Assembly (NCBI RefSeq): GCF_026000375.1
Contig: NZ_AP026708.1
Coordinates: forward strand, 2,888,001 to 2,952,000
Direction: 5' to 3'
DNA: 64,000 nt
From: Pseudodesulfovibrio portus
GTDB lineage: Bacteria > Desulfobacterota > Desulfovibrionia > Desulfovibrionales > Desulfovibrionaceae
Below, piece by piece: positions 1 through 64,000 of the stretch. The notes under the pieces were generated by a model. It was not told the origin of the DNA. It did not search any database and saw only the letters and a program-made list of their open reading frames with translations. A program made the position numbers and the translations under genes. The stretch's first letter is position 1, and the number at the start of each line of letters is the position of its first letter.

Positions 1-1639
1 GGATGTCGGCGTAGAGCTGCTTGTCGATCTTGGCCAGCCGGTAGCTGGTTCCTTCTGCGGGCGTGGCTTCCAGGTTGTACAGGGAGCCGGTCTCCTCCTG
101 GAAACGGGAGGTGATGCGGCGCAGGTGGTTGAGCGTGCGGCGCATGAGGCGCACGCCGGATTCGGTCTCGATGCCCTTGCCGATCAGGTTCAGGCACGCC
201 TCGTGGCCGCCGAGCAGGCCGATGGTGGAGAAGTGGCCCTTGTAGCCGTTCTTCAGGTAGCGCTTGGACCAGGGGAACATGCCCGCGTCCAGGTTGTTGT
301 TGATGACCTTGCGCTTGAATTCCAGGGATTCCTTGGCCAGCTCGGCGTATTCCTCGACCAGGTCCAGGAACTCGTCCTCGGATTGGGCCAGGTAGGCGAG
401 CTTGGGCAGGTTCAGGGTGACCACGCCGATGGAGCCGGTCAGGTCGCCCGCGCCGAACAGGCCGCCGGTCTTGGTGCGCAGTTCGCGCAGGTCCATCTGC
501 AACCGGCAGCACATGGAGCGGACGTCCTCGGGATTGAGGTCCGAACTGATGAAGTTCTGGAAATAGGGCACGCCGTACTTGGAGGTCAGCTGCATGAGCT
601 TTTCGCCGATCTCGGACTCCCAGGGGAAGTCCTCGGTGACGTTGTAGGTCGGGATGGGGAAGGAGAAGATGCGGCCGTCCGCGTCCCCTTCGAGCATGAC
701 CTCGATGTAGGCCTTGTTGATCATGTCCATCTCTTCCTGGAAATCGGCGTAGGTCAGATCTTCATGGTACTTGCCGCCGATGATGATGGGCTCGCCGGCG
801 ATGTGTTTGGGCGCCACGAGGTCCAGGGAGAGGTTGGTGAACGGCGACTGGCCGCCCCAGCGCGACGTGGTGTTCAGGTTGAACACGAATTTTTGCATGC
901 ACTGGCGGACCTGCTCGTAGTCGAGCCCGTCCTCGCGGATGAAGGGAGCCAGGTAGGTGTCCACGTTGTTGAACGCCTGGGCGCCCGCCCACTCGTTCTG
1001 CAGCGTGCCGAGAAAGTTGTTCATCTGGCCCAGGGCGGTGTCGAAATGCTTGGCCGGTCCGGCCGAGGCGCGGCCTTCCAGGTTGAAGCCCTCCAGGAGC
1101 AGGTCGCGCAGGGACCAGCCCGCGCAGTACCCGGCCAGGCCGAAGGACAGGTCATGTATATGGAAATAGGCGTGCTCGTGGGCCAGGCGGATTTCCTCGG
1201 GGTATTTCTCCAGGGCGTAGCGGGCCTGGACCGTACCGGACAGGTGGAGCATGAGACCCTGGAAGGAGTGGGTCATGTTGGCGTTTTCGTTGACGCGCCA
1301 GTCGGCCTGGTCGAGGTAGGTGTCGATGACGTCCTTGATGTCGAGGTAGGCTTCTTTCTGGGAACGGAGCTGGCGGCGTTTTTCGCGGTACAGGATGTAC
1401 TTCTTGGCGATGTCGTACTGGCGGGCTTCCATGAGCACCTGCTCGACCATGTTCTGCACGTGCTCCTGCTCGGGGATGTCCATGCCTTCGAGTTTGCCTT
1501 CGACCTTGCGGGCGAGGCGTTTGGAGAGAAGCGGGTCCTTGATCCCGCTGGCGCTCAGCGCTTTGAATATGGCCTGGGCGATGCGGTCAGTTGACCACGT
1601 TTCCAGCCGGCCGTCTCTCTTCATGATTTGGCTTGGCAT
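1..1639 (-). CDS. nrdD: Anaerobic (class III) ribonucleoside-triphosphate reductase, 3' end cut by window edge
   Basis: Makes deoxyribonucleotides under anoxia by glycyl-radical chemistry, once activated by NrdG. About 546 codons are visible. The N-terminal ~95 residues form an ATP-cone (opening MPSQIMKRDGRLETW), the usual allosteric domain. The NrdD core follows, with YFHIHDL, GYCAGW and LQNEWAGAQAFNNVDTYLAP. The C-terminal zinc site and glycyl-radical loop lie beyond the left edge, so completeness cannot be judged. I chose ATG 1639 over the in-frame ATG 1624 because GGAGG sits 10 nt before it and the family normally starts a few residues before KRDG. It lies directly downstream of nrdG and overlaps it by 53 bp, so the two are almost certainly co-transcribed. 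Confidence 0.95.
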   Translation of the reverse strand, partial: MPSQIMKRDGRLETWSTDRIAQAIFKALSASGIKDPLLSKRLARKVEGKLEGMDIPEQEHVQNMVEQVLMEARQYDIAKKYILYREKRRQLRSQKEAYLDIKDVIDTYLDQADWRVNENANMTHSFQGLMLHLSGTVQARYALEKYPEEIRLAHEHAYFHIHDLSFGLAGYCAGWSLRDLLLEGFNLEGRASAGPAKHFDTALGQMNNFLGTLQNEWAGAQAFNNVDTYLAPFIREDGLDYEQVRQCMQKFVFNLNTTSRWGGQSPFTNLSLDLVAPKHIAGEPIIIGGKYHEDLTYADFQEEMDMINKAYIEVMLEGDADGRIFSFPIPTYNVTEDFPWESEIGEKLMQLTSKYGVPYFQNFISSDLNPEDVRSMCCRLQMDLRELRTKTGGLFGAGDLTGSIGVVTLNLPKLAYLAQSEDEFLDLVEEYAELAKESLEFKRKVINNNLDAGMFPWSKRYLKNGYKGHFSTIGLLGGHEACLNLIGKGIETESGVRLMRRTLNHLRRITSRFQEETGSLYNLEATPAEGTSYRLAKIDKQLYADI

Positions 1640-2270
1640 TCTCCGGCTTCCTCCTCGGGGGTACGTATTTCTGGATGGTGAGCTCGTGCGTCGGCGGCAG
1701 GTAGTTCCGCACGGTGGCCAGGTCGATGTCGGTCAGGCCGGGAACCCGGGTGCACCGGAAATAGAACATCTCCGGCCGGGCCTCGGCCAACTCGAAAATT
1801 CGGTTCAGGTTTCGCTGTGCCGCCAGTTCGGATACGGCCCCGCCGGTCAGGGCGGGATACTTGTGCCAGGGACCCTTCACGTCCACGGCAAATGTATCCG
1901 CAAGTTTGTCCTGCATGAGGTCCAGCACGACTTCGGGCCGCATGCCGTTGGTGTCCACCTTGACGGGCAGACCGGTCTTCTTGATCTCCCAGATCAGTTC
2001 GCCCACGCCGGGGGCGATGGATGGCTCGCCGCCGGTGACGGTGACGCCGTCGAGCCATCCGGCGCGGTTGCGGATGTAGGCCTTGATGGCGGCGGGGTCG
2101 AGTTCGGGCAGGGAGTGCATGTCCCAGGCGAGCTGGTAATTGTGACATGTGGGGCAGCGCAGGTTGCATCCGCCCAGGAAGATGATGCACGTGGTCCGGC
2201 CCGGCCAGTCGCACAGGCTCATGTTCTCAAAACCGCGTACGTATTTCCAGATGCCCGCAGGCTCGCTCAT
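1587..2270 (-). CDS. nrdG: Anaerobic ribonucleotide reductase activating protein (radical SAM)
   Basis: Radical-SAM activase that installs the glycyl radical on NrdD. It has 227 residues. The cluster motif CNLRCPTCHN (C-x3-C-x2-C) lies near residue 35, preceded by DWPGRTTCIIFLGG, with VTVTGGEPSI as the SAM-binding GGE motif. A GTG at 2276 is also in frame, but ATG 2270 has AGGGAG about 10 nt upstream and gives the normal N-terminus MSEPAGIW. The C-terminal tail (RRKPENAKPNHEERRP) runs into the start of nrdD. It is the first gene of the pair, and its promoter must lie in the AT-rich gap 2271-2949. Confidence 0.93.
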   Translation of the reverse strand: MSEPAGIWKYVRGFENMSLCDWPGRTTCIIFLGGCNLRCPTCHNYQLAWDMHSLPELDPAAIKAYIRNRAGWLDGVTVTGGEPSIAPGVGELIWEIKKTGLPVKVDTNGMRPEVVLDLMQDKLADTFAVDVKGPWHKYPALTGGAVSELAAQRNLNRIFELAEARPEMFYFRCTRVPGLTDIDLATVRNYLPPTHELTIQKYVPPRRKPENAKPNHEERRPAGNVVN

Positions 2271-2330
2271 TCTCACATATCTCCCTAGGTTCCCCGGCCT
2301 GCTTGCGCGGTCGTGCTCGTGAAAAAGGAA

Positions 2331-2367
2331 TCACGGCGACTCCGTCGGTTCGGAGTGTTTGCCGTGA
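2331..2367. promoter_or_regulatory. Two-tier hairpin in the nrdG leader
   Basis: Outer stem TCACGGC (2331-2337) pairs with GCCGTGA (2361-2367). Inner stem ACTCCG (2339-2344) pairs with CGGAGT (2351-2356) around a 6-nt loop. Read on the minus strand, it lies about 60-100 nt before the nrdG start, so it could be part of the transcript leader. There is no U-tract, so it is not a standard terminator. Confidence 0.45.
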
Positions 2368-2455
2368 CGTGCCGACACTGTTTTCGACTTGCAAAAAAGG
2401 TGGCAGGCACGTGAGGGAGACAATATCCCAGCCGTGAAATTTTGTACAGGGGGTT

Positions 2456-2472
2456 GTCGAAAAATTTTTGAC
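2456..2472. promoter_or_regulatory. Near-palindromic AT-rich site upstream of nrdGD
   Basis: GTCGAAAAATTTTTGAC reads almost the same on both strands, with one mismatched pair. It lies about 190 bp before nrdG, in the AT-rich part of the gap. The layout suits a CRP/FNR-family or similar dimeric regulator, but the sequence does not match a consensus I can name with confidence. Confidence 0.25.
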
Positions 2473-2880
2473 TATTCAGCCTGAAAATTAAGGTTATGAC
2501 CGATTATTTTGGATTATAAGGAAATCATAAAAGTTTTCAACAAGGGTTAAATATGCCAGGTGGCGAAATATATAACTTTTTTCTAGATATAGTTTAGAAA
2601 AAATATTTTTCGATTCCGGTGGGATTGGTTTTCGACAGGTGGGGGAGGATCGGCGCAGGAGGGAAGTGGTCGCCGACATCTGAATGTCGCTTACCACAGG
2701 GCTTCCCGTTTGGGAACAGGCCGGAGTGCGTATTCCACAGAAAAAATGAACATTGAATTCCCGTCTTTTCCCGAATTGCGACAAAGGCGCAACAGGCAAG
2801 GGCTCCCGTTGTGTCAACAATTTCCCAGCCGTTTTTGTCGTTGTTTTCGGCACGGATATTGATCGGCCCCATCTTCCACC

Positions 2881-2905
2881 TTGAGCAGGGTCGGCTCTTC
2901 GTATA
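2881..2905 (+). promoter_or_regulatory. Possible sigma-70 promoter of the DUF6765-type gene
   Basis: TTGAGC (2881-2886) and a TATA-rich box near 2902-2907 are spaced 15-17 nt apart, about 45 nt before ATG 2950. A short inverted repeat (TTGTTT/AAACAA, 2915-2930) follows in the presumed leader. The match is moderate. Confidence 0.3.
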
Positions 2906-2949
2906 TAGGGTTTCTTGTTTAGAAAAACAAATTATTGCAGGAGGACTTC

Positions 2950-4005
2950 ATGCAGATCGATATGCATTTTTACGGGACTTACGCCATTGCGCGGATAGCG
3001 GGTTTTTCATCTGATCAGGCAAGGACGATCGCCACGGCGGCGGAGTTCGTCGACGAAGCGGTTACGGCAGAGCCCGTAGAGATGAACGGCCTGACCTATG
3101 TGCTCCCGGTGGTCTCGGCGCATCGGATGTACGACCTGCCCGAGAACTCCAACGTCATGGACCAGTGGCGGGTCTGGCTGCCGTTTCATTTCCTGCCCGG
3201 CGGCTACGGCAACCGGGTGGCGGACAGGGTCGTGTGCGCCTGGGGCGAGCCGGACAACGTGGCCGTGGAATCGATCATCAAGCTGGCCCTCGACCAGAAG
3301 GGGCAGCGGCATGATCTGCATATGCTGGGCATTGTCACCCACGTGCTGCAGGACACCTATGCCCATTACGGATTCAGCGGGTTCGCCACGGACCGGAACC
3401 GGATCAGGCAGTCCACGCTGGTCAGCCCGATCAATGACTTCGGCGATCTGCTCAACGTGCTCTGGGGCAAGGCCTCCGGCGCCCTGGCGGAAGGCTCCCG
3501 GCTGGGCCACGCCTCGGTCTCGACCTGTCCCGATATCCCGCATCTGTCGTGGCGGTTCCGCTACGAGGAGCGCCCGGCCATTCCTGTCGATTACGACCTG
3601 GAGAATCGGGACAACCGGCATTCCTTTTACCTGTCGTGCACGCGCCTGCACGCACTCTACCGGGCGTTTCTGGCCGGGGCCGGTTCCATCGACGAGCCGG
3701 ACGGGCACGCGGCCTTTGCGCCGCAGGCGGAGGCCTCCATCAAGGCGATTCTTGCCGGTGACGACAACGACAAGGACAGGCGCAGCGAATTGTGGCGGGA
3801 ACGCATCGAGGCCGATGGGTTGTTCCCGGTTTCCCGGGACGACCGCGACCTCCGGTACGACGACGCGGGCTGGCGGTTCGACATCATGCGCAACAACGCC
3901 GTGGCCGCCACCACCCATGCCTACCAGTTCAATCAGGCGGCCGCCCGGTACCTGGATCACGTCCACAACCAGGTCCTGCCCGGTCTGGGCATCCTGAGCA
4001 ATTGA
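2950..4005 (+). CDS. DUF6765-type protein, predicted metal-dependent hydrolase fold
   Basis: A 351-residue soluble protein with no signal peptide. The start IDMHFYGTYAIARIAGF resembles the family I know as DUF6765, whose function is unknown. Near residue 130 the helix THVLQDTYAHYGFSG gives H-x3-D-x3-H, a pattern like the zinc-binding helix of zinc-dependent phospholipase C/S1-P1 nuclease-like proteins. Further conserved-looking histidines are near the N-terminus and in TTHAYQFNQAA near the C-terminus. ATG 2950 is preferred to the in-frame TTG 2935 because AGGAGG ends 5 nt before it. The gene stands alone, followed by a GC-rich hairpin. The family assignment comes from memory; the hydrolase role is inference. 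Confidence 0.7.
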   Translation: MQIDMHFYGTYAIARIAGFSSDQARTIATAAEFVDEAVTAEPVEMNGLTYVLPVVSAHRMYDLPENSNVMDQWRVWLPFHFLPGGYGNRVADRVVCAWGEPDNVAVESIIKLALDQKGQRHDLHMLGIVTHVLQDTYAHYGFSGFATDRNRIRQSTLVSPINDFGDLLNVLWGKASGALAEGSRLGHASVSTCPDIPHLSWRFRYEERPAIPVDYDLENRDNRHSFYLSCTRLHALYRAFLAGAGSIDEPDGHAAFAPQAEASIKAILAGDDNDKDRRSELWRERIEADGLFPVSRDDRDLRYDDAGWRFDIMRNNAVAATTHAYQFNQAAARYLDHVHNQVLPGLGILSN

Positions 4006-4013
4006 CGGATCGC

Positions 4014-4040
4014 CCCCTCCCGGTTTCGGCCGGGAAGGGG
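4014..4040 (+). terminator. GC-rich hairpin after the DUF6765-type gene
   Basis: CCCCTCCCGG pairs with CCGGGAAGGGG across a short loop, 9 bp after the stop codon. It has no clear T-tract, so it may be a weak terminator or an mRNA 3' stabiliser. Confidence 0.4.
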
Positions 4041-4139
4041 CCCTGTCCCATCGTTTCCCGCAGTGCAGGCCCGGTACAAATTTGACAATTCCCCGAGAGT
4101 AGCCCATGAGGTGTTGATAAAACCTCAAGGGAATTGCGT

Positions 4140-5336
4140 ATGTTGACCTGGGCCGTTATCGTCATGACCGTGACCACCCTGATAGTCCTCTATCTGGGAT
4201 GGCGGCTCATCGCGCCGCTGCCCGTGGGCCGCAAGCGGAAAATCACCCTCTGGCTGATGCTGGCCATCCTCATGTACGGCCACCGCATCACCTGGTTCAT
4301 GCAGCGCTCGGGCAGCAAGTACGAATGCCTGGTCTGCGATTCCATCGACTGGGTGGGGTTCACCTTCCTTGGGTTCATCTCCATCCTGATCATTCTGATG
4401 TTCGTCCGCGACATTCCCCGGCTTATCTCGTCGATCATGTCCAGCCTGAACAAGCTCTTTGTCCGGCGCAGCAAACGTCCGTACTTCATCGAGCCGGACC
4501 TGGACCGCCGCCGCTTCATGCTCAACGCCACCAACGGTGCGCTTTTCGCCGCCGCCCTGCCGCTCACCGGGTACGGCATGTTCAACGCTCGGCGCGAACC
4601 TGCGGTTGTGAACAGCGTCCTGCCCGTGGTGGGGCTGCCCGAGGGGCTCGACGGCTTCACCATCGCCCAGATCTCCGACACCCACATCGGGCCGACCATC
4701 CGGTCCGGGTGGGCGCGCATGGTGGTGGACGCGGTCAACCGGCTGGGGGCGGACATGGTGGTGCACACCGGCGACCTGGTGGACGGGTCCGTGGACGGTC
4801 TCAAGGAGGACATCGCGCCCATGGGCGAGCTGCACGCTTCCCACGGCGTCTGGTTCTGCACCGGCAATCACGAGTATTATTCGGGCGTCCACGAATGGCT
4901 GGTGGAGGCCGACCGGCTGGGCATGACTCCGCTGGTCAACGAGCACCGGCTCATCGATACGGGACGCGGGCGCATCCTCCTGGCCGGCGTGTCGGATTAT
5001 CGCAGCCAGCGTATCGAGCCGACCCATGTGTCGTCCCCGTCCGCAGCCATGCAGGGCGCGCCGGAGTTCGACGTGTCCATCCTCCTGGCCCACCAGCCCA
5101 ATTCCATCCACGAGGCGGCAAAGGCCGGGTTCGACGTCCAGTTGTCCGGTCACACTCACGGCGGACAGTACTTCCCCTACAACTTCGTCATCCACCTGTT
5201 CCAGACCTACGTGCGCGGCCTGCACCTGCACGAGGACACGGTGCTCTACGTCAACACGGGCACCGGTTACTGGGGCCCGCCGATCCGGCTGGGCACCACC
5301 CCCGAGATCACCCTGCACACCCTGAAGCGGGTGTAG
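4140..5336 (+). CDS. Membrane-anchored calcineurin-like metallophosphoesterase
   Basis: A 398-residue protein with three N-terminal membrane helices (about residues 1-21, 37-56 and 74-92). A basic stretch and a fourth hydrophobic segment follow, introduced by DRRRFMLNATNG. The catalytic domain (about 165-398) has all the metal motifs of the YaeI/YkuE-like family: ISDTHIG, TGDLVDG, GNHEYY, LAHQPN and SGHTHGGQYFP. The catalytic domain is expected on the outer face of the membrane; the substrate is unknown. The twin arginines before the last hydrophobic segment look like an internal Tat signal. ATG 4140 is preferred to TTG 4134 because AGGGA sits 7 nt upstream. A shared bidirectional terminator separates it from the convergent permease. 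Confidence 0.85.
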   Translation: MLTWAVIVMTVTTLIVLYLGWRLIAPLPVGRKRKITLWLMLAILMYGHRITWFMQRSGSKYECLVCDSIDWVGFTFLGFISILIILMFVRDIPRLISSIMSSLNKLFVRRSKRPYFIEPDLDRRRFMLNATNGALFAAALPLTGYGMFNARREPAVVNSVLPVVGLPEGLDGFTIAQISDTHIGPTIRSGWARMVVDAVNRLGADMVVHTGDLVDGSVDGLKEDIAPMGELHASHGVWFCTGNHEYYSGVHEWLVEADRLGMTPLVNEHRLIDTGRGRILLAGVSDYRSQRIEPTHVSSPSAAMQGAPEFDVSILLAHQPNSIHEAAKAGFDVQLSGHTHGGQYFPYNFVIHLFQTYVRGLHLHEDTVLYVNTGTGYWGPPIRLGTTPEITLHTLKRV

Positions 5337-5348
5337 CCGCCGATAAGA

Positions 5349-5381
5349 AAAGCCCCCGCGCATCCGATGCGCGGGGGCTTT
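5349..5381. terminator. Bidirectional terminator between metallophosphoesterase and permease
   Basis: A 15-bp perfect stem (AAAGCCCCCGCGCAT with its complement) around a 3-nt CCG gap, with A-runs on the left and T-runs on the right. It lies between two convergent stop codons and serves both. Confidence 0.9.
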
Positions 5382-5400
5382 CCGTTCGCGTCGTCGCCCG

Positions 5401-6735
5401 TTACCGTCGGGTGTTTTTCCGGTCGTTCTTGAGGAGCAGGCCCGCGCCCAGGATGAGCAGGGACAGGAGCAGGAAGTGGACGAACATGTCCTTCTGGATG
5501 GCTCCCCAGATGATGTATAGGGACCCGGCCCCGGCCAGCAACGGGCAGACGCGGCGGCTGAACCCGCCCAGGTCGGTGAAGGTCTTCGTCACCCAGAAGT
5601 AGAGGGAGATGTAGATCACGTACAGGAAGGCGATGGGCAGCTCCGAGATGTCCATGAAGCCGCCCCACCAGCCCTTGAAGTTCCCATACCAGACCATCAG
5701 CCAGAAGGCGGACAGGACAAAGCCCATGAGCGCGGAGGAGGTGGTGGAGTTGTAGGCGGCGTTGACCCGCTTGAACAGGTCGGGGCGGGGGCCCATGTCG
5801 CGGGAGGCGATGGAGAACATGCCCCGGGCCGAGCCCATGATCAGGCCGTTCAGGGTGCCGAGGCAGGAGATGATGACGAACACGGTCAGCAGCGTGCCGG
5901 ACACCTTGCTGAAGATCAGGGCGATGACCTGCACGGGCGCGCCGTCGCCCTCTGCCAGGACCTGGTCGTTGGTCAGCACGCCGGAGATGCCGAGGTAGTA
6001 GGTCATGTAGATGACCACCACGGCGATGGTGCCCACCACCAGGGCGCGGGGCAGGGTGCGTTTGGCGTCCTTGAGCTCGGCGTTGATGACCGTGGCGATG
6101 ATCCATCCCTCGTAGGCGAACGCCGTGGACAGGGTGGCCACGGCCAGCCCGCCGCCGGAGTCGGCCACGGTCTGGGCGGCCTGGGTGAAGTTCTGCACGG
6201 TCATGCCGGAGCCCATGCCTGCCACGGTGCCGACCACGGCCACCAGGGCCAGCGGGATGAGCTTGATGACCGTTGCCGTCACCTGCCAGCGCCCGGCCAG
6301 GACCGGGGAGAAGTAGTTGAGCAGGAAGAAGGCGGTCATGTACAGGGCGGCGATGGGCCAGACGCCCTGTTCCCACCCCAGGAGCACCTGGGTGTAGTTG
6401 GCCGACACCCAGGCCAGCACGGCCACCAGGGTCGGGTAGTATATGAAGGTCATGAACCAGGCGACCATGTATCCCGCGTTGCGCCCGTAGGCCTGCTCGA
6501 AATAGTCGACCACGCCGTTGACCCGCTCGATGCGGGTGGCGATGTTGGAGAACACGTAGGCCGTGACGATCATGATCGCCCCGCCGATGAGCCACGCCGT
6601 GAGCGCGGTTGTCAGGCTGCCGTTCGATGCCTTGAGGACGTCGTCCGCCTTGAAGAAGACGCCCGAGCCGATGACGATGCCCACGACCATGGCGGTCGCG
6701 GTCCAGAAGCCGTACTTCTTTTCTAGATTGTTCAT
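5401..6735 (-). CDS. APC-family amino-acid permease
   Basis: A 444-residue integral membrane protein with about 12 hydrophobic helices. The helix-1 motif GIVIGSGVFFKADDV is typical of amino acid-polyamine-organocation transporters. AFAYEGWIIATVINAELKD matches the conserved helix-6 region of the LAT-like branch. Amino-acid uptake or exchange is the likely role; the substrate cannot be read from the sequence. The open frame extends to 6900, but ATG 6735 (MNNLEKKYGFWTA) gives the normal N-terminus. No good Shine-Dalgarno precedes it, and a small hairpin sits 11 nt upstream. It is divergent from the GntR regulator, so the operator near 6951 could control it too. Confidence 0.85.
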   Translation of the reverse strand: MNNLEKKYGFWTATAMVVGIVIGSGVFFKADDVLKASNGSLTTALTAWLIGGAIMIVTAYVFSNIATRIERVNGVVDYFEQAYGRNAGYMVAWFMTFIYYPTLVAVLAWVSANYTQVLLGWEQGVWPIAALYMTAFFLLNYFSPVLAGRWQVTATVIKLIPLALVAVVGTVAGMGSGMTVQNFTQAAQTVADSGGGLAVATLSTAFAYEGWIIATVINAELKDAKRTLPRALVVGTIAVVVIYMTYYLGISGVLTNDQVLAEGDGAPVQVIALIFSKVSGTLLTVFVIISCLGTLNGLIMGSARGMFSIASRDMGPRPDLFKRVNAAYNSTTSSALMGFVLSAFWLMVWYGNFKGWWGGFMDISELPIAFLYVIYISLYFWVTKTFTDLGGFSRRVCPLLAGAGSLYIIWGAIQKDMFVHFLLLSLLILGAGLLLKNDRKNTRR

Positions 6736-6746
6736 GATGATATGGT

Positions 6747-6762
6747 ACCGGCTTTGGCCGGT
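6747..6762. promoter_or_regulatory. Short hairpin just upstream of the permease start
   Basis: ACCGGC and GCCGGT are separated by TTTG. The hairpin lies 11-27 nt before the permease ATG, where a ribosome-binding site is expected, so it could limit translation. No other function is visible. Confidence 0.3.
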
Positions 6763-6917
6763 TTTGGTGAATAGGGTTATTATCTCTCCCGTTGCCTGGC
6801 GAAAAGGGGCCGAATGAGGGACCCGGCGTCCGGGCAAACGGTTGTTTCTTTGCTCTGATCCTCCGCAAATGTCCAGGCAAACATTCCTCCGCAGCGCCAC
6901 TCGGCATGCACAAGGGG

Positions 6918-6944
6918 TTGACGTCGCCGGAACATTGGTCTAAT
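6918..6944 (+). promoter_or_regulatory. Promoter of the gntR-hydroxy-acid dehydrogenase unit
   Basis: TTGACG (6918-6923) and TCTAAT (6939-6944) are 15 nt apart. The -10 box overlaps the left half of the operator array, so repressor binding would block it. The spacing is shorter than ideal. Confidence 0.4.
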
Positions 6945-6968
6945 TGGTAGATTGGTCTAACCAATTAG
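6934..6968. promoter_or_regulatory. GntR (PdhR/LldR-type) operator array
   Basis: A perfect 15-bp palindrome, ATTGGTCTAACCAAT, lies at 6951-6965. It matches the ATTGGTnnnACCAAT core bound by E. coli PdhR and LldR. The preceding 15 bp (6934-6948) repeat ATTGGTCTA followed by a second, direct ATTGGT, so two sites stand 17 bp apart. The array ends 9 bp before the regulator's start codon and overlaps its probable -10 region. This fits autoregulation by the FadR/LldR-like protein encoded next. Confidence 0.75.
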
Positions 6969-6977
6969 GGGGAAAGT

Positions 6978-7676
6978 ATGGAAATTCAGCGAGTTGGCAG
7001 AAAATCCATCTCCGAAGAAATCGTTGTCCAGATTCGCCGGATGGTCGATGAGGGCCATTTGTCGCCCGGGGACCGGCTGCCTGCCGAGCGGGTCATGGCC
7101 GAGATGTTCGGCGTGTCGCGGACCACTGTGCGCGAGGGCATCAAGTCCCTGGCCGAGGCGGGCATGCTGGAAAGCCGCCAGGGGGCCGGGACATTCGTGC
7201 GCCGCATGGATGATCAGCCCGTACCCCAGGCCGGGTCGCTCATCGACGCCATCCTGGCCGGTGACTACAGCCTGGCGGACGTGTTCGACGTGCGCAAGAT
7301 GGTGGAGCCCGAGATCGCGGCCATTGCCTCGGGCAAGGCCAAGCCCGACGACATCACCCGGCTGGAGGCGATCCTTCACCAACAGGAGGAGGCCATCAGG
7401 ACCGGCTCTTCGGGAGGCGAGCACGACCAGCGGTTCCACCAGCTGCTGGCCGACATCGCTGGCAACAAGGTGCTCAGGGAGCTGGTGACCGCCCTGCACG
7501 ACGCCCTGGCCCGGAGCCGGGCCGACGACGTGCAGTCCCCGGAGCGGCAGAAGGCGTCGGTGGCGTCACACTGGGCCATCGTGGCCGCGCTGAAGAACGG
7601 TCACGGCATGCAGGCCGAGCGCGCCATGCGCGAGCACCTGGACGAAGTGGAAAAGATAATTTTCGGAACCAAATAA
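6978..7676 (+). CDS. GntR-family transcriptional regulator, FadR/LldR type (FCD domain)
   Basis: A 232-residue regulator. Residues 8-77 form the winged helix-turn-helix (SPGDRLPAERVMAEMFGVSRTTVREGI). Residues ~95-225 form the all-helical FCD ligand domain, with D-x3-R (DVFDVRKMVEPEIA) and paired histidines in EHDQRFHQLLADIAGN and ASHWAIVAAL that usually bind a metal for carboxylate ligands. It most likely senses a hydroxy- or oxo-acid such as lactate or pyruvate. The next gene, 18 bp downstream, is a 2-hydroxy-acid dehydrogenase, which supports this. The operator array immediately before the start suggests it represses its own operon and perhaps the divergent permease. Confidence 0.88.
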   Translation: MEIQRVGRKSISEEIVVQIRRMVDEGHLSPGDRLPAERVMAEMFGVSRTTVREGIKSLAEAGMLESRQGAGTFVRRMDDQPVPQAGSLIDAILAGDYSLADVFDVRKMVEPEIAAIASGKAKPDDITRLEAILHQQEEAIRTGSSGGEHDQRFHQLLADIAGNKVLRELVTALHDALARSRADDVQSPERQKASVASHWAIVAALKNGHGMQAERAMREHLDEVEKIIFGTK

Positions 7677-7694
7677 ATTCTAAGGAGATTTGAG

Positions 7695-8711
7695 ATGAAG
7701 GAAGTCAATGACAAGGCCCGCGATCTGATGAAAGGCTTCTGTCGCGTCTGCAAGGTGTGCGACGGCCGCGCCTGCGCCGGGGAAGTCCCGGGTATGGGCG
7801 GCGTGGGAACCGGTTCCTCGTTCAAGTCCAATGTGGAGGCCCTGGAGGGAATCCGCGTGAACATGCGGCTTTTGCACGACGCCACCCAGCCGGACACTTC
7901 CACCGAGGTGCTCGGTTACAAGCTGTCCATGCCGGTCATGGCCGCGCCCATCGGCGGCGTGTCGTTCAACATGGGCGGCGGCGTGTCCGAAGAAGACTAT
8001 GCCGACGCCGTGGTGTCCGGTTCCAGGGCCGCCGGGGTCATCGGCTGCACCGGCGACGGCGTGCCCCCGTTCATCCACGAGTCCGGGTTCGCGGCCATCG
8101 AGAAGAACAACGGCCACGGCATCCCGTTCATCAAGCCGTGGGAGGGCGCGGAGCTCGACGAGAAGCTGGAAAAGGCGCGCAAGCTCGGCTGCACCACCTT
8201 CGGCATGGACGTGGACGCCGCCGGACTGGTCACCCTGCGCCAGATGGGCCGCCCGGTGTCTCCCAAGACTCCCGAAGAGCTGGCCCGGATCATCGAAAAG
8301 GTCCACTCTTGGGACGCCAGGTTCATCGTCAAGGGCATCATGACCCCGGATGAGGCCGAGCTGGCCGCCCAGGTCGGGGCGGACGGCATCGTGGTTTCCA
8401 ACCACGGCGGCCGCGTCATCGACCACACTCCCGGCACCGCCGAGGTCCTGCACGAGGTGGCCGAGCCGGTCAAGGGCAAGTTGGCCGTGCTGGTCGACGG
8501 CGGCGTGCGCACCGGCGTGGACGTGCTCAAGATGCTCGCCCTGGGCGCGGACTGCGTCATGATCGGCCGTCCCGTTTCCGTGGCTGCCGTGGGCGGCCTC
8601 CAGGAAGGCGTGGAAAAGTACTACGAGACCCTCAAGGGGCAGCTCGTGGGCTCCATGGTCCTGACCGGCTGCCGGGACATTGCGGCCATAGACCTCAACG
8701 TCCTGTTCTAG
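7695..8711 (+). CDS. FMN-dependent 2-hydroxy-acid dehydrogenase/oxidase
   Basis: A 338-residue TIM-barrel enzyme of the lactate/glycolate oxidase family, which oxidises 2-hydroxy acids to 2-oxo acids with FMN. It has AAPIGGVSFN near the N-terminal strand, FIVKGIMTPDEA with the FMN lysine, the catalytic His/Arg region VSNHGGRVIDHTPG, and the phosphate site DGGVRTGVDVLKMLALGAD and IGRP. The N-terminal segment is unusual in carrying four cysteines (FCRVCKVCDGRACAGE). These may bind metal or have an interaction role; I do not know their function. AAGGAG lies about 7 nt upstream. Co-transcription with the GntR gene suggests lactate or a related acid as substrate. Confidence 0.85.
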   Translation: MKEVNDKARDLMKGFCRVCKVCDGRACAGEVPGMGGVGTGSSFKSNVEALEGIRVNMRLLHDATQPDTSTEVLGYKLSMPVMAAPIGGVSFNMGGGVSEEDYADAVVSGSRAAGVIGCTGDGVPPFIHESGFAAIEKNNGHGIPFIKPWEGAELDEKLEKARKLGCTTFGMDVDAAGLVTLRQMGRPVSPKTPEELARIIEKVHSWDARFIVKGIMTPDEAELAAQVGADGIVVSNHGGRVIDHTPGTAEVLHEVAEPVKGKLAVLVDGGVRTGVDVLKMLALGADCVMIGRPVSVAAVGGLQEGVEKYYETLKGQLVGSMVLTGCRDIAAIDLNVLF

Positions 8712-8880
8712 GAACGTCTTCGGCGGAAGGGCAATGGGGAGCGACTCCACCCGTGGGCGGGCCGGGCCTCTCCCTTTTCCCCATGCCACATCCACCCTTT
8801 TCCCGAATTGTCGCTTCGCGGGGAATCATTGCGGGGGCGGGATGTATGAACCCGAAAGCGGAATAAAGAGATAACACCAA

Positions 8881-9681
8881 ATGTTGACGACGTATCTTCT
8901 GTACATCACCCTGGGCGCATTGGCCGGGGTCCTGGCCGGGTTGCTCGGCATCGGCGGCGGGCTGGTCATCGTGCCCATGCTCAACTTCGCATTCGAGGCC
9001 CAGAAATTCCCGGTGGAGCACATCCAGCACGTGGCGCTCGGCACCTCGCTGGCGACCATCATCTTCACGTCCCTGTCCAGCATGCGCGCCCATCACAAGC
9101 GCGGGGCCATCGACTACACCGCATTCTGGCGGCTCATGCCGGGCATCATCCTGGGCACCTACCTCGGCGCCTGGATCGCCTCGCTCATGTCCACCATGTG
9201 GCTCAAGGCGCTGTTCGGCGTGTTCCTGTACTATGTGGCCACCCAGATGCTGATGGGCATCAAGCCCAAGCCGACCCGCGAGCTGCCCGGCAAGGTCGGT
9301 CTCTTCGGCGTGGGCAACGTCATCGGCGTCTTCTCCGCCCTGGTCGGCATCGGCGGCGGCACCCTGACCGTGCCCTTCCTGTCCTGGTGCAACAAGACCA
9401 TGCACGTGGCCATCGCCACGGCTGCGGCGGTGGGGCTGCCCATCGCCCTGTCCGGCACCGCCGGGTTCGTGGTCAACGGCCTGGGCGTGGAAGGCATCCC
9501 CGGTCCGCACGTCGGCTACATCTACATCCCGGCCTTCCTGGGCATCATCTCCATGTCCGTCCTGACCGCCCCCCTGGGCGCGAAGCTGGCGCACAGCCTG
9601 CCCGTGGACAAGCTGAAAAGGATATTCGCCATCCTGCTGTTCATAGTTGGCACCAGGATGCTGTGGAGCGCTTTCGCGTAG
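8881..9681 (+). CDS. TauE/SafE (TSUP) family permease, probable sulfite/organosulfonate exporter
   Basis: A 266-residue membrane protein with about eight helices. It carries the duplicated TSUP signature GLLGIGGGLVIVPML (residues 21-35) and ALVGIGGGTLTVPFL (154-168). Members move sulfite, sulfoacetate or other small sulfur or carboxylate anions. In a sulfate reducer a sulfur-anion role is plausible, but proximity to the hydroxy-acid dehydrogenase also allows an organic acid. Only a weak ribosome site is visible before ATG 8881. A 170-bp gap separates it from the dehydrogenase, so co-transcription is uncertain. Confidence 0.85.
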   Translation: MLTTYLLYITLGALAGVLAGLLGIGGGLVIVPMLNFAFEAQKFPVEHIQHVALGTSLATIIFTSLSSMRAHHKRGAIDYTAFWRLMPGIILGTYLGAWIASLMSTMWLKALFGVFLYYVATQMLMGIKPKPTRELPGKVGLFGVGNVIGVFSALVGIGGGTLTVPFLSWCNKTMHVAIATAAAVGLPIALSGTAGFVVNGLGVEGIPGPHVGYIYIPAFLGIISMSVLTAPLGAKLAHSLPVDKLKRIFAILLFIVGTRMLWSAFA

Positions 9682-9683
9682 GC

Positions 9684-9860
9684 GGCTTTCGATAGCGGGG
9701 CATCTGCACATTTTTCGGGCGGATTGGAAATCCTCACCGTAGCGCTGCTACGCCTCCGGTTTCCAACCACCCGAGATACCCGTGGGCATTAGATCTTGTA
9801 CGGCTCGAAGACTCGCCTACAATTCACTATAAATGCACAGCTACCCCACTCTCGAAAGCC
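9684..9860. repeat. Family-A structured repeat, copy 1 (with internal insertion)
   Basis: Outer arms GGCTTTCGA (9684-9692) and TCGAAAGCC (9852-9860) enclose a nested hairpin: GGGG/CCCC, CGGG/CCCG and TTGGAAA/TTTCCAA (9724-9730 with 9760-9766). It shares with copy 2 (17730-17850) the blocks CATCTGCACATTTT, TCCTCACCGTAGC, ACGCCTCCGGTT and AAATGCACA. About 55 bp (9775-9830) between the inner stem and the 3' arm are absent from copy 2. Confidence 0.8.
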
Positions 9861-9889
9861 TTGGGCTTTCGGGGGAAGAATCAGAAATG

Positions 9890-9919
9890 AAAAGGCTGCC
9901 CCACAAGGGGCAGCCTTTT
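9890..9919. terminator. Bidirectional terminator
   Basis: A 13-bp perfect stem AAAAGGCTGCCCC with its complement around ACAA, ending in TTTT. It lies between the family-A and family-B repeats and can serve the TSUP permease and the opposing small gene. Confidence 0.8.
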
Positions 9920-9941
9920 CATTCTCCAGCGGGCAATCCGC

Positions 9942-10049
9942 GTAAAATGGGCGGGGGTGCCGCAGCTGCAAGGCGCAGCCAACGCAGCAGTAGCCTTCTA
10001 CTGCAAGTTGGCTGGAACGCAGCAGATGCGGTGCCCCCGCCCATTTTAC
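9942..10049. repeat. Family-B structured repeat, copy 1 (108 bp)
   Basis: A 108-bp imperfect palindrome with termini GTAAAAT/ATTTTAC and 23-nt arms that pair almost fully. The core, read on the minus strand, contains ATCTGCTGCGTTCC, TTGCAGTAGAAGGCT, TGCTGCGT and GCGCCTTGCAGCT. It aligns without gaps to the copy at 53318-53425. Its right end supplies the TAA stop of the minus-strand gene at 10046-10372. Confidence 0.85.
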
Positions 10050-10372
10050 AGGCCGTGTTCTTTTTGGTGGGCGTCTACCACGTTGTCGACCTTGACCACC
10101 TTTGACTGGATACCGCCCGGCTTGATGGTGTACCGGGTGACCTCCCATTCCACCTCGTCGATGTATTCCACGTGGCCGTAGCCGTTTTCCGGCAGCAGGT
10201 CGCGGATCAGTTCCAGGAAGTCGTCGATATAGAGATAGGGTCCCTCGTGGTCCACGCGCAGGACGTCGCCGTCGTATTCCACCTGGTCGAACGGGATGGC
10301 TCCCTTGAGCTGTTCATATATGTCCGGGCTGATGCGGTGGAAGTCACCGTATACGCGCACATCTTCGGCCAT
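10046..10372 (-). CDS. Conserved-looking small protein of unknown function
   Basis: A 108-residue acidic soluble protein (MAEDVRVYGDFHRISPDIYE...) with no signal peptide, membrane helix or known motif. GGGGG lies 5 nt before the ATG, so translation is well supported, and codon use matches the neighbours. It is the last gene of an apparent minus-strand operon after lpxB and the glycosyltransferase, 32 bp behind the latter. Its stop codon is formed by the first bases of a family-B repeat, so the C-terminal residues may have been set by the insertion or alignment of that element. Confidence 0.7.
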   Translation of the reverse strand: MAEDVRVYGDFHRISPDIYEQLKGAIPFDQVEYDGDVLRVDHEGPYLYIDDFLELIRDLLPENGYGHVEYIDEVEWEVTRYTIKPGGIQSKVVKVDNVVDAHQKEHGL

Positions 10373-10404
10373 GCATTCCCCCTTGGGTTTTCGTATGCAG
10401 GGAA

Positions 10405-12099
10405 TTAGGCACTGAGGCCGAGGCGGTCAACCAGGAAGGCGCACTTTTGTTCCAGGTCCGACCATAAGAGTGCCTGGTTGGCCTGGGCGAGGCGAATCAA
10501 TTCCTCGTCGGAATACTTGGTGTCGAGCTTGAACTTGTTGCCCATGACCTGGCCGATCTGCCGGGCGGTGCGGGACTTGGCCAGGCTGGAATGCTGGACG
10601 TGCCGGATGGCCAGGTCGCCCACGTACAGGGCGGGCATGCTCTCCAGGCACGCGCGCAGGTCCCGGTCCAGGTCGTCGAACTGTGACGGGGTGTAGCGCA
10701 GGTCGAAGCCGCCGGTCTTCTCGATGGAGGCGAGGCTGACCATGTGGCAGCAGCCGGACACGGACAGGCAGGGCCGGGTGTAGGTGAACAGCCCCGTGTC
10801 CAGCGATCCGGCGCAGTTGTCGAAGACCTGCACCCGGTTGGGCAGCTCGCCCGGCCTGGTGGGCGCGGGCGGTGTGGGGAAAATATTGTAGTCCGCGGAT
10901 TGCAGGCCGTACGGCGGGAAGGCGGCGGTGATGCGGCAGCCCACTGCCCCGAGGCCGTCCCTCCCCCTGGCCGCGCCGAGCAGCCGCAGGAGCCAGTCTG
11001 CGGGCAACACGATGTCGTCGTCCAGGAAGGCCGCCCATTTGGCGGATTTCACCCCGTCCAGGGAGAGCAGCCAGTTGCGGGCGGCGGGAGCTCCCACGTT
11101 GATGGGCAGGGTCTCCATGTGGAACCGGTCCGGCCCGAACGCCTGTCGCGCCTTTCCCAGCACCTCCGCCGTGTGATCGGTGGAGCCGTTGTCCAGGGCG
11201 AAGACCTTTGCCTGTCCGATGTCGCTGGCAAGCAGGCTGTCCAGGGTGTCGGCCAGCAGGTCCGCCTTGTTCCATGAGTATACCAGGACGGCCACGGAGT
11301 CCGTGTCAGCCGGGTCGCCGGGCTGCAACGGATTGAACAGGTCGAAGAGCTTGAGCGTCAGGTTCACGTGCCAGGGAATCATCTTCCACAGCGCGGCCAG
11401 CGGGCCCTTGGCTTCGCCCTTCCTGCCCATGCGCAGGAGCAGTTCGCCTCCGGCGTAGGCCCGCCAGAGCCCCCATATGTCGGGGTCCAGGCCTTCGACG
11501 ACGGGCAGGGCCGTCTCGGGCGGCAGGCAATGGAAGGCCTGGTCCGCCTCCATGCGCTGCTTCAGCGGCAGGGCCGCGTCGGGCCAGGGAACCATGTCCA
11601 GGGCGGCGGCCGGGATATCCGGCATGCCGAGGTGGATGCAGTCCTGCCAGACGTGGTCGAGCCAGGACAGTCCCTTGTTCGGGTCGCCGAGGACCACGGC
11701 CAGGAAGCGGAGGATGAGTGATCGGTCATCCTGGCGCGCCAGTTCATACCATGTGTCCATGGCCTCGGCGTCGCCGTCGTCCAGCGGCGCGGCATTGGCT
11801 GCAACGAGCATGGCACGGGCTGCGGCGTCGCCCGCCTTGAGCCCCTCTTTGAGTCCGCGCACGCCCCAGGCGGCCAGGTTCGGCGACAGGGGGTGGGCCT
11901 GGAACGCCCACAGGGCCATTCCCAGGGCAGCGTTCTTGCAGCCGGGCTTTTCAGCGCCCAGCTGGAAGAGGCCGGGCAGGAATCCGGCCAGGGAGCCGGG
12001 CTGTCCCATGCCCAGGTGCCAGCCGGAGAAATGGCGTCGGAATTCGGGTTGCAGGGGCGCACAGGGCGGGAGATTCAGGGGGACGGCAAATCGGTTCAT
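10405..12099 (-). CDS. Family 2 glycosyltransferase with long N-terminal helical region
   Basis: A 564-residue protein. The C-terminal part (from about residue 270) is a GT-A glycosyltransferase: VAVLVYSWNKADLLADTLDS, the nucleotide-binding VFALDNGSTDHT, GAPAARNWLL and the metal-binding LDDDIVLP, then VSGCCHMVSL and FDDLDRDLRACL. The first ~260 residues are helical and unassigned, with no membrane segment. It probably acts at the cytoplasmic membrane on lipopolysaccharide or another envelope glycan. It follows lpxB by 39 bp on the same strand, which supports an envelope role. No clear Shine-Dalgarno precedes the ATG, so the exact start is less certain. Confidence 0.82.
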   Translation of the reverse strand: MNRFAVPLNLPPCAPLQPEFRRHFSGWHLGMGQPGSLAGFLPGLFQLGAEKPGCKNAALGMALWAFQAHPLSPNLAAWGVRGLKEGLKAGDAAARAMLVAANAAPLDDGDAEAMDTWYELARQDDRSLILRFLAVVLGDPNKGLSWLDHVWQDCIHLGMPDIPAAALDMVPWPDAALPLKQRMEADQAFHCLPPETALPVVEGLDPDIWGLWRAYAGGELLLRMGRKGEAKGPLAALWKMIPWHVNLTLKLFDLFNPLQPGDPADTDSVAVLVYSWNKADLLADTLDSLLASDIGQAKVFALDNGSTDHTAEVLGKARQAFGPDRFHMETLPINVGAPAARNWLLSLDGVKSAKWAAFLDDDIVLPADWLLRLLGAARGRDGLGAVGCRITAAFPPYGLQSADYNIFPTPPAPTRPGELPNRVQVFDNCAGSLDTGLFTYTRPCLSVSGCCHMVSLASIEKTGGFDLRYTPSQFDDLDRDLRACLESMPALYVGDLAIRHVQHSSLAKSRTARQIGQVMGNKFKLDTKYSDEELIRLAQANQALLWSDLEQKCAFLVDRLGLSA

Positions 12100-12138
12100 G
12101 GTATTGGAGATTAGCAGAAAATCAGGGGCGGTGCCACT

Positions 12139-13278
12139 TCAACGGCCCAGCCGGGCCAGGTCGTCGAGGATGATGGCTGCGGCCCTGCGCGGCGCGCCGG
12201 GCTCGCCGACCATGGTGCGCAGCGAGGCCAACTCTTTCTTGACCCCTGCGTAGGCGGCGGGGTCGTCCAGCCATTTTCGGGCGTTGGCGGCCAATGCTTC
12301 GGGGTTGGCGTCCTCCTGGATGTGTTCCGGGTAGATTGCGTGGCCGGCGATGAGGTTGGGCAGGGAGATGTAGTTCACGTTGATGAGCCAGCGGCCGATC
12401 ATGGCCGACAGGGGGGACACGGCGTAGGTGACCAGGGCCGGGGTGCCGATGAGCGCGGTCTCCAGGGTCACGGTGCCGGACGCGGCCAGGATCATCTTGC
12501 AGGAGCGGAAGGTCTCATACCGGTTGTCCGGGGTCACGCACTCCGCCGGGATGTCGTCGGGCCACAACTCGGCCAGTTCGGCCTCGTCCCGCCCGGGGGC
12601 GCAGACCATGACGTAGGTCAGGTCCGGGTGGTCCTTTTTCAGCAGCCGGGCGGTTTGGCCGAAGATGGGCAGGAGGGTGCGTATTTCCTTGGTCCGGCTG
12701 CCGGGCAGGATGCCGATGCGGTTGTCGTCGACCGGGAGCGCGTCCAGCTCCTCGAGGGGCAGCACGTCCATGAGCGGGTGGCCCACGTAGTCCACGTCCA
12801 TGCCGAATTTGGCGTAGAACGGTTTCTCGAAGGGCAGGATGCAGATGACCCGGCGCACGTATTCGCGCAGGAACCTGACCCGGCCCGAGCGCCAGGCCCA
12901 GATCTGCGGGCTGATGTAGTAATAGACCGGTATATCGAGTTTTTTTGCCATCTTGGCGATGCGGAAATTGAACTCCGGGCAGTCCACCAGGACGATGGCC
13001 CGGGGTTTGATGCGGATCAGGTCGCGCTTGATCTTTCGGAGCAGCCCGAGAATGCGGGGCAGGCCGCCGAGGATTTCCGTGACCCCCACCAGGGAGATGA
13101 GGCCCATGTCGTAGCGCTTGGCAAGCCCCTCGGCCTCCATGGCCGGGCCGCCCATGCCGGTGAGACCGATGGCGGGCTCGGCCTCCTTCAGCCGCTTCAT
13201 GAGTTCCGCGCCGTGCAGGTCGCCGGATGCCTCGCCCACGCTGAACCAGATGGGGCCTAGTGAATTTCCTTTGTCCAT
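12139..13278 (-). CDS. lpxB: Lipid-A-disaccharide synthase
   Basis: Joins UDP-diacylglucosamine and lipid X to form the lipid A disaccharide at the inner face of the cytoplasmic membrane. It has 379 residues, the usual LpxB length. Family motifs are visible throughout: FSVGEASGDLHGAELM, TGMGGPAMEAEGL, VLVDCPEFNFRIAK, YYISPQIWAWRSGR, VGHPLMD, GILPGSRTKEI, ASGTVTLETAL and SLPNLIAG. The ATG at 13278 has no obvious ribosome site but gives the expected N-terminus. It heads a minus-strand run with a glycosyltransferase and is divergent from a Gfo/Idh oxidoreductase. Confidence 0.96.
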   Translation of the reverse strand: MDKGNSLGPIWFSVGEASGDLHGAELMKRLKEAEPAIGLTGMGGPAMEAEGLAKRYDMGLISLVGVTEILGGLPRILGLLRKIKRDLIRIKPRAIVLVDCPEFNFRIAKMAKKLDIPVYYYISPQIWAWRSGRVRFLREYVRRVICILPFEKPFYAKFGMDVDYVGHPLMDVLPLEELDALPVDDNRIGILPGSRTKEIRTLLPIFGQTARLLKKDHPDLTYVMVCAPGRDEAELAELWPDDIPAECVTPDNRYETFRSCKMILAASGTVTLETALIGTPALVTYAVSPLSAMIGRWLINVNYISLPNLIAGHAIYPEHIQEDANPEALAANARKWLDDPAAYAGVKKELASLRTMVGEPGAPRRAAAIILDDLARLGR

Positions 13279-13408
13279 GGGAGGTTAGTACCGCATGTGG
13301 GAAGCGCCCGCAAGACGGGGAGGGAAGAATGGATGCACAAGGTTGCCAGGATGAACTTTGCCCTGTAGAAAGCACACGCAAACACGAACGTAAAACGAGG
13401 TTTTTCAT

Positions 13409-14338
13409 ATGATGAAAGTTGGAGTTGTCGGCCTGGGTTGGATGGGTCGGGTGCATCTGCGCAATTATACTGAAATGGCTGACGTGGAAGTGGTCGGCGT
13501 GGTGGACGTGGACGAAAAGGCGCGCGAGGAAGTCGCGGCCCAGTTCGGCGTCAAGACCTATGCCACCCTGGATGAGCTGCTGGCTCATGACCTGGACGCC
13601 ATGAGCGTGTGCGTGCCCACAAGCCTGCACCACGAGGCCGGTATGGCGATCATGGACAAGTCCGTCAACGTGATCATCGAGAAGCCGCTGGCCAAGACAT
13701 CCGCAGAGGGCGAAGCGCTGGTGGCCAAGGCCAGGGAGAAGGGCGTGGCCCTGATGGTCGGCCATGTGGAGCGGTTCAATCCGGCGGTTGCCCGGGTCAA
13801 GGAACTGATCAGCGGCGAGGACGACAAGGTCATCTCCATCCAGATTGAGCGCGTGGGCCCGTATCCGCCGCGCATCCAGGACGTGGGCGTGATCAAGGAC
13901 CTCGGGTCCCACGACATCGACCTGATCCGCTACCTGACCGGTTCGGAGTTCAAGTCCGTGTACGCGGTCTGCTCCAGCTCCATCGGCGAGCATGAGGATT
14001 CCGCCCTGATCACCACGGAGATGGAAAACGGCGTGCTGGCCAACATCACCACCAACTGGGTGACCCCGTACAAGGGCCGGATGATCAACGTGGCCTGCGA
14101 GAACAAGTACGTCCAGGCCAACCTGATCACCCAGGAGGTCAAGGAATACTCGGCCTTCTCCACCTACGACAAGTCCTACTCCGTGCGCGAATGGCCGCTC
14201 ATGTTCCGCGAGCCGGTGAAGGAGGAGCTGACCCAGTTCCTGACCGCGCTGCGCCAGGGCACCCCGGTGCCCATCACCGGCGAGGACGGCCTGGAAGTGC
14301 TCAAGACCTTCGACAAGATATTCGCCTGCATCGACTAG
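13409..14338 (+). CDS. Gfo/Idh/MocA-family NAD(P)-dependent sugar oxidoreductase
   Basis: A 309-residue oxidoreductase with an N-terminal Rossmann fold (VGVVGLGWMGRVHLRNY), the EKPLAKT motif with its catalytic lysine (about residue 93) and the C-terminal domain motif GSHDIDLIRYLTGSE. Such enzymes oxidise or reduce nucleotide sugars. The neighbour is lpxB, so a role in lipid A or O-antigen sugars is likely. One specific candidate is GnnA, which oxidises UDP-GlcNAc at C3 so that lipid A can carry amide-linked chains, but its partner transaminase gnnB is not in view. GAGG lies 8 nt before ATG 13409. The gene ends in a clear terminator. Confidence 0.85.
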   Translation: MMKVGVVGLGWMGRVHLRNYTEMADVEVVGVVDVDEKAREEVAAQFGVKTYATLDELLAHDLDAMSVCVPTSLHHEAGMAIMDKSVNVIIEKPLAKTSAEGEALVAKAREKGVALMVGHVERFNPAVARVKELISGEDDKVISIQIERVGPYPPRIQDVGVIKDLGSHDIDLIRYLTGSEFKSVYAVCSSSIGEHEDSALITTEMENGVLANITTNWVTPYKGRMINVACENKYVQANLITQEVKEYSAFSTYDKSYSVREWPLMFREPVKEELTQFLTALRQGTPVPITGEDGLEVLKTFDKIFACID

Positions 14339-14360
14339 CGGCAATCCGAACCCGATAATA

Positions 14361-14392
14361 AAAGCCTCCGCCTCGAAAGAGACGGGGGCTTT
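14361..14392 (+). terminator. Terminator after the Gfo/Idh gene
   Basis: AAAGCC pairs with GGCTTT, enclosing further CCG/CGG pairs and a GAAA-type loop. It lies 22 bp after the stop codon. Confidence 0.7.
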
Positions 14393-14430
14393 CCATTTTC
14401 CAAAAAGCATGCTGCCCGCTCAAGCTCGAC

Positions 14431-14454
14431 TCCTGCGAAGAGCGTTTCGCAGGA
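14431..14454. terminator. Hairpin at the 3' side of the BON lipoprotein gene
   Basis: TCCTGCGAA pairs with TTCGCAGGA around a 6-nt loop, 25 bp beyond the minus-strand stop. It has no T-tract, so it may be an mRNA-end structure rather than a terminator. Confidence 0.35.
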
Positions 14455-14478
14455 TGAGAGGGGCGGGAACCGGGGCGC

Positions 14479-15132
14479 TTATCTCGCGGCCAGCTTGTCG
14501 CCGTGGCGTTGTTCGCCGGGCAGGGGCTCGCGGACCGAGATGTAGTCGACGACCTCGGTCAGGCCGTTCACCTCGGAGGCGATGGCCAGGGCCTGGGTCT
14601 TCTGGCGGTAGTCTTCGGTCTTGCCGATGAACACGGCGTTGGTGCCCACGGTCTCGACGCGCAGGTCCACGCTCTCCAGCCAGCCTGTCTCCTTGAGGCG
14701 GCTGAGGAGTTCTTCGTGCAGCGTCGCGCCTTCGAGGGTTTGGTCGGTTGTGGGGGCGTGATAGAATTTGCAGGTGATGGTCTTCAGCCCCTGCACCGTG
14801 GCTGCGGTCCGTATGGCGTGATCGGCCTGGGCCCTGTTCCGGACCGGGCCCACGAGATAGGCGTTGGCGTCGATGACGTGGGCGGCAACGGGCTGGCGGC
14901 ATTTGAGGCGCAGTCTTTCCCGGAGGCGGCGTTCGAGCATCCGGTCCAGGTCGAGGGCGCACTGTTCGCCTCCCTCGATGTTTTTGCGCGGCAGATAGTC
15001 GTCCACGAGGACGGCCGCGTCATAGCCCGTCATGGCGTGCCCGGCCACCTGCACGGCGGGGTAGACGGCGCAGCCGACGAGAATGGCGGCAGTTGCCAGG
15101 AGCAAGAGGGTATGCAGTACTTTTCCGACCAT
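14479..15132 (-). CDS. BON-domain lipoprotein
   Basis: A 217-residue protein with a lipoprotein signal (VLHTLLLLATAAILVGC; lipobox LVGC near residue 21). The mature part resembles tandem BON domains, with glycine-containing segments AYLVGPVRNRAQADHA and AVFIGKTEDYRQKTQA followed by NGLTEVVDYISV. BON lipoproteins such as DolP and OsmY-like proteins act at the envelope, often at the outer membrane. Asp at +2 is absent (Ala follows Cys), which favours outer-membrane sorting. It lies 52 bp downstream of the arabinosyltransferase-like gene on the same strand. The ribosome site is weak, so the start is less sure. Confidence 0.75.
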   Translation of the reverse strand: MVGKVLHTLLLLATAAILVGCAVYPAVQVAGHAMTGYDAAVLVDDYLPRKNIEGGEQCALDLDRMLERRLRERLRLKCRQPVAAHVIDANAYLVGPVRNRAQADHAIRTAATVQGLKTITCKFYHAPTTDQTLEGATLHEELLSRLKETGWLESVDLRVETVGTNAVFIGKTEDYRQKTQALAIASEVNGLTEVVDYISVREPLPGEQRHGDKLAAR

Positions 15133-15184
15133 AACTGACCAGAGACTATAGTGGAAAGTCTAGAGTTTGTCTAACGAAAGAGCA

Positions 15185-16807
15185 TCATCCCTTCACGGCG
15201 ATCAGGTAGACCATGCCCGCGATGTATTGGCGGTCCACGATGCGGAAACCGGGCAGCTGCGGCTTGTAATGCGGCCACTGGGTTTCCCGCACTGAAAGGA
15301 CCACCTTTTCCTTGTCCCTGACGGTCTCGACCAGCTCGTCTAGGTGGTTGGTCTCGATCAGGTCGTATCCCGAGTAATAGGCGAAGATACCTGAATAAAT
15401 CTTGATGGCGTGGGGCTCGTACCCGGCGTCCGCGTATTCCTTGATGATGGTCGCCTGCCGCTTGGGGGACATGGCGTCGTCCAGTGAAGGGGCCACCAGC
15501 AATCCCACCGGATAGATCCAGAGGATCATGGCCATGGCCGCAGTGAGCAGGCAGGCCCGGCTCCCCCTGGCGCGCAGGAGCAACAGTCCGCCGCCCCCCA
15601 TCAGGAGCACGCAGGCGGAGAGGCCCAGCCCCCGCAGGGGCACCGGGAAGGGCAGCATGTCGCCGCCGATCAGCAGCCCGGTGCCGGCGGCCAGCCAGAC
15701 CGCGGCAATCAGGGCCCACAGCCGGGTGACGCGTTTCTCCTCGCCGGTCAGCATGAAGTCCGCCGTGAGCAGGGCCAGCGGCGGGAACATGGGCAGGATG
15801 TAGATGAGGACCTTGCCGCTCAGGGAGGACAGGAAAATGAAGGTGGCCGCGAACATGATCCAGAGAAAGGCGCGCGGTCCGGCTTCGCGCCTTGCGGCCC
15901 ACATCTCGCCCCAGCGGGACAGGGAGAGGTATTTGCCGACCGGGGCGGCGAACGCGGCCAGGGTCCAGGGCAGCCAGGCGAGCGGGAAGGCGATGAAATA
16001 GTACCAGACGGATTCGCGGTGGTGGAAGGTCCGGGTGGCCCGCTGGATGACGTGCTTGCCGAGCACCGTGTTCAGCAGGAAGTCCGGTCCCTCGGCCAGG
16101 ACGACTCCGGCCACCCAGGCCCCGATCATGGCCAGCATGGCCAGCAGCCCCGCGCCCATCTGCCGGGAGAAGAACTTCCTCAGCTCCCCGCGCCAGGCCA
16201 GCCAGATGAAGGCGGTCAGCAGCGGGAACAGGAAGCCGAGCGGTCCCTTGATCAGGGTGGCCACGCCGCCGAGCAGGAAGGCGCAGAGCGGCCAGCACCC
16301 CTGTTTTTCTTCGGTGAACGCCCGGTACAGGCAGCCGTGGCCGAGCACTATGAGCGCGGCGAACATGAGGTCCATGCGCGAGTAGTGGAACAGCCCGGCC
16401 AGGAAGAAGGTGGACAGCAGGATCAGGGCCGCGCCCAGGCTGACGGCCTTGTCGAACCTGAGGGTCCGGGACAGCCGGTAGGCGGCGAAGATGAATAAGA
16501 GACCGGACAGCGCCGCGCCGATGAAGAAGACCTGCGGCATGTCCGCCGGGGTCAACTTGTCGATGAGCCAGAGGAACCAGAAATAGACCGGCGGCTTGTC
16601 CGGATACGGCTGGCCGTTGAGGGACAGGACCATCCATTTCCCGTTCTGCACCAGGTTCTGGTAGGCGTTGGCGTAGCGCACCTCGTCGGAGAACCAGAGT
16701 GCCCGGTTGCCGATGGTGAACCAGGTCTGGGCCAGCACGGCCAGGGTCATGGTCAGCCAGGGGTGGTTTTCCAGGCGGGTCCAGGTGCGGGAGAGGATGG
16801 GGGCCAT
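15185..16807 (-). CDS. ArnT/PMT-like membrane glycosyltransferase (GT39/GT83 type)
   Basis: A 540-residue polytopic membrane protein of the GT-C fold. It has an acidic residue pair in the first periplasmic loop (ALWFSDEVRYANAYQNL), PYPDKPPVYFWFLWL after it and about 11-12 hydrophobic helices. These features match the undecaprenyl-phosphate-sugar transferases that modify lipid A or proteins at the periplasmic face. The start codon directly abuts the stop of the PAP2 phosphatase gene, and GAGG lies 6 nt before it, so the two are translationally coupled. A lipid-linked sugar transferase paired with a lipid phosphatase suggests an envelope-modification pair. The acceptor is unknown. Confidence 0.85.
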   Translation of the reverse strand: MAPILSRTWTRLENHPWLTMTLAVLAQTWFTIGNRALWFSDEVRYANAYQNLVQNGKWMVLSLNGQPYPDKPPVYFWFLWLIDKLTPADMPQVFFIGAALSGLLFIFAAYRLSRTLRFDKAVSLGAALILLSTFFLAGLFHYSRMDLMFAALIVLGHGCLYRAFTEEKQGCWPLCAFLLGGVATLIKGPLGFLFPLLTAFIWLAWRGELRKFFSRQMGAGLLAMLAMIGAWVAGVVLAEGPDFLLNTVLGKHVIQRATRTFHHRESVWYYFIAFPLAWLPWTLAAFAAPVGKYLSLSRWGEMWAARREAGPRAFLWIMFAATFIFLSSLSGKVLIYILPMFPPLALLTADFMLTGEEKRVTRLWALIAAVWLAAGTGLLIGGDMLPFPVPLRGLGLSACVLLMGGGGLLLLRARGSRACLLTAAMAMILWIYPVGLLVAPSLDDAMSPKRQATIIKEYADAGYEPHAIKIYSGIFAYYSGYDLIETNHLDELVETVRDKEKVVLSVRETQWPHYKPQLPGFRIVDRQYIAGMVYLIAVKG

Positions 16808-17431
16808 TTATCGCCTCGTGGTGAAGAGCGTTGAGTCCGCGATGATGATGGCGGCGAATCCGCCGAAGCTGCCGAGCAGCCAGCCGAAGAAGATGTCGGA
16901 CGGGTGGTGCCAGCCGAGATAGATGCGCGAGAAGCCCACGGCCGCGACGAATACGGCGAGCGCCCCGGTCAGCAGGAACCGTTTGGCGCGCAGGACCAGC
17001 GGCAGGGTCCAGCCCGTGATCTCGGTGGTGTGGCCCGAGGGCAGGGAGTGCTGTGCGCCCTTGGTGGTGATGGGGTCGAACCATTCGCCCTGCCCGGGGC
17101 GCGGTCGGCCGATGGTCTGCTTGAGGAAATGGACGGCCAGTCCGGCCACCACCGCCTGGACCGCGAGCAGGATCAGGATGAAACGCACCCGCTTCATGTT
17201 GTTCGTCTTCCAGGCCATGAGCAGGGAGATGCCGTAGCCGACGTAGAAGACCGGATTGGACCAGTCGGTCAGCCACTTCATGGCGGTCCGCAGGGCGGGA
17301 TGGGCGGCCCGGTGGTCCTTGAAGAATACGGCCACGTCCGGCTCGGACCCGCAGGCCAGGAGGACCACGGCGAGCATGGCGAGGAGCGGCGCGGAAAAGA
17401 GCGCCCAGTGTTTCAGGGATGCGGTGCGCAT
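16808..17431 (-). CDS. PAP2-family membrane phosphatase
   Basis: A 207-residue membrane protein with five or six helices and all three acid phosphatase motifs: KQTIGRPRP, SLPSGHTTE and SRIYLGWHHPSD. Members hydrolyse lipid phosphates such as undecaprenyl diphosphate or phosphatidate at the periplasmic face, or transfer a phosphate to lipid A (LpxT/LpxE-like). Its stop codon touches the start of the GT-C transferase gene, which supports a shared role in lipid or lipid A modification. Which substrate it uses cannot be read from the sequence. Confidence 0.88.
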   Translation of the reverse strand: MRTASLKHWALFSAPLLAMLAVVLLACGSEPDVAVFFKDHRAAHPALRTAMKWLTDWSNPVFYVGYGISLLMAWKTNNMKRVRFILILLAVQAVVAGLAVHFLKQTIGRPRPGQGEWFDPITTKGAQHSLPSGHTTEITGWTLPLVLRAKRFLLTGALAVFVAAVGFSRIYLGWHHPSDIFFGWLLGSFGGFAAIIIADSTLFTTRR

Positions 17432-17480
17432 ACGGGTTTATAGAATAGACGGGCGGTCCGGGCAAGGGCGCGGAACAGGG

Positions 17481-17681
17481 CTACTCATTCCCGTTGTCGC
17501 CGTTTTCGGGGAAGGTCACATGGGTGTACCGGGCCCAGGTCTCGGGATCGGCGTTGAGTTCCTTGAGGATGTCGGTCAGGGGCTTGCCTTCCTGTTTCCA
17601 GTACTTGTAGGCGTGGTCCGAGCATTCGAAGGGGATGACCAGGGTTCCATCGTCATCGAGGTAGGGCTTTTTATCATCCAT
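17481..17681 (-). CDS. Small acidic protein of unknown function
   Basis: A 66-residue acidic protein (MDDKKPYLDDDGTLVIPFECSDHAYKYWKQ...) with no signal peptide or membrane helix. Composition and codon use fit the neighbouring genes, but no good ribosome site precedes the ATG, so it is less certain than longer genes. It lies 49 bp upstream of the PAP2 gene on the same strand, and a family-A repeat lies in front of it. I do not recognise the family. Confidence 0.55.
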   Translation of the reverse strand: MDDKKPYLDDDGTLVIPFECSDHAYKYWKQEGKPLTDILKELNADPETWARYTHVTFPENGDNGNE

Positions 17682-17729
17682 GGCGGCGCACTATTTCATT
17701 AAACGGCCCGAACTTCAAGTTCGGGATGC

Positions 17730-17850
17730 GGCTTCGGATAGCGGGCCATCTGCACATTTTCGGAGCACGGTTTAATCCTCACCGTAGCTAGGTTACGCCT
17801 CCGGTTAAACCGCACTCCGAAAATGCACACCTGACCCACTCTACGAAGCC
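17730..17850. repeat. Family-A structured repeat, copy 2 (121 bp)
   Basis: Outer arms GGCTTCG (17730-17736) and CGAAGCC (17844-17850), then TTTTCGGAG/CTCCGAAAA and CGGTTTAA/TTAAACCG, closed by a CGTAGC/GTTACG tip. Compared with copy 1 at 9684, loop blocks such as TCCTCACCGTAGC and ACGCCTCCGGTT are kept. Stem bases change on both sides together (TTGGAAA/TTTCCAA against GGTTTAA/TTAAACC). Confidence 0.85.
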
Positions 17851-17994
17851 TGAAGCCGTGTGTTTGCGGGGATGGCGTTGTTCGGGATGCAGTCAGGTGA
17901 CCCGCTGTTTGGTGCCGGTGGCACCAACGGCGCTCACGGCGGTTGAAGAGGCAGTGTGGCGAGAATTCCTTACATCCCTGCTGTCGAACAGCTT

Positions 17995-18113
17995 CGCCGA
18001 AGGCGCGATAAAAAGTTTAGGAAAAGAGAGGGATGGGGGGCCGGGGGAAGGGGAGAGAGGGAAGCCCTTTCCCAAAGGGTGCCCTCTCTCCCCTTCCCCC
18101 GGCCGCCGGAGGC
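17995..18113. repeat. Family-C hairpin element, copy 1
   Basis: Flanked by CGCCGAAGGCG and GGCCGCCGGAGGC, it contains a perfect 21-bp stem (18041-18061 with 18082-18102) made of G/A-rich and C/T-rich strands. An inner CCCTTT/AAAGGG hairpin caps it. A related element with a different stem sequence is at 53480-53561. Confidence 0.85.
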
Positions 18114-18118
18114 CCCGC

Positions 18119-19888
18119 CTATGCGGCGGCGGTTTCCTCGGCGGTGAAGCAGACCTTGCGGTCCATTTCCCGGACTTTCTTGAGGATGCGTTTGGCGATG
18201 GACTTGAATTCCTGGAGGTCGGACCGTTCGTGCCGGGCCTTGGCCCGGGTCAGCCCGGCCAGGTCCAGGGTCTCGTTGAACAGGTAGGGCATGTACAGGG
18301 GGTCCTGCTTGACGAACATCTCGATCCGTTCCAGCGAGGTGTGGATTTCCTTCTGGTTGGCCGTGATGTTCTTGAACAGCTTGGTCAGGTGCTTTTCCGC
18401 GTTGCGCATGGAAGTGGTCCACATGGGGGAGCGGGGTTCCAGGCGGATGGGCGGGACCGCGTTTCGGCAGGCCATGAGGTCGCCCATGAACCGGTCCACG
18501 CTGCCGGGGGCCGAGGCCAGGATGCCGCGCGAGTATGCCGCGTCCAGGTCGATGGCTTCGGTGCCATCGATGGGCACGCCGCCGCCGTAGACGTTGTAGA
18601 TGGGGAAATCCGCCTGCTTGAGGTCGTATTCCAATTCGCGCTTGGCGGTCATGTACTGGACAGTGGTCAGGATGGTCTCGCCATCCATGTTCTTGGTGTC
18701 CTGGTGGTAGGAGGCCCGCTTTATCTTGGTGTTGGTGTTGTGGTGGCCCGCCGAGTGGGACTTCCCGTTGATCCAGGCGTAGTCCTGGCCGACCATCAGG
18801 ATGTGGCTCACGCCGCAGGTCCGCAGCAGCCGCGACAGGGTCACGGAGACGTTGCCGCCCGCGTCCAGCACCAGGTCGCGCTGCTTGAGCACGTATGTGC
18901 CCATGCCGCCCACGGTCCACATGGGCAGGGTGGGGCCGGGGTAGCGCTTGAGCAGCATGGGGTCCACCTTGGTGGAGTATATGAGCGGGATGTCGGATGC
19001 GAAGTCCGGGTCCAGCCGGTCGAAAATCCTGAGCATGGAGGAGTCGTAGTCGATGGCCGCGCACAGGTGGGGCTTGATGCCGAGCTTCTGCAGCACGGGC
19101 AGGGTCTGCAGCGCGCAGGTGTAGAGCACGTGTCCGGGCCGTTCGGCCAGCCGGGGGGCCATGTCTTCCAGGCTGGGGCCCGCGCCGAGGATGACCGCGC
19201 CCACGCCGTTTGCCTTGCCTTCGATGGATTTCAGGCTGCCGTCGAGCATGGCCCGCTTGAAGTTGTCGATCTCGTTGCCGACCATGACGTCCTGGCGGAA
19301 GCGCAGGGTGGACAGCTCCAGGGAAAAGTTTTCCAGCCGGTTCTTGATCAGGGTGGTCCACTGGGCGTATTCCGGGCCGAGCTGGCGGCTGGGCAGGTCG
19401 CCCTTGAGGTGGATCTGGCCGTAGATGAACTGCAGGTCGAGGTTCTTGACGACTTCGGCCACGAACCGTTCGTCCGGCACCAGGATGTGAAATTTCCTGG
19501 CCTCGAAGAAGGGCCGGTAGTCGGTCTGGCCCAGGCAGGCGAGCAGCATCTCGGTGCGCGGCTCGAGCAGCATGACCTTGTGCGTGTCGGGCGTGTTCTT
19601 GAGCAGGTGGTTGACCCCGTAGCCGAGGTTCGAGCCGACCACGAAGGTGGCCGAGGTGTCGGCCTTGTCCTTGTGCAGCCAGTTTGCGTAGAGCCCCTCG
19701 GGCGGCAGTGATTCGAGCAATCCCTTGCCGGATTCCATGCGCCAGTCGTGCAGGCCGAAGTCGTTGATGAAGATGTTGTTCTTCAGCTTGTCGATCTGGA
19801 AGTCCTGGGCGGAAAGCCATTGGAAAATGGGGTTTCCCGTGCGTTCAAGATACTCGATGTTGTCTTTCAGGTAGGGGTATGCGCTCAT
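18119..19888 (-). CDS. Maf-type motility-associated glycosyltransferase (DUF115/MptE-like)
   Basis: A 589-residue cytoplasmic protein of the Maf/DUF115 family, whose members glycosylate flagellin with nonulosonic acids such as pseudaminic acid. The central DUF115 core (about residues 190-400) shows GVGAVILGAGPSLEDMAPRL, LCAAIDYDSSMLRIFD and SHILMVGQDYAWINGKSHS. The frame extends upstream to 19939, but ATG 19888 has AGAGG 6 nt before it, while ATG 19894 has none at proper distance. No other flagellar or nonulosonate gene is present, so this is an orphan copy here. The acceptor is inferred from the family only. Confidence 0.85.
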   Translation of the reverse strand: MSAYPYLKDNIEYLERTGNPIFQWLSAQDFQIDKLKNNIFINDFGLHDWRMESGKGLLESLPPEGLYANWLHKDKADTSATFVVGSNLGYGVNHLLKNTPDTHKVMLLEPRTEMLLACLGQTDYRPFFEARKFHILVPDERFVAEVVKNLDLQFIYGQIHLKGDLPSRQLGPEYAQWTTLIKNRLENFSLELSTLRFRQDVMVGNEIDNFKRAMLDGSLKSIEGKANGVGAVILGAGPSLEDMAPRLAERPGHVLYTCALQTLPVLQKLGIKPHLCAAIDYDSSMLRIFDRLDPDFASDIPLIYSTKVDPMLLKRYPGPTLPMWTVGGMGTYVLKQRDLVLDAGGNVSVTLSRLLRTCGVSHILMVGQDYAWINGKSHSAGHHNTNTKIKRASYHQDTKNMDGETILTTVQYMTAKRELEYDLKQADFPIYNVYGGGVPIDGTEAIDLDAAYSRGILASAPGSVDRFMGDLMACRNAVPPIRLEPRSPMWTTSMRNAEKHLTKLFKNITANQKEIHTSLERIEMFVKQDPLYMPYLFNETLDLAGLTRAKARHERSDLQEFKSIAKRILKKVREMDRKVCFTAEETAAA

Positions 19889-20027
19889 GTTCATCCTCTC
19901 GGTGCTCAAAAAATGGACGGTCCTGGGCGTGATTTGCACGTTTGATGCCAGTTGCGCCCGTTTCGATATTCCCTTACGGTGCGTCCAACAACCGCAATAC
20001 CAACCCGCATGATTTCAAGGCCGTAGG

Positions 20028-22307
20028 ATGAACAAGGATCTGCTCGCGCTCATAGGCAACACGCCGTTGGTGGAGATTCGCCACCTCAACCCCAATCCGA
20101 ACGTCAAGGTTTTGGCCAAGATCGAGTGCCGGAATCCCGGCGGCTCCATCAAGGACCGGGTGGCCGCCGCCATGATCGCGGCTGCCGAGAAGTCCGGCGA
20201 ACTGACCAAGGACAAGATCATCATCGAGGCCACCTCCGGCAACACCGGCGTGGGGCTGGCCATGGTGGCCGCCATCAAGGGCTACAGGATCAAGCTGCTC
20301 ATGCCGGAGACGGCCTCCGAGGAGCGCAAGATGATCATGGCCGCCTACGGGGCGGAGCTGGAGCTGACGCCCGGGCACCTGGCCACTGACGGGGCCATCG
20401 AGCAGGCCTACCGCTACGCCCGCGAGGAGCCGGACAAGTACGTGCTCATGGACCAGTACAACAACCCGGCCTCCGTCGACGCCCACTACAACGGCACGGG
20501 CCGGGAAATCTGGGAACAGACGAACGGCACGGTCACCCACTGCGTCATGACCCTGGGTACCTCGGGCACGGCCATGGGCATCGCCAAGCGGCTGCATGAA
20601 GAGGGCGACGTGTACGTGGCTGCCGTGGAGCCCTACGCGGGCCACAAGATTCAGGGTCTCAAGAACATGCTCGAATCCTATCCGCCGGGCATCTACGACA
20701 AGACCGCGCTCGACGAAATCCTGCATGTGGACGACGAGACCGCATTCGACAACTGCCGCAGGCTGGCGCGCGAGGAGGGCATCTTCGCGGGCATGAGCTC
20801 CGGCGCGGCCCTGGGCGGGGCCCTGCAACTGGCCGAACGGCTGGACAAGGGCGTGGTGGTCTGCATCTTCCCCGATTCCGGCGAGCGGTATCTCTCCACC
20901 CACCTCTACCGGCAGCAGTCCGGCGGCGGGGTGACGATTTTCGACATGGCCTCGGGAACCGAGAAGGCGCTGAACACCGGCTCCGGCCTGGGCGTGTACA
21001 CCATGGGCCCGAGCCTGGACAACCCGGACGGGCTGGACGCCTGGCGGCGCGTGGTGCTGCTGGACGTGTTCACCCGCCACATGATCGCGCGCGGCACGGC
21101 CGTGGACGCGGCGGTGGGGTTGACCGACATGGACGACCGCACCCTGACCGCGGCCCGCGAGGGCGACGTGTCCCGCGACGGCCTGGCCGCCGAGGGTCGC
21201 GAAGTCATCGAGGAACGCGCCCGGTCCATGGGCGTGGACGAGTCCCTGAATTTCCCCCTGTCTTCCGCCAGCAACGAGACCTGTGTGGCCCTGTGCACCC
21301 GGCTCATGGGCAAGGGGCTGGCCTACGAGAAGCTCCGCAGCGTGTATTTCGACGTGTTCCGCGACAAGCGGTACGGCGAGATCGGCACGGTGGACATGGA
21401 CAAGGTGTCCGGCGGCCGCACGGTGGATCTGAACGCCTACGTCAAGGACAACCCGCTCGATTTCACGCTCCTGAAACGGGCCACGCTGCTCGACCTGAAG
21501 CGCGGCGAGGTCCTGGAAACCGAGTGGGGCAACGTGCGCCCGAGCTGGTTTTTGCAGCACGCGGCCATGGCCCTGGACGAGCTGCCGCGCATCGACGTGA
21601 TGATCGGCTCGGACAAGCACCGCTTCCCGCACCTGGAAAACCTGCGCGCCATCTGGAGTACGGCGGGCCGCGAACTCCAGGCCTGGATGGTCTGCCAGCA
21701 GGCAACGGACAGCGAGGGCGAGAAACTTTCCGCCGTGGCCGAAAAACTCGGCGGCTTCCGCGCGGCCCGGCTCTGGCTTCTTTCGGTGGCCACCCGCAAG
21801 CCCCTGTGCGCCTCGAGCGACACCCTGAACATGTGGGGTCGCAACTGGCGCAAAATCCAGGAATGCGCGGTCACCCTGACCCTGGCCCTGGACGGACGCG
21901 GCGACACCGTTCCCCCGGACGCGGAACAGGCTGTCTTCGACCTCAAGGCCGGTTTCAAGGCCGCCATGGACGACACCCTGTCCCTGCACCACTTCTGGCC
22001 GACCCTGTTCAAGTTCGTGAAACAGGTCAACGGCTGGGCCAAGGCCAACACCCTGACCGGCCCGACGGCCAAGGCCTGCCTGGACGAACTCACGGCCATG
22101 GACGCCATCCTGGGCATCCTCGACCCCGCCCAGATGCCGGTCCCCCTCTCCGACCTCCCCGACCAAGTCCAGGGCATGGTCGCCGACCGCCAAAAGGCCC
22201 GCGAGGCCAAAGACTTCGCCATGTCCGACGAGTTAAGGGACAAGATAGCCGAGGCAGGATTCAGGGTCGAAGACACCGGCGGCGTGCCGAGGGTGTTTAA
22301 GGCGTAG
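20028..22307 (+). CDS. cysK: Cysteine synthase fused to a degenerate cysteinyl-tRNA synthetase
   Basis: A 759-residue fusion. Residues 1-300 are a complete PLP-dependent cysteine synthase (O-acetylserine + sulfide to cysteine): GGSIKDR with the PLP lysine 42, SGNTG 70-74, GTSGT 177-181 and PDSGER 282-287. Residues ~305-759 follow cysteinyl-tRNA synthetase from end to end: GVYTMGPSLDNPDGLD, LTDMDD 365-370, DPLDF-like PLDFTLLK, FPHLEN 533-538, and the C-terminal AREAKDFAMSDELRD...LEDTP-like tail. The zinc cysteine of CGPT is Met326, the HIGH box is DGLD, the second zinc cysteine and final Glu are lost, and no KMSKS is present, so it should not aminoacylate. AAGG lies 7 nt before ATG 20028. A strong terminator follows. 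Confidence 0.9.
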   Translation: MNKDLLALIGNTPLVEIRHLNPNPNVKVLAKIECRNPGGSIKDRVAAAMIAAAEKSGELTKDKIIIEATSGNTGVGLAMVAAIKGYRIKLLMPETASEERKMIMAAYGAELELTPGHLATDGAIEQAYRYAREEPDKYVLMDQYNNPASVDAHYNGTGREIWEQTNGTVTHCVMTLGTSGTAMGIAKRLHEEGDVYVAAVEPYAGHKIQGLKNMLESYPPGIYDKTALDEILHVDDETAFDNCRRLAREEGIFAGMSSGAALGGALQLAERLDKGVVVCIFPDSGERYLSTHLYRQQSGGGVTIFDMASGTEKALNTGSGLGVYTMGPSLDNPDGLDAWRRVVLLDVFTRHMIARGTAVDAAVGLTDMDDRTLTAAREGDVSRDGLAAEGREVIEERARSMGVDESLNFPLSSASNETCVALCTRLMGKGLAYEKLRSVYFDVFRDKRYGEIGTVDMDKVSGGRTVDLNAYVKDNPLDFTLLKRATLLDLKRGEVLETEWGNVRPSWFLQHAAMALDELPRIDVMIGSDKHRFPHLENLRAIWSTAGRELQAWMVCQQATDSEGEKLSAVAEKLGGFRAARLWLLSVATRKPLCASSDTLNMWGRNWRKIQECAVTLTLALDGRGDTVPPDAEQAVFDLKAGFKAAMDDTLSLHHFWPTLFKFVKQVNGWAKANTLTGPTAKACLDELTAMDAILGILDPAQMPVPLSDLPDQVQGMVADRQKAREAKDFAMSDELRDKIAEAGFRVEDTGGVPRVFKA

Positions 22308-22335
22308 ATTTTTACTTGAGATACGGAAAGAAGAA

Positions 22336-22359
22336 GGCCGCCCGAAAGGGCGGCCTCTT
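22336..22359 (+). terminator. Terminator after the cysK fusion
   Basis: An 8-bp perfect stem GGCCGCCC/GGGCGGCC with a GAAA loop, followed by TCTTTT, 29 bp after the stop codon. Confidence 0.9.
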
Positions 22360-22416
22360 TTCGTGGACAACGCCTTTATATTTGCATATCTATATACGTC
22401 CAAGGATGGAGGGCGT

Positions 22417-23010
22417 ATGTTTGATTATATTGGGCGGCTTCTTAGTGGCTTAGATGAGATATGCTCTACGCATATAACCCCATTAATTTTCGAGGGAGTG
22501 AAGGCGTATAGTGACGCACTCATTAAAGCTGTATTTAAGCGGATGCTTATTAAATTCATTTTTGCGGTAGTCGCTATAGGGTCATTGGTTTTATTGTACA
22601 AATTTGAAGATTATCCAGTTCGAATATTAGCGATAGTGTTTTCGGCGGTGTACTTAATCTTTTTGGCCGATACATTGCGACAAGTAGCAAGGAATTCAGG
22701 TACATTTTGTCGGTTGCTAAAATATCACAGGTATTTCATAGCTAATGAGCTTTTTAGGATAAAGCCTTGGTGGCTTACAGCGATACAGTATATTTTATTC
22801 CTTCGAGGTTCGTTGCCATCAGATGAGCAAATTTCGAGTGTGATTATTAGTCATATAAAATATAGACTATGTTTATTGATTGGTTTTTTTGTATTGTACG
22901 TAGTAACGTATAGATTTCTTGTCTCGCTTTTAATCCCGCTATGGGGGTATAAAATTGCATTTTATGAGCAACCTTGGGTAGCCGTTATTACTGTATTTAG
23001 TATTCTTTAA
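22417..23010 (+). CDS. AT-rich orphan membrane protein, probably acquired
   Basis: A 197-residue protein with about four hydrophobic helices (for example LIKFIFAVVAIGSLVLLYKF, ILAIVFSAVYLIFLADTL, LCLLIGFFVLYVVTYRF). I recognise no family. The gene is far richer in A+T than anything else in the window and uses codons such as ATA, TTA and AGT, unlike its neighbours, so recent transfer is likely. A GTG at 22363 is in frame but lies in the terminator of the previous gene. ATG 22417 has GGAGG just 4 nt upstream and gives MFDYIGRLL. A repeat-rich gap lies right after it. It could be a remnant of a larger mobile insert. Confidence 0.6.
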   Translation: MFDYIGRLLSGLDEICSTHITPLIFEGVKAYSDALIKAVFKRMLIKFIFAVVAIGSLVLLYKFEDYPVRILAIVFSAVYLIFLADTLRQVARNSGTFCRLLKYHRYFIANELFRIKPWWLTAIQYILFLRGSLPSDEQISSVIISHIKYRLCLLIGFFVLYVVTYRFLVSLLIPLWGYKIAFYEQPWVAVITVFSIL

Positions 23011-23196
23011 TATCTGATAAGAGGACGTATTGTTAGCCCTAACTACACGCGGCTTAGAAGCTGACGAATCACCGGAGCGTCTCCGCCCGAAACCCGGCGG
23101 GAGCGGAGCGACCAACTGTTTCTGGAGCGCAGGGGATTCGATCAGATTCTTGCCCCGGGAGCGCGGGGCGGCCGCGCTGGAAAGCCGCATTTTTTT

Positions 23197-23232
23197 GGTT
23201 CTTTTTTGGGGCGGCTCAGCCAAAAAAGAACC
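23197..23232. repeat. 13-bp stem hairpin in GC-rich module
   Basis: GGTTCTTTTTTGG (23197-23209) pairs perfectly with CCAAAAAAGAACC (23220-23232) around a 10-nt loop. It lies inside a GC-rich block with further repeats (CCGCCCG/CGGGCGG-like around 23085-23105). The style suggests another intergenic repeat family, but only one copy is in the window. Confidence 0.6.
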
Positions 23233-23305
23233 CCGCCGGGAGGGCAACAAAAAGACTTGGAGGAGCGTCAGCGACGGCTTTTCCCTCTTCTCCAATTGTA
23301 TTCAA

Positions 23306-23343
23306 AAAGCGGGGAGCCTCCCATCAGGAAGGCTCCCCGCTTT
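23306..23343. terminator. Bidirectional terminator before the binding-protein gene end
   Basis: A 14-bp perfect stem AAAGCGGGGAGCCT with its complement and an A-run on its left, so it ends the minus-strand binding-protein gene with a U-tract. Confidence 0.85.
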
Positions 23344-23379
23344 ATTCCATCAATCCCGGCGGCGCAGCCGCCATCACCC

Positions 23380-24147
23380 TCAGTTCCCTTTGCCCAGATA
23401 CTTCTCCCGGATAGCCTGGTGTTCATCGGTCTGCTTGAACGCCTTGAGCTCGTCGGAGAACCGCTGCACGAACGCTTCCCCCGTCACCTGGCGGTTGAAC
23501 ACGATATACAGCCCGTCCCGCTTGATCTCGATGCCGTTGACCGGGCGGATGGCCGTGTCGCCAAGGTCCCGGACCAGGGTCAGGCCGTTGCCGAACTCGG
23601 CTACGGTGGCGTCCAGGCGGCCCTCGCTGAGCTTCCTGAAGTTGATGTCGTCGTTGTAGACTTTCTCCACCGTACAATTGGCCGTGATGAAGTTCCAGAA
23701 TTCGGGCGTGTAGCTGTAGCCGAGCACAACCCCGACGGTCTTGCCCTTGAGGTCGTCCAGGGTCAGGATGGAACTGCCCGCCTTGGTCCAGATCACCCAG
23801 GAGGACTCGAAGATCGGCTCCTCCGGGTAGCGCAGGTATATTTCACGCGCCGGCGTGTGGTTGGCGGAAATAAGCGCGTCCGCCTCGGCGTACCGGATGG
23901 CGTCCAGGGCCCGCTTCCAGGGGAAGGCCCGGAGCTCGACGTGAACGATGTCCATGCGCCGGTACACGGCTTCGACAATTTCCACCGCCATGCCGGTGAC
24001 GCCGTCTTCGGTTTTGAACTGATAGGGAGGCCAGATGTCGCATACCAGCGAAACACCGCGGTCCGCCATGACCGGCGGGCCGGAGAGCGCGATCGCCGTG
24101 AGCAGGGCGACCGTGAATCGCAGTATGCGCGTCCGGATATTTTTCAT
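23380..24147 (-). CDS. Periplasmic solute-binding protein, family 3
   Basis: A 255-residue secreted protein with a Sec signal (MKNIRTRILRFTVALLTAIALS..., cleavage likely near VMA-DRG). The mature domain matches polar amino-acid-type binding proteins: PPYQFKTEDGVTGMAVEIVEAVYRRM, FPWKRALDAIRYAEADAL and TLDDLKGKTVGVVLGYSY. No permease or ATPase gene is adjacent, so it may serve a transporter elsewhere or be a stand-alone sensor-type binding protein, a common arrangement in Desulfovibrio relatives. ATG 24147 is chosen because AGAGG lies upstream and the signal begins there; the frame opens at 24177. Confidence 0.85.
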   Translation of the reverse strand: MKNIRTRILRFTVALLTAIALSGPPVMADRGVSLVCDIWPPYQFKTEDGVTGMAVEIVEAVYRRMDIVHVELRAFPWKRALDAIRYAEADALISANHTPAREIYLRYPEEPIFESSWVIWTKAGSSILTLDDLKGKTVGVVLGYSYTPEFWNFITANCTVEKVYNDDINFRKLSEGRLDATVAEFGNGLTLVRDLGDTAIRPVNGIEIKRDGLYIVFNRQVTGEAFVQRFSDELKAFKQTDEHQAIREKYLGKGN

Positions 24148-24249
24148 GGCGTATTGTCCCTCTAGCAATGATACCACCTGCAGTCATTTATTGTAAAGCT
24201 CCCCAGGATTTGGCATTCGCGGTCATAGTGCCGCATGAGAAGCGAAGAA

Positions 24250-24280
24250 GGGGAGCCTTTCACACGTGGAAAGGCCCCCC
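24250..24280. terminator. Terminator-like hairpin after msrAB
   Basis: CCTTTC (24256-24261) pairs with GAAAGG (24269-24274), extended by GGGG/CCCC. It lies 28 bp past the minus-strand msrAB stop. Confidence 0.5.
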
Positions 24281-24307
24281 TCCAATGGGTCAGTCGCCTG
24301 CAAGCGG

Positions 24308-25426
24308 CTATTCGAAGAAGTGCAGGAAATCGCCATATCCCTCTGCCGCCATGTCTTCCCTGGGCACGAAGCGCAGTGCGGCTGAGTTCATGCAGTACCG
24401 CAGCCCCGTGGGTTCCGGCCCGTCGTTGAAGACGTGCCCCAGGTGGGAGTCCGCGTTCCTGCTGCGGATTTCCGTGCGGGTGGTGAAGAGGCTCCGGTCT
24501 TCCTTTTCCACGATGTTTTCCGGGACCATCGGGCGGGTGAAGCTCGGCCAGCCCGTGCCGGACTTGTACTTGTCCGTGCTGGAGAACAGCGGCTCGCCGC
24601 TGACGATGTCCACGTAGATGCCGGGCCGCTTGTTGTCCCAGTACTCGTTGTCGAACGGCGGCTCGGTGCCTTCATGCTGGGTGACCTTGTACTGGAGCGG
24701 CGTGAGCCTGGACTTGAGCGTCGCGTCGTCGGGCTTCACGAAGGTTGATCCGTCCGAGGCCGGGCCGGGCGTCGCCGCAGCGGGTGCCTTGGCCTCGTCG
24801 CCCCAATGCTCGTCCACGAACCGGTCGCGGCCCGAGAAGAAGCGGTAGGTCTTGTAGCGCACGGGATTGTGCTTGTAGTAATCCTGGTGATACCCCTCGG
24901 CATTGTAAAAGGTCGTAAAGGGGATGACGGGCGTGACGACGGGGACGGAGAACCGGCCCGATTCGCCCAGTGCCCTCTTCGAGGCCTCGGCGACTTCGCG
25001 CTGGGCCTCGGAGTGGTAGAATATGGCGGAGGTGTACTGGAAGCCCCGGTCGCCGAAGGACCCGCCCTCGTCGGTGGGGTCGAAGTGCTTCCAGTAGTGA
25101 TCCAGCACCCGGGCATAGCTCACCACCGTGGGGTCGAAGAAGACCTGAACGGCCTCCCTGTGGCCCGTTGTGCCGCTGGAAACCTGCTGGTAGGTAGGGT
25201 CGGCTTCCTCGCCGCCCGCGTAGCCGGACACGGCCTTGATCACGCCGGGCAGCTTCTCCATGTCGGATTCCACGCACCAGAAGCAGCCTCCTGCGATAGT
25301 GGCGATTTCAACATTTTTATCGTCGGTCATGGCATCCCCCTCGGGTGCGGAGAATAGGACGAAAGTCAACGCCAGCAGGGCTGTCAGCGTTGCCAGCGCC
25401 AGGGGCAGGGCATACTTGCGGGTCAT
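24308..25426 (-). CDS. msrAB: Secreted bifunctional methionine sulfoxide reductase MsrA-MsrB
   Basis: A 372-residue fusion that repairs both methionine sulfoxide stereoisomers outside the cytoplasm. An N-terminal hydrophobic signal (residues ~5-27) is followed by MsrA with GGCFWC (Cys48, Cys51) and HRE-type [15 protein letters not shown]. MsrB (about 240-372) has [31 protein letters not shown] and catalytic Cys345 in RYCMNSAAL. The usual MsrB resolving cysteine (SGCGWPSF) is Thr here, and the zinc CxxC pairs are absent, so MsrB is a one-cysteine form. GAGGTG lies 6 nt before ATG 25426. A possible Fur/PerR site lies about 30 bp upstream. Confidence 0.93.
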
Positions 25427-25454
25427 GGCGATCACCTCTGTATATGAAAATAGG

Positions 25455-25471
25455 TATCATTATTATCATGA
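25455..25471. promoter_or_regulatory. Possible Fur/PerR box upstream of msrAB
   Basis: TATCATTATTATCATGA (complement TCATGATAATAATGATA) resembles arrays of the GATAAT hexamer. It is flanked by two direct copies of TGAAAATAG (25444-25452 and 25473-25481). It lies about 30 bp before msrAB, where a repressor of an oxidative-stress gene would bind. The match is by eye only. Confidence 0.35.
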
Positions 25472-25667
25472 CTGAAAATAGACATCATCAACCCGGATGT
25501 CAATGGAGGGTCAACCGGCCGTTTGGTATTATATTTACAAAAAAAGGGTGGATTTTTGATAAATAATCATGCACAAGCCTCCCTTCCGGCAGTGCGGCCA
25601 GAAAAAAAACCTGCTACCATGCCGGAACTCCAAGCAGATAAAGACCATATTCATACAAGGAGAGACC

Positions 25668-26216
25668 ATGTCCAACCAGAGCTACACCCTGTTCAGCGGC
25701 GGTGCCCAGGGCGCCGAGAACCAGTTCGGCAAGCTGGCCGAATACCACGGCATCAATGAAGTGAACTACACCTTTGAAGGCCACAAGATCGAGCGCACGC
25801 GCGGTGTCCGCGTCCTGACCGACGAGGAACTGAAGCAGAAGGACGTCAGCCTGACCTACGTGTCCAAGCTGCTCAACCGCAAGTTCACCAACGCCGAAAA
25901 GATGCGCAAGGTCCTGCAGACGATCATGTGGCAGGTGGAATCCAGCCACCAGGTCTTCGTGGTCGGCACCATCCTGGACGACGGCACCGTCAAGGGCGGC
26001 ACTGGTTGGGGTGCCGAGTTCGCCAAGATCTGCAACAAGGAGCTCTACGTCTTCGGCCAGGTCAAGAACGGCTGGTTCAAGTGGGAGCAGGGCGAGTGGG
26101 TTTCCGTTGAAGCCCCGGTCATCACCGACAATCATTTCACCGGCACCGGCACCCGCTTCCTTGAAGACAACGGCAAAAAAGCCCTGGAAGAGCTGTTTGC
26201 CCGTTCCTTCAAATAA
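25668..26216 (+). CDS. Small SLOG-like (DprA/LOG-type Rossmann) protein of unknown role
   Basis: A 182-residue cytoplasmic protein. The N-terminal YTLFSGGAQGAENQFGKLAE resembles the glycine-rich phosphate loop of SLOG-type proteins, which bind nucleotides or their derivatives. GGTGWGAEFAKICNKELYVF further on would be the second Rossmann motif. No catalytic role can be assigned. AAGGAGA lies 4 nt before ATG 25668, and the upstream extension in the frame is unsupported. The gene is monocistronic, preceded by an AT-rich leader and followed by a strong terminator. The family assignment is moderate; the remainder is description. Confidence 0.65.
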   Translation: MSNQSYTLFSGGAQGAENQFGKLAEYHGINEVNYTFEGHKIERTRGVRVLTDEELKQKDVSLTYVSKLLNRKFTNAEKMRKVLQTIMWQVESSHQVFVVGTILDDGTVKGGTGWGAEFAKICNKELYVFGQVKNGWFKWEQGEWVSVEAPVITDNHFTGTGTRFLEDNGKKALEELFARSFK

Positions 26217-26235
26217 TCCCCGATACGAATCCAAC

Positions 26236-26267
26236 AAAAAAGGCGGCCTGTTCAGGCCGCCTTTTTT
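26236..26267. terminator. Bidirectional terminator between SLOG-like gene and sigma-54 activator
   Basis: A 14-bp stem AAAAAAGGCGGCCT with its complement, loop GTTC, followed by seven Ts. It overlaps the end of the opposing activator gene by a base. Confidence 0.9.
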
Positions 26268-27847
26268 TATTCAACGAGTTTCTTTTTTGATCTCGCTCTG
26301 GACTGCGAGAACTTCTTCACGTCAATGTTGTATTTCTTCACCTTGTAGTTGACGATCCGGTAGGAGACGCGGAGGTCCCGGGCGGATTGCAGCATGTTGC
26401 CGCCGGACTTCTTGAGGGAGTCCACCAGCAGCTCCTGCTCGAACTTGGCCACGGCCTCGCCGAAGGACAGGGAGGTGCCGGTTGCCGAGCTCTCGGCGGA
26501 CTGCAGGGTGGGCGGCAGGTGGTAGGTGCGGATGACCTGCTCCTCGCAGAGCAGGACCGCGCGCTCCATGCAGTTCTTGAGTTCGCGCACGTTGCCGGGC
26601 CAGTGGTACATGGTCAGCAGCTCGATGGCGGGCGTGGAGATGCGCTTGACCTCCTTGCCGTACTCGTCTGTGAAATCCGCCAGGAAGTGCTCTGCCAGGG
26701 GCAGGATGTCCTCGCGCCGCTCCTTGAGGGGCGGGATGAAGATCGGGAAGACGTTGATGCGATAGTACAGGTCCTCGCGGAAACGGCCCTTTTCCAGCAG
26801 TTCCTCAAGGGGCTGGTGGGTGGCGCAGATAAGGCGCACGTCCACGGTGATCGTCTGTTCGGAGCCGACGCGCTGGATTTCCTTTTCCTGGATGGCCCGC
26901 AGCACCTTGGCCTGGGCGTCCATGGAGAGCTCGCCGATTTCGTCCAGGAACAGGGTGCCCTGGTCGGCCACTTCGAACAGGCCGCGTTTGGTCTGGAATG
27001 CGCCGGTGAACGCGCCCTTCTGGTGGCCGAACAACTCGGACTCGATGAGTTCCGAGGGCAGGGCCGCGCAGTTGAGCTTGATCAGCGGTTTGTCCGCGCG
27101 CGGGCTGGAGGAGTGGATGGCCTCGGCCAGCAGCTCCTTGCCGGTGCCGGATTCGCCGCGCAACAGCGCAGTGGCCCGGCTGGGCGCGACCTGGTTGGCC
27201 TGCCTGAGGACAAGGCGCATGGCCTTGCTCGCGGCCACGAAGTCCTTGGGCGTGGGAGCCTCCGCGCCGCCTGCCATGAGCCCCTGGGTGAGCAGGTGGT
27301 TCTGGGTGGCCATCTCCTCCTGGAGCTGGGCCACGTGGCCGGCGATGATGCCCGCCACCACCTCCAGGAACTGGCGGTGGGCGTCCATGTCGTCCGCCGG
27401 GATGAGCGGCACGTCAACGGACAGCGCGCCGATGACCTCGGTGTCGTCCGAGCGCAGGTTCTTGACCGGCACGCAGATGAAGCCGAGTTTCTTCAGCTCA
27501 TCCGCGCTCCGGCCGAACGCCTTGTTCAGGAACTCGGGGTCGTCGGACATGCGCGGCACGGTGATGGACTGGCCGGAGTCGAACACCCGCCCGATGATGC
27601 CCCGGCCCGGAGAGTAGGTCACGTCCTCGGCCTGGGCCGGGGAGTAGGTCAGGGACAGCTTCAGGTTTTCGGTCTTGGGGTCCATGATGACCATGAACGC
27701 CCGGACGTATTCCATGTCGCGGGCCAGGGTCTTCAGGAGCAGATTGAGGGATTCCTCAAGCGGGGTGTCCCGTTTCAGGGTCTCCTGGATGGTCTTCAGC
27801 GTGGTTAGGTAGCTGAGATCGGAGGTGTCCTGGGTAGTTGTTGCCAT
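26267..27847 (-). CDS. Sigma-54-dependent transcriptional activator (GAF-AAA+-HTH)
   Basis: A 526-residue enhancer-binding protein. Residues ~20-180 form a GAF sensor (RAFMVIMDPKTENLKLSL ... GALSVDV). The AAA+ domain (about 205-440) has Walker A GESGTGKE, the sigma-54 contact loop GAFTGA, Walker B GTLFLDEIGE and the sensor motif REDLYYRINVFPI. The C-terminal DNA-binding helix is atypical and ends in a very basic tail (SRARSKKKLVE). It follows iorB by 11 bp on the same strand, so it probably belongs to the ior operon and may control 2-oxoacid metabolism. No Shine-Dalgarno is visible before the ATG, which suggests translational coupling to iorB. Confidence 0.9.
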   Translation of the reverse strand: MATTTQDTSDLSYLTTLKTIQETLKRDTPLEESLNLLLKTLARDMEYVRAFMVIMDPKTENLKLSLTYSPAQAEDVTYSPGRGIIGRVFDSGQSITVPRMSDDPEFLNKAFGRSADELKKLGFICVPVKNLRSDDTEVIGALSVDVPLIPADDMDAHRQFLEVVAGIIAGHVAQLQEEMATQNHLLTQGLMAGGAEAPTPKDFVAASKAMRLVLRQANQVAPSRATALLRGESGTGKELLAEAIHSSSPRADKPLIKLNCAALPSELIESELFGHQKGAFTGAFQTKRGLFEVADQGTLFLDEIGELSMDAQAKVLRAIQEKEIQRVGSEQTITVDVRLICATHQPLEELLEKGRFREDLYYRINVFPIFIPPLKERREDILPLAEHFLADFTDEYGKEVKRISTPAIELLTMYHWPGNVRELKNCMERAVLLCEEQVIRTYHLPPTLQSAESSATGTSLSFGEAVAKFEQELLVDSLKKSGGNMLQSARDLRVSYRIVNYKVKKYNIDVKKFSQSRARSKKKLVE

Positions 27848-27858
27848 TTGATCGTGTT

Positions 27859-28455
27859 CTAGGCGTTCAGTGCGGCGACGCCCAGCTCCAATGCTTTGAG
27901 GTTAACGGCCTGGATCTTTTCGGGGAGATTGGCCTTGATGGCGGCTTCCAGGGCCTCGGGGCCGAAGGGCAGGTCGCCTGCGGCGCAGACCGCGCCGAGC
28001 ATGGCCACGTTGCCGGACTGCACCGCGCCCGCTTCCAGGCCGATGGTCTGGTTGGCCATGTAGTAGGCCTTGTCCGTGCAGGCGGAGACCGCCTTCTTGA
28101 TATCGTCGATGGCCGGGCATTCCTGCTTGCCCATGGCCACGGCCAGGGGCGGCATGAATTCGATGGAGGAGACCACCAGGCCGCCCTGCTTCAGGTAGGG
28201 CAGGGCGCGCATGGTTTCCATGGGCTCGAACCCGATCAGGATGTCGGCCTCGCCCAGCCCGATCTTGGGGGACTTGCAGCCGATGAGCACCGTGGATTCG
28301 ACCACGCCGCCGCGCTGGGCCATGCCGTGAATCTCGCCGGAGGTCACGGGCAGCCCCTGGGCGAGCACGGTCTGGGCCAGCAGGGTGGTGGCGGTCAGGG
28401 TTCCCTGGCCGCCCACGCCGGTCATGAATATGCGGACTTTCTTGACGTCACTCAT
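27859..28455 (-). CDS. iorB: Indolepyruvate:ferredoxin oxidoreductase, beta subunit
   Basis: A 198-residue gamma-type subunit of the 2-oxoacid:ferredoxin oxidoreductase superfamily. With IorA it converts aryl 2-oxoacids (from Trp, Phe, Tyr) plus CoA to aryl-acetyl-CoA and reduced ferredoxin. IFMTGVGGQGTLTATTLLA and GEIHGMAQRGGVVEST are the diagnostic motifs. It starts 3 nt after the iorA stop codon, a tight operon joint, and ends 11 bp before the sigma-54 activator. Confidence 0.93.
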   Translation of the reverse strand: MSDVKKVRIFMTGVGGQGTLTATTLLAQTVLAQGLPVTSGEIHGMAQRGGVVESTVLIGCKSPKIGLGEADILIGFEPMETMRALPYLKQGGLVVSSIEFMPPLAVAMGKQECPAIDDIKKAVSACTDKAYYMANQTIGLEAGAVQSGNVAMLGAVCAAGDLPFGPEALEAAIKANLPEKIQAVNLKALELGVAALNA

Positions 28456-28458
28456 GGG

Positions 28459-30294
28459 TTAGCTCCCCCTCTTCTTGGCTTTGATGTGTCCGCAGACCTG
28501 CAGGCAGAGCATGCAGCCGTTGCACAGGATCGGATTGACCGCGGCCTTGCCGCCTTCCTTGAACATGGCCGGGCAGGCCAGCTTGTCCAGGCAGTCGAAC
28601 CGGCCGGCGCAGGAGTCGGCAACATAGGCCACCTGCGGGGCGACCTTCTTGTAGACCCGGCGGGAGTAGAGCGGGCAGGGCTCCTTGGCGATGAGCACGC
28701 GCACGCCCTTGAGCGCCTTGAGTTCCTCGAAGGCGGCCAGGGTCTTCTTCTGGTTGAACGGGTTGACCGTGCGCACCTCGGTGACGCCCAGGCCGCGAAC
28801 CGAGGCCTCGATGTCCAGGGGGTGGTCGTTTTCGCCGATGACGGTCTTGTCGACGCCGGGGTTCGGCTGATGACCGGTCATGGCCGTGGTCCGGTTGTCC
28901 AGGATGACCAGCAGCACGTCGTGGGAGTTGAAGACCGCGTTGGCCACGCCGGTCAGGCCGGAGTGGAAGTAGGTGGAGTCGCCGATGAAGGCGACGACCG
29001 TCTGGCCGGACGCCTGGGCCACGCCGCCGCCCGCCGAGATGGAGGACCCCATGCAGATGAGGAAGTCCGCAGTCTGGAGCGGGGGCAGGATGCCCAGCGT
29101 GTAGCAGCCGATGTCGGAGGAGTAGACGGCGTCGTCGCCGAAGACCTTCCGGGCCGCGAAATAGGTGCCGCGATGGGGGCAGCCCGCGCACAGGTTCGGC
29201 GGACGCATGGGCAGCTCGGGCAGCGGGCAGTCGCAGGCCGCGACCGGGGCCTCGCCGAGTTGTTCCCGGATGGCGTTTTCCACCAGGGTCACGGTGAATT
29301 CGCCGTGGCGCGGGAGCACGTCCTTGCCGAGGATTTCGATGTCGAGCTTGTTCTTCTGGGCCAGGACGCGGAGATCGTTCTCCAGCACCGGCTCCAGTTC
29401 CTCCACCACCAGCACCTTGTCCACGGACTTGATGAAGTCGAGACATTTCTTTTCGGGCAGGGGGTAGGAGAAGCCGAGTTCGAACAGGGTCACCTTGTCG
29501 GCCAGCCCGGCGTTGTCCAGGGCGTCGGCCACGTAGGCGCGGGATATGCCGGAGCAGGCGATGCCCAGCTTTCCGCTGCCGGTGACGGTGTTGTATTCGG
29601 AGTTCTCGGCCTCTTCGCGCAGGGCTTCCATGCGCTCCATCAGGGCGAGGTGCATGGGCCGGGCGAATGCCGGGATGGGGACGTACTTGGACGGGTTGCG
29701 CTTGAAGCCTTCAACCTTGCCGGGATCGGGGGCCGGGCCGAACTCCACCGGGCCGCGCAGGTGGTTGACGCGGGTGGTGGTGCGAAGCAGCAGGGGCTGG
29801 CCGTGCTTGCGGGACAGCTTGAGGCCGTCGCGGGCCATGTCCTTGGCCTCCTGGGCCGTGGACGGCTCGAACACCGGCATGCCCGCAGACCGGGCGTAGA
29901 TGCGGTTGTCCTGCTCGTTCTGGCTGGAATGGCAGCCCGGGTCGTCGGCGGACAGCAGCACCAGGCCGCCGGGAGCGCCCACGTAGCACAGGGTGAACAG
30001 CGGGTCCGCAGCCACGTTGACGCCCACGTGCTTCATGGTACACAGGGTCGCGGCTCCGGCCAGGGTCGCACCGGCGGCCACTTCAAGGGCCACCTTCTCG
30101 TTCACGGAATATTCAAAGTAATATTTGCCCCCGGGGGACAGCTTGTACAGGGTGTCCGGCACTTCCGAGGAAGGGGTTCCGGGGTAGCAGGTGGCCACCT
30201 GCAGCCCGCCCTCCAGGGCGCCGCGCACGATGGCCTCGTTGCCCAGGAGCAGGTGGGTGTCGCCACCCTTTTCATTCAACAGGGGATTCGCCAT
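28459..30294 (-). CDS. iorA: Indolepyruvate:ferredoxin oxidoreductase, alpha subunit
   Basis: A 611-residue thiamine diphosphate enzyme. The N-terminal domain has GNEAIVRGALEGGLQVATCY and PGTPSSEVP. The central TPP site is FIGDSTYFHSGLTGVANAV. The C-terminal ferredoxin region carries two cluster motifs. The second, LCNGCMLCLQVCG, is nearly normal though CP is CG. The first reads C-x2-R-x2-C-x5-CP (DSCAGRFDCLDKLACP) where C-x2-C-x2-C is usual, so one ligand cysteine is replaced by Arg. The enzyme belongs to fermentative amino-acid breakdown and runs in reverse in some anaerobes for amino-acid synthesis. It is the first of the iorA-iorB-activator unit, 33 bp after the TPR gene. Confidence 0.93.
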   Translation of the reverse strand: MANPLLNEKGGDTHLLLGNEAIVRGALEGGLQVATCYPGTPSSEVPDTLYKLSPGGKYYFEYSVNEKVALEVAAGATLAGAATLCTMKHVGVNVAADPLFTLCYVGAPGGLVLLSADDPGCHSSQNEQDNRIYARSAGMPVFEPSTAQEAKDMARDGLKLSRKHGQPLLLRTTTRVNHLRGPVEFGPAPDPGKVEGFKRNPSKYVPIPAFARPMHLALMERMEALREEAENSEYNTVTGSGKLGIACSGISRAYVADALDNAGLADKVTLFELGFSYPLPEKKCLDFIKSVDKVLVVEELEPVLENDLRVLAQKNKLDIEILGKDVLPRHGEFTVTLVENAIREQLGEAPVAACDCPLPELPMRPPNLCAGCPHRGTYFAARKVFGDDAVYSSDIGCYTLGILPPLQTADFLICMGSSISAGGGVAQASGQTVVAFIGDSTYFHSGLTGVANAVFNSHDVLLVILDNRTTAMTGHQPNPGVDKTVIGENDHPLDIEASVRGLGVTEVRTVNPFNQKKTLAAFEELKALKGVRVLIAKEPCPLYSRRVYKKVAPQVAYVADSCAGRFDCLDKLACPAMFKEGGKAAVNPILCNGCMLCLQVCGHIKAKKRGS

Positions 30295-30327
30295 GTTCTC
30301 TCTCCATCTATGATAAGGATAGGTGGT

Positions 30328-30981
30328 TTACTCAGCTTCCAGCTGCGAAATCTTGTAGTCCACGAACGGCTTGTCGCTGACGTTCTTTTCGGCCAGTTTC
30401 TTGTATGCGGCCAGCGCCTCGCCCTTTTCTCCGGCGGCCTCGGCGGCCACGGCGATCTGGCGGGTGAGCGGGATTTCGTAGCCCTCGGAGGCCTCGGCGG
30501 CCAGTCCCTTCAGGGCTGCCAGGGATTCGGCGGCCTTGCCCGCGAGGAGCATCGCCTTGGCCTGGCCCAGCCGGGCGGCGAGCCGTGTGTCGCCGTCGGC
30601 TTTGTCGGCAACCTGGCCCCAGTACTCGGCGGCCTTGGCGAATTCGCCGTCGTCCATGCTGGCTTCGGCCAGGGCCAGGATCACGGCGGGCTTGACGGCG
30701 CCGTGGGCGTCGTTGACCAGCTGTTCGAGTTGAGCGACCTTGTCCGCGCCCCTGGCCTGGGCCAGGATGGCGCCCAGGTCGGCCTGGGAGGACGTTATGG
30801 CCCGCTTGGTATAGGCGGACGCGCCCGCGTACACTGCGGCCACGGCCACGATGACGCTGACGGTGATGATGAGCTGCTTGCGATAGGTAAAGGCGGCTTC
30901 GAGAATGGGGTGCAGGGTTGCGGGCGTGTGAGCCTCTATGTCGGTCAACACGTCCTGCTGCGGGGTTTTGGATTCAGCCAT
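30328..30981 (-). CDS. Single-helix membrane protein with TPR-like domain (YfgM type)
   Basis: A 217-residue protein with a short cytoplasmic N-terminus, one membrane helix (LIITVSVIVAVAAVYAGAS, about residues 37-55) and a periplasmic alanine-rich helical part of TPR type (FAKAAEYWGQVADKADGDTR...). It resembles YfgM, an ancillary factor of the Sec translocon and periplasmic chaperone network, but similarity is architectural and the family is uncertain. It lies 33 bp upstream of iorA on the same strand, so they may share a transcript without a shared function. GGAGG lies about 12 nt upstream of the ATG. Confidence 0.7.
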   Translation of the reverse strand: MAESKTPQQDVLTDIEAHTPATLHPILEAAFTYRKQLIITVSVIVAVAAVYAGASAYTKRAITSSQADLGAILAQARGADKVAQLEQLVNDAHGAVKPAVILALAEASMDDGEFAKAAEYWGQVADKADGDTRLAARLGQAKAMLLAGKAAESLAALKGLAAEASEGYEIPLTRQIAVAAEAAGEKGEALAAYKKLAEKNVSDKPFVDYKISQLEAE

Positions 30982-31312
30982 CGGTTTTTCATGCCTCCAT
31001 GACAGTGAATTTCGTGGTGAGAGGGCCGGGAACCAAGGCCCGGCAACGCAGAGGGCTTGATAAGCAAAATTGTAAAAAAGGTCAAAGCCTATTTTGTCGG
31101 AGAAGGCGAAAATCGGACAATATACGTGGATTCGTCAGTGGTTTTTTGCGGCGAATGACAAAAAATGTAAAATGAATGATATGACGTCGTCTAAAGTGTA
31201 GCCCCTGGTTGGTCGCGGGTTTGACTTAACGCCCTGCGGGAGGTTAGCAGAATGTTCCCGACGGTATGCAAAATTTTCTTCGGCGCAAAAGCGCCGCAGT
31301 CAAGGAGTGGAT
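30982..31312. other. Divergent intergenic region before proA
   Basis: The 331-bp gap between the TPR gene (minus) and proA (plus) is partly AT-rich. It holds a possible proA promoter with TTGACT at 31221-31226 and a small GGCGC/GCGCC hairpin at 31282-31295 close to the proA ribosome site. No gene or RNA is evident. Confidence 0.45.
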
Positions 31313-32572
31313 ATGGATATTCGTGAACAGATGGTGGAGATGGGCAAACGGGCCAAAGCGGCCGCCCGCAGGTTGTCCAGCGCATCGGGAAGGGCCAAGC
31401 AGGACGCGCTGCTCATCCTGGCGGACATGCTGGAATCCGAGTCCGAGGCCATCGCCAGGGCCAACAGGCTGGATCTCGACGCGGCTGCCGGGCGCGGCCT
31501 GGACAAGGCGCGCGTGCAGCGGCTGACCATAAGCGGGAAGGTCCTCAAATCCATGATTCAGGGGTGCCGAGAGGTGGCGGCCATGGCCGACCCCGTGGGC
31601 GAGATCGAGTCCATGACCAAGCGGCCCAACGGCATGCTGGTCGGCCGCATGCGCGTGCCGCTCGGCGTGGTGGCCATGATCTACGAGTCCCGTCCCAACG
31701 CCACGGTGGACGCGGGCATCCTCTGTCTCAAGGCGGGCAACGCGGTCATCCTGCGCGGCGGCTCCGAGGCCTTCCACTCCAACAGATGCCTGGCCGACCT
31801 CATGCACAAGGCGCTCAGGCGGGCAGGGTTGCCCGAGGACGCCGTCCAGGTGCCGCCCACCACGGACCGCGAGGCCGTGGCCGAGATGCTCAAGCTGGAA
31901 GAGTACATCGACGTGGTCATCCCGCGCGGCGGCGAGGGGCTGATCCGGGCCGTGACCGGCCAGGCCACCATGCCCGTGCTCAAGCACTACAAGGGCGTGT
32001 GCCAGATTTTTGCCGACGCCTCCTGCGACGTGGCCAGGGCGGTGGACATCATCGAGAACGCCAAGATGCAGTATCCCAGCGGCTGCAACGCCATGGAGTG
32101 CCTGCTCGTCCATGAGGACGTGGCCGGGGCCCTGCTGCCCAAAGTGGCTGCGGCCATCGGCCCCAAGGGCGTCAGGTTCAAGGCCTGCGCCGCGTCCCTG
32201 CCCCTTCTCGGCGAGTATGCCGAGCCCGCTGCGGACGAGGACTGGGGGTACGAGTTCCTGGACCTGGTCATGGCCGTCAAGGTCGTGGCCGACATGGACG
32301 AGGCCATGGACTACATCGCCGAATACGGTTCCAACCACACCGAGTCCATCCTGAGCGAGGACTACGCCAACTGCATGCGCTTCATCCGCGAGGTGGACGC
32401 CTCCCTGGTGGTGGCCAACGCCACCACGAGGTTCAACGACGGCGGCCAGCTCGGCCTGGGCGCGGAGATCGGCATTTCCACCTCCAAGCTCCACGCCTAC
32501 GGTCCCATGGGCATCAAGGAGTTGACCTCCGCCAAGTTCGTCCTCCTCGGAGACGGGCAGATACGGGAGTAG
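31313..32572 (+). CDS. proA: Gamma-glutamyl phosphate reductase
   Basis: Second enzyme of proline synthesis: reduces gamma-glutamyl phosphate to glutamate semialdehyde with NADPH. The 419 residues match the family length. Motifs include VPLGVVAMIYESRPNATVDA, KAGNAVILRGGSEAFHSN, the catalytic cysteine in YPSGCNAMECLLVH, NHTESILSED and FNDGGQLGLGAEIGISTSKL. ATG 31313 is preferred to GTG 31307 because AAGGAG lies 5-6 nt upstream. A terminator follows, but the next gene in the same direction includes nadD, a frequent proA neighbour. Confidence 0.97.
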   Translation: MDIREQMVEMGKRAKAAARRLSSASGRAKQDALLILADMLESESEAIARANRLDLDAAAGRGLDKARVQRLTISGKVLKSMIQGCREVAAMADPVGEIESMTKRPNGMLVGRMRVPLGVVAMIYESRPNATVDAGILCLKAGNAVILRGGSEAFHSNRCLADLMHKALRRAGLPEDAVQVPPTTDREAVAEMLKLEEYIDVVIPRGGEGLIRAVTGQATMPVLKHYKGVCQIFADASCDVARAVDIIENAKMQYPSGCNAMECLLVHEDVAGALLPKVAAAIGPKGVRFKACAASLPLLGEYAEPAADEDWGYEFLDLVMAVKVVADMDEAMDYIAEYGSNHTESILSEDYANCMRFIREVDASLVVANATTRFNDGGQLGLGAEIGISTSKLHAYGPMGIKELTSAKFVLLGDGQIRE

Positions 32573-32595
32573 CTTCCGACAGATAAGGAATGCAC

Positions 32596-32622
32596 GGGCC
32601 GCCTTTTTCGGGCGGCCCTTTT
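32596..32622 (+). terminator. Terminator after proA
   Basis: GGGCCGCC and GGCGGCCC form an 8-bp stem, followed by TTTT, 23 bp after the stop codon. Confidence 0.85.
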
Positions 32623-32667
32623 GCGAGCGGGCCCGAATTGGGGTAGAAGAAGCCGGGAGAGTAAACC

Positions 32668-33009
32668 ATGCTGAAGAAAACCGTCCTCATACTCCTTGTC
32701 GTCTGCCTGTCCGTGCCCGTGTTTGCGGGCGGCGGGCGCGTCCACGGCGTGGTGCTCAATTCCGCAGGCTGTCCCGTTGCCGGGGCCAGGGTCGAAATCC
32801 AGCGCGAGATATCCGGCTACGAGCTGACGGCCTTCACCACGGACAGGGGCGAGTTCGCCTTCAACGACGTGCCCGCAGGCATCTTCGGGGTCCGGGTGAC
32901 GTTCAGGGGGATGCTCCTGGGCGAGGATCGGGTCGAGCTGCTCATGCCCGTGAACCGGCGGGTGGACTTCACCGTGGACGAGGAGCTGGTCAGGTCCGTT
33001 GACCCATAG
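32668..33009 (+). CDS. Small secreted carboxypeptidase-regulatory-like (beta-sandwich) protein
   Basis: A 113-residue protein with a Sec signal (MLKKTVLILLVVCLSVPVFAGGG, cleavage likely after VFA). A single CarboxypepD_reg-type domain follows (GRVHGVVLNSAGCPVAGARVEI ... TTDRGEFAFNDVPAGIFGVRV). Such domains occur in envelope and adhesion proteins and have no enzymatic role of their own. GGGAGAG lies near the ATG. It sits between proA and nadD in the same direction with gaps of 95 and 55 bp. A function cannot be assigned. Confidence 0.75.
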   Translation: MLKKTVLILLVVCLSVPVFAGGGRVHGVVLNSAGCPVAGARVEIQREISGYELTAFTTDRGEFAFNDVPAGIFGVRVTFRGMLLGEDRVELLMPVNRRVDFTVDEELVRSVDP

Positions 33010-33064
33010 CCCTTGCGCCGGGCGGGCAACCCGTTTATCCTGACGGAAACCAAGGAGATCGTTC

Positions 33065-33751
33065 GTGAAGATCGGCATTCTCGGAGGCAGTTTCAACCCG
33101 GTCCACACCGGTCACGTGCGCATGGCCGTGGAGGTCCTGGAGCAGGTGGGGCTGGATCGCGTGGACCTCATGCCCGCCAAGGAACCGCCCCATAAGCGCA
33201 ACTCGGACATTCTGCCGTTTTCCCTCCGCCTCGAGCTGGTGGAGCGGGCCATTGCGGGCGTGTCCGGTCTGGGGGCCGAACCCATCGAGGGCGACCGGCC
33301 CGGCCCGTCCTTCACCTGCGATACCCTGACCTGCTTCCGCACCGAGCGGCCCAAGGACGAATTCCATTTCATCATGGGGGCGTCCACCTTCCTGGACCTC
33401 CCCCAGTGGAAGCGCGGCCCGGATCTGCCGGGGCTCGCCTCCTTCATCGTGGTCAACCGGTGGGAGGCCGCCGGGGACGTGGCCGGGTTCATCGAGGACC
33501 AATGGCCCGAGGCCGTGCGCGAGGAGATCGGCCTGTGGCGCTTCCCGGCCGGGGGCGCGGTCCGGCTCATCGACATCCCCAGGCTGGACATCAAGGGCGG
33601 CCACATACGCCGCCGCTGGCGGAATCGGCGCGACCTCTCCCTGCTGGTACCCGACGGCGTCAAGGCGTTCCTCGAGGAACACGCAGACGAGATCGAAATC
33701 TATTGGGGCAAGCGAAAGCGGGTTGAAAGGGAAGGGCGAGGATCAGTCTAG
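33065..33751 (+). CDS. nadD: Nicotinate-nucleotide adenylyltransferase
   Basis: Adenylates nicotinate mononucleotide to deamido-NAD in NAD synthesis. It has 228 residues. The nucleotidyltransferase motif GGSFNPVHTGHVRM is intact, followed by PAKEPPHKR, FHFIMGASTFLDLPQW and DIPRLDIKGGHIRRRW. The last lies where the family usually has ISSTxIR, so this signature is altered while HIR is kept. The start is GTG 33065 with AAGGAG 7 nt upstream. The 3' end overlaps the convergent heptosyltransferase-like gene by 4 bp. Confidence 0.92.
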   Translation: MKIGILGGSFNPVHTGHVRMAVEVLEQVGLDRVDLMPAKEPPHKRNSDILPFSLRLELVERAIAGVSGLGAEPIEGDRPGPSFTCDTLTCFRTERPKDEFHFIMGASTFLDLPQWKRGPDLPGLASFIVVNRWEAAGDVAGFIEDQWPEAVREEIGLWRFPAGGAVRLIDIPRLDIKGGHIRRRWRNRRDLSLLVPDGVKAFLEEHADEIEIYWGKRKRVEREGRGSV

Positions 33752-34755
33752 CCGGCCAGTTTGCGCCGGATCGTTTCCATGACCTCATCGGGCGTGATGG
33801 ACGCCATGCAGTCGAATCCCCTGCGGCACGGCCTGGACCCGTGCAGGGAACAGGGGCGGCAGTCGAGCGCGTGCTCCAGCACCGTGTCGCGGCTACCGGC
33901 GGGATAGAACCCCCAGGCCTTGGCAGTGGGGCCGAACAGGGCGATGACGGGCGTGGACACGCCGCAGGCCAGGTGCATGGGGCCGGAATCGCCGGTCACC
34001 AGCAGGTCGGCCCGCGCAAGCAGGCCGCATGTCCGGCGCAGGTCCGTGGTGTTTGTCAGGTCGCGCTCGTCGCCCTCCATGAGCCGTGTGTCGTCCCGGC
34101 CCACCACGAACCAGCCTACACCCTCCTTTTCCAGTCGATAGATGAGGGATGTCCAGTGCTCCCGGGGCCATTCCTTTGCCGGGTGAGTGGCGTAGGGATG
34201 CAGGGCAACCAGCGGGCCGTGGTCGTGGATCGGCGACAGGCGGGCGGCCGCATCGGCCTGTTCCGCGTCGGTGAGGAAGATGCGCGGCACCACGGCCTGG
34301 GCGGGCGGCGGTTCGGATTCCAGGGCCATGGCATACCGCTGGGGAACGGTCGTGGCTTCGAGTTTTCTGCGGAAGGCGTCGAGCCGGGTGCGGTCGTAGA
34401 GGCGGCGGGTCAGGCCGAACTTCGGGTAGCGCTTCACTTCGCCTTTCCAGCGCAGGGCCAGGATGCGGGAACGCAGTATCCCGTGCAGGTCGATGAGGGT
34501 GTGGCCCCTGAACCGTTCGGTCAGGCCGCCCGCAGTGGCGAACCAGGACCGCAGTTCCTCCGGTGAGAGGCCGACGACCCCGGTGACTGCGGGATGGTTC
34601 TCGAGCAGGGGCGCGTTGGATTCCCGGGTGATGAAGACAAAGGCATCGCCGCTGGTTTCGTGCCGGCGGGCAAGGACGCCGGTGGTCAACGCCACGTCGC
34701 CCATATGGCCCAGCCGGAAGACGACGTCCGGGGTCTTGGAGGTGGAACCGCTCAT
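33748..34755 (-). CDS. Glycosyltransferase family 9 (heptosyltransferase-like)
   Basis: A 335-residue GT-B enzyme that would transfer heptose or a similar sugar to the lipopolysaccharide core. It shows FRLGHMGDVALTTGVL at the N-terminus, ALHPYATHPAKEWP, GDSGPMHLACGVSTPVIALFGPT and the typical cysteine-rich end CRPCSLHGSRPCRRGFDC. It stands alone on the minus strand, convergent with nadD (4-bp overlap) and divergent from the CNNM gene. The ribosome site before the ATG is weak. Confidence 0.9.
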   Translation of the reverse strand: MSGSTSKTPDVVFRLGHMGDVALTTGVLARRHETSGDAFVFITRESNAPLLENHPAVTGVVGLSPEELRSWFATAGGLTERFRGHTLIDLHGILRSRILALRWKGEVKRYPKFGLTRRLYDRTRLDAFRRKLEATTVPQRYAMALESEPPPAQAVVPRIFLTDAEQADAAARLSPIHDHGPLVALHPYATHPAKEWPREHWTSLIYRLEKEGVGWFVVGRDDTRLMEGDERDLTNTTDLRRTCGLLARADLLVTGDSGPMHLACGVSTPVIALFGPTAKAWGFYPAGSRDTVLEHALDCRPCSLHGSRPCRRGFDCMASITPDEVMETIRRKLAG

Positions 34756-34886
34756 GCCTGTTCAAGTCGCCCCAATCGCCTTGGAAGTCAAGTGTGTTGC
34801 GTGTTGCGCCGCTTCTTCTCCTCTGTTATGTTCGGTACTTCAATCTCCTTACAACGGATCGTTTTTCCAGGAAGTGAAACAAACCT

Positions 34887-35945
34887 ATGCTTGAACTCCT
34901 CCTTGCCGTCGGCGTGGCCGTCTTTGTCTCCATGTTCTGTTCCGTGGCCGAAGCGGCCCTCTATTCCATGAGCTGGGCGGACATCCAGAAGCTCAAGGAC
35001 AGCGACCGCAAGTCCGCCGGGCTCCTGCATCAGCTGCGCTCCAACATCGAGGAGCCCATCACCGCCATCCTGACGCTCAATACCTGCGCCCACACCGCCG
35101 GGGCGGCCGTTGCCGGATGGGCCTGGGCCAATTTATACGGCAAAGAAACGCTTTGGCTCTTTACAGTGGGCTTTACAGTAATTATTCTCATCTTCACCGA
35201 GATCCTCCCCAAGACCATCGGCGTGGTCTACTCCGACTCCATTGCGCCGCCGTTGGCCAGACCGTTGGGGGGATTGGTGTGGATATTCAAGCCGGTCATC
35301 ACCATCATGGGTATCCTGTCCAGGACCGTGAGCCCGAAGAACGCGAAGCCGGACCACACGGAAGACGACATCAGGGCCATCGTCAGCCTGACCAGGCGGT
35401 CCGGCGTGATCAAGCCCTACGAGGAAAAGTCCATCCGCAACATCCTGGCCCTGGATTCCAAGACGGTTGAGCGGATCATGACCCCTCGCACAGTGGTCTT
35501 CACCCTGCCTGCGGACATGACCGTGGCCGAGGCCAGGGAGATGAACACGGATTGGCCGCACAGCCGCATCCCGGTATGGGACGACGATCCGGAGGATGTG
35601 GTGGGCGTGGTCTACCGGCGGGAGGTGCTCGAGGCGCTGGCCGACGACCGCGACGATCTCAAGCTGTCGGATATCATGCGTCCGGTCAGGTTCGTTCTGG
35701 AAACCGTCACCCTGGACAAGCTCCTGGTGGATTTTCTGGGCAGCCGTCTGCATCAGTGCGTCGTGCTGGATGAATACGGCGGGGTGGCCGGAGTGGTCAC
35801 CCTGGAGGACGTGCTGGAAGAGATTCTGGGCAGTGAAATAGTTGACGAGACCGATAAAGTCGTGGATATGCGACAGCTCGCCCGGGCACAACGGGACGCG
35901 TTGACCGGCCGCCGCAAGAAGGCGGGCAAGGCGGAAGAGCAGTAA
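34887..35945 (+). CDS. CNNM/HlyC-CorC family membrane protein with CBS pair
   Basis: A 352-residue protein. The N-terminal DUF21 transmembrane domain (about residues 1-180) has LLAVGVAVFVSMFCSVAEAA and VIILIFTEILPKTIGVVYS. A CBS pair (about 200-325) follows: VERIMTPRTVVFTLPADMTV and CVVLDEYGGVAGVVTLEDVL. The C-terminal CorC_HlyC domain of many relatives is missing. Family members move Mg2+ or Co2+, or regulate such transport. The gene is followed 26 bp later by ccmE in the same direction, so it may lead the ccm transcript, although a functional link is not evident. Confidence 0.88.
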   Translation: MLELLLAVGVAVFVSMFCSVAEAALYSMSWADIQKLKDSDRKSAGLLHQLRSNIEEPITAILTLNTCAHTAGAAVAGWAWANLYGKETLWLFTVGFTVIILIFTEILPKTIGVVYSDSIAPPLARPLGGLVWIFKPVITIMGILSRTVSPKNAKPDHTEDDIRAIVSLTRRSGVIKPYEEKSIRNILALDSKTVERIMTPRTVVFTLPADMTVAEAREMNTDWPHSRIPVWDDDPEDVVGVVYRREVLEALADDRDDLKLSDIMRPVRFVLETVTLDKLLVDFLGSRLHQCVVLDEYGGVAGVVTLEDVLEEILGSEIVDETDKVVDMRQLARAQRDALTGRRKKAGKAEEQ

Positions 35946-35971
35946 CGGCGCCTCGGGCGCAAGGAACCATA

Positions 35972-36403
35972 ATGGCGAAGAATTCAAACAAGATCGTATA
36001 TGCCGTGGCCCTCGTCCTGTTTCTGGGCGGCCTCGGCTATCTCATTTTTTCGGGCCTGACCCAGGACTCCGTGTATTTTCTCAACGTATCCGAGGCCCTG
36101 GCCGAGGATCGGGCCGAGATCGGCAGCGCCCGCCTGTTCGGCAAGGTGTCGCCGCAGAACCTCGCCGTGGTGGACGGCAAGCTCGGTGCGGACTTCGACC
36201 TCATCGACAAGCTTGAGCCCGGCAAGTCCCTGCGGGTGTCCTACAGGGGAGCATTGCCCGACACCTTCGAGCCCGGTGTGGAAGTCATCGTGGAAGGCGC
36301 GTTCTCGTCCGGCGGCGGGGAATTCGTGGCCCGTACCCTGGTGACCAAGTGCCCGTCCAAGTATGAAGAGCAGAGCAAGCAGATGGAAGAGGGCAAGGGA
36401 TAG
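35972..36403 (+). CDS. ccmE: Cytochrome c maturation heme chaperone CcmE, CxxxY variant
   Basis: Periplasmic heme chaperone anchored by one N-terminal helix (residues 8-27). It carries heme from CcmC to CcmF. In most bacteria a His in HxxxY binds heme covalently. Here the site reads CPSKY, with Cys127 and Tyr131. This is the variant known from Desulfovibrio, whose Ccm system also lacks CcmG and CcmH. The 143-residue length and beta-barrel segment (GSARLFGKVSPQN ... LRVSYRGALPDTFEPGVEVI) are normal. It is first in the run ccmE-F-A-B-C-D. Confidence 0.95.
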   Translation: MAKNSNKIVYAVALVLFLGGLGYLIFSGLTQDSVYFLNVSEALAEDRAEIGSARLFGKVSPQNLAVVDGKLGADFDLIDKLEPGKSLRVSYRGALPDTFEPGVEVIVEGAFSSGGGEFVARTLVTKCPSKYEEQSKQMEEGKG

Positions 36404-36525
36404 GGACAAGTGAAATCTTTTTCACATGCTTGCCCGTCCGGTTCATCATCGCTATCGCCCACAGAATCTTTTCGACGAAGAGCGGCCCGCAACGGCCGGT
36501 TGATATTTCTTTTAAGGAGCAATGA

Positions 36526-38424
36526 ATGCATCTGACCGGATACGTCGGTTTACTGTTTTCCCTTCTCGCCTTTCTCTCGCTGGCAGGATTCGCCGGGGTC
36601 GCCGCCTGGAACAGGCGGGAGTCCGCCCTGCCGTTCGTGGAAAAGGGCCAGCTCATCGCCGCCGGGGGCGTGCTTTTCTCCACGGTCATTCTCCTGATCG
36701 GCCTGACCTCCCGCGACTACTCCTTCAAATACGTCTACGACAACGTGGACAACGCATTGTCGTTCGTCTACACCCTGACCGCCCTGTGGGGCGGCCGCGA
36801 GGGATCGCTCCTGTTCTGGGAGGTGATCATCGCCGTGTCCGGCATGGTTTTCGTGGCCACCCCCGGCTACAAATCACTGGCCTCGAATACCAAGCTCTTC
36901 TTCTGGATGTTCTTTCTGGCCGTCCAGGGGTTCTTCCTGTTCCTGCTCACAAGCTGGTCCAACCCGTTCATCGAGATCATCCCGGCTCCCCATGACGGGC
37001 GCGGCCTCAACCCGCTCCTGCGCAACCCCGGCATGATCTTCCATCCGCCGCTGCTTTTCCTCGGTTTCGCCCTCTACACCATCCCGGCCTGCGCGGCCCT
37101 GGCCTCGTCCATAGCCGGAGAGACCAAGTCCTGGGTCACGGTGGCGCGCAACTGGAACATCCTGTCCTGGATATTCCTGACTGCGGGCATCGTCCTGGGC
37201 GGCTGGTGGTCCTACATGGAACTGGGCTGGGGCGGCTACTGGGCATGGGACCCGGTGGAGAACGCCTCCCTGATCCCCTGGTTCGCGGGCACTGCCGTGC
37301 TGCACACGGCCGTCATCGAGAAGAGGCGCAACGCCCTGCAGCGGACCAACGTCTTTCTCATGTCCCTGACCTTCCTGCTGTGCATCTTTTCCACCTACCT
37401 GACCCGGTCCGGCGTCATCGACTCCCTGCACACCTTCGGCGAGTCGGGCGTTGCCCAGCCCCTGTTCTGGTCCATGGTGAGCTGGATGGTCCTGACCCTG
37501 CTGGTCGTATTCCTGTCCGAGCGACTGACCCACCGCACCCTGTCCGACTTCCTGAGCCGCCAGGGCATGCTGGTTATCGCGGCCTGGTTCCTGCTGGCCC
37601 TGGGCATGGTCGTCACCCTGGGCACCATGTGGCCGGTCATCAGCCAGCTCTGGACCACCAAGTCCCTCGGCCTGGACGCCAATTTCTACAACCGCGTCTG
37701 CCTGCCGTTCATGTCCTTCCTGGTGCTCATCTTCTGTTTTTGCCCCTGGCTCGGCTGGAAGGGCGGCATTCGCGACAAGCGGGGCTTCATCGGCGTTTCC
37801 GCAGTGCTGGTCATTTCCTTCGTCGCCTTCTACCTCTCCGGCATGACCAACGTGGTGGCCGCCCTGACCGCAGCCGCGTCCACGGCAGCCATCGTGTCCA
37901 TCGTGCTGCTGTTCGTCTTCAACCCGGCCCTGCGCCGGGGACGCCACAACTTCGGCGTGTACGGCGTCCACCTCGGTCTGGTGCTCATGGCGCTCGGCAT
38001 CGCCTTTTCCGGCCCCTACAAGGTGGAGCAGGAGTTCGTGCTGGCCAAGGGCGAGTCCGCCGTCATCGACGGGTACACCGTGACCTTCACCGACCTGGTG
38101 CAGGACGGCGACGTGGGCGACATCAAGCTGCGGGCCACGGCCACGCTGGAAGTGTACGACGACGGGCGGCTCATCGGCATCATGCTGCCCGAGAAGCGCA
38201 TCTACAAGAATTACGAGCGGCAGCAGTACGCCGAGGTGGGCACCATCCCCGGCCTGGGCGATGAGCTGTACTCGACCCTTCTCGGCCTGACCGAGGACGA
38301 CAAGGCGAGCTTCAAGGTCAGCGTCAACCCGCTGGTCAACTGGGTCTGGATCGGCGGCACCCTGATGTGCGTGATCGCCTTCCTGCTCCTGCGGCGCATG
38401 CCGCGTCCGGGGGAGGGGCGGTAG
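36526..38424 (+). CDS. ccmF: Cytochrome c heme lyase subunit CcmF
   Basis: Large membrane subunit that attaches heme to apocytochrome c. It has 632 residues and about 14-15 helices, with the tryptophan-rich heme loop MELGWGGYWAWDPVENAS and conserved histidines such as FHPPLLFLG. The C-terminal periplasmic domain precedes a last helix (WVWIGGTLMCVIAFLLL). AAGGAG lies 6 nt before the ATG. Its stop codon directly abuts ccmA. With no CcmG or CcmH nearby, CcmF probably works with the CxxxY CcmE alone or with unrelated thiol-redox proteins. Confidence 0.96.
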   Translation: MHLTGYVGLLFSLLAFLSLAGFAGVAAWNRRESALPFVEKGQLIAAGGVLFSTVILLIGLTSRDYSFKYVYDNVDNALSFVYTLTALWGGREGSLLFWEVIIAVSGMVFVATPGYKSLASNTKLFFWMFFLAVQGFFLFLLTSWSNPFIEIIPAPHDGRGLNPLLRNPGMIFHPPLLFLGFALYTIPACAALASSIAGETKSWVTVARNWNILSWIFLTAGIVLGGWWSYMELGWGGYWAWDPVENASLIPWFAGTAVLHTAVIEKRRNALQRTNVFLMSLTFLLCIFSTYLTRSGVIDSLHTFGESGVAQPLFWSMVSWMVLTLLVVFLSERLTHRTLSDFLSRQGMLVIAAWFLLALGMVVTLGTMWPVISQLWTTKSLGLDANFYNRVCLPFMSFLVLIFCFCPWLGWKGGIRDKRGFIGVSAVLVISFVAFYLSGMTNVVAALTAAASTAAIVSIVLLFVFNPALRRGRHNFGVYGVHLGLVLMALGIAFSGPYKVEQEFVLAKGESAVIDGYTVTFTDLVQDGDVGDIKLRATATLEVYDDGRLIGIMLPEKRIYKNYERQQYAEVGTIPGLGDELYSTLLGLTEDDKASFKVSVNPLVNWVWIGGTLMCVIAFLLLRRMPRPGEGR

Positions 38425-39090
38425 ATGACCCTGACCGGCGCACCTGTGCTGAGCGTGAAGCGGGCGGCCAAGTTCTTCGGCAACAAGCTCGTGTTCAAGG
38501 AAGTGACCTGCGTGGTGGGTCCGGGCGAGATCATGCTCGTGGCCGGTCCCAACGGCGCGGGCAAGTCCACGCTCATGCGCATCATGGCCGGCCTGTCCAG
38601 GCAGTCCGCCGGAGAGGTGGCCCTGCACCTCGAACCGGAGGAGGTCGCCTATCTCGGCCATGCCACCTTCATCTATCCCGGCTTGACGGCCCTGGAGAAC
38701 CTCGCCTTCTGGGGTTCCATGTACGGTCTTTCCCCGTCCCGGGCCGAGCTCATGGCCCTGCTCCAGAGGGTGGGGCTGCAGCTCGCCGCCGAGGAAAAGG
38801 CCGGGTCGTTCTCGCGCGGCATGGCCCAGCGGCTGAACCTGGCCCGCATCTATCTGGTGGAGCCCAGGCTCATCTTTCTGGACGAGCCCGGAACCGGGCT
38901 GGACCCCAAGTCCCTGGCCCGTCTTCGGCAGGAGATCGTGGGGCTGCGCGACAAGGGCGTGTCCGTGGTCTGGATCAGCCATCACGTGGCCGAGGACGCG
39001 GCCCTGGCCGACACGGTGCTGGCGCTGGGCAACAGGGAACTCACGTATTTCGGCCCGGCAAGCGGGTTCGTGCCGGAGGGAGCATGCTGA
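38425..39090 (+). CDS. ccmA: Heme exporter ATPase CcmA
   Basis: A 221-residue ABC ATPase that, with CcmB, drives release of holo-CcmE from CcmCD. It has Walker A VAGPNGAGKSTLM, signature SFSRGMAQRLNLAR and Walker B LIFLDEPGTGLDP. It starts immediately after the ccmF stop and overlaps ccmB by 7 bp. Confidence 0.95.
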   Translation: MTLTGAPVLSVKRAAKFFGNKLVFKEVTCVVGPGEIMLVAGPNGAGKSTLMRIMAGLSRQSAGEVALHLEPEEVAYLGHATFIYPGLTALENLAFWGSMYGLSPSRAELMALLQRVGLQLAAEEKAGSFSRGMAQRLNLARIYLVEPRLIFLDEPGTGLDPKSLARLRQEIVGLRDKGVSVVWISHHVAEDAALADTVLALGNRELTYFGPASGFVPEGAC

Positions 39091-39761
39091 AGCGGTCCTT
39101 CGTCATAGCCGGAAAGGACCTCAAGCTGTCGGTTTCCGGCGGCCAGGGGCTGGTCCAGGCGGTGCTTCTCGGCCTCCTGCTCATCTTTCTGTTCTCGTTG
39201 TCCAAGCCCCTTGGCGGGACCATCTCGCCTCAGGCGGCCGGGGCCATCTTCTGGCTGGCGTCCGCCTTCGGCCTGGTCCTGGTCTTCAACGACCTGTTCT
39301 CCATCGAGGAGATGAACGGCGCGCGCATCGGCATCCTGTCCTCGCCCGCGCCCGTGCACGCGGTCTGGATCGGCAAGGGCGCGGCCGGGTTCACGCTCCT
39401 GTTCGTGTCCCAACTGGTGTTTCTACCGGCCACGGCAGCCTTCCTCGGCCAGACCGTGCACGGCCCGTGGTGGCTGCTCATCGTGACCCTGCTCGGCGCG
39501 GACGTCGGGCTGGTGGTCATCGGCGCGCTGCTCGGCGCGCTTTCCCAGGGGCAGGCGGCCCGCGAGTCGCTCCTGTCGGTGATCGTGTTTCCGCTGCTGC
39601 TGCCCGTGCTGCTGGCCGGGATCACCCTGTTCGGCCTGTGCTTCTCGCCTGAGCACACCATGGGCTACGACAAGTGGCTCGGACTGATTTTCGCCTTTGA
39701 CTGCCTGTTCGCCGGGGCCGGGCTGTTCCTGTTCCCGTTCGTCTACAGTGGGGAAGAATAG
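39084..39761 (+). CDS. ccmB: Heme exporter membrane subunit CcmB
   Basis: A 225-residue membrane protein with six helices, partner of CcmA. The cytoplasmic start MLKRSFVIAGKDLKLSV and the segment LFSIEEMNGARIGILSSPAP are typical. GGAGGG lies just before ATG 39084, inside the end of ccmA, so translation is coupled. It ends 2 bp before ccmC. Confidence 0.93.
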   Translation: MLKRSFVIAGKDLKLSVSGGQGLVQAVLLGLLLIFLFSLSKPLGGTISPQAAGAIFWLASAFGLVLVFNDLFSIEEMNGARIGILSSPAPVHAVWIGKGAAGFTLLFVSQLVFLPATAAFLGQTVHGPWWLLIVTLLGADVGLVVIGALLGALSQGQAARESLLSVIVFPLLLPVLLAGITLFGLCFSPEHTMGYDKWLGLIFAFDCLFAGAGLFLFPFVYSGEE

Positions 39762-39763
39762 AT

Positions 39764-40426
39764 ATGAAAGTGAAAATGCTCGCGGCCCTGGCCGTCCTCG
39801 CCCTGGCGGCGCACCAGGCCATGATCTGGCTCTACGCACCCATTGCCCAGTCCGGGGTGGTGCAGAAGATATTCTACATGCATCTGCCGTGTTCCTGGTG
39901 GGCGCTGGTCTCGTTCTTCGTGGTCTTCGTCTCGTCCATTCTTTATCTTTTCGGCCGCAAGGACGTCTTCGACCGCATATCCGGTGCGGCCGCCGAACTG
40001 GGCGTGCTCTTTGCCACCATGTCCCTGGTGACCGGCTCCATCTGGGCCAGGGCGGAATGGGGCCACTGGTGGCTCTGGGACCCGAAGCTGACCACCGCGT
40101 TGATCATGTGGTATGTGTACGCGGGCTACCTGGTCCTGCGCTCCACGCCCATGGGCCGGGACCGGAAGGCCCTGGTCTGCGCCGTGCTCGGCATCGTCGC
40201 CTTCCTGGACGTGCCTCTGGTATTTTTCGCGGCCAAGCTGTGGGGCAGCGCCCACCCCGACGGGCTGGCGCGCAAGGGCTCGGGCATGGAGGTCCGCATG
40301 TGGCACACCGTGTTCGCGGGCCTGGCGGCCTTCGGTTTCGTCTGGGGAGCCATGCTGCTCGCCCGCATCAGGCAGCTCGGGCGCAAGGCTGAGATGGAAG
40401 CGCGTCTCATCTGGGACGAGGAATAG
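39764..40426 (+). CDS. ccmC: Heme delivery protein CcmC
   Basis: A 220-residue protein with six membrane helices that loads heme on CcmE. It carries the WWD loop WGHWWLWDPKLTTALI and flanking histidines (FYMHLPCSWWAL and EVRMWHTVFA). It begins 2 bp after ccmB. A short gap then leads to ccmD. Confidence 0.95.
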   Translation: MKVKMLAALAVLALAAHQAMIWLYAPIAQSGVVQKIFYMHLPCSWWALVSFFVVFVSSILYLFGRKDVFDRISGAAAELGVLFATMSLVTGSIWARAEWGHWWLWDPKLTTALIMWYVYAGYLVLRSTPMGRDRKALVCAVLGIVAFLDVPLVFFAAKLWGSAHPDGLARKGSGMEVRMWHTVFAGLAAFGFVWGAMLLARIRQLGRKAEMEARLIWDEE

Positions 40427-40458
40427 GTTTTTACCCTGTATACAAAGGATATGAAATA

Positions 40459-40605
40459 ATGTCGGCAACCACTTACATAATATTGGCCTACACGGCGATC
40501 GTACTCGGCCTCGGCGGGTACATCGGTTTCCTGATGTCCCGTTCGGCGGAACTGGGCAAACGCGAACGCCAGATCGAACTGCTCGGAGGTGACGATGTCC
40601 GGTAG
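40459..40605 (+). CDS. ccmD: CcmD-like small membrane protein
   Basis: A 48-residue protein with one membrane helix (TYIILAYTAIVLGLGGYIGF) and a charged C-terminal tail (LGKRERQIELLGGDDVR). Size, topology and position right after ccmC match CcmD, which stabilises CcmC and helps release holo-CcmE. The TPR gene starts within its last codons (11-bp overlap), so translation is coupled. It is short but well supported by context. Confidence 0.85.
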   Translation: MSATTYIILAYTAIVLGLGGYIGFLMSRSAELGKRERQIELLGGDDVR

Positions 40606-41221
40606 CGCAGCCATGGGCCGCAAGGCCGTCATCCTGTTTACCCTGGTCGCCGTGGCCGTCATGTTCGCCGCCAGTTTCATCTACCGCATGAACCACCCGA
40701 ACCTGTTCGTGAAGGCCCAGATGGGCGGCGGCAGCCAGGTTGAGGACCATGACCACGACGGCGACGGCGTGCAGGACCACGGCCCGGACGGCGACGCACC
40801 GGCCATGGGCGGCGGGGCCATGTCCAAGGTGCGGGAGTTCATGGCCCGCGTGGAAGCCGACCCCGAAGACGTGGAGGCCCTGGTCGGCCTGGGCAACTCC
40901 TTTCTCATGATGCGCGCGTGGGACCGCGCCCTGGTGCCGCTCGCCACGGCCAACCGGCTCGACCCGGAAAACACCGGGGTGCTCAAGGGGATCGGCATAG
41001 CCTATTTCAACAAGGAAGATTTCCAAAAGGCCGCCGAATCCTACGAGGCCATCCTGAAGATCGACGGTGACGATACCCTGGCCCTTTTTAATTTGGGCGT
41101 CATTTACAAGCATTATTTCAAAAAACAGGACGTTGCCAGAACATACTTCGAGAAGGTTCTGGCTCTGGAAAAGGATGATGCGGAGATGCTCAAGCTGGCC
41201 AAAGAGGATCTGGATAAATAA
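40595..41221 (+). CDS. Membrane-anchored TPR protein of the ccm cluster (CcmI/CycH-like)
   Basis: A 208-residue protein with one N-terminal helix (VILFTLVAVAVMFAASFIY) and an acidic His/Asp linker (EDHDHDGDGVQDHGPDGD). About three TPR repeats (residues ~85-205) include VLKGIGIAYFNKEDFQKAAESYEAIL. CcmI/CycH proteins hold apocytochromes with their TPR domain for the heme lyase, so that is the likely role here. The Shine-Dalgarno GGAGG is 5 nt before ATG 40595. The linker resembles a metal-binding segment, but this is only suggestive. No ccmG or ccmH follows; the next operon is liv. Confidence 0.8.
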   Translation: MSGSAAMGRKAVILFTLVAVAVMFAASFIYRMNHPNLFVKAQMGGGSQVEDHDHDGDGVQDHGPDGDAPAMGGGAMSKVREFMARVEADPEDVEALVGLGNSFLMMRAWDRALVPLATANRLDPENTGVLKGIGIAYFNKEDFQKAAESYEAILKIDGDDTLALFNLGVIYKHYFKKQDVARTYFEKVLALEKDDAEMLKLAKEDLDK

Positions 41222-41272
41222 ATATTCAGTAAATCCAATTTGTTAACCGGTCCAAAGAACGACCTGAATTTA

Positions 41273-41300
41273 TTGACAAGATTCGCAAAATAAATACAAT
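41273..41300 (+). promoter_or_regulatory. Strong sigma-70 promoter of the liv operon
   Basis: TTGACA (41273-41278) and TACAAT (41295-41300) with a 16-nt spacer rich in A+T. It lies 100 bp before the binding-protein gene, in the only gap between the ccm and liv clusters. This is the best promoter match in the window. Confidence 0.8.
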
Positions 41301-41400
41301 GACACATTCCGCCATCAACCGGCGATGCGGCCATTTCAGGGCCGTTGTGTTGCGTGCACCAAGTACCTTGTGAACCTTATACGTTTTGAGGAGAGGAAGT

Positions 41401-42555
41401 ATGAGAGTCAAACTGAGTCTGATCGCGCTGTGCCTCGCCATGGTCGCCATGCTGGCTGCCTGCGGCGGCGAAGCTGAGAAGAAAGCTGAGGAAAAGGCCG
41501 CTCCGGCTGAAACCGCCAAACTGGTGCTCGGTGTTGCCGGTGCCCACTCCGGCGACCTGGCTTCCTACGGCCTGCCCAGCGTCAACGCTGCCAAGCTGGC
41601 CGCTGCCAAGATCAACGCCGCCGGCGGCGTGAACGGCGCCATGGTTGAAGTCGTTGCACAGGACGACCAGTGCAAGCCCGAACTGGCCACCAACGCCGCC
41701 ACCAAGATGCTGTCCGACGGCGTCAAGATCGTGCTCGGCCACATCTGCTCCGGCGCCACCAAGGCCGCGCTGCCCATCTACCTGGATGGCAAGATCGTGG
41801 TCATGTCCCCCTCCGCCACCAACCCGCCGCTGACCCAGTCCGGCGAGTACCCGAACTTTTTCCGGACCATCGCTCCGGACGACGCCCAGGCCGCCCTGGA
41901 AGTCGACTTCGCCAAGTCCCTGGGCCTGAAGAAGGCCGCCATCATCCACGACAAGGGTGACTACGGCAAGGGCTTCGCCTCTTTCTGCAAGCAGTTCATC
42001 GACGCCGACGCCGACATCGAGGCCGTCCTGTTCGAGGGCGTGACCCCCGGCGCGGTCGACTACTCCGCCGTTGTCCAGAAGATCAAGGGCTCCGGTGCCG
42101 ATTGCGTCATCTTCGGCGGCTACCATCCGGAAGCCTCCAAGATCGTCACCGGCATGCGCAAGAAGGGTCTCGAGATTCCCTTCCTGTCCGATGACGGCGT
42201 GAAGGACGACACCTTCATCAAGGTCGCCGGCAAGTACGCCGAAGGCGTCTACGCCACCGGCCCCAAGGACTTCTCCTCCAACGCCATCTACCAGGAAGCC
42301 GTTGCCGCCCATAAGGCCGAGTTCAACGCCGATCCCGGTCCCTTCTTCCCCGAGGCATACTCCGCCGCCCTGGCCCTGCTGAACGCTGTCCAGGTTGCCG
42401 GTTCCACCGACTACGACGCGGTCATGAACGCCCTGCGCACCAGCTACGTCGACACCGCCGTCGGCAAGATCAAGTTCGACGCCAAGGGCGACGCAGAGGG
42501 TGTCGGCTTCTCCGTGTACCAGGTGAAAGACGGCAAGTACGCGGAAGTCAAGTAG
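41401..42555 (+). CDS. livK: Branched-chain amino-acid ABC transporter, binding protein
   Basis: A 384-residue lipoprotein-type periplasmic binding protein. The signal ends in the lipobox LAAC (near residue 21), then a charged linker. The mature domain is of type I fold: KLVLGVAGAHSGDLASYGLP, LGHICSGATKAALPIYLDGK, MSPSATNPPLTQSG and KKAAIIHDKGDYGKGFA. It captures Leu/Ile/Val-type amino acids for LivHMGF. GAGGAG precedes ATG 41401; the extra upstream codons to 41386 are not used. A strong hairpin lies between this gene and livH. Confidence 0.92.
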   Translation: MRVKLSLIALCLAMVAMLAACGGEAEKKAEEKAAPAETAKLVLGVAGAHSGDLASYGLPSVNAAKLAAAKINAAGGVNGAMVEVVAQDDQCKPELATNAATKMLSDGVKIVLGHICSGATKAALPIYLDGKIVVMSPSATNPPLTQSGEYPNFFRTIAPDDAQAALEVDFAKSLGLKKAAIIHDKGDYGKGFASFCKQFIDADADIEAVLFEGVTPGAVDYSAVVQKIKGSGADCVIFGGYHPEASKIVTGMRKKGLEIPFLSDDGVKDDTFIKVAGKYAEGVYATGPKDFSSNAIYQEAVAAHKAEFNADPGPFFPEAYSAALALLNAVQVAGSTDYDAVMNALRTSYVDTAVGKIKFDAKGDAEGVGFSVYQVKDGKYAEVK

Positions 42556-42579
42556 ATATCGACTTAACGAAACGTTAAC

Positions 42580-42609
42580 CCAGGGGACGGACGATTGTCC
42601 GTCCCCTGG
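42580..42609 (+). terminator. Hairpin between livK and livH (attenuator or 3' stabiliser)
   Basis: A 13-bp perfect stem CCAGGGGACGGAC with its complement around GATT, followed by ATTTATTT. Its place inside the operon suggests partial termination or mRNA protection, so that binding protein is made in excess over the permease. Confidence 0.75.
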
Positions 42610-42638
42610 ATTTATTTAATGAACAGGATTTCAACGCA

Positions 42639-43541
42639 ATGGATTATTTCCTTGAGCTGTTCCTAGGCGGTCTGACACGGGGCAGCATCTATGCGCTCAT
42701 CGCCCTGGGCTACACCATGGTCTACGGCATTATCGAGCTGATCAACTTCGCCCACGGCGAAATCTACATGATCGGCGCGTTCACCGGGCTGATCGTGGCC
42801 GGGCTGCTTACCATGCTCGGCTTTCCGGGCATCTCCATCCTGGCCATCGCCGTGGTCTGCGCGATCATCTGGGCGGCAGCCTACGGCTACACCATCGAGA
42901 AGGTCGCCTACAAGCCCCTGCGCGGCGCGCAACGGCTTTCCCCGCTCATCTCCGCCATCGGCATGTCCATCTTCCTGCAGAACTACGTCATGCTGTCCCA
43001 GACCTCGGACTTTCTGCCGTTCCCGGAACTGATTCCCGAATTCGGGTTCATGGAGGGGCTCGGCTCCATCATGAGCTCATCGGAGCTGGTCATCATCCTG
43101 GCCACCGTCGCCGCCTGCATCGGGCTGACCCTGTTCATCAAGTTCACCAAGCTCGGCAAGGCCATGCGGGCCACGGCCCAGAACCGCAAGATGGCCATGC
43201 TGGTCGGCATCAACGTGGACATGGTCATCTCGGCCACTTTCGTCATCGGGTCCAGCCTGGCCGCAGTGGGCGGCGTGCTCATCGCCTCGCACATCGGGCA
43301 GATCAACTATTTCATCGGCTTCATCGCGGGCATCAAGGCGTTCACCGCAGCGGTGCTCGGCGGCATCGGCTCCATCCCCGGAGCCATGCTCGGCGCCCTG
43401 GTCCTCGGCCTGACCGAGGCGTTCGCCACAGGCTACGTGTCCTCCGACTACGAGGACGTGTTCGCCTTCTGCCTGTTGGTGCTCATCCTGATCTTCAGGC
43501 CCTCGGGCATCATGGGCAAGGAAAAGACCCAGAAGGTCTAG
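42639..43541 (+). CDS. livH: Branched-chain amino-acid ABC transporter, permease LivH
   Basis: A 300-residue inner-membrane permease with eight helices. Typical segments are GLTRGSIYALIALGYTMVYG, INFAHGEIYMIGAF, KAMRATAQNRKMAMLVGIN and GGIGSIPGAMLGALVLGLTE. It forms the channel with LivM. Confidence 0.95.
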   Translation: MDYFLELFLGGLTRGSIYALIALGYTMVYGIIELINFAHGEIYMIGAFTGLIVAGLLTMLGFPGISILAIAVVCAIIWAAAYGYTIEKVAYKPLRGAQRLSPLISAIGMSIFLQNYVMLSQTSDFLPFPELIPEFGFMEGLGSIMSSSELVIILATVAACIGLTLFIKFTKLGKAMRATAQNRKMAMLVGINVDMVISATFVIGSSLAAVGGVLIASHIGQINYFIGFIAGIKAFTAAVLGGIGSIPGAMLGALVLGLTEAFATGYVSSDYEDVFAFCLLVLILIFRPSGIMGKEKTQKV

Positions 43542-43587
43542 CAATACGATATCACGCGGCCTTTGGGCCGATTGAAGGAATATAAAC

Positions 43588-44874
43588 GTGAGTGAAACCA
43601 AAACAATGAACCATCAGGGCTTTCTGAGCTTCTTCCTGACCGCCGGGTGCGACAACTTCGCCCAGGCGTTCAAGAGGTCGCTTGTGGCCGCAGTCTGGTT
43701 CGTTTTCCTGACATTCCCCATCATGGTCATCCGGGTGAACACCATCGAGAAGACCGTGCACTGGCATTGGGAGAGGATGGGCTACATCGCCGTGGCCGTC
43801 TTCTTCGGCTCGTTCATCTGGCGCTGGCTGCTGGCCCGCAAGGAACTCAAGAAGGACGAATCCAAGGAAGAGACGCGGGTCGAATCCCTGCTGACCCGAG
43901 TCCAGTCCCATCCGATCCTGAAGTACTCGGCGCTGGTCATCCTCGCCGGGATGGCCGCCGTCTTCCCCAAGGTGTTCGACCTGTACCAGACCAACATCAT
44001 GATCTCCTGCCTGCTGTACATCGTGCTCGGGCTGGGGCTGAACATCGTTGTCGGCCTGGCCGGTCTGCTCGACCTCGGATTTGTGGCCTTCTACGCGGTG
44101 GGCGCATACGCATATGCCCTCACCAACATGCACTGGGGCATCAATTTCTGGTACATGCTGCCCGTTGGCGCGTTGCTCGGGGCCCTGCTCGGCGTGCTGC
44201 TCGGCTTCCCCGTGCTGCGGCTCAAGGGCGACTACCTGGCCATCGTCACGCTGGGGTTCGGCGAGATCATCCGATTGGTGCTTGAAAACTGGGGCGACGT
44301 GACCATGGGCCCCTCCGGCATTTCCTCCATCGACCGGCCCGCCCTGTTCGGCATCGAGCTGGGCGTCATCGGCTCCACGCATTACATGTACTACATCATG
44401 ATCGGGCTGATGATCCTGACCATCTTCTCGGTCAACCGGTTGCAGAACTCCCGCATCGGGCGCGCCTGGCTCGCCCTGCGCGAGGACGAGATCGCCTGTC
44501 AGGCCATGGGAATCGACAAGATGAAAACCAAGCTCATGGCATTCGCCCTGGGCGCGACCTGGGCGGGCATGGCCGGCGTGATCTTTGCGGCCAAAACGAC
44601 CTTCATCAACCCCGCATCCTTCACCTTCTGGGAATCGGCCATCATCCTGTCCATCGTGGTCATCGGCGGCATGGGCTCCATCCGGGGCGTCATCGCCGGT
44701 GCCGTCATCCTGATCCTGGTGCCCGAGTATCTGCGCGACTTCGCCGAATTCCGCATGCTCCTGTTCGGGGCCATCATGGTTCTGGTCATGGTCTTCAGGC
44801 CCCAGGGGCTGATCAGCGCCAAGCGCAAGATCTACAAATACAAAACGAATACGGCGGGTGCGCCCAATGAATAA
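43588..44874 (+). CDS. livM: Branched-chain amino-acid ABC transporter, permease LivM
   Basis: A 428-residue permease, the size of E. coli LivM, with an N-terminal extension of two or three helices before the core. Core motifs are GLGLNIVVGLAGLLDLGFVAFYAVGA (in two parts), LKGDYLAIVTLGFGEIIRL and AVGGMGS-type VIGGMGSIRGVIAGAV. The start is GTG 43588 with AAGGAA 7 nt upstream. It overlaps livG by 8 bp. Confidence 0.94.
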   Translation: MSETKTMNHQGFLSFFLTAGCDNFAQAFKRSLVAAVWFVFLTFPIMVIRVNTIEKTVHWHWERMGYIAVAVFFGSFIWRWLLARKELKKDESKEETRVESLLTRVQSHPILKYSALVILAGMAAVFPKVFDLYQTNIMISCLLYIVLGLGLNIVVGLAGLLDLGFVAFYAVGAYAYALTNMHWGINFWYMLPVGALLGALLGVLLGFPVLRLKGDYLAIVTLGFGEIIRLVLENWGDVTMGPSGISSIDRPALFGIELGVIGSTHYMYYIMIGLMILTIFSVNRLQNSRIGRAWLALREDEIACQAMGIDKMKTKLMAFALGATWAGMAGVIFAAKTTFINPASFTFWESAIILSIVVIGGMGSIRGVIAGAVILILVPEYLRDFAEFRMLLFGAIMVLVMVFRPQGLISAKRKIYKYKTNTAGAPNE

Positions 44875-45664
44875 TCCAGTCTTGAACGTCAACGCCGTGA
44901 GCAAGGACTTCGGGGGCATCCGTGCCCTTGACGAAGTCGATCTCGTGGTCGGGGACAAGGAAATCGTGGCCCTGATCGGTCCCAACGGCGCAGGGAAGAC
45001 CACGTTTTTCAACTGCATCACCGGCATCTACACACCCACTTCCGGGGACGTGATCATCGACCCGGAGGCCGAGGGCGTGAAGGCGCGCCGCATCAACGGC
45101 AAGAAGCCGAACATCGTCACGGAACTGGGCATGGCCCGGACCTTCCAGAACATCCGCCTCTTCCCGTCCATGACCGCGCTGGAAAACGTCATGATCGGCA
45201 CACACTGCCGGACCAAGTCGTCCATCTGGGGCGCCATTTCCCGCAACAAAACCACCCGCAGGGAAGAGCAGGCCGTCATCCAGCGCGCCTACGAGCTGCT
45301 GGTGCTGGTGGGCCTGGACGAGTACGTCAACGAACTGGCTTCGAATATCCCCTACGGCAAGCAGCGCAGGCTCGAGATTGCCCGCGCCCTGGCCACCGAC
45401 CCGTTCCTCCTGCTCCTGGACGAGCCCGCAGCGGGCATGAACCCCCAGGAGACCAAGGATCTGGAGCGGCTCATAATGGAAATCAGGGAGAAGTTCGACA
45501 TTTCCATCATGCTCATCGAGCACGACATGAAGATGGTCATGTCCATGTCCGACCGAATTTACGTCCTGGATTACGGGCGCATGATAGCCGACGGCACGCC
45601 CGGGCAGATCGCGGCGAACCCGGACGTCATCAAGGCGTACCTCGGAGAGGACCACGATGACTAA
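44867..45664 (+). CDS. livG: Branched-chain amino-acid ABC transporter, ATPase LivG
   Basis: A 265-residue ABC ATPase. It has Walker A GPNGAGKTTFFN, signature NIPYGKQRRLEIARAL (the LivG-type variant of LSGGQ), Walker B LLLLDEPAAGMNPQE and switch H in IEHDMKMVM. ATG 44867 lies within the end of livM. It overlaps livF by 8 bp. Confidence 0.95.
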   Translation: MNNPVLNVNAVSKDFGGIRALDEVDLVVGDKEIVALIGPNGAGKTTFFNCITGIYTPTSGDVIIDPEAEGVKARRINGKKPNIVTELGMARTFQNIRLFPSMTALENVMIGTHCRTKSSIWGAISRNKTTRREEQAVIQRAYELLVLVGLDEYVNELASNIPYGKQRRLEIARALATDPFLLLLDEPAAGMNPQETKDLERLIMEIREKFDISIMLIEHDMKMVMSMSDRIYVLDYGRMIADGTPGQIAANPDVIKAYLGEDHDD

Positions 45665-46373
45665 GATGCTTGAACTCAAGAACGTCAATTCCTTTTACGG
45701 CAATATCCAGGCTCTCTACGACGTGGACCTGTACATCGATCAGGGCGAGATCATCACCCTGATCGGCGCCAACGGCGCGGGCAAGTCCACCACGCTCATG
45801 ACCGTGTGCGGCGTGGTCCAGGCCCGCAGCGGCCAGGTCCTCTACGACGGCGACGACATCACCAGGGAAGCTCCCAACAGGATCGTGTCCCAGGGCATCT
45901 GCCAGGTGCCCGAGGGCAGGCTCATCTTTCCGGAACTGACCGTGCAGGAAAATCTGGACATGGGCGCGTTCATGCGAAACGACAAGGACGGCATAAAGCG
46001 GGACATCGAGTACTGCTTCGACCTGTTCCCCATCCTGGCCGAGCGCCGCAGGCAGCAGGGCGGCACCCTGTCCGGAGGCGAGCAGCAGATGCTGGCCATC
46101 GCCAGGGCGCTCATGGCCAAGCCGCGCCTCCTGCTCCTGGACGAGCCGTCCATGGGGCTGGCCCCGCTGGTGGTCCGGCAGATCTTCGACATAATCAAGA
46201 AGGTCAACGCCGAGCAGAACACGACCATCTTCCTGGTCGAGCAGAACGCCAACCTGGCGCTCAAGATCGGCCACCGGGGGTACGTCATGGAAAACGGGCG
46301 GGTGGTCCTGACCGACTCCTGCGACAAGTTGCTCGCGGATGAGTCGGTCAAGCGAGCCTACCTGGGCTTATAA
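45657..46373 (+). CDS. livF: Branched-chain amino-acid ABC transporter, ATPase LivF
   Basis: A 238-residue ABC ATPase, last gene of the liv operon. It has Walker A GANGAGKSTTLM, signature TLSGGEQQMLAIARAL, Walker B LLLLDEPSMGLAPL and the switch VEQNANLAL. GGAGAGG precedes the ATG inside livG. A terminator follows 11 bp after the stop. Confidence 0.96.
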   Translation: MTKMLELKNVNSFYGNIQALYDVDLYIDQGEIITLIGANGAGKSTTLMTVCGVVQARSGQVLYDGDDITREAPNRIVSQGICQVPEGRLIFPELTVQENLDMGAFMRNDKDGIKRDIEYCFDLFPILAERRRQQGGTLSGGEQQMLAIARALMAKPRLLLLDEPSMGLAPLVVRQIFDIIKKVNAEQNTTIFLVEQNANLALKIGHRGYVMENGRVVLTDSCDKLLADESVKRAYLGL

Positions 46374-46384
46374 TTGAAACGACA

Positions 46385-47923
<1,539 letters not shown>

Positions 47924-47991
47924 GCGTGTGCCGCAGCTCGGTTAAGGGATTTCGTCTTTTCATTTTTATCGATGTGAATTAGAGAGATTTT

Positions 47992-49536
47992 ATGCACGAC
48001 AACAGAGTACTCATCCTTGATTTCGGCAGCCAGTTCACCCAGCTGATCGCACGTCGCGTGCGCGAGGCCGGTGTGTATTCGGAAATCCATCCCTGCAACG
48101 TCGACCCCGAACGGGTGAAGGCGTTCAAGCCGTCCGCGCTGATCCTGTCCGGCGGGCCGTCTTCGGTCCTGGAGGCCGGCGCGCCCCCGCTGAACATGGA
48201 TTACCTGGACATGGGCATCCCGGTGCTCGGCATCTGCTACGGCATGCAGCTTCTGGCCCACAACATGGGCGGCCGGGTCGTGGCTTCCACGGACCGTGAA
48301 TACGGCCGCGCCAAGTTTTCGGCCCTGAACGACTGCATCCTGTTCGACGGCGTCGAGGAAAAGGACGACCTGACCGTCTGGATGTCCCACGGCGACCGGG
48401 TCGAGGCCCTGCCCGACGGCTTCGTGCCCATGGGCAAGACCGACTCCATCGAGTTCGGGGCCATGGGCAACGCGGACAAGAAGATTTACGCCCTCCAGTT
48501 CCATCCGGAGGTGGCCCACACCGAGCACGGCTCCGCCATCATCCAGAACTTCCTGTTCAAGGTGGCCGGGCTGACCGCCTCCTGGTCCATGGCCTCCTTC
48601 GTGGACACGGCCATCGAGGACCTCAAGAAGCAGGTGGGCGACGACAAGGTCGTACTCGGCCTGTCCGGCGGCATCGACTCCACCGTGGCAGCGGTCATGC
48701 TGCACAAGGCCATCGGCAAGAACCTGCACTGCATCTTCGTGGACAACGGGCTGTTGCGAATGGGCGAGCGCGAGGAAGTCATCGGCTTCCTGGAAGAGCA
48801 TTTCGACCTCAACGTCAAGTGCGTGGACGCCGCCGCCGAGTTCCTGGCGGACCTCAAGGGCGTCGAGGACCCGGAAAAGAAGCGCAAGCTCATCGGCTAC
48901 AAGTTCATCGAGATATTCGATCGCGAGGCCAAGGCCATCGAGGGCGTGAAGTTCCTGGGCCAGGGCACCCTGTACCCGGACGTCATCGAGTCCGAATCCT
49001 TCAAGGGCCCCTCGGCGGTCATCAAGTCCCACCACAACGTGGGCGGCCTTCCCGAGAAGATGAATCTCGCGCTGGTGGAGCCGCTGCGTGAATTGTTCAA
49101 GGACGAAGTGCGCCGCGCCGCCTACGAGCTGGGCCTGCCCGAGCACATCATCTGGCGGCAGCCGTTCCCCGGTCCGGGCCTGTCCATCCGCATCATCGGC
49201 GAAGTGACCGAGGAGCGGCTGGATATCCTGCGCCTGGCCGACAAGATCGTGCAGAACGAGATGGTCGCGTCGGACTGGTATCGCAAGGTCTGGCAGGGGT
49301 TTGCCGTACTCCTGCCGCTCAAGACCGTGGGCGTCATGGGCGACGACCGCACCTATGAGAACGTCATCGCCCTGCGCATCGTGGATTCGCTGGATGCCAT
49401 GACTGCCGACTGGTCGCGCTTGCCTTCCGAGCTCCTGGCGCGTATGTCAAATCGCATCATCAATGAAGTGAAGGGTGTCAACCGCGTGGTCTTGGACATT
49501 TCCTCCAAGCCGCCGTCCACCATCGAGTGGGAATAA
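47992..49536 (+). CDS. guaA: GMP synthase (glutamine-hydrolysing)
   Basis: Converts XMP to GMP with ATP and glutamine. It has 514 residues. The N-terminal glutaminase has [12 protein letters not shown], the nucleophile in [15 protein letters not shown] and [11 protein letters not shown]. The ATP-pyrophosphatase loop is [19 protein letters not shown]. The C-terminal dimerisation domain ends in the conserved KPPSTIEWE. It follows guaB in an operon-like order and precedes tatB by 31 bp. Confidence 0.97.
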
Positions 49537-49567
49537 TCTCAAAGCGTTAACTGGATTCAGGTGACAT

Positions 49568-49906
49568 ATGTTTGGTATAGGCGGACCCGAGTTACTGATT
49601 ATCTGCGTCGTGGCGCTCATCGTCATCGGCCCCAAGAAGCTGCCTGAAATGCTCCGTTCGCTCGGCAAGGGCGTGGCGGAATTCAAGCGCGTGGGCAACG
49701 ACGTCAAAACCACCCTCGACGACGAGGTCAGCAAGGCTGAAGCCGAAGCCCGCAAGCGCGAGGTGGAGGAAGAGCTCGCCCGCCGCAAGGCCGAGAAAGC
49801 CAAGCAGGAAGCGGAAGCCGCCGAGGCCGAACCCGCCAAGTCCGACCAGGACACGGTCCAGACCGAGGCTGCCGCGCCTCCGCCCGCTGAAGAGACAAAG
49901 GCCTAA
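49568..49906 (+). CDS. tatB: Twin-arginine translocase subunit TatB
   Basis: A 112-residue protein with one N-terminal membrane helix starting [20 protein letters not shown], the GPKKLP hinge and an amphipathic helix. A long charged coiled segment rich in Glu, Lys and Ala then ends in a Pro-rich tail. Length and sequence favour TatB over TatA, though in organisms of this group one protein may do both jobs. AGGTGA lies 4 nt before the ATG. tatC begins 6 bp after its stop. Confidence 0.9.
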
Positions 49907-49912
49907 ATCCCC

Positions 49913-51232
49913 ATGAGTTCCGACAAAGACGATGTGAAGGCTCCCGAAGAGGGAGCCGCAGTCGAGCCGACTGTCGAATCCGAGACAGCACCCGAGGCAG
50001 AGCCCGGGGTGGAGTCCGGGGTGGAGTCGGAAGCCGCAGACGGGGAGGACCCTTCCCTGGTCGACGACACGCCCGAGGTCGCCGATGAGGCAGCGACAGA
50101 GGCAGCGGCAGAGGCCGGGGCCGACCCGGTGGAAGCCGACGCTCCCGGCGAAGACTCGACCGCGTCCGACGAGCCCGACGCCGCCGTGGCCGGTGGCGGT
50201 GATGGCGGCGATGACGACGACAGCGAAGCCGTGGACGATGAAGAGGAAGAAGGCGAAGAGGACGAAGAGGACGAGGAGGCCGAAGAGGGGGCCATGTCCC
50301 TGCTCGACCACCTCGGCGAGTTGCGTGTTCGCCTGACCAAGGCCTTCATCGCCATCGGTGTGGGCATGGTCGCCTGTTACGGCTTTGCCGAGCAGATGTT
50401 CGACATCCTCATGCAGCCCATGATCGATGTCTTCCAGAAGCAGGCCGCCCAGAACCCCCTGTTGGCCCCCGGTTTTTACGAGGACTTCGGCAGGGCTCTC
50501 AAGGAAGTGCTGGCGGACAAGGGATTCCAGCATTCCGAGCAGATGCAGGTCTTTGTGGACGCCCTGCAGAAATCACTCATGCAGCTCGCTCAGGAAGGGC
50601 ATTTCCAGTACACCTACCCGGCGGAGGCGTTCTTCGCCCAGATCAAGATCGCCATCGTGGCCGGAATCTTTTTGGTCAGCCCGTATGTGTTCGCCCAGAT
50701 CTGGGGGTTCATCGCCCCCGGCCTGTACGCCCACGAGCGCAAGATGATGATCCCCATGGCGCTCATGTCCGCCCTGTTCTTTACCGGCGGCGCCCTGTTC
50801 GGCTACTTCCAGGTCTTTCCCTATGCGTTCGATTTCTTTGCCGGTTTCTCTACAGAAGGCATCCAGTTCACGCCAAAGCTGAACGAATACCTGAGTTTCT
50901 GCCTGAAATTGCTGTTCGCATTCGGATTCGTGTTCGAGCTGCCGTTGTTCATCTTTTTCCTGGCCCGCATGGGGCTGGTGTCGTCCACGGGGCTGCGCAA
51001 GAAGCGCAAGTACGCCATTTTGATCGGTTTTGTTTTGGCCGCCATCCTGACTCCGCCCGACCCGTTCACCCAGTGCCTCATGGCCGGGCCGCTCATCGTG
51101 CTCTACGAGGTCGGCATATGGGTCGCCTACTTCTTCGGCAAGAAGGAGAAGCGGCATGAGAAGAAGAGGGCCGAGGAGGAAGCCGCAGCCCGGGCCGAAC
51201 TGGACGCCGCAGCCGAAACCGAAGAGAGCTAG
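49913..51232 (+). CDS. tatC: Twin-arginine translocase subunit TatC with acidic N-terminal extension
   Basis: The receptor of the Tat export system, which moves folded proteins with RR signals. The family core (about 250 residues) begins at residue 128 with MSLLDHLGELRVRLTKA. Six helices follow, and SPYVFAQIWGFIAPGLYAHE, FIFFLARMGLV and AAILTPPDPFTQCLMAGP are typical. Residues 1-127 are an extremely acidic, Glu/Asp/Ala-rich low-complexity tail. The first periplasmic loop is enlarged by about 50 residues (QPMIDVFQKQAAQNPLL ... FQYTYPAEAFF). An in-frame ATG at 50294 with GAGG 5 nt upstream could produce a normal-length TatC, while ATG 49913 has only a weak site. Confidence 0.93.
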   Translation: MSSDKDDVKAPEEGAAVEPTVESETAPEAEPGVESGVESEAADGEDPSLVDDTPEVADEAATEAAAEAGADPVEADAPGEDSTASDEPDAAVAGGGDGGDDDDSEAVDDEEEEGEEDEEDEEAEEGAMSLLDHLGELRVRLTKAFIAIGVGMVACYGFAEQMFDILMQPMIDVFQKQAAQNPLLAPGFYEDFGRALKEVLADKGFQHSEQMQVFVDALQKSLMQLAQEGHFQYTYPAEAFFAQIKIAIVAGIFLVSPYVFAQIWGFIAPGLYAHERKMMIPMALMSALFFTGGALFGYFQVFPYAFDFFAGFSTEGIQFTPKLNEYLSFCLKLLFAFGFVFELPLFIFFLARMGLVSSTGLRKKRKYAILIGFVLAAILTPPDPFTQCLMAGPLIVLYEVGIWVAYFFGKKEKRHEKKRAEEEAAARAELDAAAETEES

Positions 51233-51252
51233 GATCGAATGTGAAACAAGCC

Positions 51253-51298
51253 GGGCAGGCGGGCCGAAAAAGGCTCGACCTGCCCTGTTTATTTTTCT
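51253..51298 (+). terminator. Terminator after tatC
   Basis: GGGCAGG (51253-51259) pairs with CCTGCCC (51279-51285), extended by partial outer pairing of AAACA with TGTTT, then ATTTTT. Confidence 0.7.
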
Positions 51299-51358
51299 AG
51301 ACTTTTCCTATATACGGTAGGGTGAAGCGGATTATTTCACCGAATGAAGGAGAAGGTC

Positions 51359-51946
51359 ATGGGCAAACGCTGGGCGTTGGTGAATCGGACCACCAAGGAA
51401 ACGAACATCAAGTTGACGCTGAACCTGGACGGTCAGGGCAAGGCCAAGGTGGACACCGGCATCGGTTTCGCCGATCACATGCTCACCCTGTTCGCCTTCT
51501 GGGGCGGTTTTGATCTCGACCTGACCTGCAAGGGCGATCTGGTGATCGATTCCCACCATTCCATGGAGGACATCGGCCTGTGCCTGGGCCAGGTCCTTGC
51601 CGAAGCCCTGGGCGACAAGAAGGGCATCGTCCGCGTGGGCTGCGCCAAGGTCCCCATGGACGAGGCCCTGGCCGAAGTGGTGGTTGACCTGTCCGGCCGT
51701 CCCTACATCGTCTATGACGATACCCTCCTGCCCGCCATCATCGCGGGCGAGGAAAAGGACGTCTGGCGCGAATTTTTCAAGTCCTTCGCCTACAGGGCGG
51801 GGATGAACCTGCACGTCAAATACGAGTACGGCCAGAACGGCCATCATCTCCTGGAAGCCGCCTTCAAGGCGTTGGGCCTCGCCCTGGCACAGGCCATGGT
51901 CGTCGGTCGGAAGGGCGTTTCCAGCACTAAAGGGAGTCTCGACTGA
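51359..51946 (+). CDS. hisB: Imidazoleglycerol-phosphate dehydratase
   Basis: Sixth step of histidine synthesis. It has 195 residues, a monofunctional dehydratase. The two metal-binding HHxxE motifs are seen in [14 protein letters not shown] and [14 protein letters not shown], plus [16 protein letters not shown] 51359 has AAGGAG 9 nt upstream, so the extra codons to 51344 are not used. The stop codon overlaps the start of the lipoprotein gene (TGATG). Confidence 0.96.
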
Positions 51947-52596
51947 TGAAGCGCATCGCACTGTTTTTCGGGCTGGCCCTGTTCAGCCTTTCCCTGCTGT
52001 CCCTGTCCGGTTGCGGCAAATCCCGTACTGCAGCCGTGCCCCGTCCCGAGGGCAAGCTGGCCGTGGCCGGCTTCACCAATCCGACCCACAACTGGGAACT
52101 GCTCGCCGGATACCTCGACGAGGAAGGCAAGCCCGCCCCCGACGGCACGACGGCGACCCTGGACATGATCCTTGCCGACACCCTCCAGGCGCACCAGGTC
52201 TTCGACTACATCGTGCCCACGGCGGTGAAGCAGTGCGAGGACGTGGTGGTCTTCGAGGAGTCCGGCCTGCCCAAGACCTCCGCCTGGAAGTACTGGCTCG
52301 GCGTGGCCAAGTGCATCCAGTGCGACTACCTGCTGGTGCCGCAACTGACCAGCTGGAAGGAGCGTGACGGCAGCGCCGCAGGCGTCAGCGCCCCGGCTTC
52401 AGTGTCCATCGACTTCTACCTCATCGACGTCAAGCAGGAGCGCATGATACGCTCCCGCTACGAGGAAACCCAGGAATCGCTTCTGGAGAACCTCTACAAA
52501 GCCAACAAATTCGCCGCACGGGGCGGAAAGTGGGTGACCGCCACCCGCCTTGCCCAGGACGGTATCGAAGAAAAACTCATGGAACTCGGATTATGA
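51946..52596 (+). CDS. Lipoprotein of unknown function inside the his operon
   Basis: A 216-residue lipoprotein: signal [14 protein letters not shown] with lipobox LSGC near residue 23, then a basic linker. The mature domain has [24 protein letters not shown] (in two parts), [14 protein letters not shown] and [18 protein letters not shown]. This pattern resembles the CsgG/LpoB/FlgO-type fold, as in many delta-proteobacterial outer-membrane lipoproteins of unknown role. It shares 1 bp with hisB and 4 bp with hisA, so it is translationally coupled to both. A function in histidine synthesis is not expected; co-regulation is likely. Confidence 0.8.
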
Positions 52597-53321
52597 TTCT
52601 TTTCCCGGCAGTAGACATCAAGAACGGTGAATGCGTCCGCCTGGCCCAGGGCAAGGAGGACCAGGTCACCGTCTTTTCCTCCGATCCTGTGGCCCAGGCC
52701 CGGTACTGGGTGGAACTCGGCGCCCGTTTTCTCCACGTGGTGGACCTGGACGGCGCGTTCTCCGGCATTCCCAAGAACTTCGACCTCATCAAGCGCATCT
52801 GCTCCGAGATCGACATCCCGGTGCAGCTGGGCGGCGGCATCCGCGACATCGCCACGGCCCGCAATTACATCGAGGCCGGAGTGCACAGGCTGATCATCGG
52901 CACCATGGCCCTCGAGGACCCGGCACTGTTCGCCGATCTCTGCCACACCCTTCCCGGCCGCATCGGCGTGTCCCTGGACGCGGTGGACGGCAAGCTCAAG
53001 ACCAAGGGGTGGGTGGAAGACGCCGGGCTGACCGTGGACGACGTGCTGCCCCGCCTGGAAAAGGACGGCGTCCGCTTCATCGTGTACACGGACATCTCCC
53101 GCGACGGCATGCAGACCGGCGTCAACGTGGACGCCCTGGCCTCCCTGTGTTCCAAGACCTCCATCCCGGTCATCGCGGCGGGCGGCGTGCACACCATGGA
53201 CGACATCAAGAATCTTTACCCCCTGTCCAACAAGGGGTTGGAGGGTGCCATCTCCGGCCGGGCCATCTACGTGGGCACCCTGGACGTGAAAGAGGCCAAC
53301 GCCTGGATCGACGCCCAGTAA
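52593..53321 (+). CDS. hisA: Phosphoribosylformimino-5-aminoimidazole carboxamide ribotide isomerase
   Basis: Fourth step of histidine synthesis (ProFAR isomerisation). A 242-residue TIM barrel with the duplicated half-barrel pattern: [14 protein letters not shown] with the first catalytic Asp, [13 protein letters not shown], and [15 protein letters not shown] with the second Asp. ATG 52593 overlaps the lipoprotein stop. Its own stop TAA is formed by the first bases of a family-B repeat at 53318. Confidence 0.96.
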
Positions 53322-53425
53322 AATTGACGATTTTACCGAATCTGCTGCGTTCCGCGACACTTGCAGTAGAAGGCTGGTGCTGCGTGTCCCGCGCCTTGCA
53401 GCTTCGGCAAACTCGACGATTTTAC
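53318..53425. repeat. Family-B structured repeat, copy 2 (108 bp)
   Basis: Same length and block order as 9942-10049 (read on the minus strand). Termini GTAAAAT/ATTTTAC and core blocks ATCTGCTGCGTTCC, TTGCAGTAGAAGGCT, TGCTGCGT and GCGCCTTGCAGCT are identical; arms and the inner 7-nt/5-nt blocks differ. It begins with the G of the last hisA codon and its TAA stop. Confidence 0.85.
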
Positions 53426-53440
53426 GGATCACACAGCAAA

Positions 53441-53473
53441 AAAGAAGGCCCCGCTTTTGCGGGGCCTTCTTTT
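53441..53473. terminator. Bidirectional terminator after hisA
   Basis: A 14-bp perfect stem AAAGAAGGCCCCGC with its complement around TTTT, with A-runs before and TTT after. It follows the family-B repeat. Confidence 0.9.
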
Positions 53474-53479
53474 GGAAAT

Positions 53480-53561
53480 GCCTCCGGCGTCCAGAGGGGG
53501 AAACTTTCGAGAAAGTTTCCCCCTCTGGACTCCCCCTTCAAATCTTTTTGTCGGCCTTCGG
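53480..53561. repeat. Family-C hairpin element, copy 2
   Basis: Flanks GCCTCCGGCG and GCCTTCGG enclose an 18-bp perfect stem (53491-53508 with 53511-53528). A CT-rich stretch and AAATCTTTTTG follow. It has the same order as 17995-18113 read in reverse, but the stem sequence is different. Confidence 0.8.
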
Positions 53562-53616
53562 TGTTAGCTCGGGAGGATGGGATTAGTAAAGAAGCTGCCT
53601 TTTGTGAAGTCGTCCC

Positions 53617-53674
53617 CGCCGAAGGCGGAAACAGGGTTTCCATAGGGGGCCCGCCCCTTTGGCCGCCGGAGGCG
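53617..53674. repeat. Decayed family-C-like segment
   Basis: It begins with CGCCGAAGGCG and ends with GGCCGCCGGAGGCG, exactly the flanks of 17995-18113, but the interior (GGAAACAGGGTTTCC and GGGGGCCCGCCCC) forms only short stems. It is probably an eroded copy in the opposite orientation to copy 2. Confidence 0.5.
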
Positions 53675-53721
53675 AAATCATCCGACATCACCGCCGAAGG
53701 CGGTTTCGATTCTTCAAAAAA

Positions 53722-53754
53722 AACATCCCCGTCACACAGTGTGACGGGGATGTT
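53722..53754 (-). terminator. Terminator of mscS
   Basis: A 16-bp stem AACATCCCCGTCACAC with its complement, preceded on the plus strand by a run of A, which gives a U-tract on the minus strand. It lies 20 bp after the mscS stop. Confidence 0.85.
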
Positions 53755-53774
53755 CGTTTGCTTGTCGAACGCGG

Positions 53775-54620
53775 TTATTGCTCGGAACCGGGGGCCTTTT
53801 CCACGGGGTAGAGATGCACGTCCTGCTGGGGGTAGGGGATGGAGATGCCTTCCTGGTCGAAGACCAGCTTCACCTTTTCGGTCAGGGCGAAGTACACGCC
53901 CCAGTAGTCGCTGGTGTTGCACCAGGGACGGCACACGAAGTTGACCGAGGAGTCGCCCAGCTCGGAAACCTCGATCTGCGGGGCCGGGTCCTTGAGCACG
54001 CGCGGCTCTTCGGCGACGATCCGTTCCAGGGTCTGCTTGGCCTTGAGCAGGTCGTCGTCGTAGCCGATGCCGAAGACCAGGTCCACGCGCCGGGTGGCGT
54101 TGGCCGTCACGTTGGTGATGTTGCCGCCGAGCACGGCGGAGTTGGGAATGGAGATGACCTTGTTGTCCGGGGTGGTCAGCACCGTGTTGAAAATATTGAT
54201 GGCGGTCACGGTTCCGGATTCACCGGCTGCGGTAATGTAGTCGCCGCGATTGAAGAACCTGAGCATGATCATGATGACGCCCGCGGCGAAGTTGGACAGG
54301 GAGTCCTTGAGGGCGAGGCCGACGGCCAGGCCTGCGGCGCCGAGAACGGCCAGGAATGAGGTGACGTTGATGCCTGCCTGGCTCAGCGAGGCGATGACCA
54401 CCATCGCCAGCATCATGTAATACAGGAGATTGCGCAGGAAGGGCCGCAGGGTTTCGTCCACCTTGGCCTTGACCATCACTTTGCGCACGAGGCTCGCCAG
54501 GTATTGGGCCACCCAGCGACCGACGATGAAGATGACCAGTGCGATGACGATGCGCAGCCCGTACTCAGTGACGTAAAAGCTGATGTTGTTGAGAATGGCC
54601 TGGATATCTATTCCTTCCAT
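53775..54620 (-). CDS. mscS: Small-conductance mechanosensitive channel (MscS family)
   Basis: A 281-residue channel that opens under membrane tension after osmotic downshift. It has three membrane helices, and the pore helix FLAVLGAAGLAVGLALKDSLSN is of the MscS type. The beta domain has FFNRGDYITAAGESGTVTAINIF (in two parts) and TPDNKVISIPNSAVLGG. GGAGG lies about 12 nt before ATG 54620. The gene stands alone between a glycosyltransferase and hisA. Confidence 0.93.
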   Translation of the reverse strand: MEGIDIQAILNNISFYVTEYGLRIVIALVIFIVGRWVAQYLASLVRKVMVKAKVDETLRPFLRNLLYYMMLAMVVIASLSQAGINVTSFLAVLGAAGLAVGLALKDSLSNFAAGVIMIMLRFFNRGDYITAAGESGTVTAINIFNTVLTTPDNKVISIPNSAVLGGNITNVTANATRRVDLVFGIGYDDDLLKAKQTLERIVAEEPRVLKDPAPQIEVSELGDSSVNFVCRPWCNTSDYWGVYFALTEKVKLVFDQEGISIPYPQQDVHLYPVEKAPGSEQ

Positions 54621-54714
54621 GATTCCTCCTGAAATTGGTGTTGTCGTGTAATGGGAATCTCTATCACAAAGGAAAATGTTTCGGAACTGAATTCTTTATC
54701 GGGACGGGAGGAAG

Positions 54715-55476
54715 TTATTCTTCGCCCCACTTCCCTTTTTCCTCTATGCGGATGTATTTCTGGAAGGTGTAGTAGAACCCGGCCAGGGCGTTGCACAGCC
54801 CGGCGGTGCCGTCCAGGAAGCCGAGCTTGAGCAGGTAGAGTTTCACGAAGCGCATCTTGGCGTGGAGCAGGGCGTTCAACCAGCCGCCCCGTTTGCCTTT
54901 TTCGCGCAGGGCGGCCGCGCCTTCCTCGGCGTAGTAGTTGATCTTTTCCATGTGCTGCTGGAACGACTCGTAGGGGTAGTGGAGGATGTCGCCCTCCAGC
55001 TTGAAGGTCTCGCCGCGCGGTTTGAAATGGTAGTGCGCGCCCGAGGCGGTCACCTCCATCTTGCCGGAACGGAAGAAGCGGAAGAGGTAGTCCGGATACC
55101 AGCCGGAATGCTTCATGAACCGGTTGAAATAAAAAGAGCTTCTCGGGACATAGTAGCCCGCGCCCCGGTCCGGGGTGGCCAGCTTGCGCAGGATGTTCCC
55201 GCGCAGTTCGTCGGTCAGGAATTCGTCCTGGTCCAGGGACACGATCCAGGTGGTGGTGACCTTTGACAGGGCCATCTTGAACTGCTCCACCGGCCCGGGC
55301 CACGGATTGACGATGACGCGCGCGCCGCATCGTTCGGCGATCTCGAGCGTCCGGTCCGTGGACGCGGAATCCACCACCAAAATCTCGTCGCAGAAGTCCA
55401 GCGACGTGAGACATTTTTCGAGCAACCGCTCGCCGTTGTAGGTCAGGACAAGTCCGGTCACGGATTCGCGTTTCAT
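54715..55476 (-). CDS. Family 2 glycosyltransferase (WaaE/KdtX-like)
   Basis: A 253-residue GT-A glycosyltransferase: TGLVLTYNGERLLEKCLTSL, the nucleotide-binding ILVVDSASTDRT, SLDQDEFLTDELR as the DxD region, and PRSSFYFNRFMKHSGWYPD with TASGAHYHFKPRG. This pattern fits the lipopolysaccharide core glucosyltransferases WaaE/KdtX. The frame opens at 55536, but ATG 55476 has GGAGGAG 6 nt upstream. It is monocistronic, 94 bp upstream of mscS. Confidence 0.88.
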   Translation of the reverse strand: MKRESVTGLVLTYNGERLLEKCLTSLDFCDEILVVDSASTDRTLEIAERCGARVIVNPWPGPVEQFKMALSKVTTTWIVSLDQDEFLTDELRGNILRKLATPDRGAGYYVPRSSFYFNRFMKHSGWYPDYLFRFFRSGKMEVTASGAHYHFKPRGETFKLEGDILHYPYESFQQHMEKINYYAEEGAAALREKGKRGGWLNALLHAKMRFVKLYLLKLGFLDGTAGLCNALAGFYYTFQKYIRIEEKGKWGEE

Positions 55477-55629
55477 GGCAATCTCCTCCAACTCATTGGC
55501 GCACCTTACTCTTTTTTCCCCATTGGTCCAACCCATTTCAGGCAGTCGCCCTGTCCGTACGCGGGAACGGGCACCGGCTCGTGTCGGTTCGGCGTCGAGA
55601 GCCGGGGCCGGATCGCAGTCGGAACGAAA

Positions 55630-55661
55630 AAAGGGGTCCGTGCCGCAGCGCAGACCCCTTT
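55630..55661 (-). terminator. Terminator of uraA
   Basis: AAAGGGGTC and GACCCCTTT form a 9-bp stem with a 14-nt loop. The A-run on its left gives a U-tract on the minus strand, 20 bp after the uraA stop. Confidence 0.85.
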
Positions 55662-55680
55662 GATGTTCATGTTCGATTCG

Positions 55681-57036
55681 CTATGCGATCTTCTGGTCGG
55701 CTTCCGCCTTGCCGGGGAGGACGAGGTTGAGGATCACGCCTGCGATGGCGCCCAGGCCGATGCCCTTGAGGTCGGTGACGCCCACGTTGAGGACCATGCC
55801 GCCCAGGCCGAAGACCATGATGATGGCGATGATGATCATGTTGCGCGGCTGCATCAGGTCGAGCTGCGAGCGCACCAGGGTGGACAGGCCGATGACGGTG
55901 ATGGCCCCGAAGAGCAGCAGCATGATGCCGCCCATGACCGGCATGGGGATGGTGCCGAGCAGACCGCCGAGTTTGCCCACGAAGGCGAGCAGGATGGCGG
56001 TGATGGCCGCCCAGGTCATGATGGCCGGGTTGAAGGCGCGGGTCAGGGCCACGGCGCCGGACACCTCGGAGTAGGTGGTGTTCGGGGGACCGCCGAGCAT
56101 GGAGGCCACGGAGGTGGCGATGCCGTCACCGAGCATGGTGTTCTGGATGCCGGGGTCTTCCACGTAGTCCTTGCCCGAGATGGAGCCGATGGCCAGGATG
56201 TCGCCGAAGTGCTCGATGGCCGGGGCGATGGCGATGGGCACCACGAACAGGATGGCCTCCCAGCTCCAGGTGGGGAAGCTGAAATTGGGCATCGCGAACA
56301 CGGGTGCGTCCTTGAGCGCGCCGAAGCTGATCAGCGTGCCGTCCATCCAGGGGGCCAGCCCCATGCCCGCGACCTTGCCTTCCACGGCGGAATCGACAAA
56401 GGCCTGGTACATGGAAGCGGTGATGCCGGTGGAGTCCATGATCAGGGAGCAGGCATATCCGGCACCGACGCCGCACAGGATGGGGATCAGCTTGAACCAG
56501 CCTTTGCCGAGCAGGGAGACCATGATGGTGGTCAGGAGGGCCACCCCGGCCACGATCATGGACGGCACCTTGGGCTCCAGCCAGACGGCGCCGTTGTGGC
56601 CCATGGCCATGTTGACCGCCACGGGGGCCAGGATCAGGCCGATGAGCATGATCACCGGACCGGTGACCACGGGCGGCAGCAGCCTGTGCAGGAAGCCGGA
56701 GCCGAAGAAGCGGATGAGTATGCTGATGACGATGTACAGGCCACCGGCGGCCACCAGCCCGCACATGATTTCGGGATAGGTGAACTCGCCCTGCTGGGCT
56801 GCGAACAGCGGCGGCAGGAAGGCAAAGCTCGACGCCAGGAAGACCGGGACCTTGCCCTTGGTGATCAGCTGGAAGATCAGCGTGCCGATACCGGCGGTGA
56901 ACAGCGCCACGTTGGAGTCGATGCCCGTCAGGATCGGGACCAGCACCAACGCGCCGAAGGCCACGAACAGCATCTGCGCGCCGAGCAGCGCGTCTTTGAA
57001 TCTGAAATTGTACGCAGTGGAATGAACGTCACTCAT
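55681..57036 (-). CDS. uraA: Uracil permease (NCS2 family)
   Basis: A 451-residue membrane protein with 14 helices. Diagnostic stretches are [43 protein letters not shown] with the conserved Glu and His, and [19 protein letters not shown]. It takes up uracil by proton symport. It lies downstream of upp on the same strand, which would turn imported uracil into UMP. A terminator-like hairpin lies between upp and uraA. Confidence 0.95.
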
Positions 57037-57086
57037 GATTAACCAACTCCTCCCATGGTTAATGGTTGCCCCCCGATTAAAACCTC

Positions 57087-57113
57087 AAAAAAAGACACGC
57101 CGTGAAGCGTGTC
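57087..57113 (-). terminator. Terminator or attenuator between upp and uraA
   Basis: GGACACGC/GCGTGTC hairpin on the minus strand (57094-57100 with 57107-57113) followed by seven U. It lies 8 bp after the upp stop and about 50 bp before uraA. It could be read through to give lower uraA expression. Confidence 0.8.
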
Positions 57114-57120
57114 CTTTCAC

Positions 57121-57747
57121 CTACTTGGTGCCGAATATCTTGTCTCCCGCGTCTCCGAGACCCGGGATGATATAGCCGATGTCGTTGAGTTTCTCGTCAA
57201 CCGCCGCCGTGTAGATGTCCACGTCGGGGTGGTCGCCCAGGATTCGTTTGACGCCTTCGGGCGCGGCGCACAGGAACAAGCCCCGGATGGACTTGCAGCC
57301 CGCGTCCTTGAGCAGCCGGATGGTGGCGTCCAGGGTGCCGCCGGTGGCCAGCATGGGGTCGAGGATCAGGGCGGTGCGTTCTTCGATCTTGTTGGCCAGC
57401 TTGACGTAGTACTGGACCGGCTCGAGGGTTTCCTCGTTGCGGTAGAAGCCGACCACGGACGCCTTGGCGCCGGGGATCATGTCGAACACGCCGTCCATCA
57501 TGCCCAGGCCCGCGCGCAGGATGGGCACCACGGTGACCTTCTTGCCCTTGATGCGTTCGACCTCGACGTCGCCTGCCCAGCCCTGGATGGTGACTTTTTC
57601 GGTCTCGAAATCCTTGGTGGCTTCATAGGTCAGGAGCCGGGTGATTTCGTTGGCCAGGGTCCGGAAATGGCTGGTGGAAATGTCGTGCTCGCGGAGAAGT
57701 CCGACCTTATGCCGGATAAGCGGATGGTCGACCAGGTGTAAGGCCAT
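57121..57747 (-). CDS. upp: Uracil phosphoribosyltransferase
   Basis: Uracil salvage: uracil + PRPP to UMP. It has 208 residues, the normal length. Motifs are [47 protein letters not shown] and the PRPP loop [20 protein letters not shown] lies close before the ATG at 57747. It pairs with uraA in one direction and is divergent from the rluD-coaE fusion. Confidence 0.97.
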
Positions 57748-57866
57748 TGTGCCTCCTTGGTGGTGTTTGTGATATTATCTAAAGAAAGTTTCGATTGCGC
57801 AAAATTTCCTTTTTCTATGCTGAACAAGGGGCACGGTCAAGACCCCAAATGGCTATCATGGAATGC

Positions 57867-57888
57867 GTAAAATCAATTTGAATTTTAC
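57867..57888. promoter_or_regulatory. Palindrome before the rluD-coaE fusion
   Basis: GTAAAAT (57867-57873) and ATTTTAC (57882-57888) are separated by CAATTTGA, 32 bp before ATG 57920. The 7-bp termini are the same as those of the family-B repeats, but no core is present. It may be a regulator site or a remnant of a repeat. Confidence 0.4.
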
Positions 57889-57919
57889 TTTCCAATGATT
57901 CCCGGTATATCCTCGAAAC

Positions 57920-59596
57920 ATGGTCGAAAAGAAAAAAGAAATTTTATGGAAGTGGACCGCCGGGGAGTCGGACAGGGGCATGCGGCTGGACAAGTTCTGG
58001 GCGGGGCGGCTGGCCGACGAGGGCGTGTCTCGCGGCCGCGTCAAGACCTGGATCGAGGACGGCCTGGCCACCGTGAACGATGCCGTCGTCGACAAGGGGA
58101 AGTTCAAGCTGTCCGAGGGCGATGTCCTGGCCATCGGGTCCGGCGGGACAAGCCTCGACGAGGACGCGCCGCAGGCGGTCCCGGGCGGGCTGGAGGTCCT
58201 GTTCGAGGACGAGCACATGCTGGTGGTGAACAAGCCCGCCGGCGTGACCACCCACCCCGCGCCCGGCGAACCCGGGCCGACCCTGGTCAACTTCCTGCTG
58301 CACCAGTGGCCGGACATGGCCGCGGACGTCTCGGGCATGGACGGGCAGCGTCCGGGCATCGTGCACAGGCTGGACAAGGACACCTCCGGCATCATGGCCG
58401 TGGCCCGCACCGAGGCGGCCCGGCTGAAGCTGGCCTCGGAATTTGCCGGGCGGCGCACGCACAAGGTCTACCTGGCCATCGTGCATGGCTGCCCGGAACG
58501 CGGCGAGGGCATCATCGAGGCCCCGGTCGGGCGGCACCAGACCCAGAAGACCCGCATGGCCGTGCTCGAAAAAGGCGGACGCGAGGCCAAAAGCGAGTAC
58601 CGGGTGATCTGGACCGGACCGCGCGGGCTGGCCTCTCTTGTGGCCGTGCGCATCTTTACCGGCCGGACCCACCAGATCCGCGTGCACATGGCCCACATCG
58701 GCCACCCGCTCCTGGGGGACGCGGTCTACGGCCCGCGCGAGAACGCGGAGTGGGCGCGCAGGCCGGACTCGCTGGCAGGCCTGGCCCCGCGCCAGATGCT
58801 CCATGCCTTCTATCTTTCCGTCACCCATCCGGACACGGGAGAGCCGGTCACCCGGTGGCTGGAACCGCCCGAGGATTTCCGCCGCCTGCTGGCGGGGCTG
58901 ACCCGCGAGTGCCTGCGCGTGGGTATCGTGGGCATGCCCGGCAGCGGCAAGTCCGCGCTGCTCGGCATGCTCAGGGACATGGGGCTGCCGTGTTTCTCCG
59001 CCGACGAGGTGGTTGCCGGGCTGTACGGTCCGGACGGCGACGGGGCGGCCATGATCCGGCAGCGGTTCGGCGGCCGGTTCACGCGGGAGGACGGGGCGGT
59101 GGACAAGCCCGCGCTGTTCGCGGCCATGCAGGAGTCCGGGGGAGTGCGCCGGGACGTCATGGACATGGTCCATCCCATGGTGCGGCACGCGTGCGAGGAG
59201 TTTTTCAAGGTCCATCGGGACGAGCCCGCTGCCTATGCCGAGATTCCGCTGCTCCTGGAGGGCGGGTGGCAGGAGGGTGATCTCGTGGACATGGTGGCGG
59301 GCGTGGCCTGCCCGGACGCCAAACGGACCGGAGAACTGCGCGAGAAGCGCGGCCTGGACCGCGAGACCATGGCCGTGTTCGATTCCTGGCAGTGGCCCGA
59401 GGACCGCAAGCTGGCGGCCTGTGACCTGGTTCTGGACAACACCGGCACGCTGGACGACCTCGCCGGTGAGGCGAGGCGGCTGCGCGACCATGCCACGGGC
59501 GTTTACACCGCGCGCAACCAGGCGTTTTCAGAGTGGCTCGCGGACCTGTGGTCGGGGCTGGCCGGAGAAATCGACGTCAGGAGAGCGGCCGAGTGA
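57920..59596 (+). CDS. RluA/RluD-type pseudouridine synthase fused to dephospho-CoA kinase
   Basis: A 558-residue fusion. Residues ~17-75 form an S4 RNA-binding domain (MRLDKFWAGR...). Residues ~90-320 form a pseudouridine synthase with HRLDKDTSGIMAV (149-161; catalytic Asp152) and FTGRTHQIRVHMAHIGHPLL, which modifies uridines, probably in 23S rRNA. Residues ~333-530 form CoaE, the last step of CoA synthesis: Walker A GMPGSGKSA (338-346), SADEVV, YAEIPLLLEGG and acceptable lid Arg/Lys residues. The domains join with almost no linker (LAGLTRECLRVGIVGMP). No separate coaE appears in the window. It overlaps the rhomboid gene by 4 bp. Confidence 0.93.
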   Translation: MVEKKKEILWKWTAGESDRGMRLDKFWAGRLADEGVSRGRVKTWIEDGLATVNDAVVDKGKFKLSEGDVLAIGSGGTSLDEDAPQAVPGGLEVLFEDEHMLVVNKPAGVTTHPAPGEPGPTLVNFLLHQWPDMAADVSGMDGQRPGIVHRLDKDTSGIMAVARTEAARLKLASEFAGRRTHKVYLAIVHGCPERGEGIIEAPVGRHQTQKTRMAVLEKGGREAKSEYRVIWTGPRGLASLVAVRIFTGRTHQIRVHMAHIGHPLLGDAVYGPRENAEWARRPDSLAGLAPRQMLHAFYLSVTHPDTGEPVTRWLEPPEDFRRLLAGLTRECLRVGIVGMPGSGKSALLGMLRDMGLPCFSADEVVAGLYGPDGDGAAMIRQRFGGRFTREDGAVDKPALFAAMQESGGVRRDVMDMVHPMVRHACEEFFKVHRDEPAAYAEIPLLLEGGWQEGDLVDMVAGVACPDAKRTGELREKRGLDRETMAVFDSWQWPEDRKLAACDLVLDNTGTLDDLAGEARRLRDHATGVYTARNQAFSEWLADLWSGLAGEIDVRRAAE

Positions 59597-60351
59597 TCCC
59601 CCTTCGCGACAATGTGCCCCGCGTGACCAGGCCCTATGCGGTGGTGGTCATCATCGTTCTCAACGCCCTGGCGTTCCTGTACACGGAGTCCATCAACCCG
59701 CGCGACCAGATTTACCTCTACCATCTGCTGGGCGTTGTCCCGGCCCGGTTCTTCCAGCCCGACTGGGCGGTCTGGGCCGGCTATCCAGACACCTGGGGCT
59801 GGCCGTTTCTGACCTACATGTTCCTGCACGGCGGCTGGCTGCACGTGATCATGAACATGTGGATGCTGTGGATTTTCGGGGACAACATCGAGGACGTCAC
59901 CGGGCACGGCAAGTTCGTGCTTTTCTATGTCCTCTGCGGGCTGGCCGCCGTGGCCCTGCACATGTCCTTCGAGCAAACATCGCCCACGCCCATCGTGGGC
60001 GCGTCCGGGGCCGTGGCCGGGGTCATGGGGGCGTACACCGTGCTCTATCCCCAGGGCCGGGTGCTGACCCTGGTGCCGATCGTCATCTACCCGCTGATAC
60101 TGCGTATCCCGGCGGCCCTGTTCCTGGGCGTCTGGTTCGTCATGCAGCTCCTGTCCGGCCTGTATTCCACCTCGGCCAACACGGCCCACGGCGTGGCCTG
60201 GTGGGCGCACGTGGGCGGGTTCATCGCGGGCATCGTGCTCATCAACTATTTCCGCAGGCCCGGGGCGTGCGTCTACTGCTACAACGCGGAAACGCGCGAC
60301 TACCAGCCCGATGAAACGGTTTCCGGCGATGACCGGCCGTTCGGGCCCTGA
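59593..60351 (+). CDS. Rhomboid-family intramembrane serine protease
   Basis: A 252-residue membrane protease with six or seven helices. The active-site Ser is in VGASGAVAGVMGAY and the catalytic His in WWAHVGGFIAG. The N-terminal HxxxxN motif is seen in FLHGGWLHVIMNMWMLWIFG. It cleaves membrane-spanning substrates that cannot be predicted. The start is GTG 59593, overlapping the TGA of the fusion gene, with AGGAG about 10 nt upstream. The upstream extension of the frame is not used. A cytoplasmic tail has CVYCYNAETRDYQP. Confidence 0.9.
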   Translation: MIPLRDNVPRVTRPYAVVVIIVLNALAFLYTESINPRDQIYLYHLLGVVPARFFQPDWAVWAGYPDTWGWPFLTYMFLHGGWLHVIMNMWMLWIFGDNIEDVTGHGKFVLFYVLCGLAAVALHMSFEQTSPTPIVGASGAVAGVMGAYTVLYPQGRVLTLVPIVIYPLILRIPAALFLGVWFVMQLLSGLYSTSANTAHGVAWWAHVGGFIAGIVLINYFRRPGACVYCYNAETRDYQPDETVSGDDRPFGP

Positions 60352-60357
60352 TCCCGG

Positions 60358-60915
60358 CTATCCCTTGCGCAGCCGTTCGCCGAGCTCCCACTGATCGATG
60401 AGTCTCGCCACCGCCGGCGGCACCAGATGGCGCCATGCCCGTCCGTCGCGGATGGCCGCCCGCACATCCTTGCCCGTGATTCCCTTCCGGTCCGGGGGCC
60501 GTTCCCACAGGACCTCGGTTCGGAGGCCGTGGGTCTCGAACCTGCGCTTCTTTTCCCTTCCCCATTCATCGTAGATGGTCAGGAAGTAGATCGCCTCGGC
60601 GGGGCAGAGGCGGTCGAACAGTTCCGGGCGGCAGATCGGGAACGGCACGACCTCGAACGTTTTGGCGGGCACTCCTGCCTCGACCATGGCGGCAGTGACC
60701 ATGGCCTCGCGTTCCTCGTAGCTCAGCGGATTGTTGTCCAGGCTGGAGCGGGCCGGGTCGGCCGTTTCCTCGCGCGTGGAGGCCGTGTCGGGGTTGGTCA
60801 CGCCGATGATCAGGCTCTCGCAACGGGCCTTGCCCTCCAGCAGGTAGGCCAGGTGGTCGTTGTGCAGTACCTGGAATCGGCCGTGGATGAAGCCGAGGGG
60901 ATGGAGTTCGGTCAT
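60358..60915 (-). CDS. NadM-like nicotinamide-nucleotide adenylyltransferase
   Basis: A 185-residue nucleotidyltransferase. GFIHGRFQVLHNDHLAYLL gives the HxxH-type motif (HNDH) of NadM/NMNAT-like enzymes, SYEEREAMVTAAM is also typical of that group, and GITGKDVRAAIRDG matches the ISGTxIR-type C-terminal signature. It would adenylate nicotinamide or related mononucleotides. The window also has nadD (33065), so this may serve NMN salvage or an unrelated cytidylyl/adenylyl transfer. ATG 60915 has AGGA just upstream. It overlaps the ApgM-like gene by 4 bp, so the two are coupled. Confidence 0.8.
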   Translation of the reverse strand: MTELHPLGFIHGRFQVLHNDHLAYLLEGKARCESLIIGVTNPDTASTREETADPARSSLDNNPLSYEEREAMVTAAMVEAGVPAKTFEVVPFPICRPELFDRLCPAEAIYFLTIYDEWGREKKRRFETHGLRTEVLWERPPDRKGITGKDVRAAIRDGRAWRHLVPPAVARLIDQWELGERLRKG

Positions 60916-62240
60916 GGTTCCTGGTCGGGGTCGAGGATGAACGGGGGATGGTCGCCGGGCCAATACTCCACGGGGTCCGGGGAGTCGTGGATGCCCGCCA
61001 ACCGGGCCTTGTCCAGATGGTTGAGGATGGTCAGGAGCAGCTCGGGTCCGCGCATGCAGCCCAGACAGCCCCCGGCCACGCTGATTTCGTCGAAGGAGCC
61101 GACCGGGTCGCGGCGCACGCCGTCGCCGACGATCATGAGCGGCACGGGCTCGCCCGAATGAATGAGCGGGCCGCTACTCGGCGTCGAGTGGTCGGCGGTC
61201 ACGACCAGCAGCAGGGACGGGTCGTTCTCAAGCGGTTCCAGGGCCGACGCCAGCCCCCGGTCCAGGGATTCGATGGCCCGGACCTTGGCCATGGGGTCCT
61301 TGGTGTGGGCGGCCTGATCCGGGGCCTTGGTGTGCACGTGGATGAAGTCGTAGTCGGCAAACCTTTTGCGGGCGAGCTTCACGCGCTCGGCCAGGTCGCG
61401 GCCAGGGTCGTCTGTGTCCCCGGCCCGGTGAAAGTCCATGCCGGTGAACCGGGCCAGCCCGGCGTACATGGTCCCGCTGGCGATGGACAGCCCCCGCAGG
61501 CCGTATCGGTCGCGGAAGGAGGGGCAATCCGTGAGCCGCCCGGCGCGCTGGGTGACGAGGCCGGTGATCGGGGCGAGGCCGCGGGCAATGCGCTCCAGGT
61601 TGACCGGAGCGGTCTTGAGCCGGTGAAATGCGTCGATCAGGAAAGCCCGCAGCGCATTGGCCGTGCCCAGGGCCGCCGGGTCGTGCGCGTAATCCCTGAG
61701 CGGCAGGACTGCGGGAATGCGCCTGCCGTCCACCATGGGATTGGAGTCCGTGATGTGCGGGCTGACCGGGCCTGTCAGGCGCAGCACCCCGAACAGGCCG
61801 CCTGCCGGGTGGTGCGTGATCCGTATCCCGTCCTGCTCGAAGGGCGGCAGGGCGTCGAACAGGCTGCGGCATTCGTCCGGCCCGACCTTGGCCTTGTCGC
61901 GTTTCAGGACCAACCGGTTGTGCTCGTCAGGCACAACGTGGGCGAAGTGGGAGAGCACGGCGACATCCTGCGGACCGAGGTCCACGCCCGCGCCCAGGGC
62001 CTCCAGGGGACCCCGGCCCGGAAATTCGTCGCGCGCGCCGCCGAAAATGGCGAAGTGCGCGTTTTCGCTGGGCAGGGCTTGCCCGAACCGGGTGGCGTGG
62101 TACAGCCCGGTGCCGCCCAAGGCGGCCAGCCGGTCGAGAAACGGCGTGCGGGCCGCCTGAAGGGGAGTGCGGTCGTCGAACTGCGCATGGGAGCGGTCCC
62201 CCAATCCGTCAAGAAGAATGAGGAGACACTTCTCAGGCAC
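60912..62240 (-). CDS. ApgM-like 2,3-bisphosphoglycerate-independent phosphoglycerate mutase family protein
   Basis: A 442-residue protein of the alkaline phosphatase superfamily, archaeal-type mutase branch: CLLILLDGLGDRSHAQFDDR at the start, LPSENAHFAIFGG around the nucleophilic Ser, FIHVHTKAPDQAAHTKDP and TADHSTPSSGPLIHSGEPVP for metal binding. It may interconvert 2- and 3-phosphoglycerate or have another phosphohydrolase role. The frame opens with TTG 62282, but GTG 62240 has GGAG 6 nt upstream and gives the family-like N-terminus MPEKCLLILLDGLGD. It is coupled to the NadM-like gene and divergent from the PHP gene. Confidence 0.8.
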   Translation of the reverse strand: MPEKCLLILLDGLGDRSHAQFDDRTPLQAARTPFLDRLAALGGTGLYHATRFGQALPSENAHFAIFGGARDEFPGRGPLEALGAGVDLGPQDVAVLSHFAHVVPDEHNRLVLKRDKAKVGPDECRSLFDALPPFEQDGIRITHHPAGGLFGVLRLTGPVSPHITDSNPMVDGRRIPAVLPLRDYAHDPAALGTANALRAFLIDAFHRLKTAPVNLERIARGLAPITGLVTQRAGRLTDCPSFRDRYGLRGLSIASGTMYAGLARFTGMDFHRAGDTDDPGRDLAERVKLARKRFADYDFIHVHTKAPDQAAHTKDPMAKVRAIESLDRGLASALEPLENDPSLLLVVTADHSTPSSGPLIHSGEPVPLMIVGDGVRRDPVGSFDEISVAGGCLGCMRGPELLLTILNHLDKARLAGIHDSPDPVEYWPGDHPPFILDPDQEP

Positions 62241-62350
62241 TGCGCGCTCCGTGGCAAGGCGGGGTTGTATTGATGAAGTCAATGCGTGTCATAAAATGAA
62301 TCGACTATATGAAGTTGCGTTTCCGGGAGGCACGGATCATAATCCCTATC

Positions 62351-62953
62351 ATGCGCATGGATCTTCACGTTCATTCCACCTGCTCCCCGTGCAGCTGCAT
62401 GGAGCCTTCGGATATCCTTTCCCACGCCCGGGCCAAGGGCTTGGACGGGGTGTGCTTCACCGACCACAATACTACCGAGGTCTTGGCACAAATTCACGAA
62501 GGTTTCCAGCCCGACGGACTGTTCGTCGCCGTGGGCATGGAGTACTCCACGCCGCAGGGGGATTTTCTGGTTTTCGGCGACGTGGAATTCCTGCCGGACG
62601 GGTTGACCGGCAACGCCCTGCTGCTCCGGGTTCGCGATCTCGGCGGCGCTGCGGTGGCCGCCCACCCGTTTCGGGCCGGTCGTTCGGTGGATCCGTCCGT
62701 GTTCCATGCCGGGCTGTGTCATCTGATCGAGGTGGATAACGGCCGGAATTCGCCGGACGAAAACGAACGGGCCAGGTCCCTGGCCTTGGGCCGCAGCATG
62801 ACCTCCGTGGCCGGTTCCGACGCCCACCGGCTCGACGAACTGGGGCGCTATCCCACGGAATTCACGATTCCCGTCCGGTCCCGTGCCGATCTGGTGCATG
62901 CCCTGAATAACGGCCTGTGCCATCCCGCCCGCCCCTGTCGAATGGCGATCTGA
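62351..62953 (+). CDS. PHP-domain metal-dependent phosphoesterase
   Basis: A 200-residue PHP protein, cytoplasmic. The metal motifs are DLHVHSTCSPCS, VCFTDHNT, VAVGMEYSTPQGD, VAAHPFR and VAGSDAHRLDELG. Stand-alone members hydrolyse phosphate esters such as 3',5'-nucleotides or oligoribonucleotides. The frame opens at ATG 62309, but none of its starts has a good ribosome site. I chose ATG 62351 because family members begin one to three residues before DLHVHS. ATG 62357 is equally possible. It is divergent from the ApgM-like gene across a 70-110 bp gap. Confidence 0.82.
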   Translation: MRMDLHVHSTCSPCSCMEPSDILSHARAKGLDGVCFTDHNTTEVLAQIHEGFQPDGLFVAVGMEYSTPQGDFLVFGDVEFLPDGLTGNALLLRVRDLGGAAVAAHPFRAGRSVDPSVFHAGLCHLIEVDNGRNSPDENERARSLALGRSMTSVAGSDAHRLDELGRYPTEFTIPVRSRADLVHALNNGLCHPARPCRMAI

Positions 62954-63025
62954 TCCCTTCCCTTTCCCCACGCTTATCTGTCCCCCCTGTCCCGCCGCCG
63001 GTCGCGGAAGGATGTCTTATGCCCT

Positions 63026-63072
63026 TTTTCCACAGAAAGTCGCATCGACCTTGTGGAAAACCCTGTGGAAAT
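63026..63072. promoter_or_regulatory. Cluster of three DnaA-box-like 9-mers
   Basis: TTTTCCACA (63026-63034), its complement TGTGGAAAA (63052-63060) and TGTGGAAAT (63064-63072). The first two fit TTWTNCACA exactly and the third differs by one base. They lie 100-146 bp before the cbpA-like gene, just upstream of its promoter. Confidence 0.4.
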
Positions 63073-63097
63073 CATCCGAAATCTTTTTGGAAACGAC

Positions 63098-63125
63098 TTG
63101 ACACATTGTCCGGGCGGATTATTTT
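63098..63125 (+). promoter_or_regulatory. Sigma-70-type promoter of the cbpA-like gene
   Basis: TTGACA (63098-63103), a 16-nt spacer and TATTTT (63120-63125), 46 bp before ATG 63172. Confidence 0.55.
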
Positions 63126-63171
63126 AAGCGAGCACCGGAAAATAGATTTATCACTGAAGGAACACGTTCGC

Positions 63172-64000
63172 ATGGAATATAAGGACTACTACAAACTTCT
63201 CGGAGTTTCCCGCTCCGCCTCCAAGGATGAGGTCAGCAAGGCCTTCAAGAAACTGGCCCGCAAATATCATCCCGACCTCAATCCCAATGATGCCGGAGCC
63301 GAGGCCAAGTTCAAGGAGATCAACGAAGCCTACGAAGTCCTCAAGGACGAGAAGAAGCGGAAGCTCTACGACCAGTTCGGCTCCAACTGGGAGCACGGTC
63401 AGAACTTCCAGCCGCCGCCGGGCTATGAGAACATGGACTTCGGCGGTTTCGGCGGATTCGCCGGCGGCGGGTCCGGGGCCGGGTTCTCCGACTTTTTCGA
63501 GACCATTTTCGGCGGTGGTGGCGGCTCGTTTCGCGGCGGCTTCCAGCAGGGCGGTTATCAGCAGGGCGGTTTCCAGCAGCGTCCCCGGCGTGGGGCGGAT
63601 GCCGAGGCGTCCTATGAGCTGACCCTGGAAGAGGCCTATCGCGGCGGCAAGAAGTCCATCACCCTGCAGGAGCAGGTCCATGGCCCCGAGGGCGTTCCCC
63701 GCATGACCACGAAGACCCTGGAGGTCACGGTGCCGCCCGGCATCAAGGACGGGCAGAAGATTCGGCTGGCCGGCCAGGGCAATCCCGGCATGAGCGGCGG
63801 GCCCAAGGGCGACCTGTACCTCAAGATCCGGCTCATGCCGCACCACATGTTCAAGGTGGCGGACGCGGACATCATCCTCGATCTGCCCCTGGCCCCGTGG
63901 GAGGCCGCATTGGGCGCGAGCCTGCGCATACCGACCCTGGACGGCGCGGTGGAGATGAAGATCCCGCCGGGCATCGGATCGGGAAAGAAGCTGCGCATCA
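63172..64000 (+). CDS. cbpA: CbpA-type DnaJ co-chaperone, 3' end cut by window edge
   Basis: 276 codons are visible and the frame is open at the right edge. Residues 1-70 form a J domain (YYKLLGVSRSASKDEVSKAF, KYHPDLN with the HPD triad). A Gly/Phe-rich linker with Gln-rich repeats (QQGGYQQGGFQQ) follows. C-terminal substrate domains begin at ~145 (RGADAEASYELTLEEAYRGG, LEVTVPPGIKDGQKIRLAGQ). There is no zinc finger (CxxCxGxG), so it is of class II/CbpA type rather than DnaJ proper. It would stimulate DnaK. GAAGGAA precedes ATG 63172. Confidence 0.92.
   Translation, partial: MEYKDYYKLLGVSRSASKDEVSKAFKKLARKYHPDLNPNDAGAEAKFKEINEAYEVLKDEKKRKLYDQFGSNWEHGQNFQPPPGYENMDFGGFGGFAGGGSGAGFSDFFETIFGGGGGSFRGGFQQGGYQQGGFQQRPRRGADAEASYELTLEEAYRGGKKSITLQEQVHGPEGVPRMTTKTLEVTVPPGIKDGQKIRLAGQGNPGMSGGPKGDLYLKIRLMPHHMFKVADADIILDLPLAPWEAALGASLRIPTLDGAVEMKIPPGIGSGKKLRI

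Follow-up and report, generated by a model that had tools for sequence, protein, structure and literature searches.

An open reading frame at 20028–22307 of a stretch of Pseudodesulfovibrio portus DNA is confirmed to encode a fusion of a CysM-type cysteine synthase with a full-length homolog of cysteinyl-tRNA synthetase (CysRS). The stretch, hereafter the window, covers 64,000 nucleotides (contig NZ_AP026708.1, positions 2,888,001 to 2,952,000). A preliminary description had proposed a cysteine synthase–CysRS fusion from the letters of the window, and searches with domain and equivalog models bear it out. We tentatively suggest, at somewhat less than even confidence, that the protein is a CysM carrying a pseudo-CysRS that would read tRNA-Cys and couple cysteine supply to tRNA-Cys demand. 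The features of the locus are collected in Table 1. Structure models of the fusion (pTM 0.61–0.62) give no firm domain arrangement and have low confidence in the linker and the connective-peptide loop. The best 50 PDB matches returned by Foldseek all belong to the synthase half because one domain fills the list; structural matches of the CysRS half were obtained with VIA-align.

Table 1. Features of the fusion gene and its surroundings, in positions of the window
Feature	Position	Strand	Remark
MptE-like protein, divergent neighbour	18119..19939	-	cluster beside the fusion in 13/17 close-relative loci (window included)
Whole fusion gene	20028..22307	+	759 aa plus stop
CysM-type cysteine synthase half, residues 1-300	20028..20927	+	profile matches
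K212 in loop GLKNMxESYPPGIY	20661..20663	+	K in 282/282 fused rows
Linker, residues 289-300	20892..20927	+	low model confidence
CysRS-like half, residues 301-759	20928..22304	+	profile and structure alignment
M326 replacing zinc ligand C28	21003..21005	+	
GLDA (335-338) replacing HIGH	21030..21041	+	
Connective-peptide insert with nine family-specific residues	21339..21506	+	loop 461-470 pLDDT <50
H511 replacing zinc ligand C209	21558..21560	+	
HLENL (535-539)	21630..21644	+	H234, E236, N237 equivalents kept; E238 ligand lost
CysS_C anticodon-binding domain (708-752)	22149..22283	+	
R721, R725, F730, D734 = E. coli R423, R427, W432, D436	22188..22229	+	G34-contact counterparts
Terminator-like hairpin directly 3' of the fusion gene	22335..22357	+	pattern match only

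The synthase half exceeds the cut-off of the cysKM model TIGR01136 (352.7 versus 344.15 bits) and falls short of that of the CysM equivalog TIGR01138 (348.1 versus 394.2 bits), although no other equivalog model listed for this half does better. Conservation was followed over 282 fused rows. Of these, 123 are of Desulfovibrionales type and comprise the window protein, the closest relatives listed for it and 8 loci; a further 117 are relatives of a single early-branching protein, and 42 are loci spread over other families. Near-copies were left in throughout. K42, aligned to what we take to be the PLP lysine of CysM, is a lysine in 281 of these rows and falls in a gap in the remaining one. The fused CysM halves are 57–64% identical to that of the window in 43 early-branching loci and 69–99% identical in 114 Desulfovibrionales-type proteins, whereas no cysteine synthase exceeds 47% identity to it in 40 hand-picked genomes of the class that lack the fusion, 39 of which have some cysteine synthase match at E ≤ 1e-30. 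Therefore, within this sample, the CysM type is not kept without its partner, and by these identities the CysM and CysRS halves are lost together in the genomes sampled.

In the CysRS half of the window protein, GLDA stands in place of HIGH, the KMSKS loop is deleted, and the zinc positions read M/H/H/L. The loss of HIGH, KMSKS and three of the four zinc ligands, as originally described, extends to the whole Desulfovibrionales lineage in the alignment: none of the 123 rows retains C28, C209, E238 or the first His of HIGH, the KMSKS loop is mostly deleted, and the T68 position varies. “Catalytically dead”, the wording first used, cannot be asserted for the family, because many members outside Desulfovibrionales keep the zinc ligands, HxG and KMSRS; the CCHE zinc set, HxG and KMS are all present in 103 of the 282 fused rows. 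Model scores show the same gradation. The cysS equivalog TIGR00435 (cut-off 340 bits) gives the window protein 126.7 bits, while five early-branching members of our own choosing score 461, 430, 358, 302 and 237 bits, so that L075, L097 and L086 (in this order) pass and L071 and L094 do not. The anticodon-binding domain CysS_C is recognized in the window protein above its cut-off (30.4 versus 23 bits), and the pseudo-CysRS is 27% identical to the separate CysRS of its own genome. A reading as an MshC-like ligase was rejected on scores far under the cut-off of the equivalog TIGR03447 (485 bits), which are 47.7 bits for the window protein and 84–216 bits for the five early-branching members. One fused row, P0212, has the only HxGH (HLGH) among the 282, together with KMGPE and without E238.

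The fusion has a wide distribution. A 17-row profile that represents the CysRS half, run on 348 genomes of the class, gave bimodal best E-values, below 1e-96 for fusions and above 1e-53 where only ordinary CysRS is present, with 14 genomes matchless. By hand count the fusion group comprises 161 of the 348 genomes, divided between the window's family (115/288) and five other families of the order (46/60), while whole genera are without it (g18 0/79, g33 0/19, g21 0/15, g24 0/10 and g12 0/8). Across the phylum, sampled with 395 genomes from 246 genera, matches at E ≤ 1e-60 occur in 145 genomes and 97 genera; with one exception, they lie in open frames longer than 700 aa. The profile used for the phylum covers only the CysRS half, and the presence of CysM in frame was checked in 43 early-branching loci, in 42 of which one frame spans both halves. 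The 145 genomes are rather a lower bound, because weaker fusions under the threshold would be missed. The preliminary description, which pointed to long CysK proteins in Desulfovibrio and to a fusion that may be lineage-wide, is upheld on the lineage-wide spread by the profile search in the class, but was too narrow, since long-frame matches run through the phylum.

A scan of genome contigs with patterns from the window protein found 18 loci. Seventeen are close relatives, among them one titled Pseudomonadota and one that is just a piece of CysM at the end of a contig; the eighteenth, from Eisenbacteria, matches the CysM half only. Among the matches listed, the synthase domain is absent from 3 of 120 Desulfovibrionales-type and 1 of 120 other proteins, which may be broken or cut genes. 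Annotation depends on the clade, as NCBI names are mostly “cysteine synthase” for Desulfovibrionales-type proteins and mostly “cysteine--tRNA ligase” for the others, and JGI names vary, which is a caution for annotators. DVU0663 is presumably the cysK of D. vulgaris. Several irregularities were also seen. In L042 (G309) and L099 (G361) the two parts of the fusion do not share a reading frame. A second fusion copy in G309 has an open frame of 764 codons; the assembly of G361 consists of one contig. G367 has a third CysRS-like match (G367:C1:594025-595398, 436 bits, open frame of 742 aa) at neither of its two cysteine synthase matches, and G478 has a CysRS-like stretch (G478:C61:164356-165615, 303 bits, model positions 1–409) in which two TAA codons stand in frame.

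A quick maximum-likelihood tree, rooted on E. coli, was made from CysRS sequences, 51 fused and 22 separate. The fused CysRS domains form one group in it (SH-aLRT 100), and the tree thus points to one origin of the fusion followed by many losses. The nearest separate CysRS (support 98) come from two genomes and have HIGN for HIGH. These sequences, L133 and L134 (G450 and G504), also carry KMAKS. Desulfovibrionales sit on the longest stem, with 1.6 changes per column, and odd composition was flagged in 12 tree rows, including most Desulfovibrionales; with the E. coli root, this makes long-branch effects possible. On the tree, the CCHE zinc set must have changed state at least 6 times, the first His of HIGH at least 7 times and KMS at least 8 times. 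Across the fused family, the catalytic motifs erode stepwise.

What is retained differs by region. Retention of 130 positions invariant (≥90%) in 22 canonical CysRS was scored in nine Desulfovibrionales rows (two of them identical), with region borders set by us. It is highest in the anticodon-binding domain (mean 0.77; 6/10 positions kept in all rows), followed by the connective peptide (0.59; 16/28), the two Rossmann halves (0.41 and 0.43; 7/34 and 9/34), the helical bundle (0.38; 1/8) and, lowest, the KMSKS region (0.26; 1/16). In E. coli, G34 of tRNA-Cys is hydrogen-bonded by Arg427 and Asp436, stacked on Trp432 and reached by Arg423 through a water network, according to passages of a recent analysis of the complex (PMC12684709, which cites Hauenstein 2004). 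The counterparts of Arg423 and Asp436 are present in all 282 fused rows, that of Arg427 in 281 with one Lys, and an aromatic residue occupies the Trp432 position in all 282. Given positions invariant in canonical CysRS, the chance of keeping all three polar contacts is about 0.17 if only this domain is considered and 0.03 if the entire CysRS half is. These residues are thus suggestive, not proof, of tRNA-Cys reading. In addition, ten residues conserved in at least 97% of the 282 rows occur in none of the 22 canonical CysRS: R341, next to where HIGH once stood, and S438, T465, Y471, T480, R484, L487, L490, K491 and G493 in the connective peptide. Among these, Y471, L490, K491 and G493 depend on the alignment, because all or most canonical CysRS have gaps in their columns.

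Selection was estimated from 40 listed pairs. The eight with the lowest dS in the CysRS half (0.26–0.44; one gene is counted twice, as L007 and L038) give dN/dS of 0.13–0.39 for the CysRS half and 0.09–0.15 for the CysM half, and the connective peptide, at about 0.06–0.22, is near the CysM level. In less close pairs, the ratio is 0.56–0.86 for the CysRS half; since it rises for the CysM half too, to as much as 0.60, we read these values as underestimated dS in GC-rich genes. By these ratios, the CysRS half is under purifying selection in close pairs. This bears directly on the view of the CysRS half as an unselected relic, which can hardly be credited even though HIGH, KMSKS and the zinc ligands were lost repeatedly and two broken-frame copies exist. 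Random decay, named beforehand as the outcome that would undo the proposal, is contradicted by dN/dS below 0.4 in the close pairs and by 51 CysRS-half positions conserved in at least 97% of the 282 rows, and the frame is open in all but one of the 43 early-branching loci read.

The other cysteine genes of these genomes provide further context. A separate CysRS with HIGH, KMSKS and FPHHENE is encoded elsewhere in the window's genome (G000:C1:2295620-2296516); the intact, separate cysS that the preliminary description had asked to be confirmed is thus present. The same genome has a CysK-type gene (140919–141779) adjoining, on the same strand, a CysE match (139994–140488) that scores 169 bits against a model cut-off of 211, a cut-off missed in 34/34 fusion and 27/30 fusion-lacking genomes, matchless ones counted. 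The window's genome thus has both the CysE and the fusion route. For a wider view, 34 of 139 fusion genomes outside the class were hand-picked, spread over families. All 34 have a CysRS match over the cut-off, and 32 have a separate full-length CysRS, the other two (G352 and G370) being assemblies 79 and 90% complete. At E ≤ 1e-30, a second cysteine synthase is found in 17 of the 34, and the fusion is the sole cysKM match in the other 17; exactly these latter 17 have no CysE match at that threshold (Fisher p 9e-10, relatedness ignored), compared with a CysE match in 28 of 30 hand-picked fusion-lacking genomes. In the 17 genomes with both genes, cysK and cysE share one contig in 16 and lie within ~1 kb in 15. 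The earlier suggestion of a scaffold for CysE, in which the CysRS-like domain would serve the cysteine synthase complex, could draw on the presence of cysE and cysK in the window's genome, but is very improbable given the 17 fusion genomes that have no CysE match and the position of the window genome's cysE beside cysK rather than the fusion.

Where CysE is missing there is no known source of O-acetylserine, and the CysM half therefore probably takes O-phosphoserine instead. The CysM of M. tuberculosis uses this substrate, according to the title of entry 3dki and a reference cited in PMC9855970, and a passage of the latter calls for caution, as the Campylobacter enzyme is CysM-like yet uses O-acetylserine only. 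A distant acetyltransferase could also have been overlooked in the CysE-less genomes.

The gene neighbourhood gives no lead. Over 56 loci (17 close-relative loci including the window and 39 others) there is no widely shared functional neighbour, and an operon-based function was rejected on this ground. The neighbours are lineage-local, namely the MptE-like cluster gene and, upstream in 6 loci, a thymidylate-kinase-like gene named by us from its sequence. No tRNA gene was found in the window, no Rfam match at 18000–25600 and no promoter-like site, and terminator-like hairpins number 2 in the stretch against 2.5 in shuffles. Further along, the window encodes an MsrA–MsrB fusion (24308–25435, minus strand), a peptide methionine sulfoxide reductase with PMSR and SelR domains, and two 215-codon open frames on the plus strand (22363–23010 and 25569–26216) that have no Pfam match at E ≤ 0.001.

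How might the two halves work together? Among the roles first considered, coupling of cysteine supply to charging, or sensing of tRNA-Cys, appears to fit best because the anticodon-reading residues stay. The CysRS half would no longer activate cysteine and would still read tRNA-Cys, which would dock on it by its anticodon; the presence or charging state of the tRNA would then be relayed through the rebuilt connective peptide to CysM. Cysteine synthesis would then follow the needs of tRNA-Cys. Feedback by cysteine usually acts on CysE, so a CysE-free route would need another control, and the fusion might provide it. For a synthetase paralog in such a role, HisZ is a precedent (passage of PMC9437257), and a tRNA-Cys sensor on a cysteine synthase seems to us the simplest account. 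In early-branching members, the pocket may still bind, or even activate, cysteine. A more specific version, that uncharged tRNA-Cys binds the pseudo-CysRS by its anticodon, switches on CysM and replaces the CysE feedback point, is doubtful as a whole, and nothing speaks specifically for a bolder form, in which a serine ester carried by the tRNA would be the substrate of CysM. We infer tRNA binding, regulation and O-phosphoserine use from patterns in sequences. Conservation of R and D in the anticodon-binding domain may be structural, and the poorly retained helical bundle also speaks against tRNA reading, as do the missing shared operon and tRNA gene against regulation.

The CysRS fold might instead only stabilize or oligomerize CysM, or dock a protein, and bind neither tRNA nor cysteine. 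This would leave the catalytic and zinc sites free to go, and nine of the ten family-specific residues do lie in the connective peptide rather than in a known ligand site. MshC does without an anticodon-binding domain, and a mere scaffold need not keep one with all four G34-contact positions; a structural role of this kind seems rather unlikely. CysRS* likewise dispenses with that domain (Mukai 2017, as reported in reviews).

Two further possibilities center on the old amino-acid pocket. It could bind cysteine and exert feedback on CysM, by analogy with HisZ and HisG (as outlined in a passage of PMC9437257). The complete set of zinc ligands is present in 26 of the 51 fused rows of the tree and, among the 117 relatives of a single early-branching protein, in 105; the equivalents of W205 and H234 are kept in 277 and 282 of the 282 rows, respectively. 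In Desulfovibrionales, however, a thiol reading is unlikely because all 123 rows have lost three zinc ligands and T68 varies among them, and as an account of the family a cysteine sensor is distinctly improbable. Alternatively, early-branching members could still turn cysteine handed over by the CysM half into Cys-AMP and load it onto tRNA-Cys, or ligate it elsewhere; the Desulfovibrionales proteins would then be a later wreck. The 103 rows with CCHE, HxG and KMS, the three of five scanned early-branching members that pass the cysS cut-off, and the HIGN type of the nearest separate CysRS fit such an enzyme. Against it, the single row with HxGH has an altered KMGPE and no E238, nearly all sampled genomes have a separate full-length CysRS (the two exceptions being incomplete assemblies), and the motifs changed state at least 6–8 times on the tree while the domain stayed, which leaves this make-and-charge scheme with a small probability. 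The preferred reading remains that of a CysM coupled to tRNA-Cys through a pseudo-CysRS, as worded above.

Synthetase paralogs that have lost catalysis and taken on other roles are known as single cases. Within one phylum, the present family offers a graded series in which the motifs range from nearly intact to fully eroded, always joined to the synthase of the same amino acid, so that the transition from a synthetase to a pseudo-synthetase can be traced. The phylum is rich in sulfate reducers and sulfide producers. If the tRNA reading is true, a tRNA sensor within one polypeptide would link amino-acid synthesis to translation, and may explain how cysteine supply is controlled in genomes without a CysE match.

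To our knowledge, no CysM with a CysRS half has been known; the nearest known synthases are the CysM of E. coli (2bhs) and of M. tuberculosis (3dki), to which the fusion adds the CysRS half. No paper describing a CysM–CysRS fusion was found in the open-access literature searched, in whose passages the CysRS paralogs named are MshC, the cysteine ligase of mycothiol synthesis, from which the fusion is set apart by its MshC score given above, and CysRS*. The latter, from Desulfobacterales, lacks the anticodon-binding domain and is coupled to selC*/selB* (Mukai 2017, via reviews). As far as those reviews go, CysRS* shares with the fusion its phylum, its origin as a CysRS paralog and a changed connective peptide, but the fusion keeps the anticodon-binding domain and is joined to CysM; identity with CysRS* was rejected on the presence of CysS_C, the different architecture and the lack of a tRNA gene in the window. 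HisZ, the regulatory HisRS paralog that acts with HisG, has no adenylation activity and is tied to the biosynthesis of its own amino acid (passage of PMC9437257). In anatomy it resembles the fusion, as both are synthetase-derived, lack catalytic motifs and are tied to the same amino acid, whereas the fusion has a CysRS fold, a covalently attached synthase and a kept anticodon-binding domain. Being a CysRS homolog, the domain does not belong to HisZ and could at most work like it. Compared with canonical CysRS (TIGR00435), the fusion has its domains in the same order and shares the connective peptide and an anticodon-binding domain that carries the G34-contact residues, but the window protein lacks HIGH, KMSKS and three zinc ligands, and the family gains ten residues of its own and sits behind CysM. 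Among repurposed synthetase paralogs, the CysM–CysRS fusion is thus unusual in both architecture and spread.
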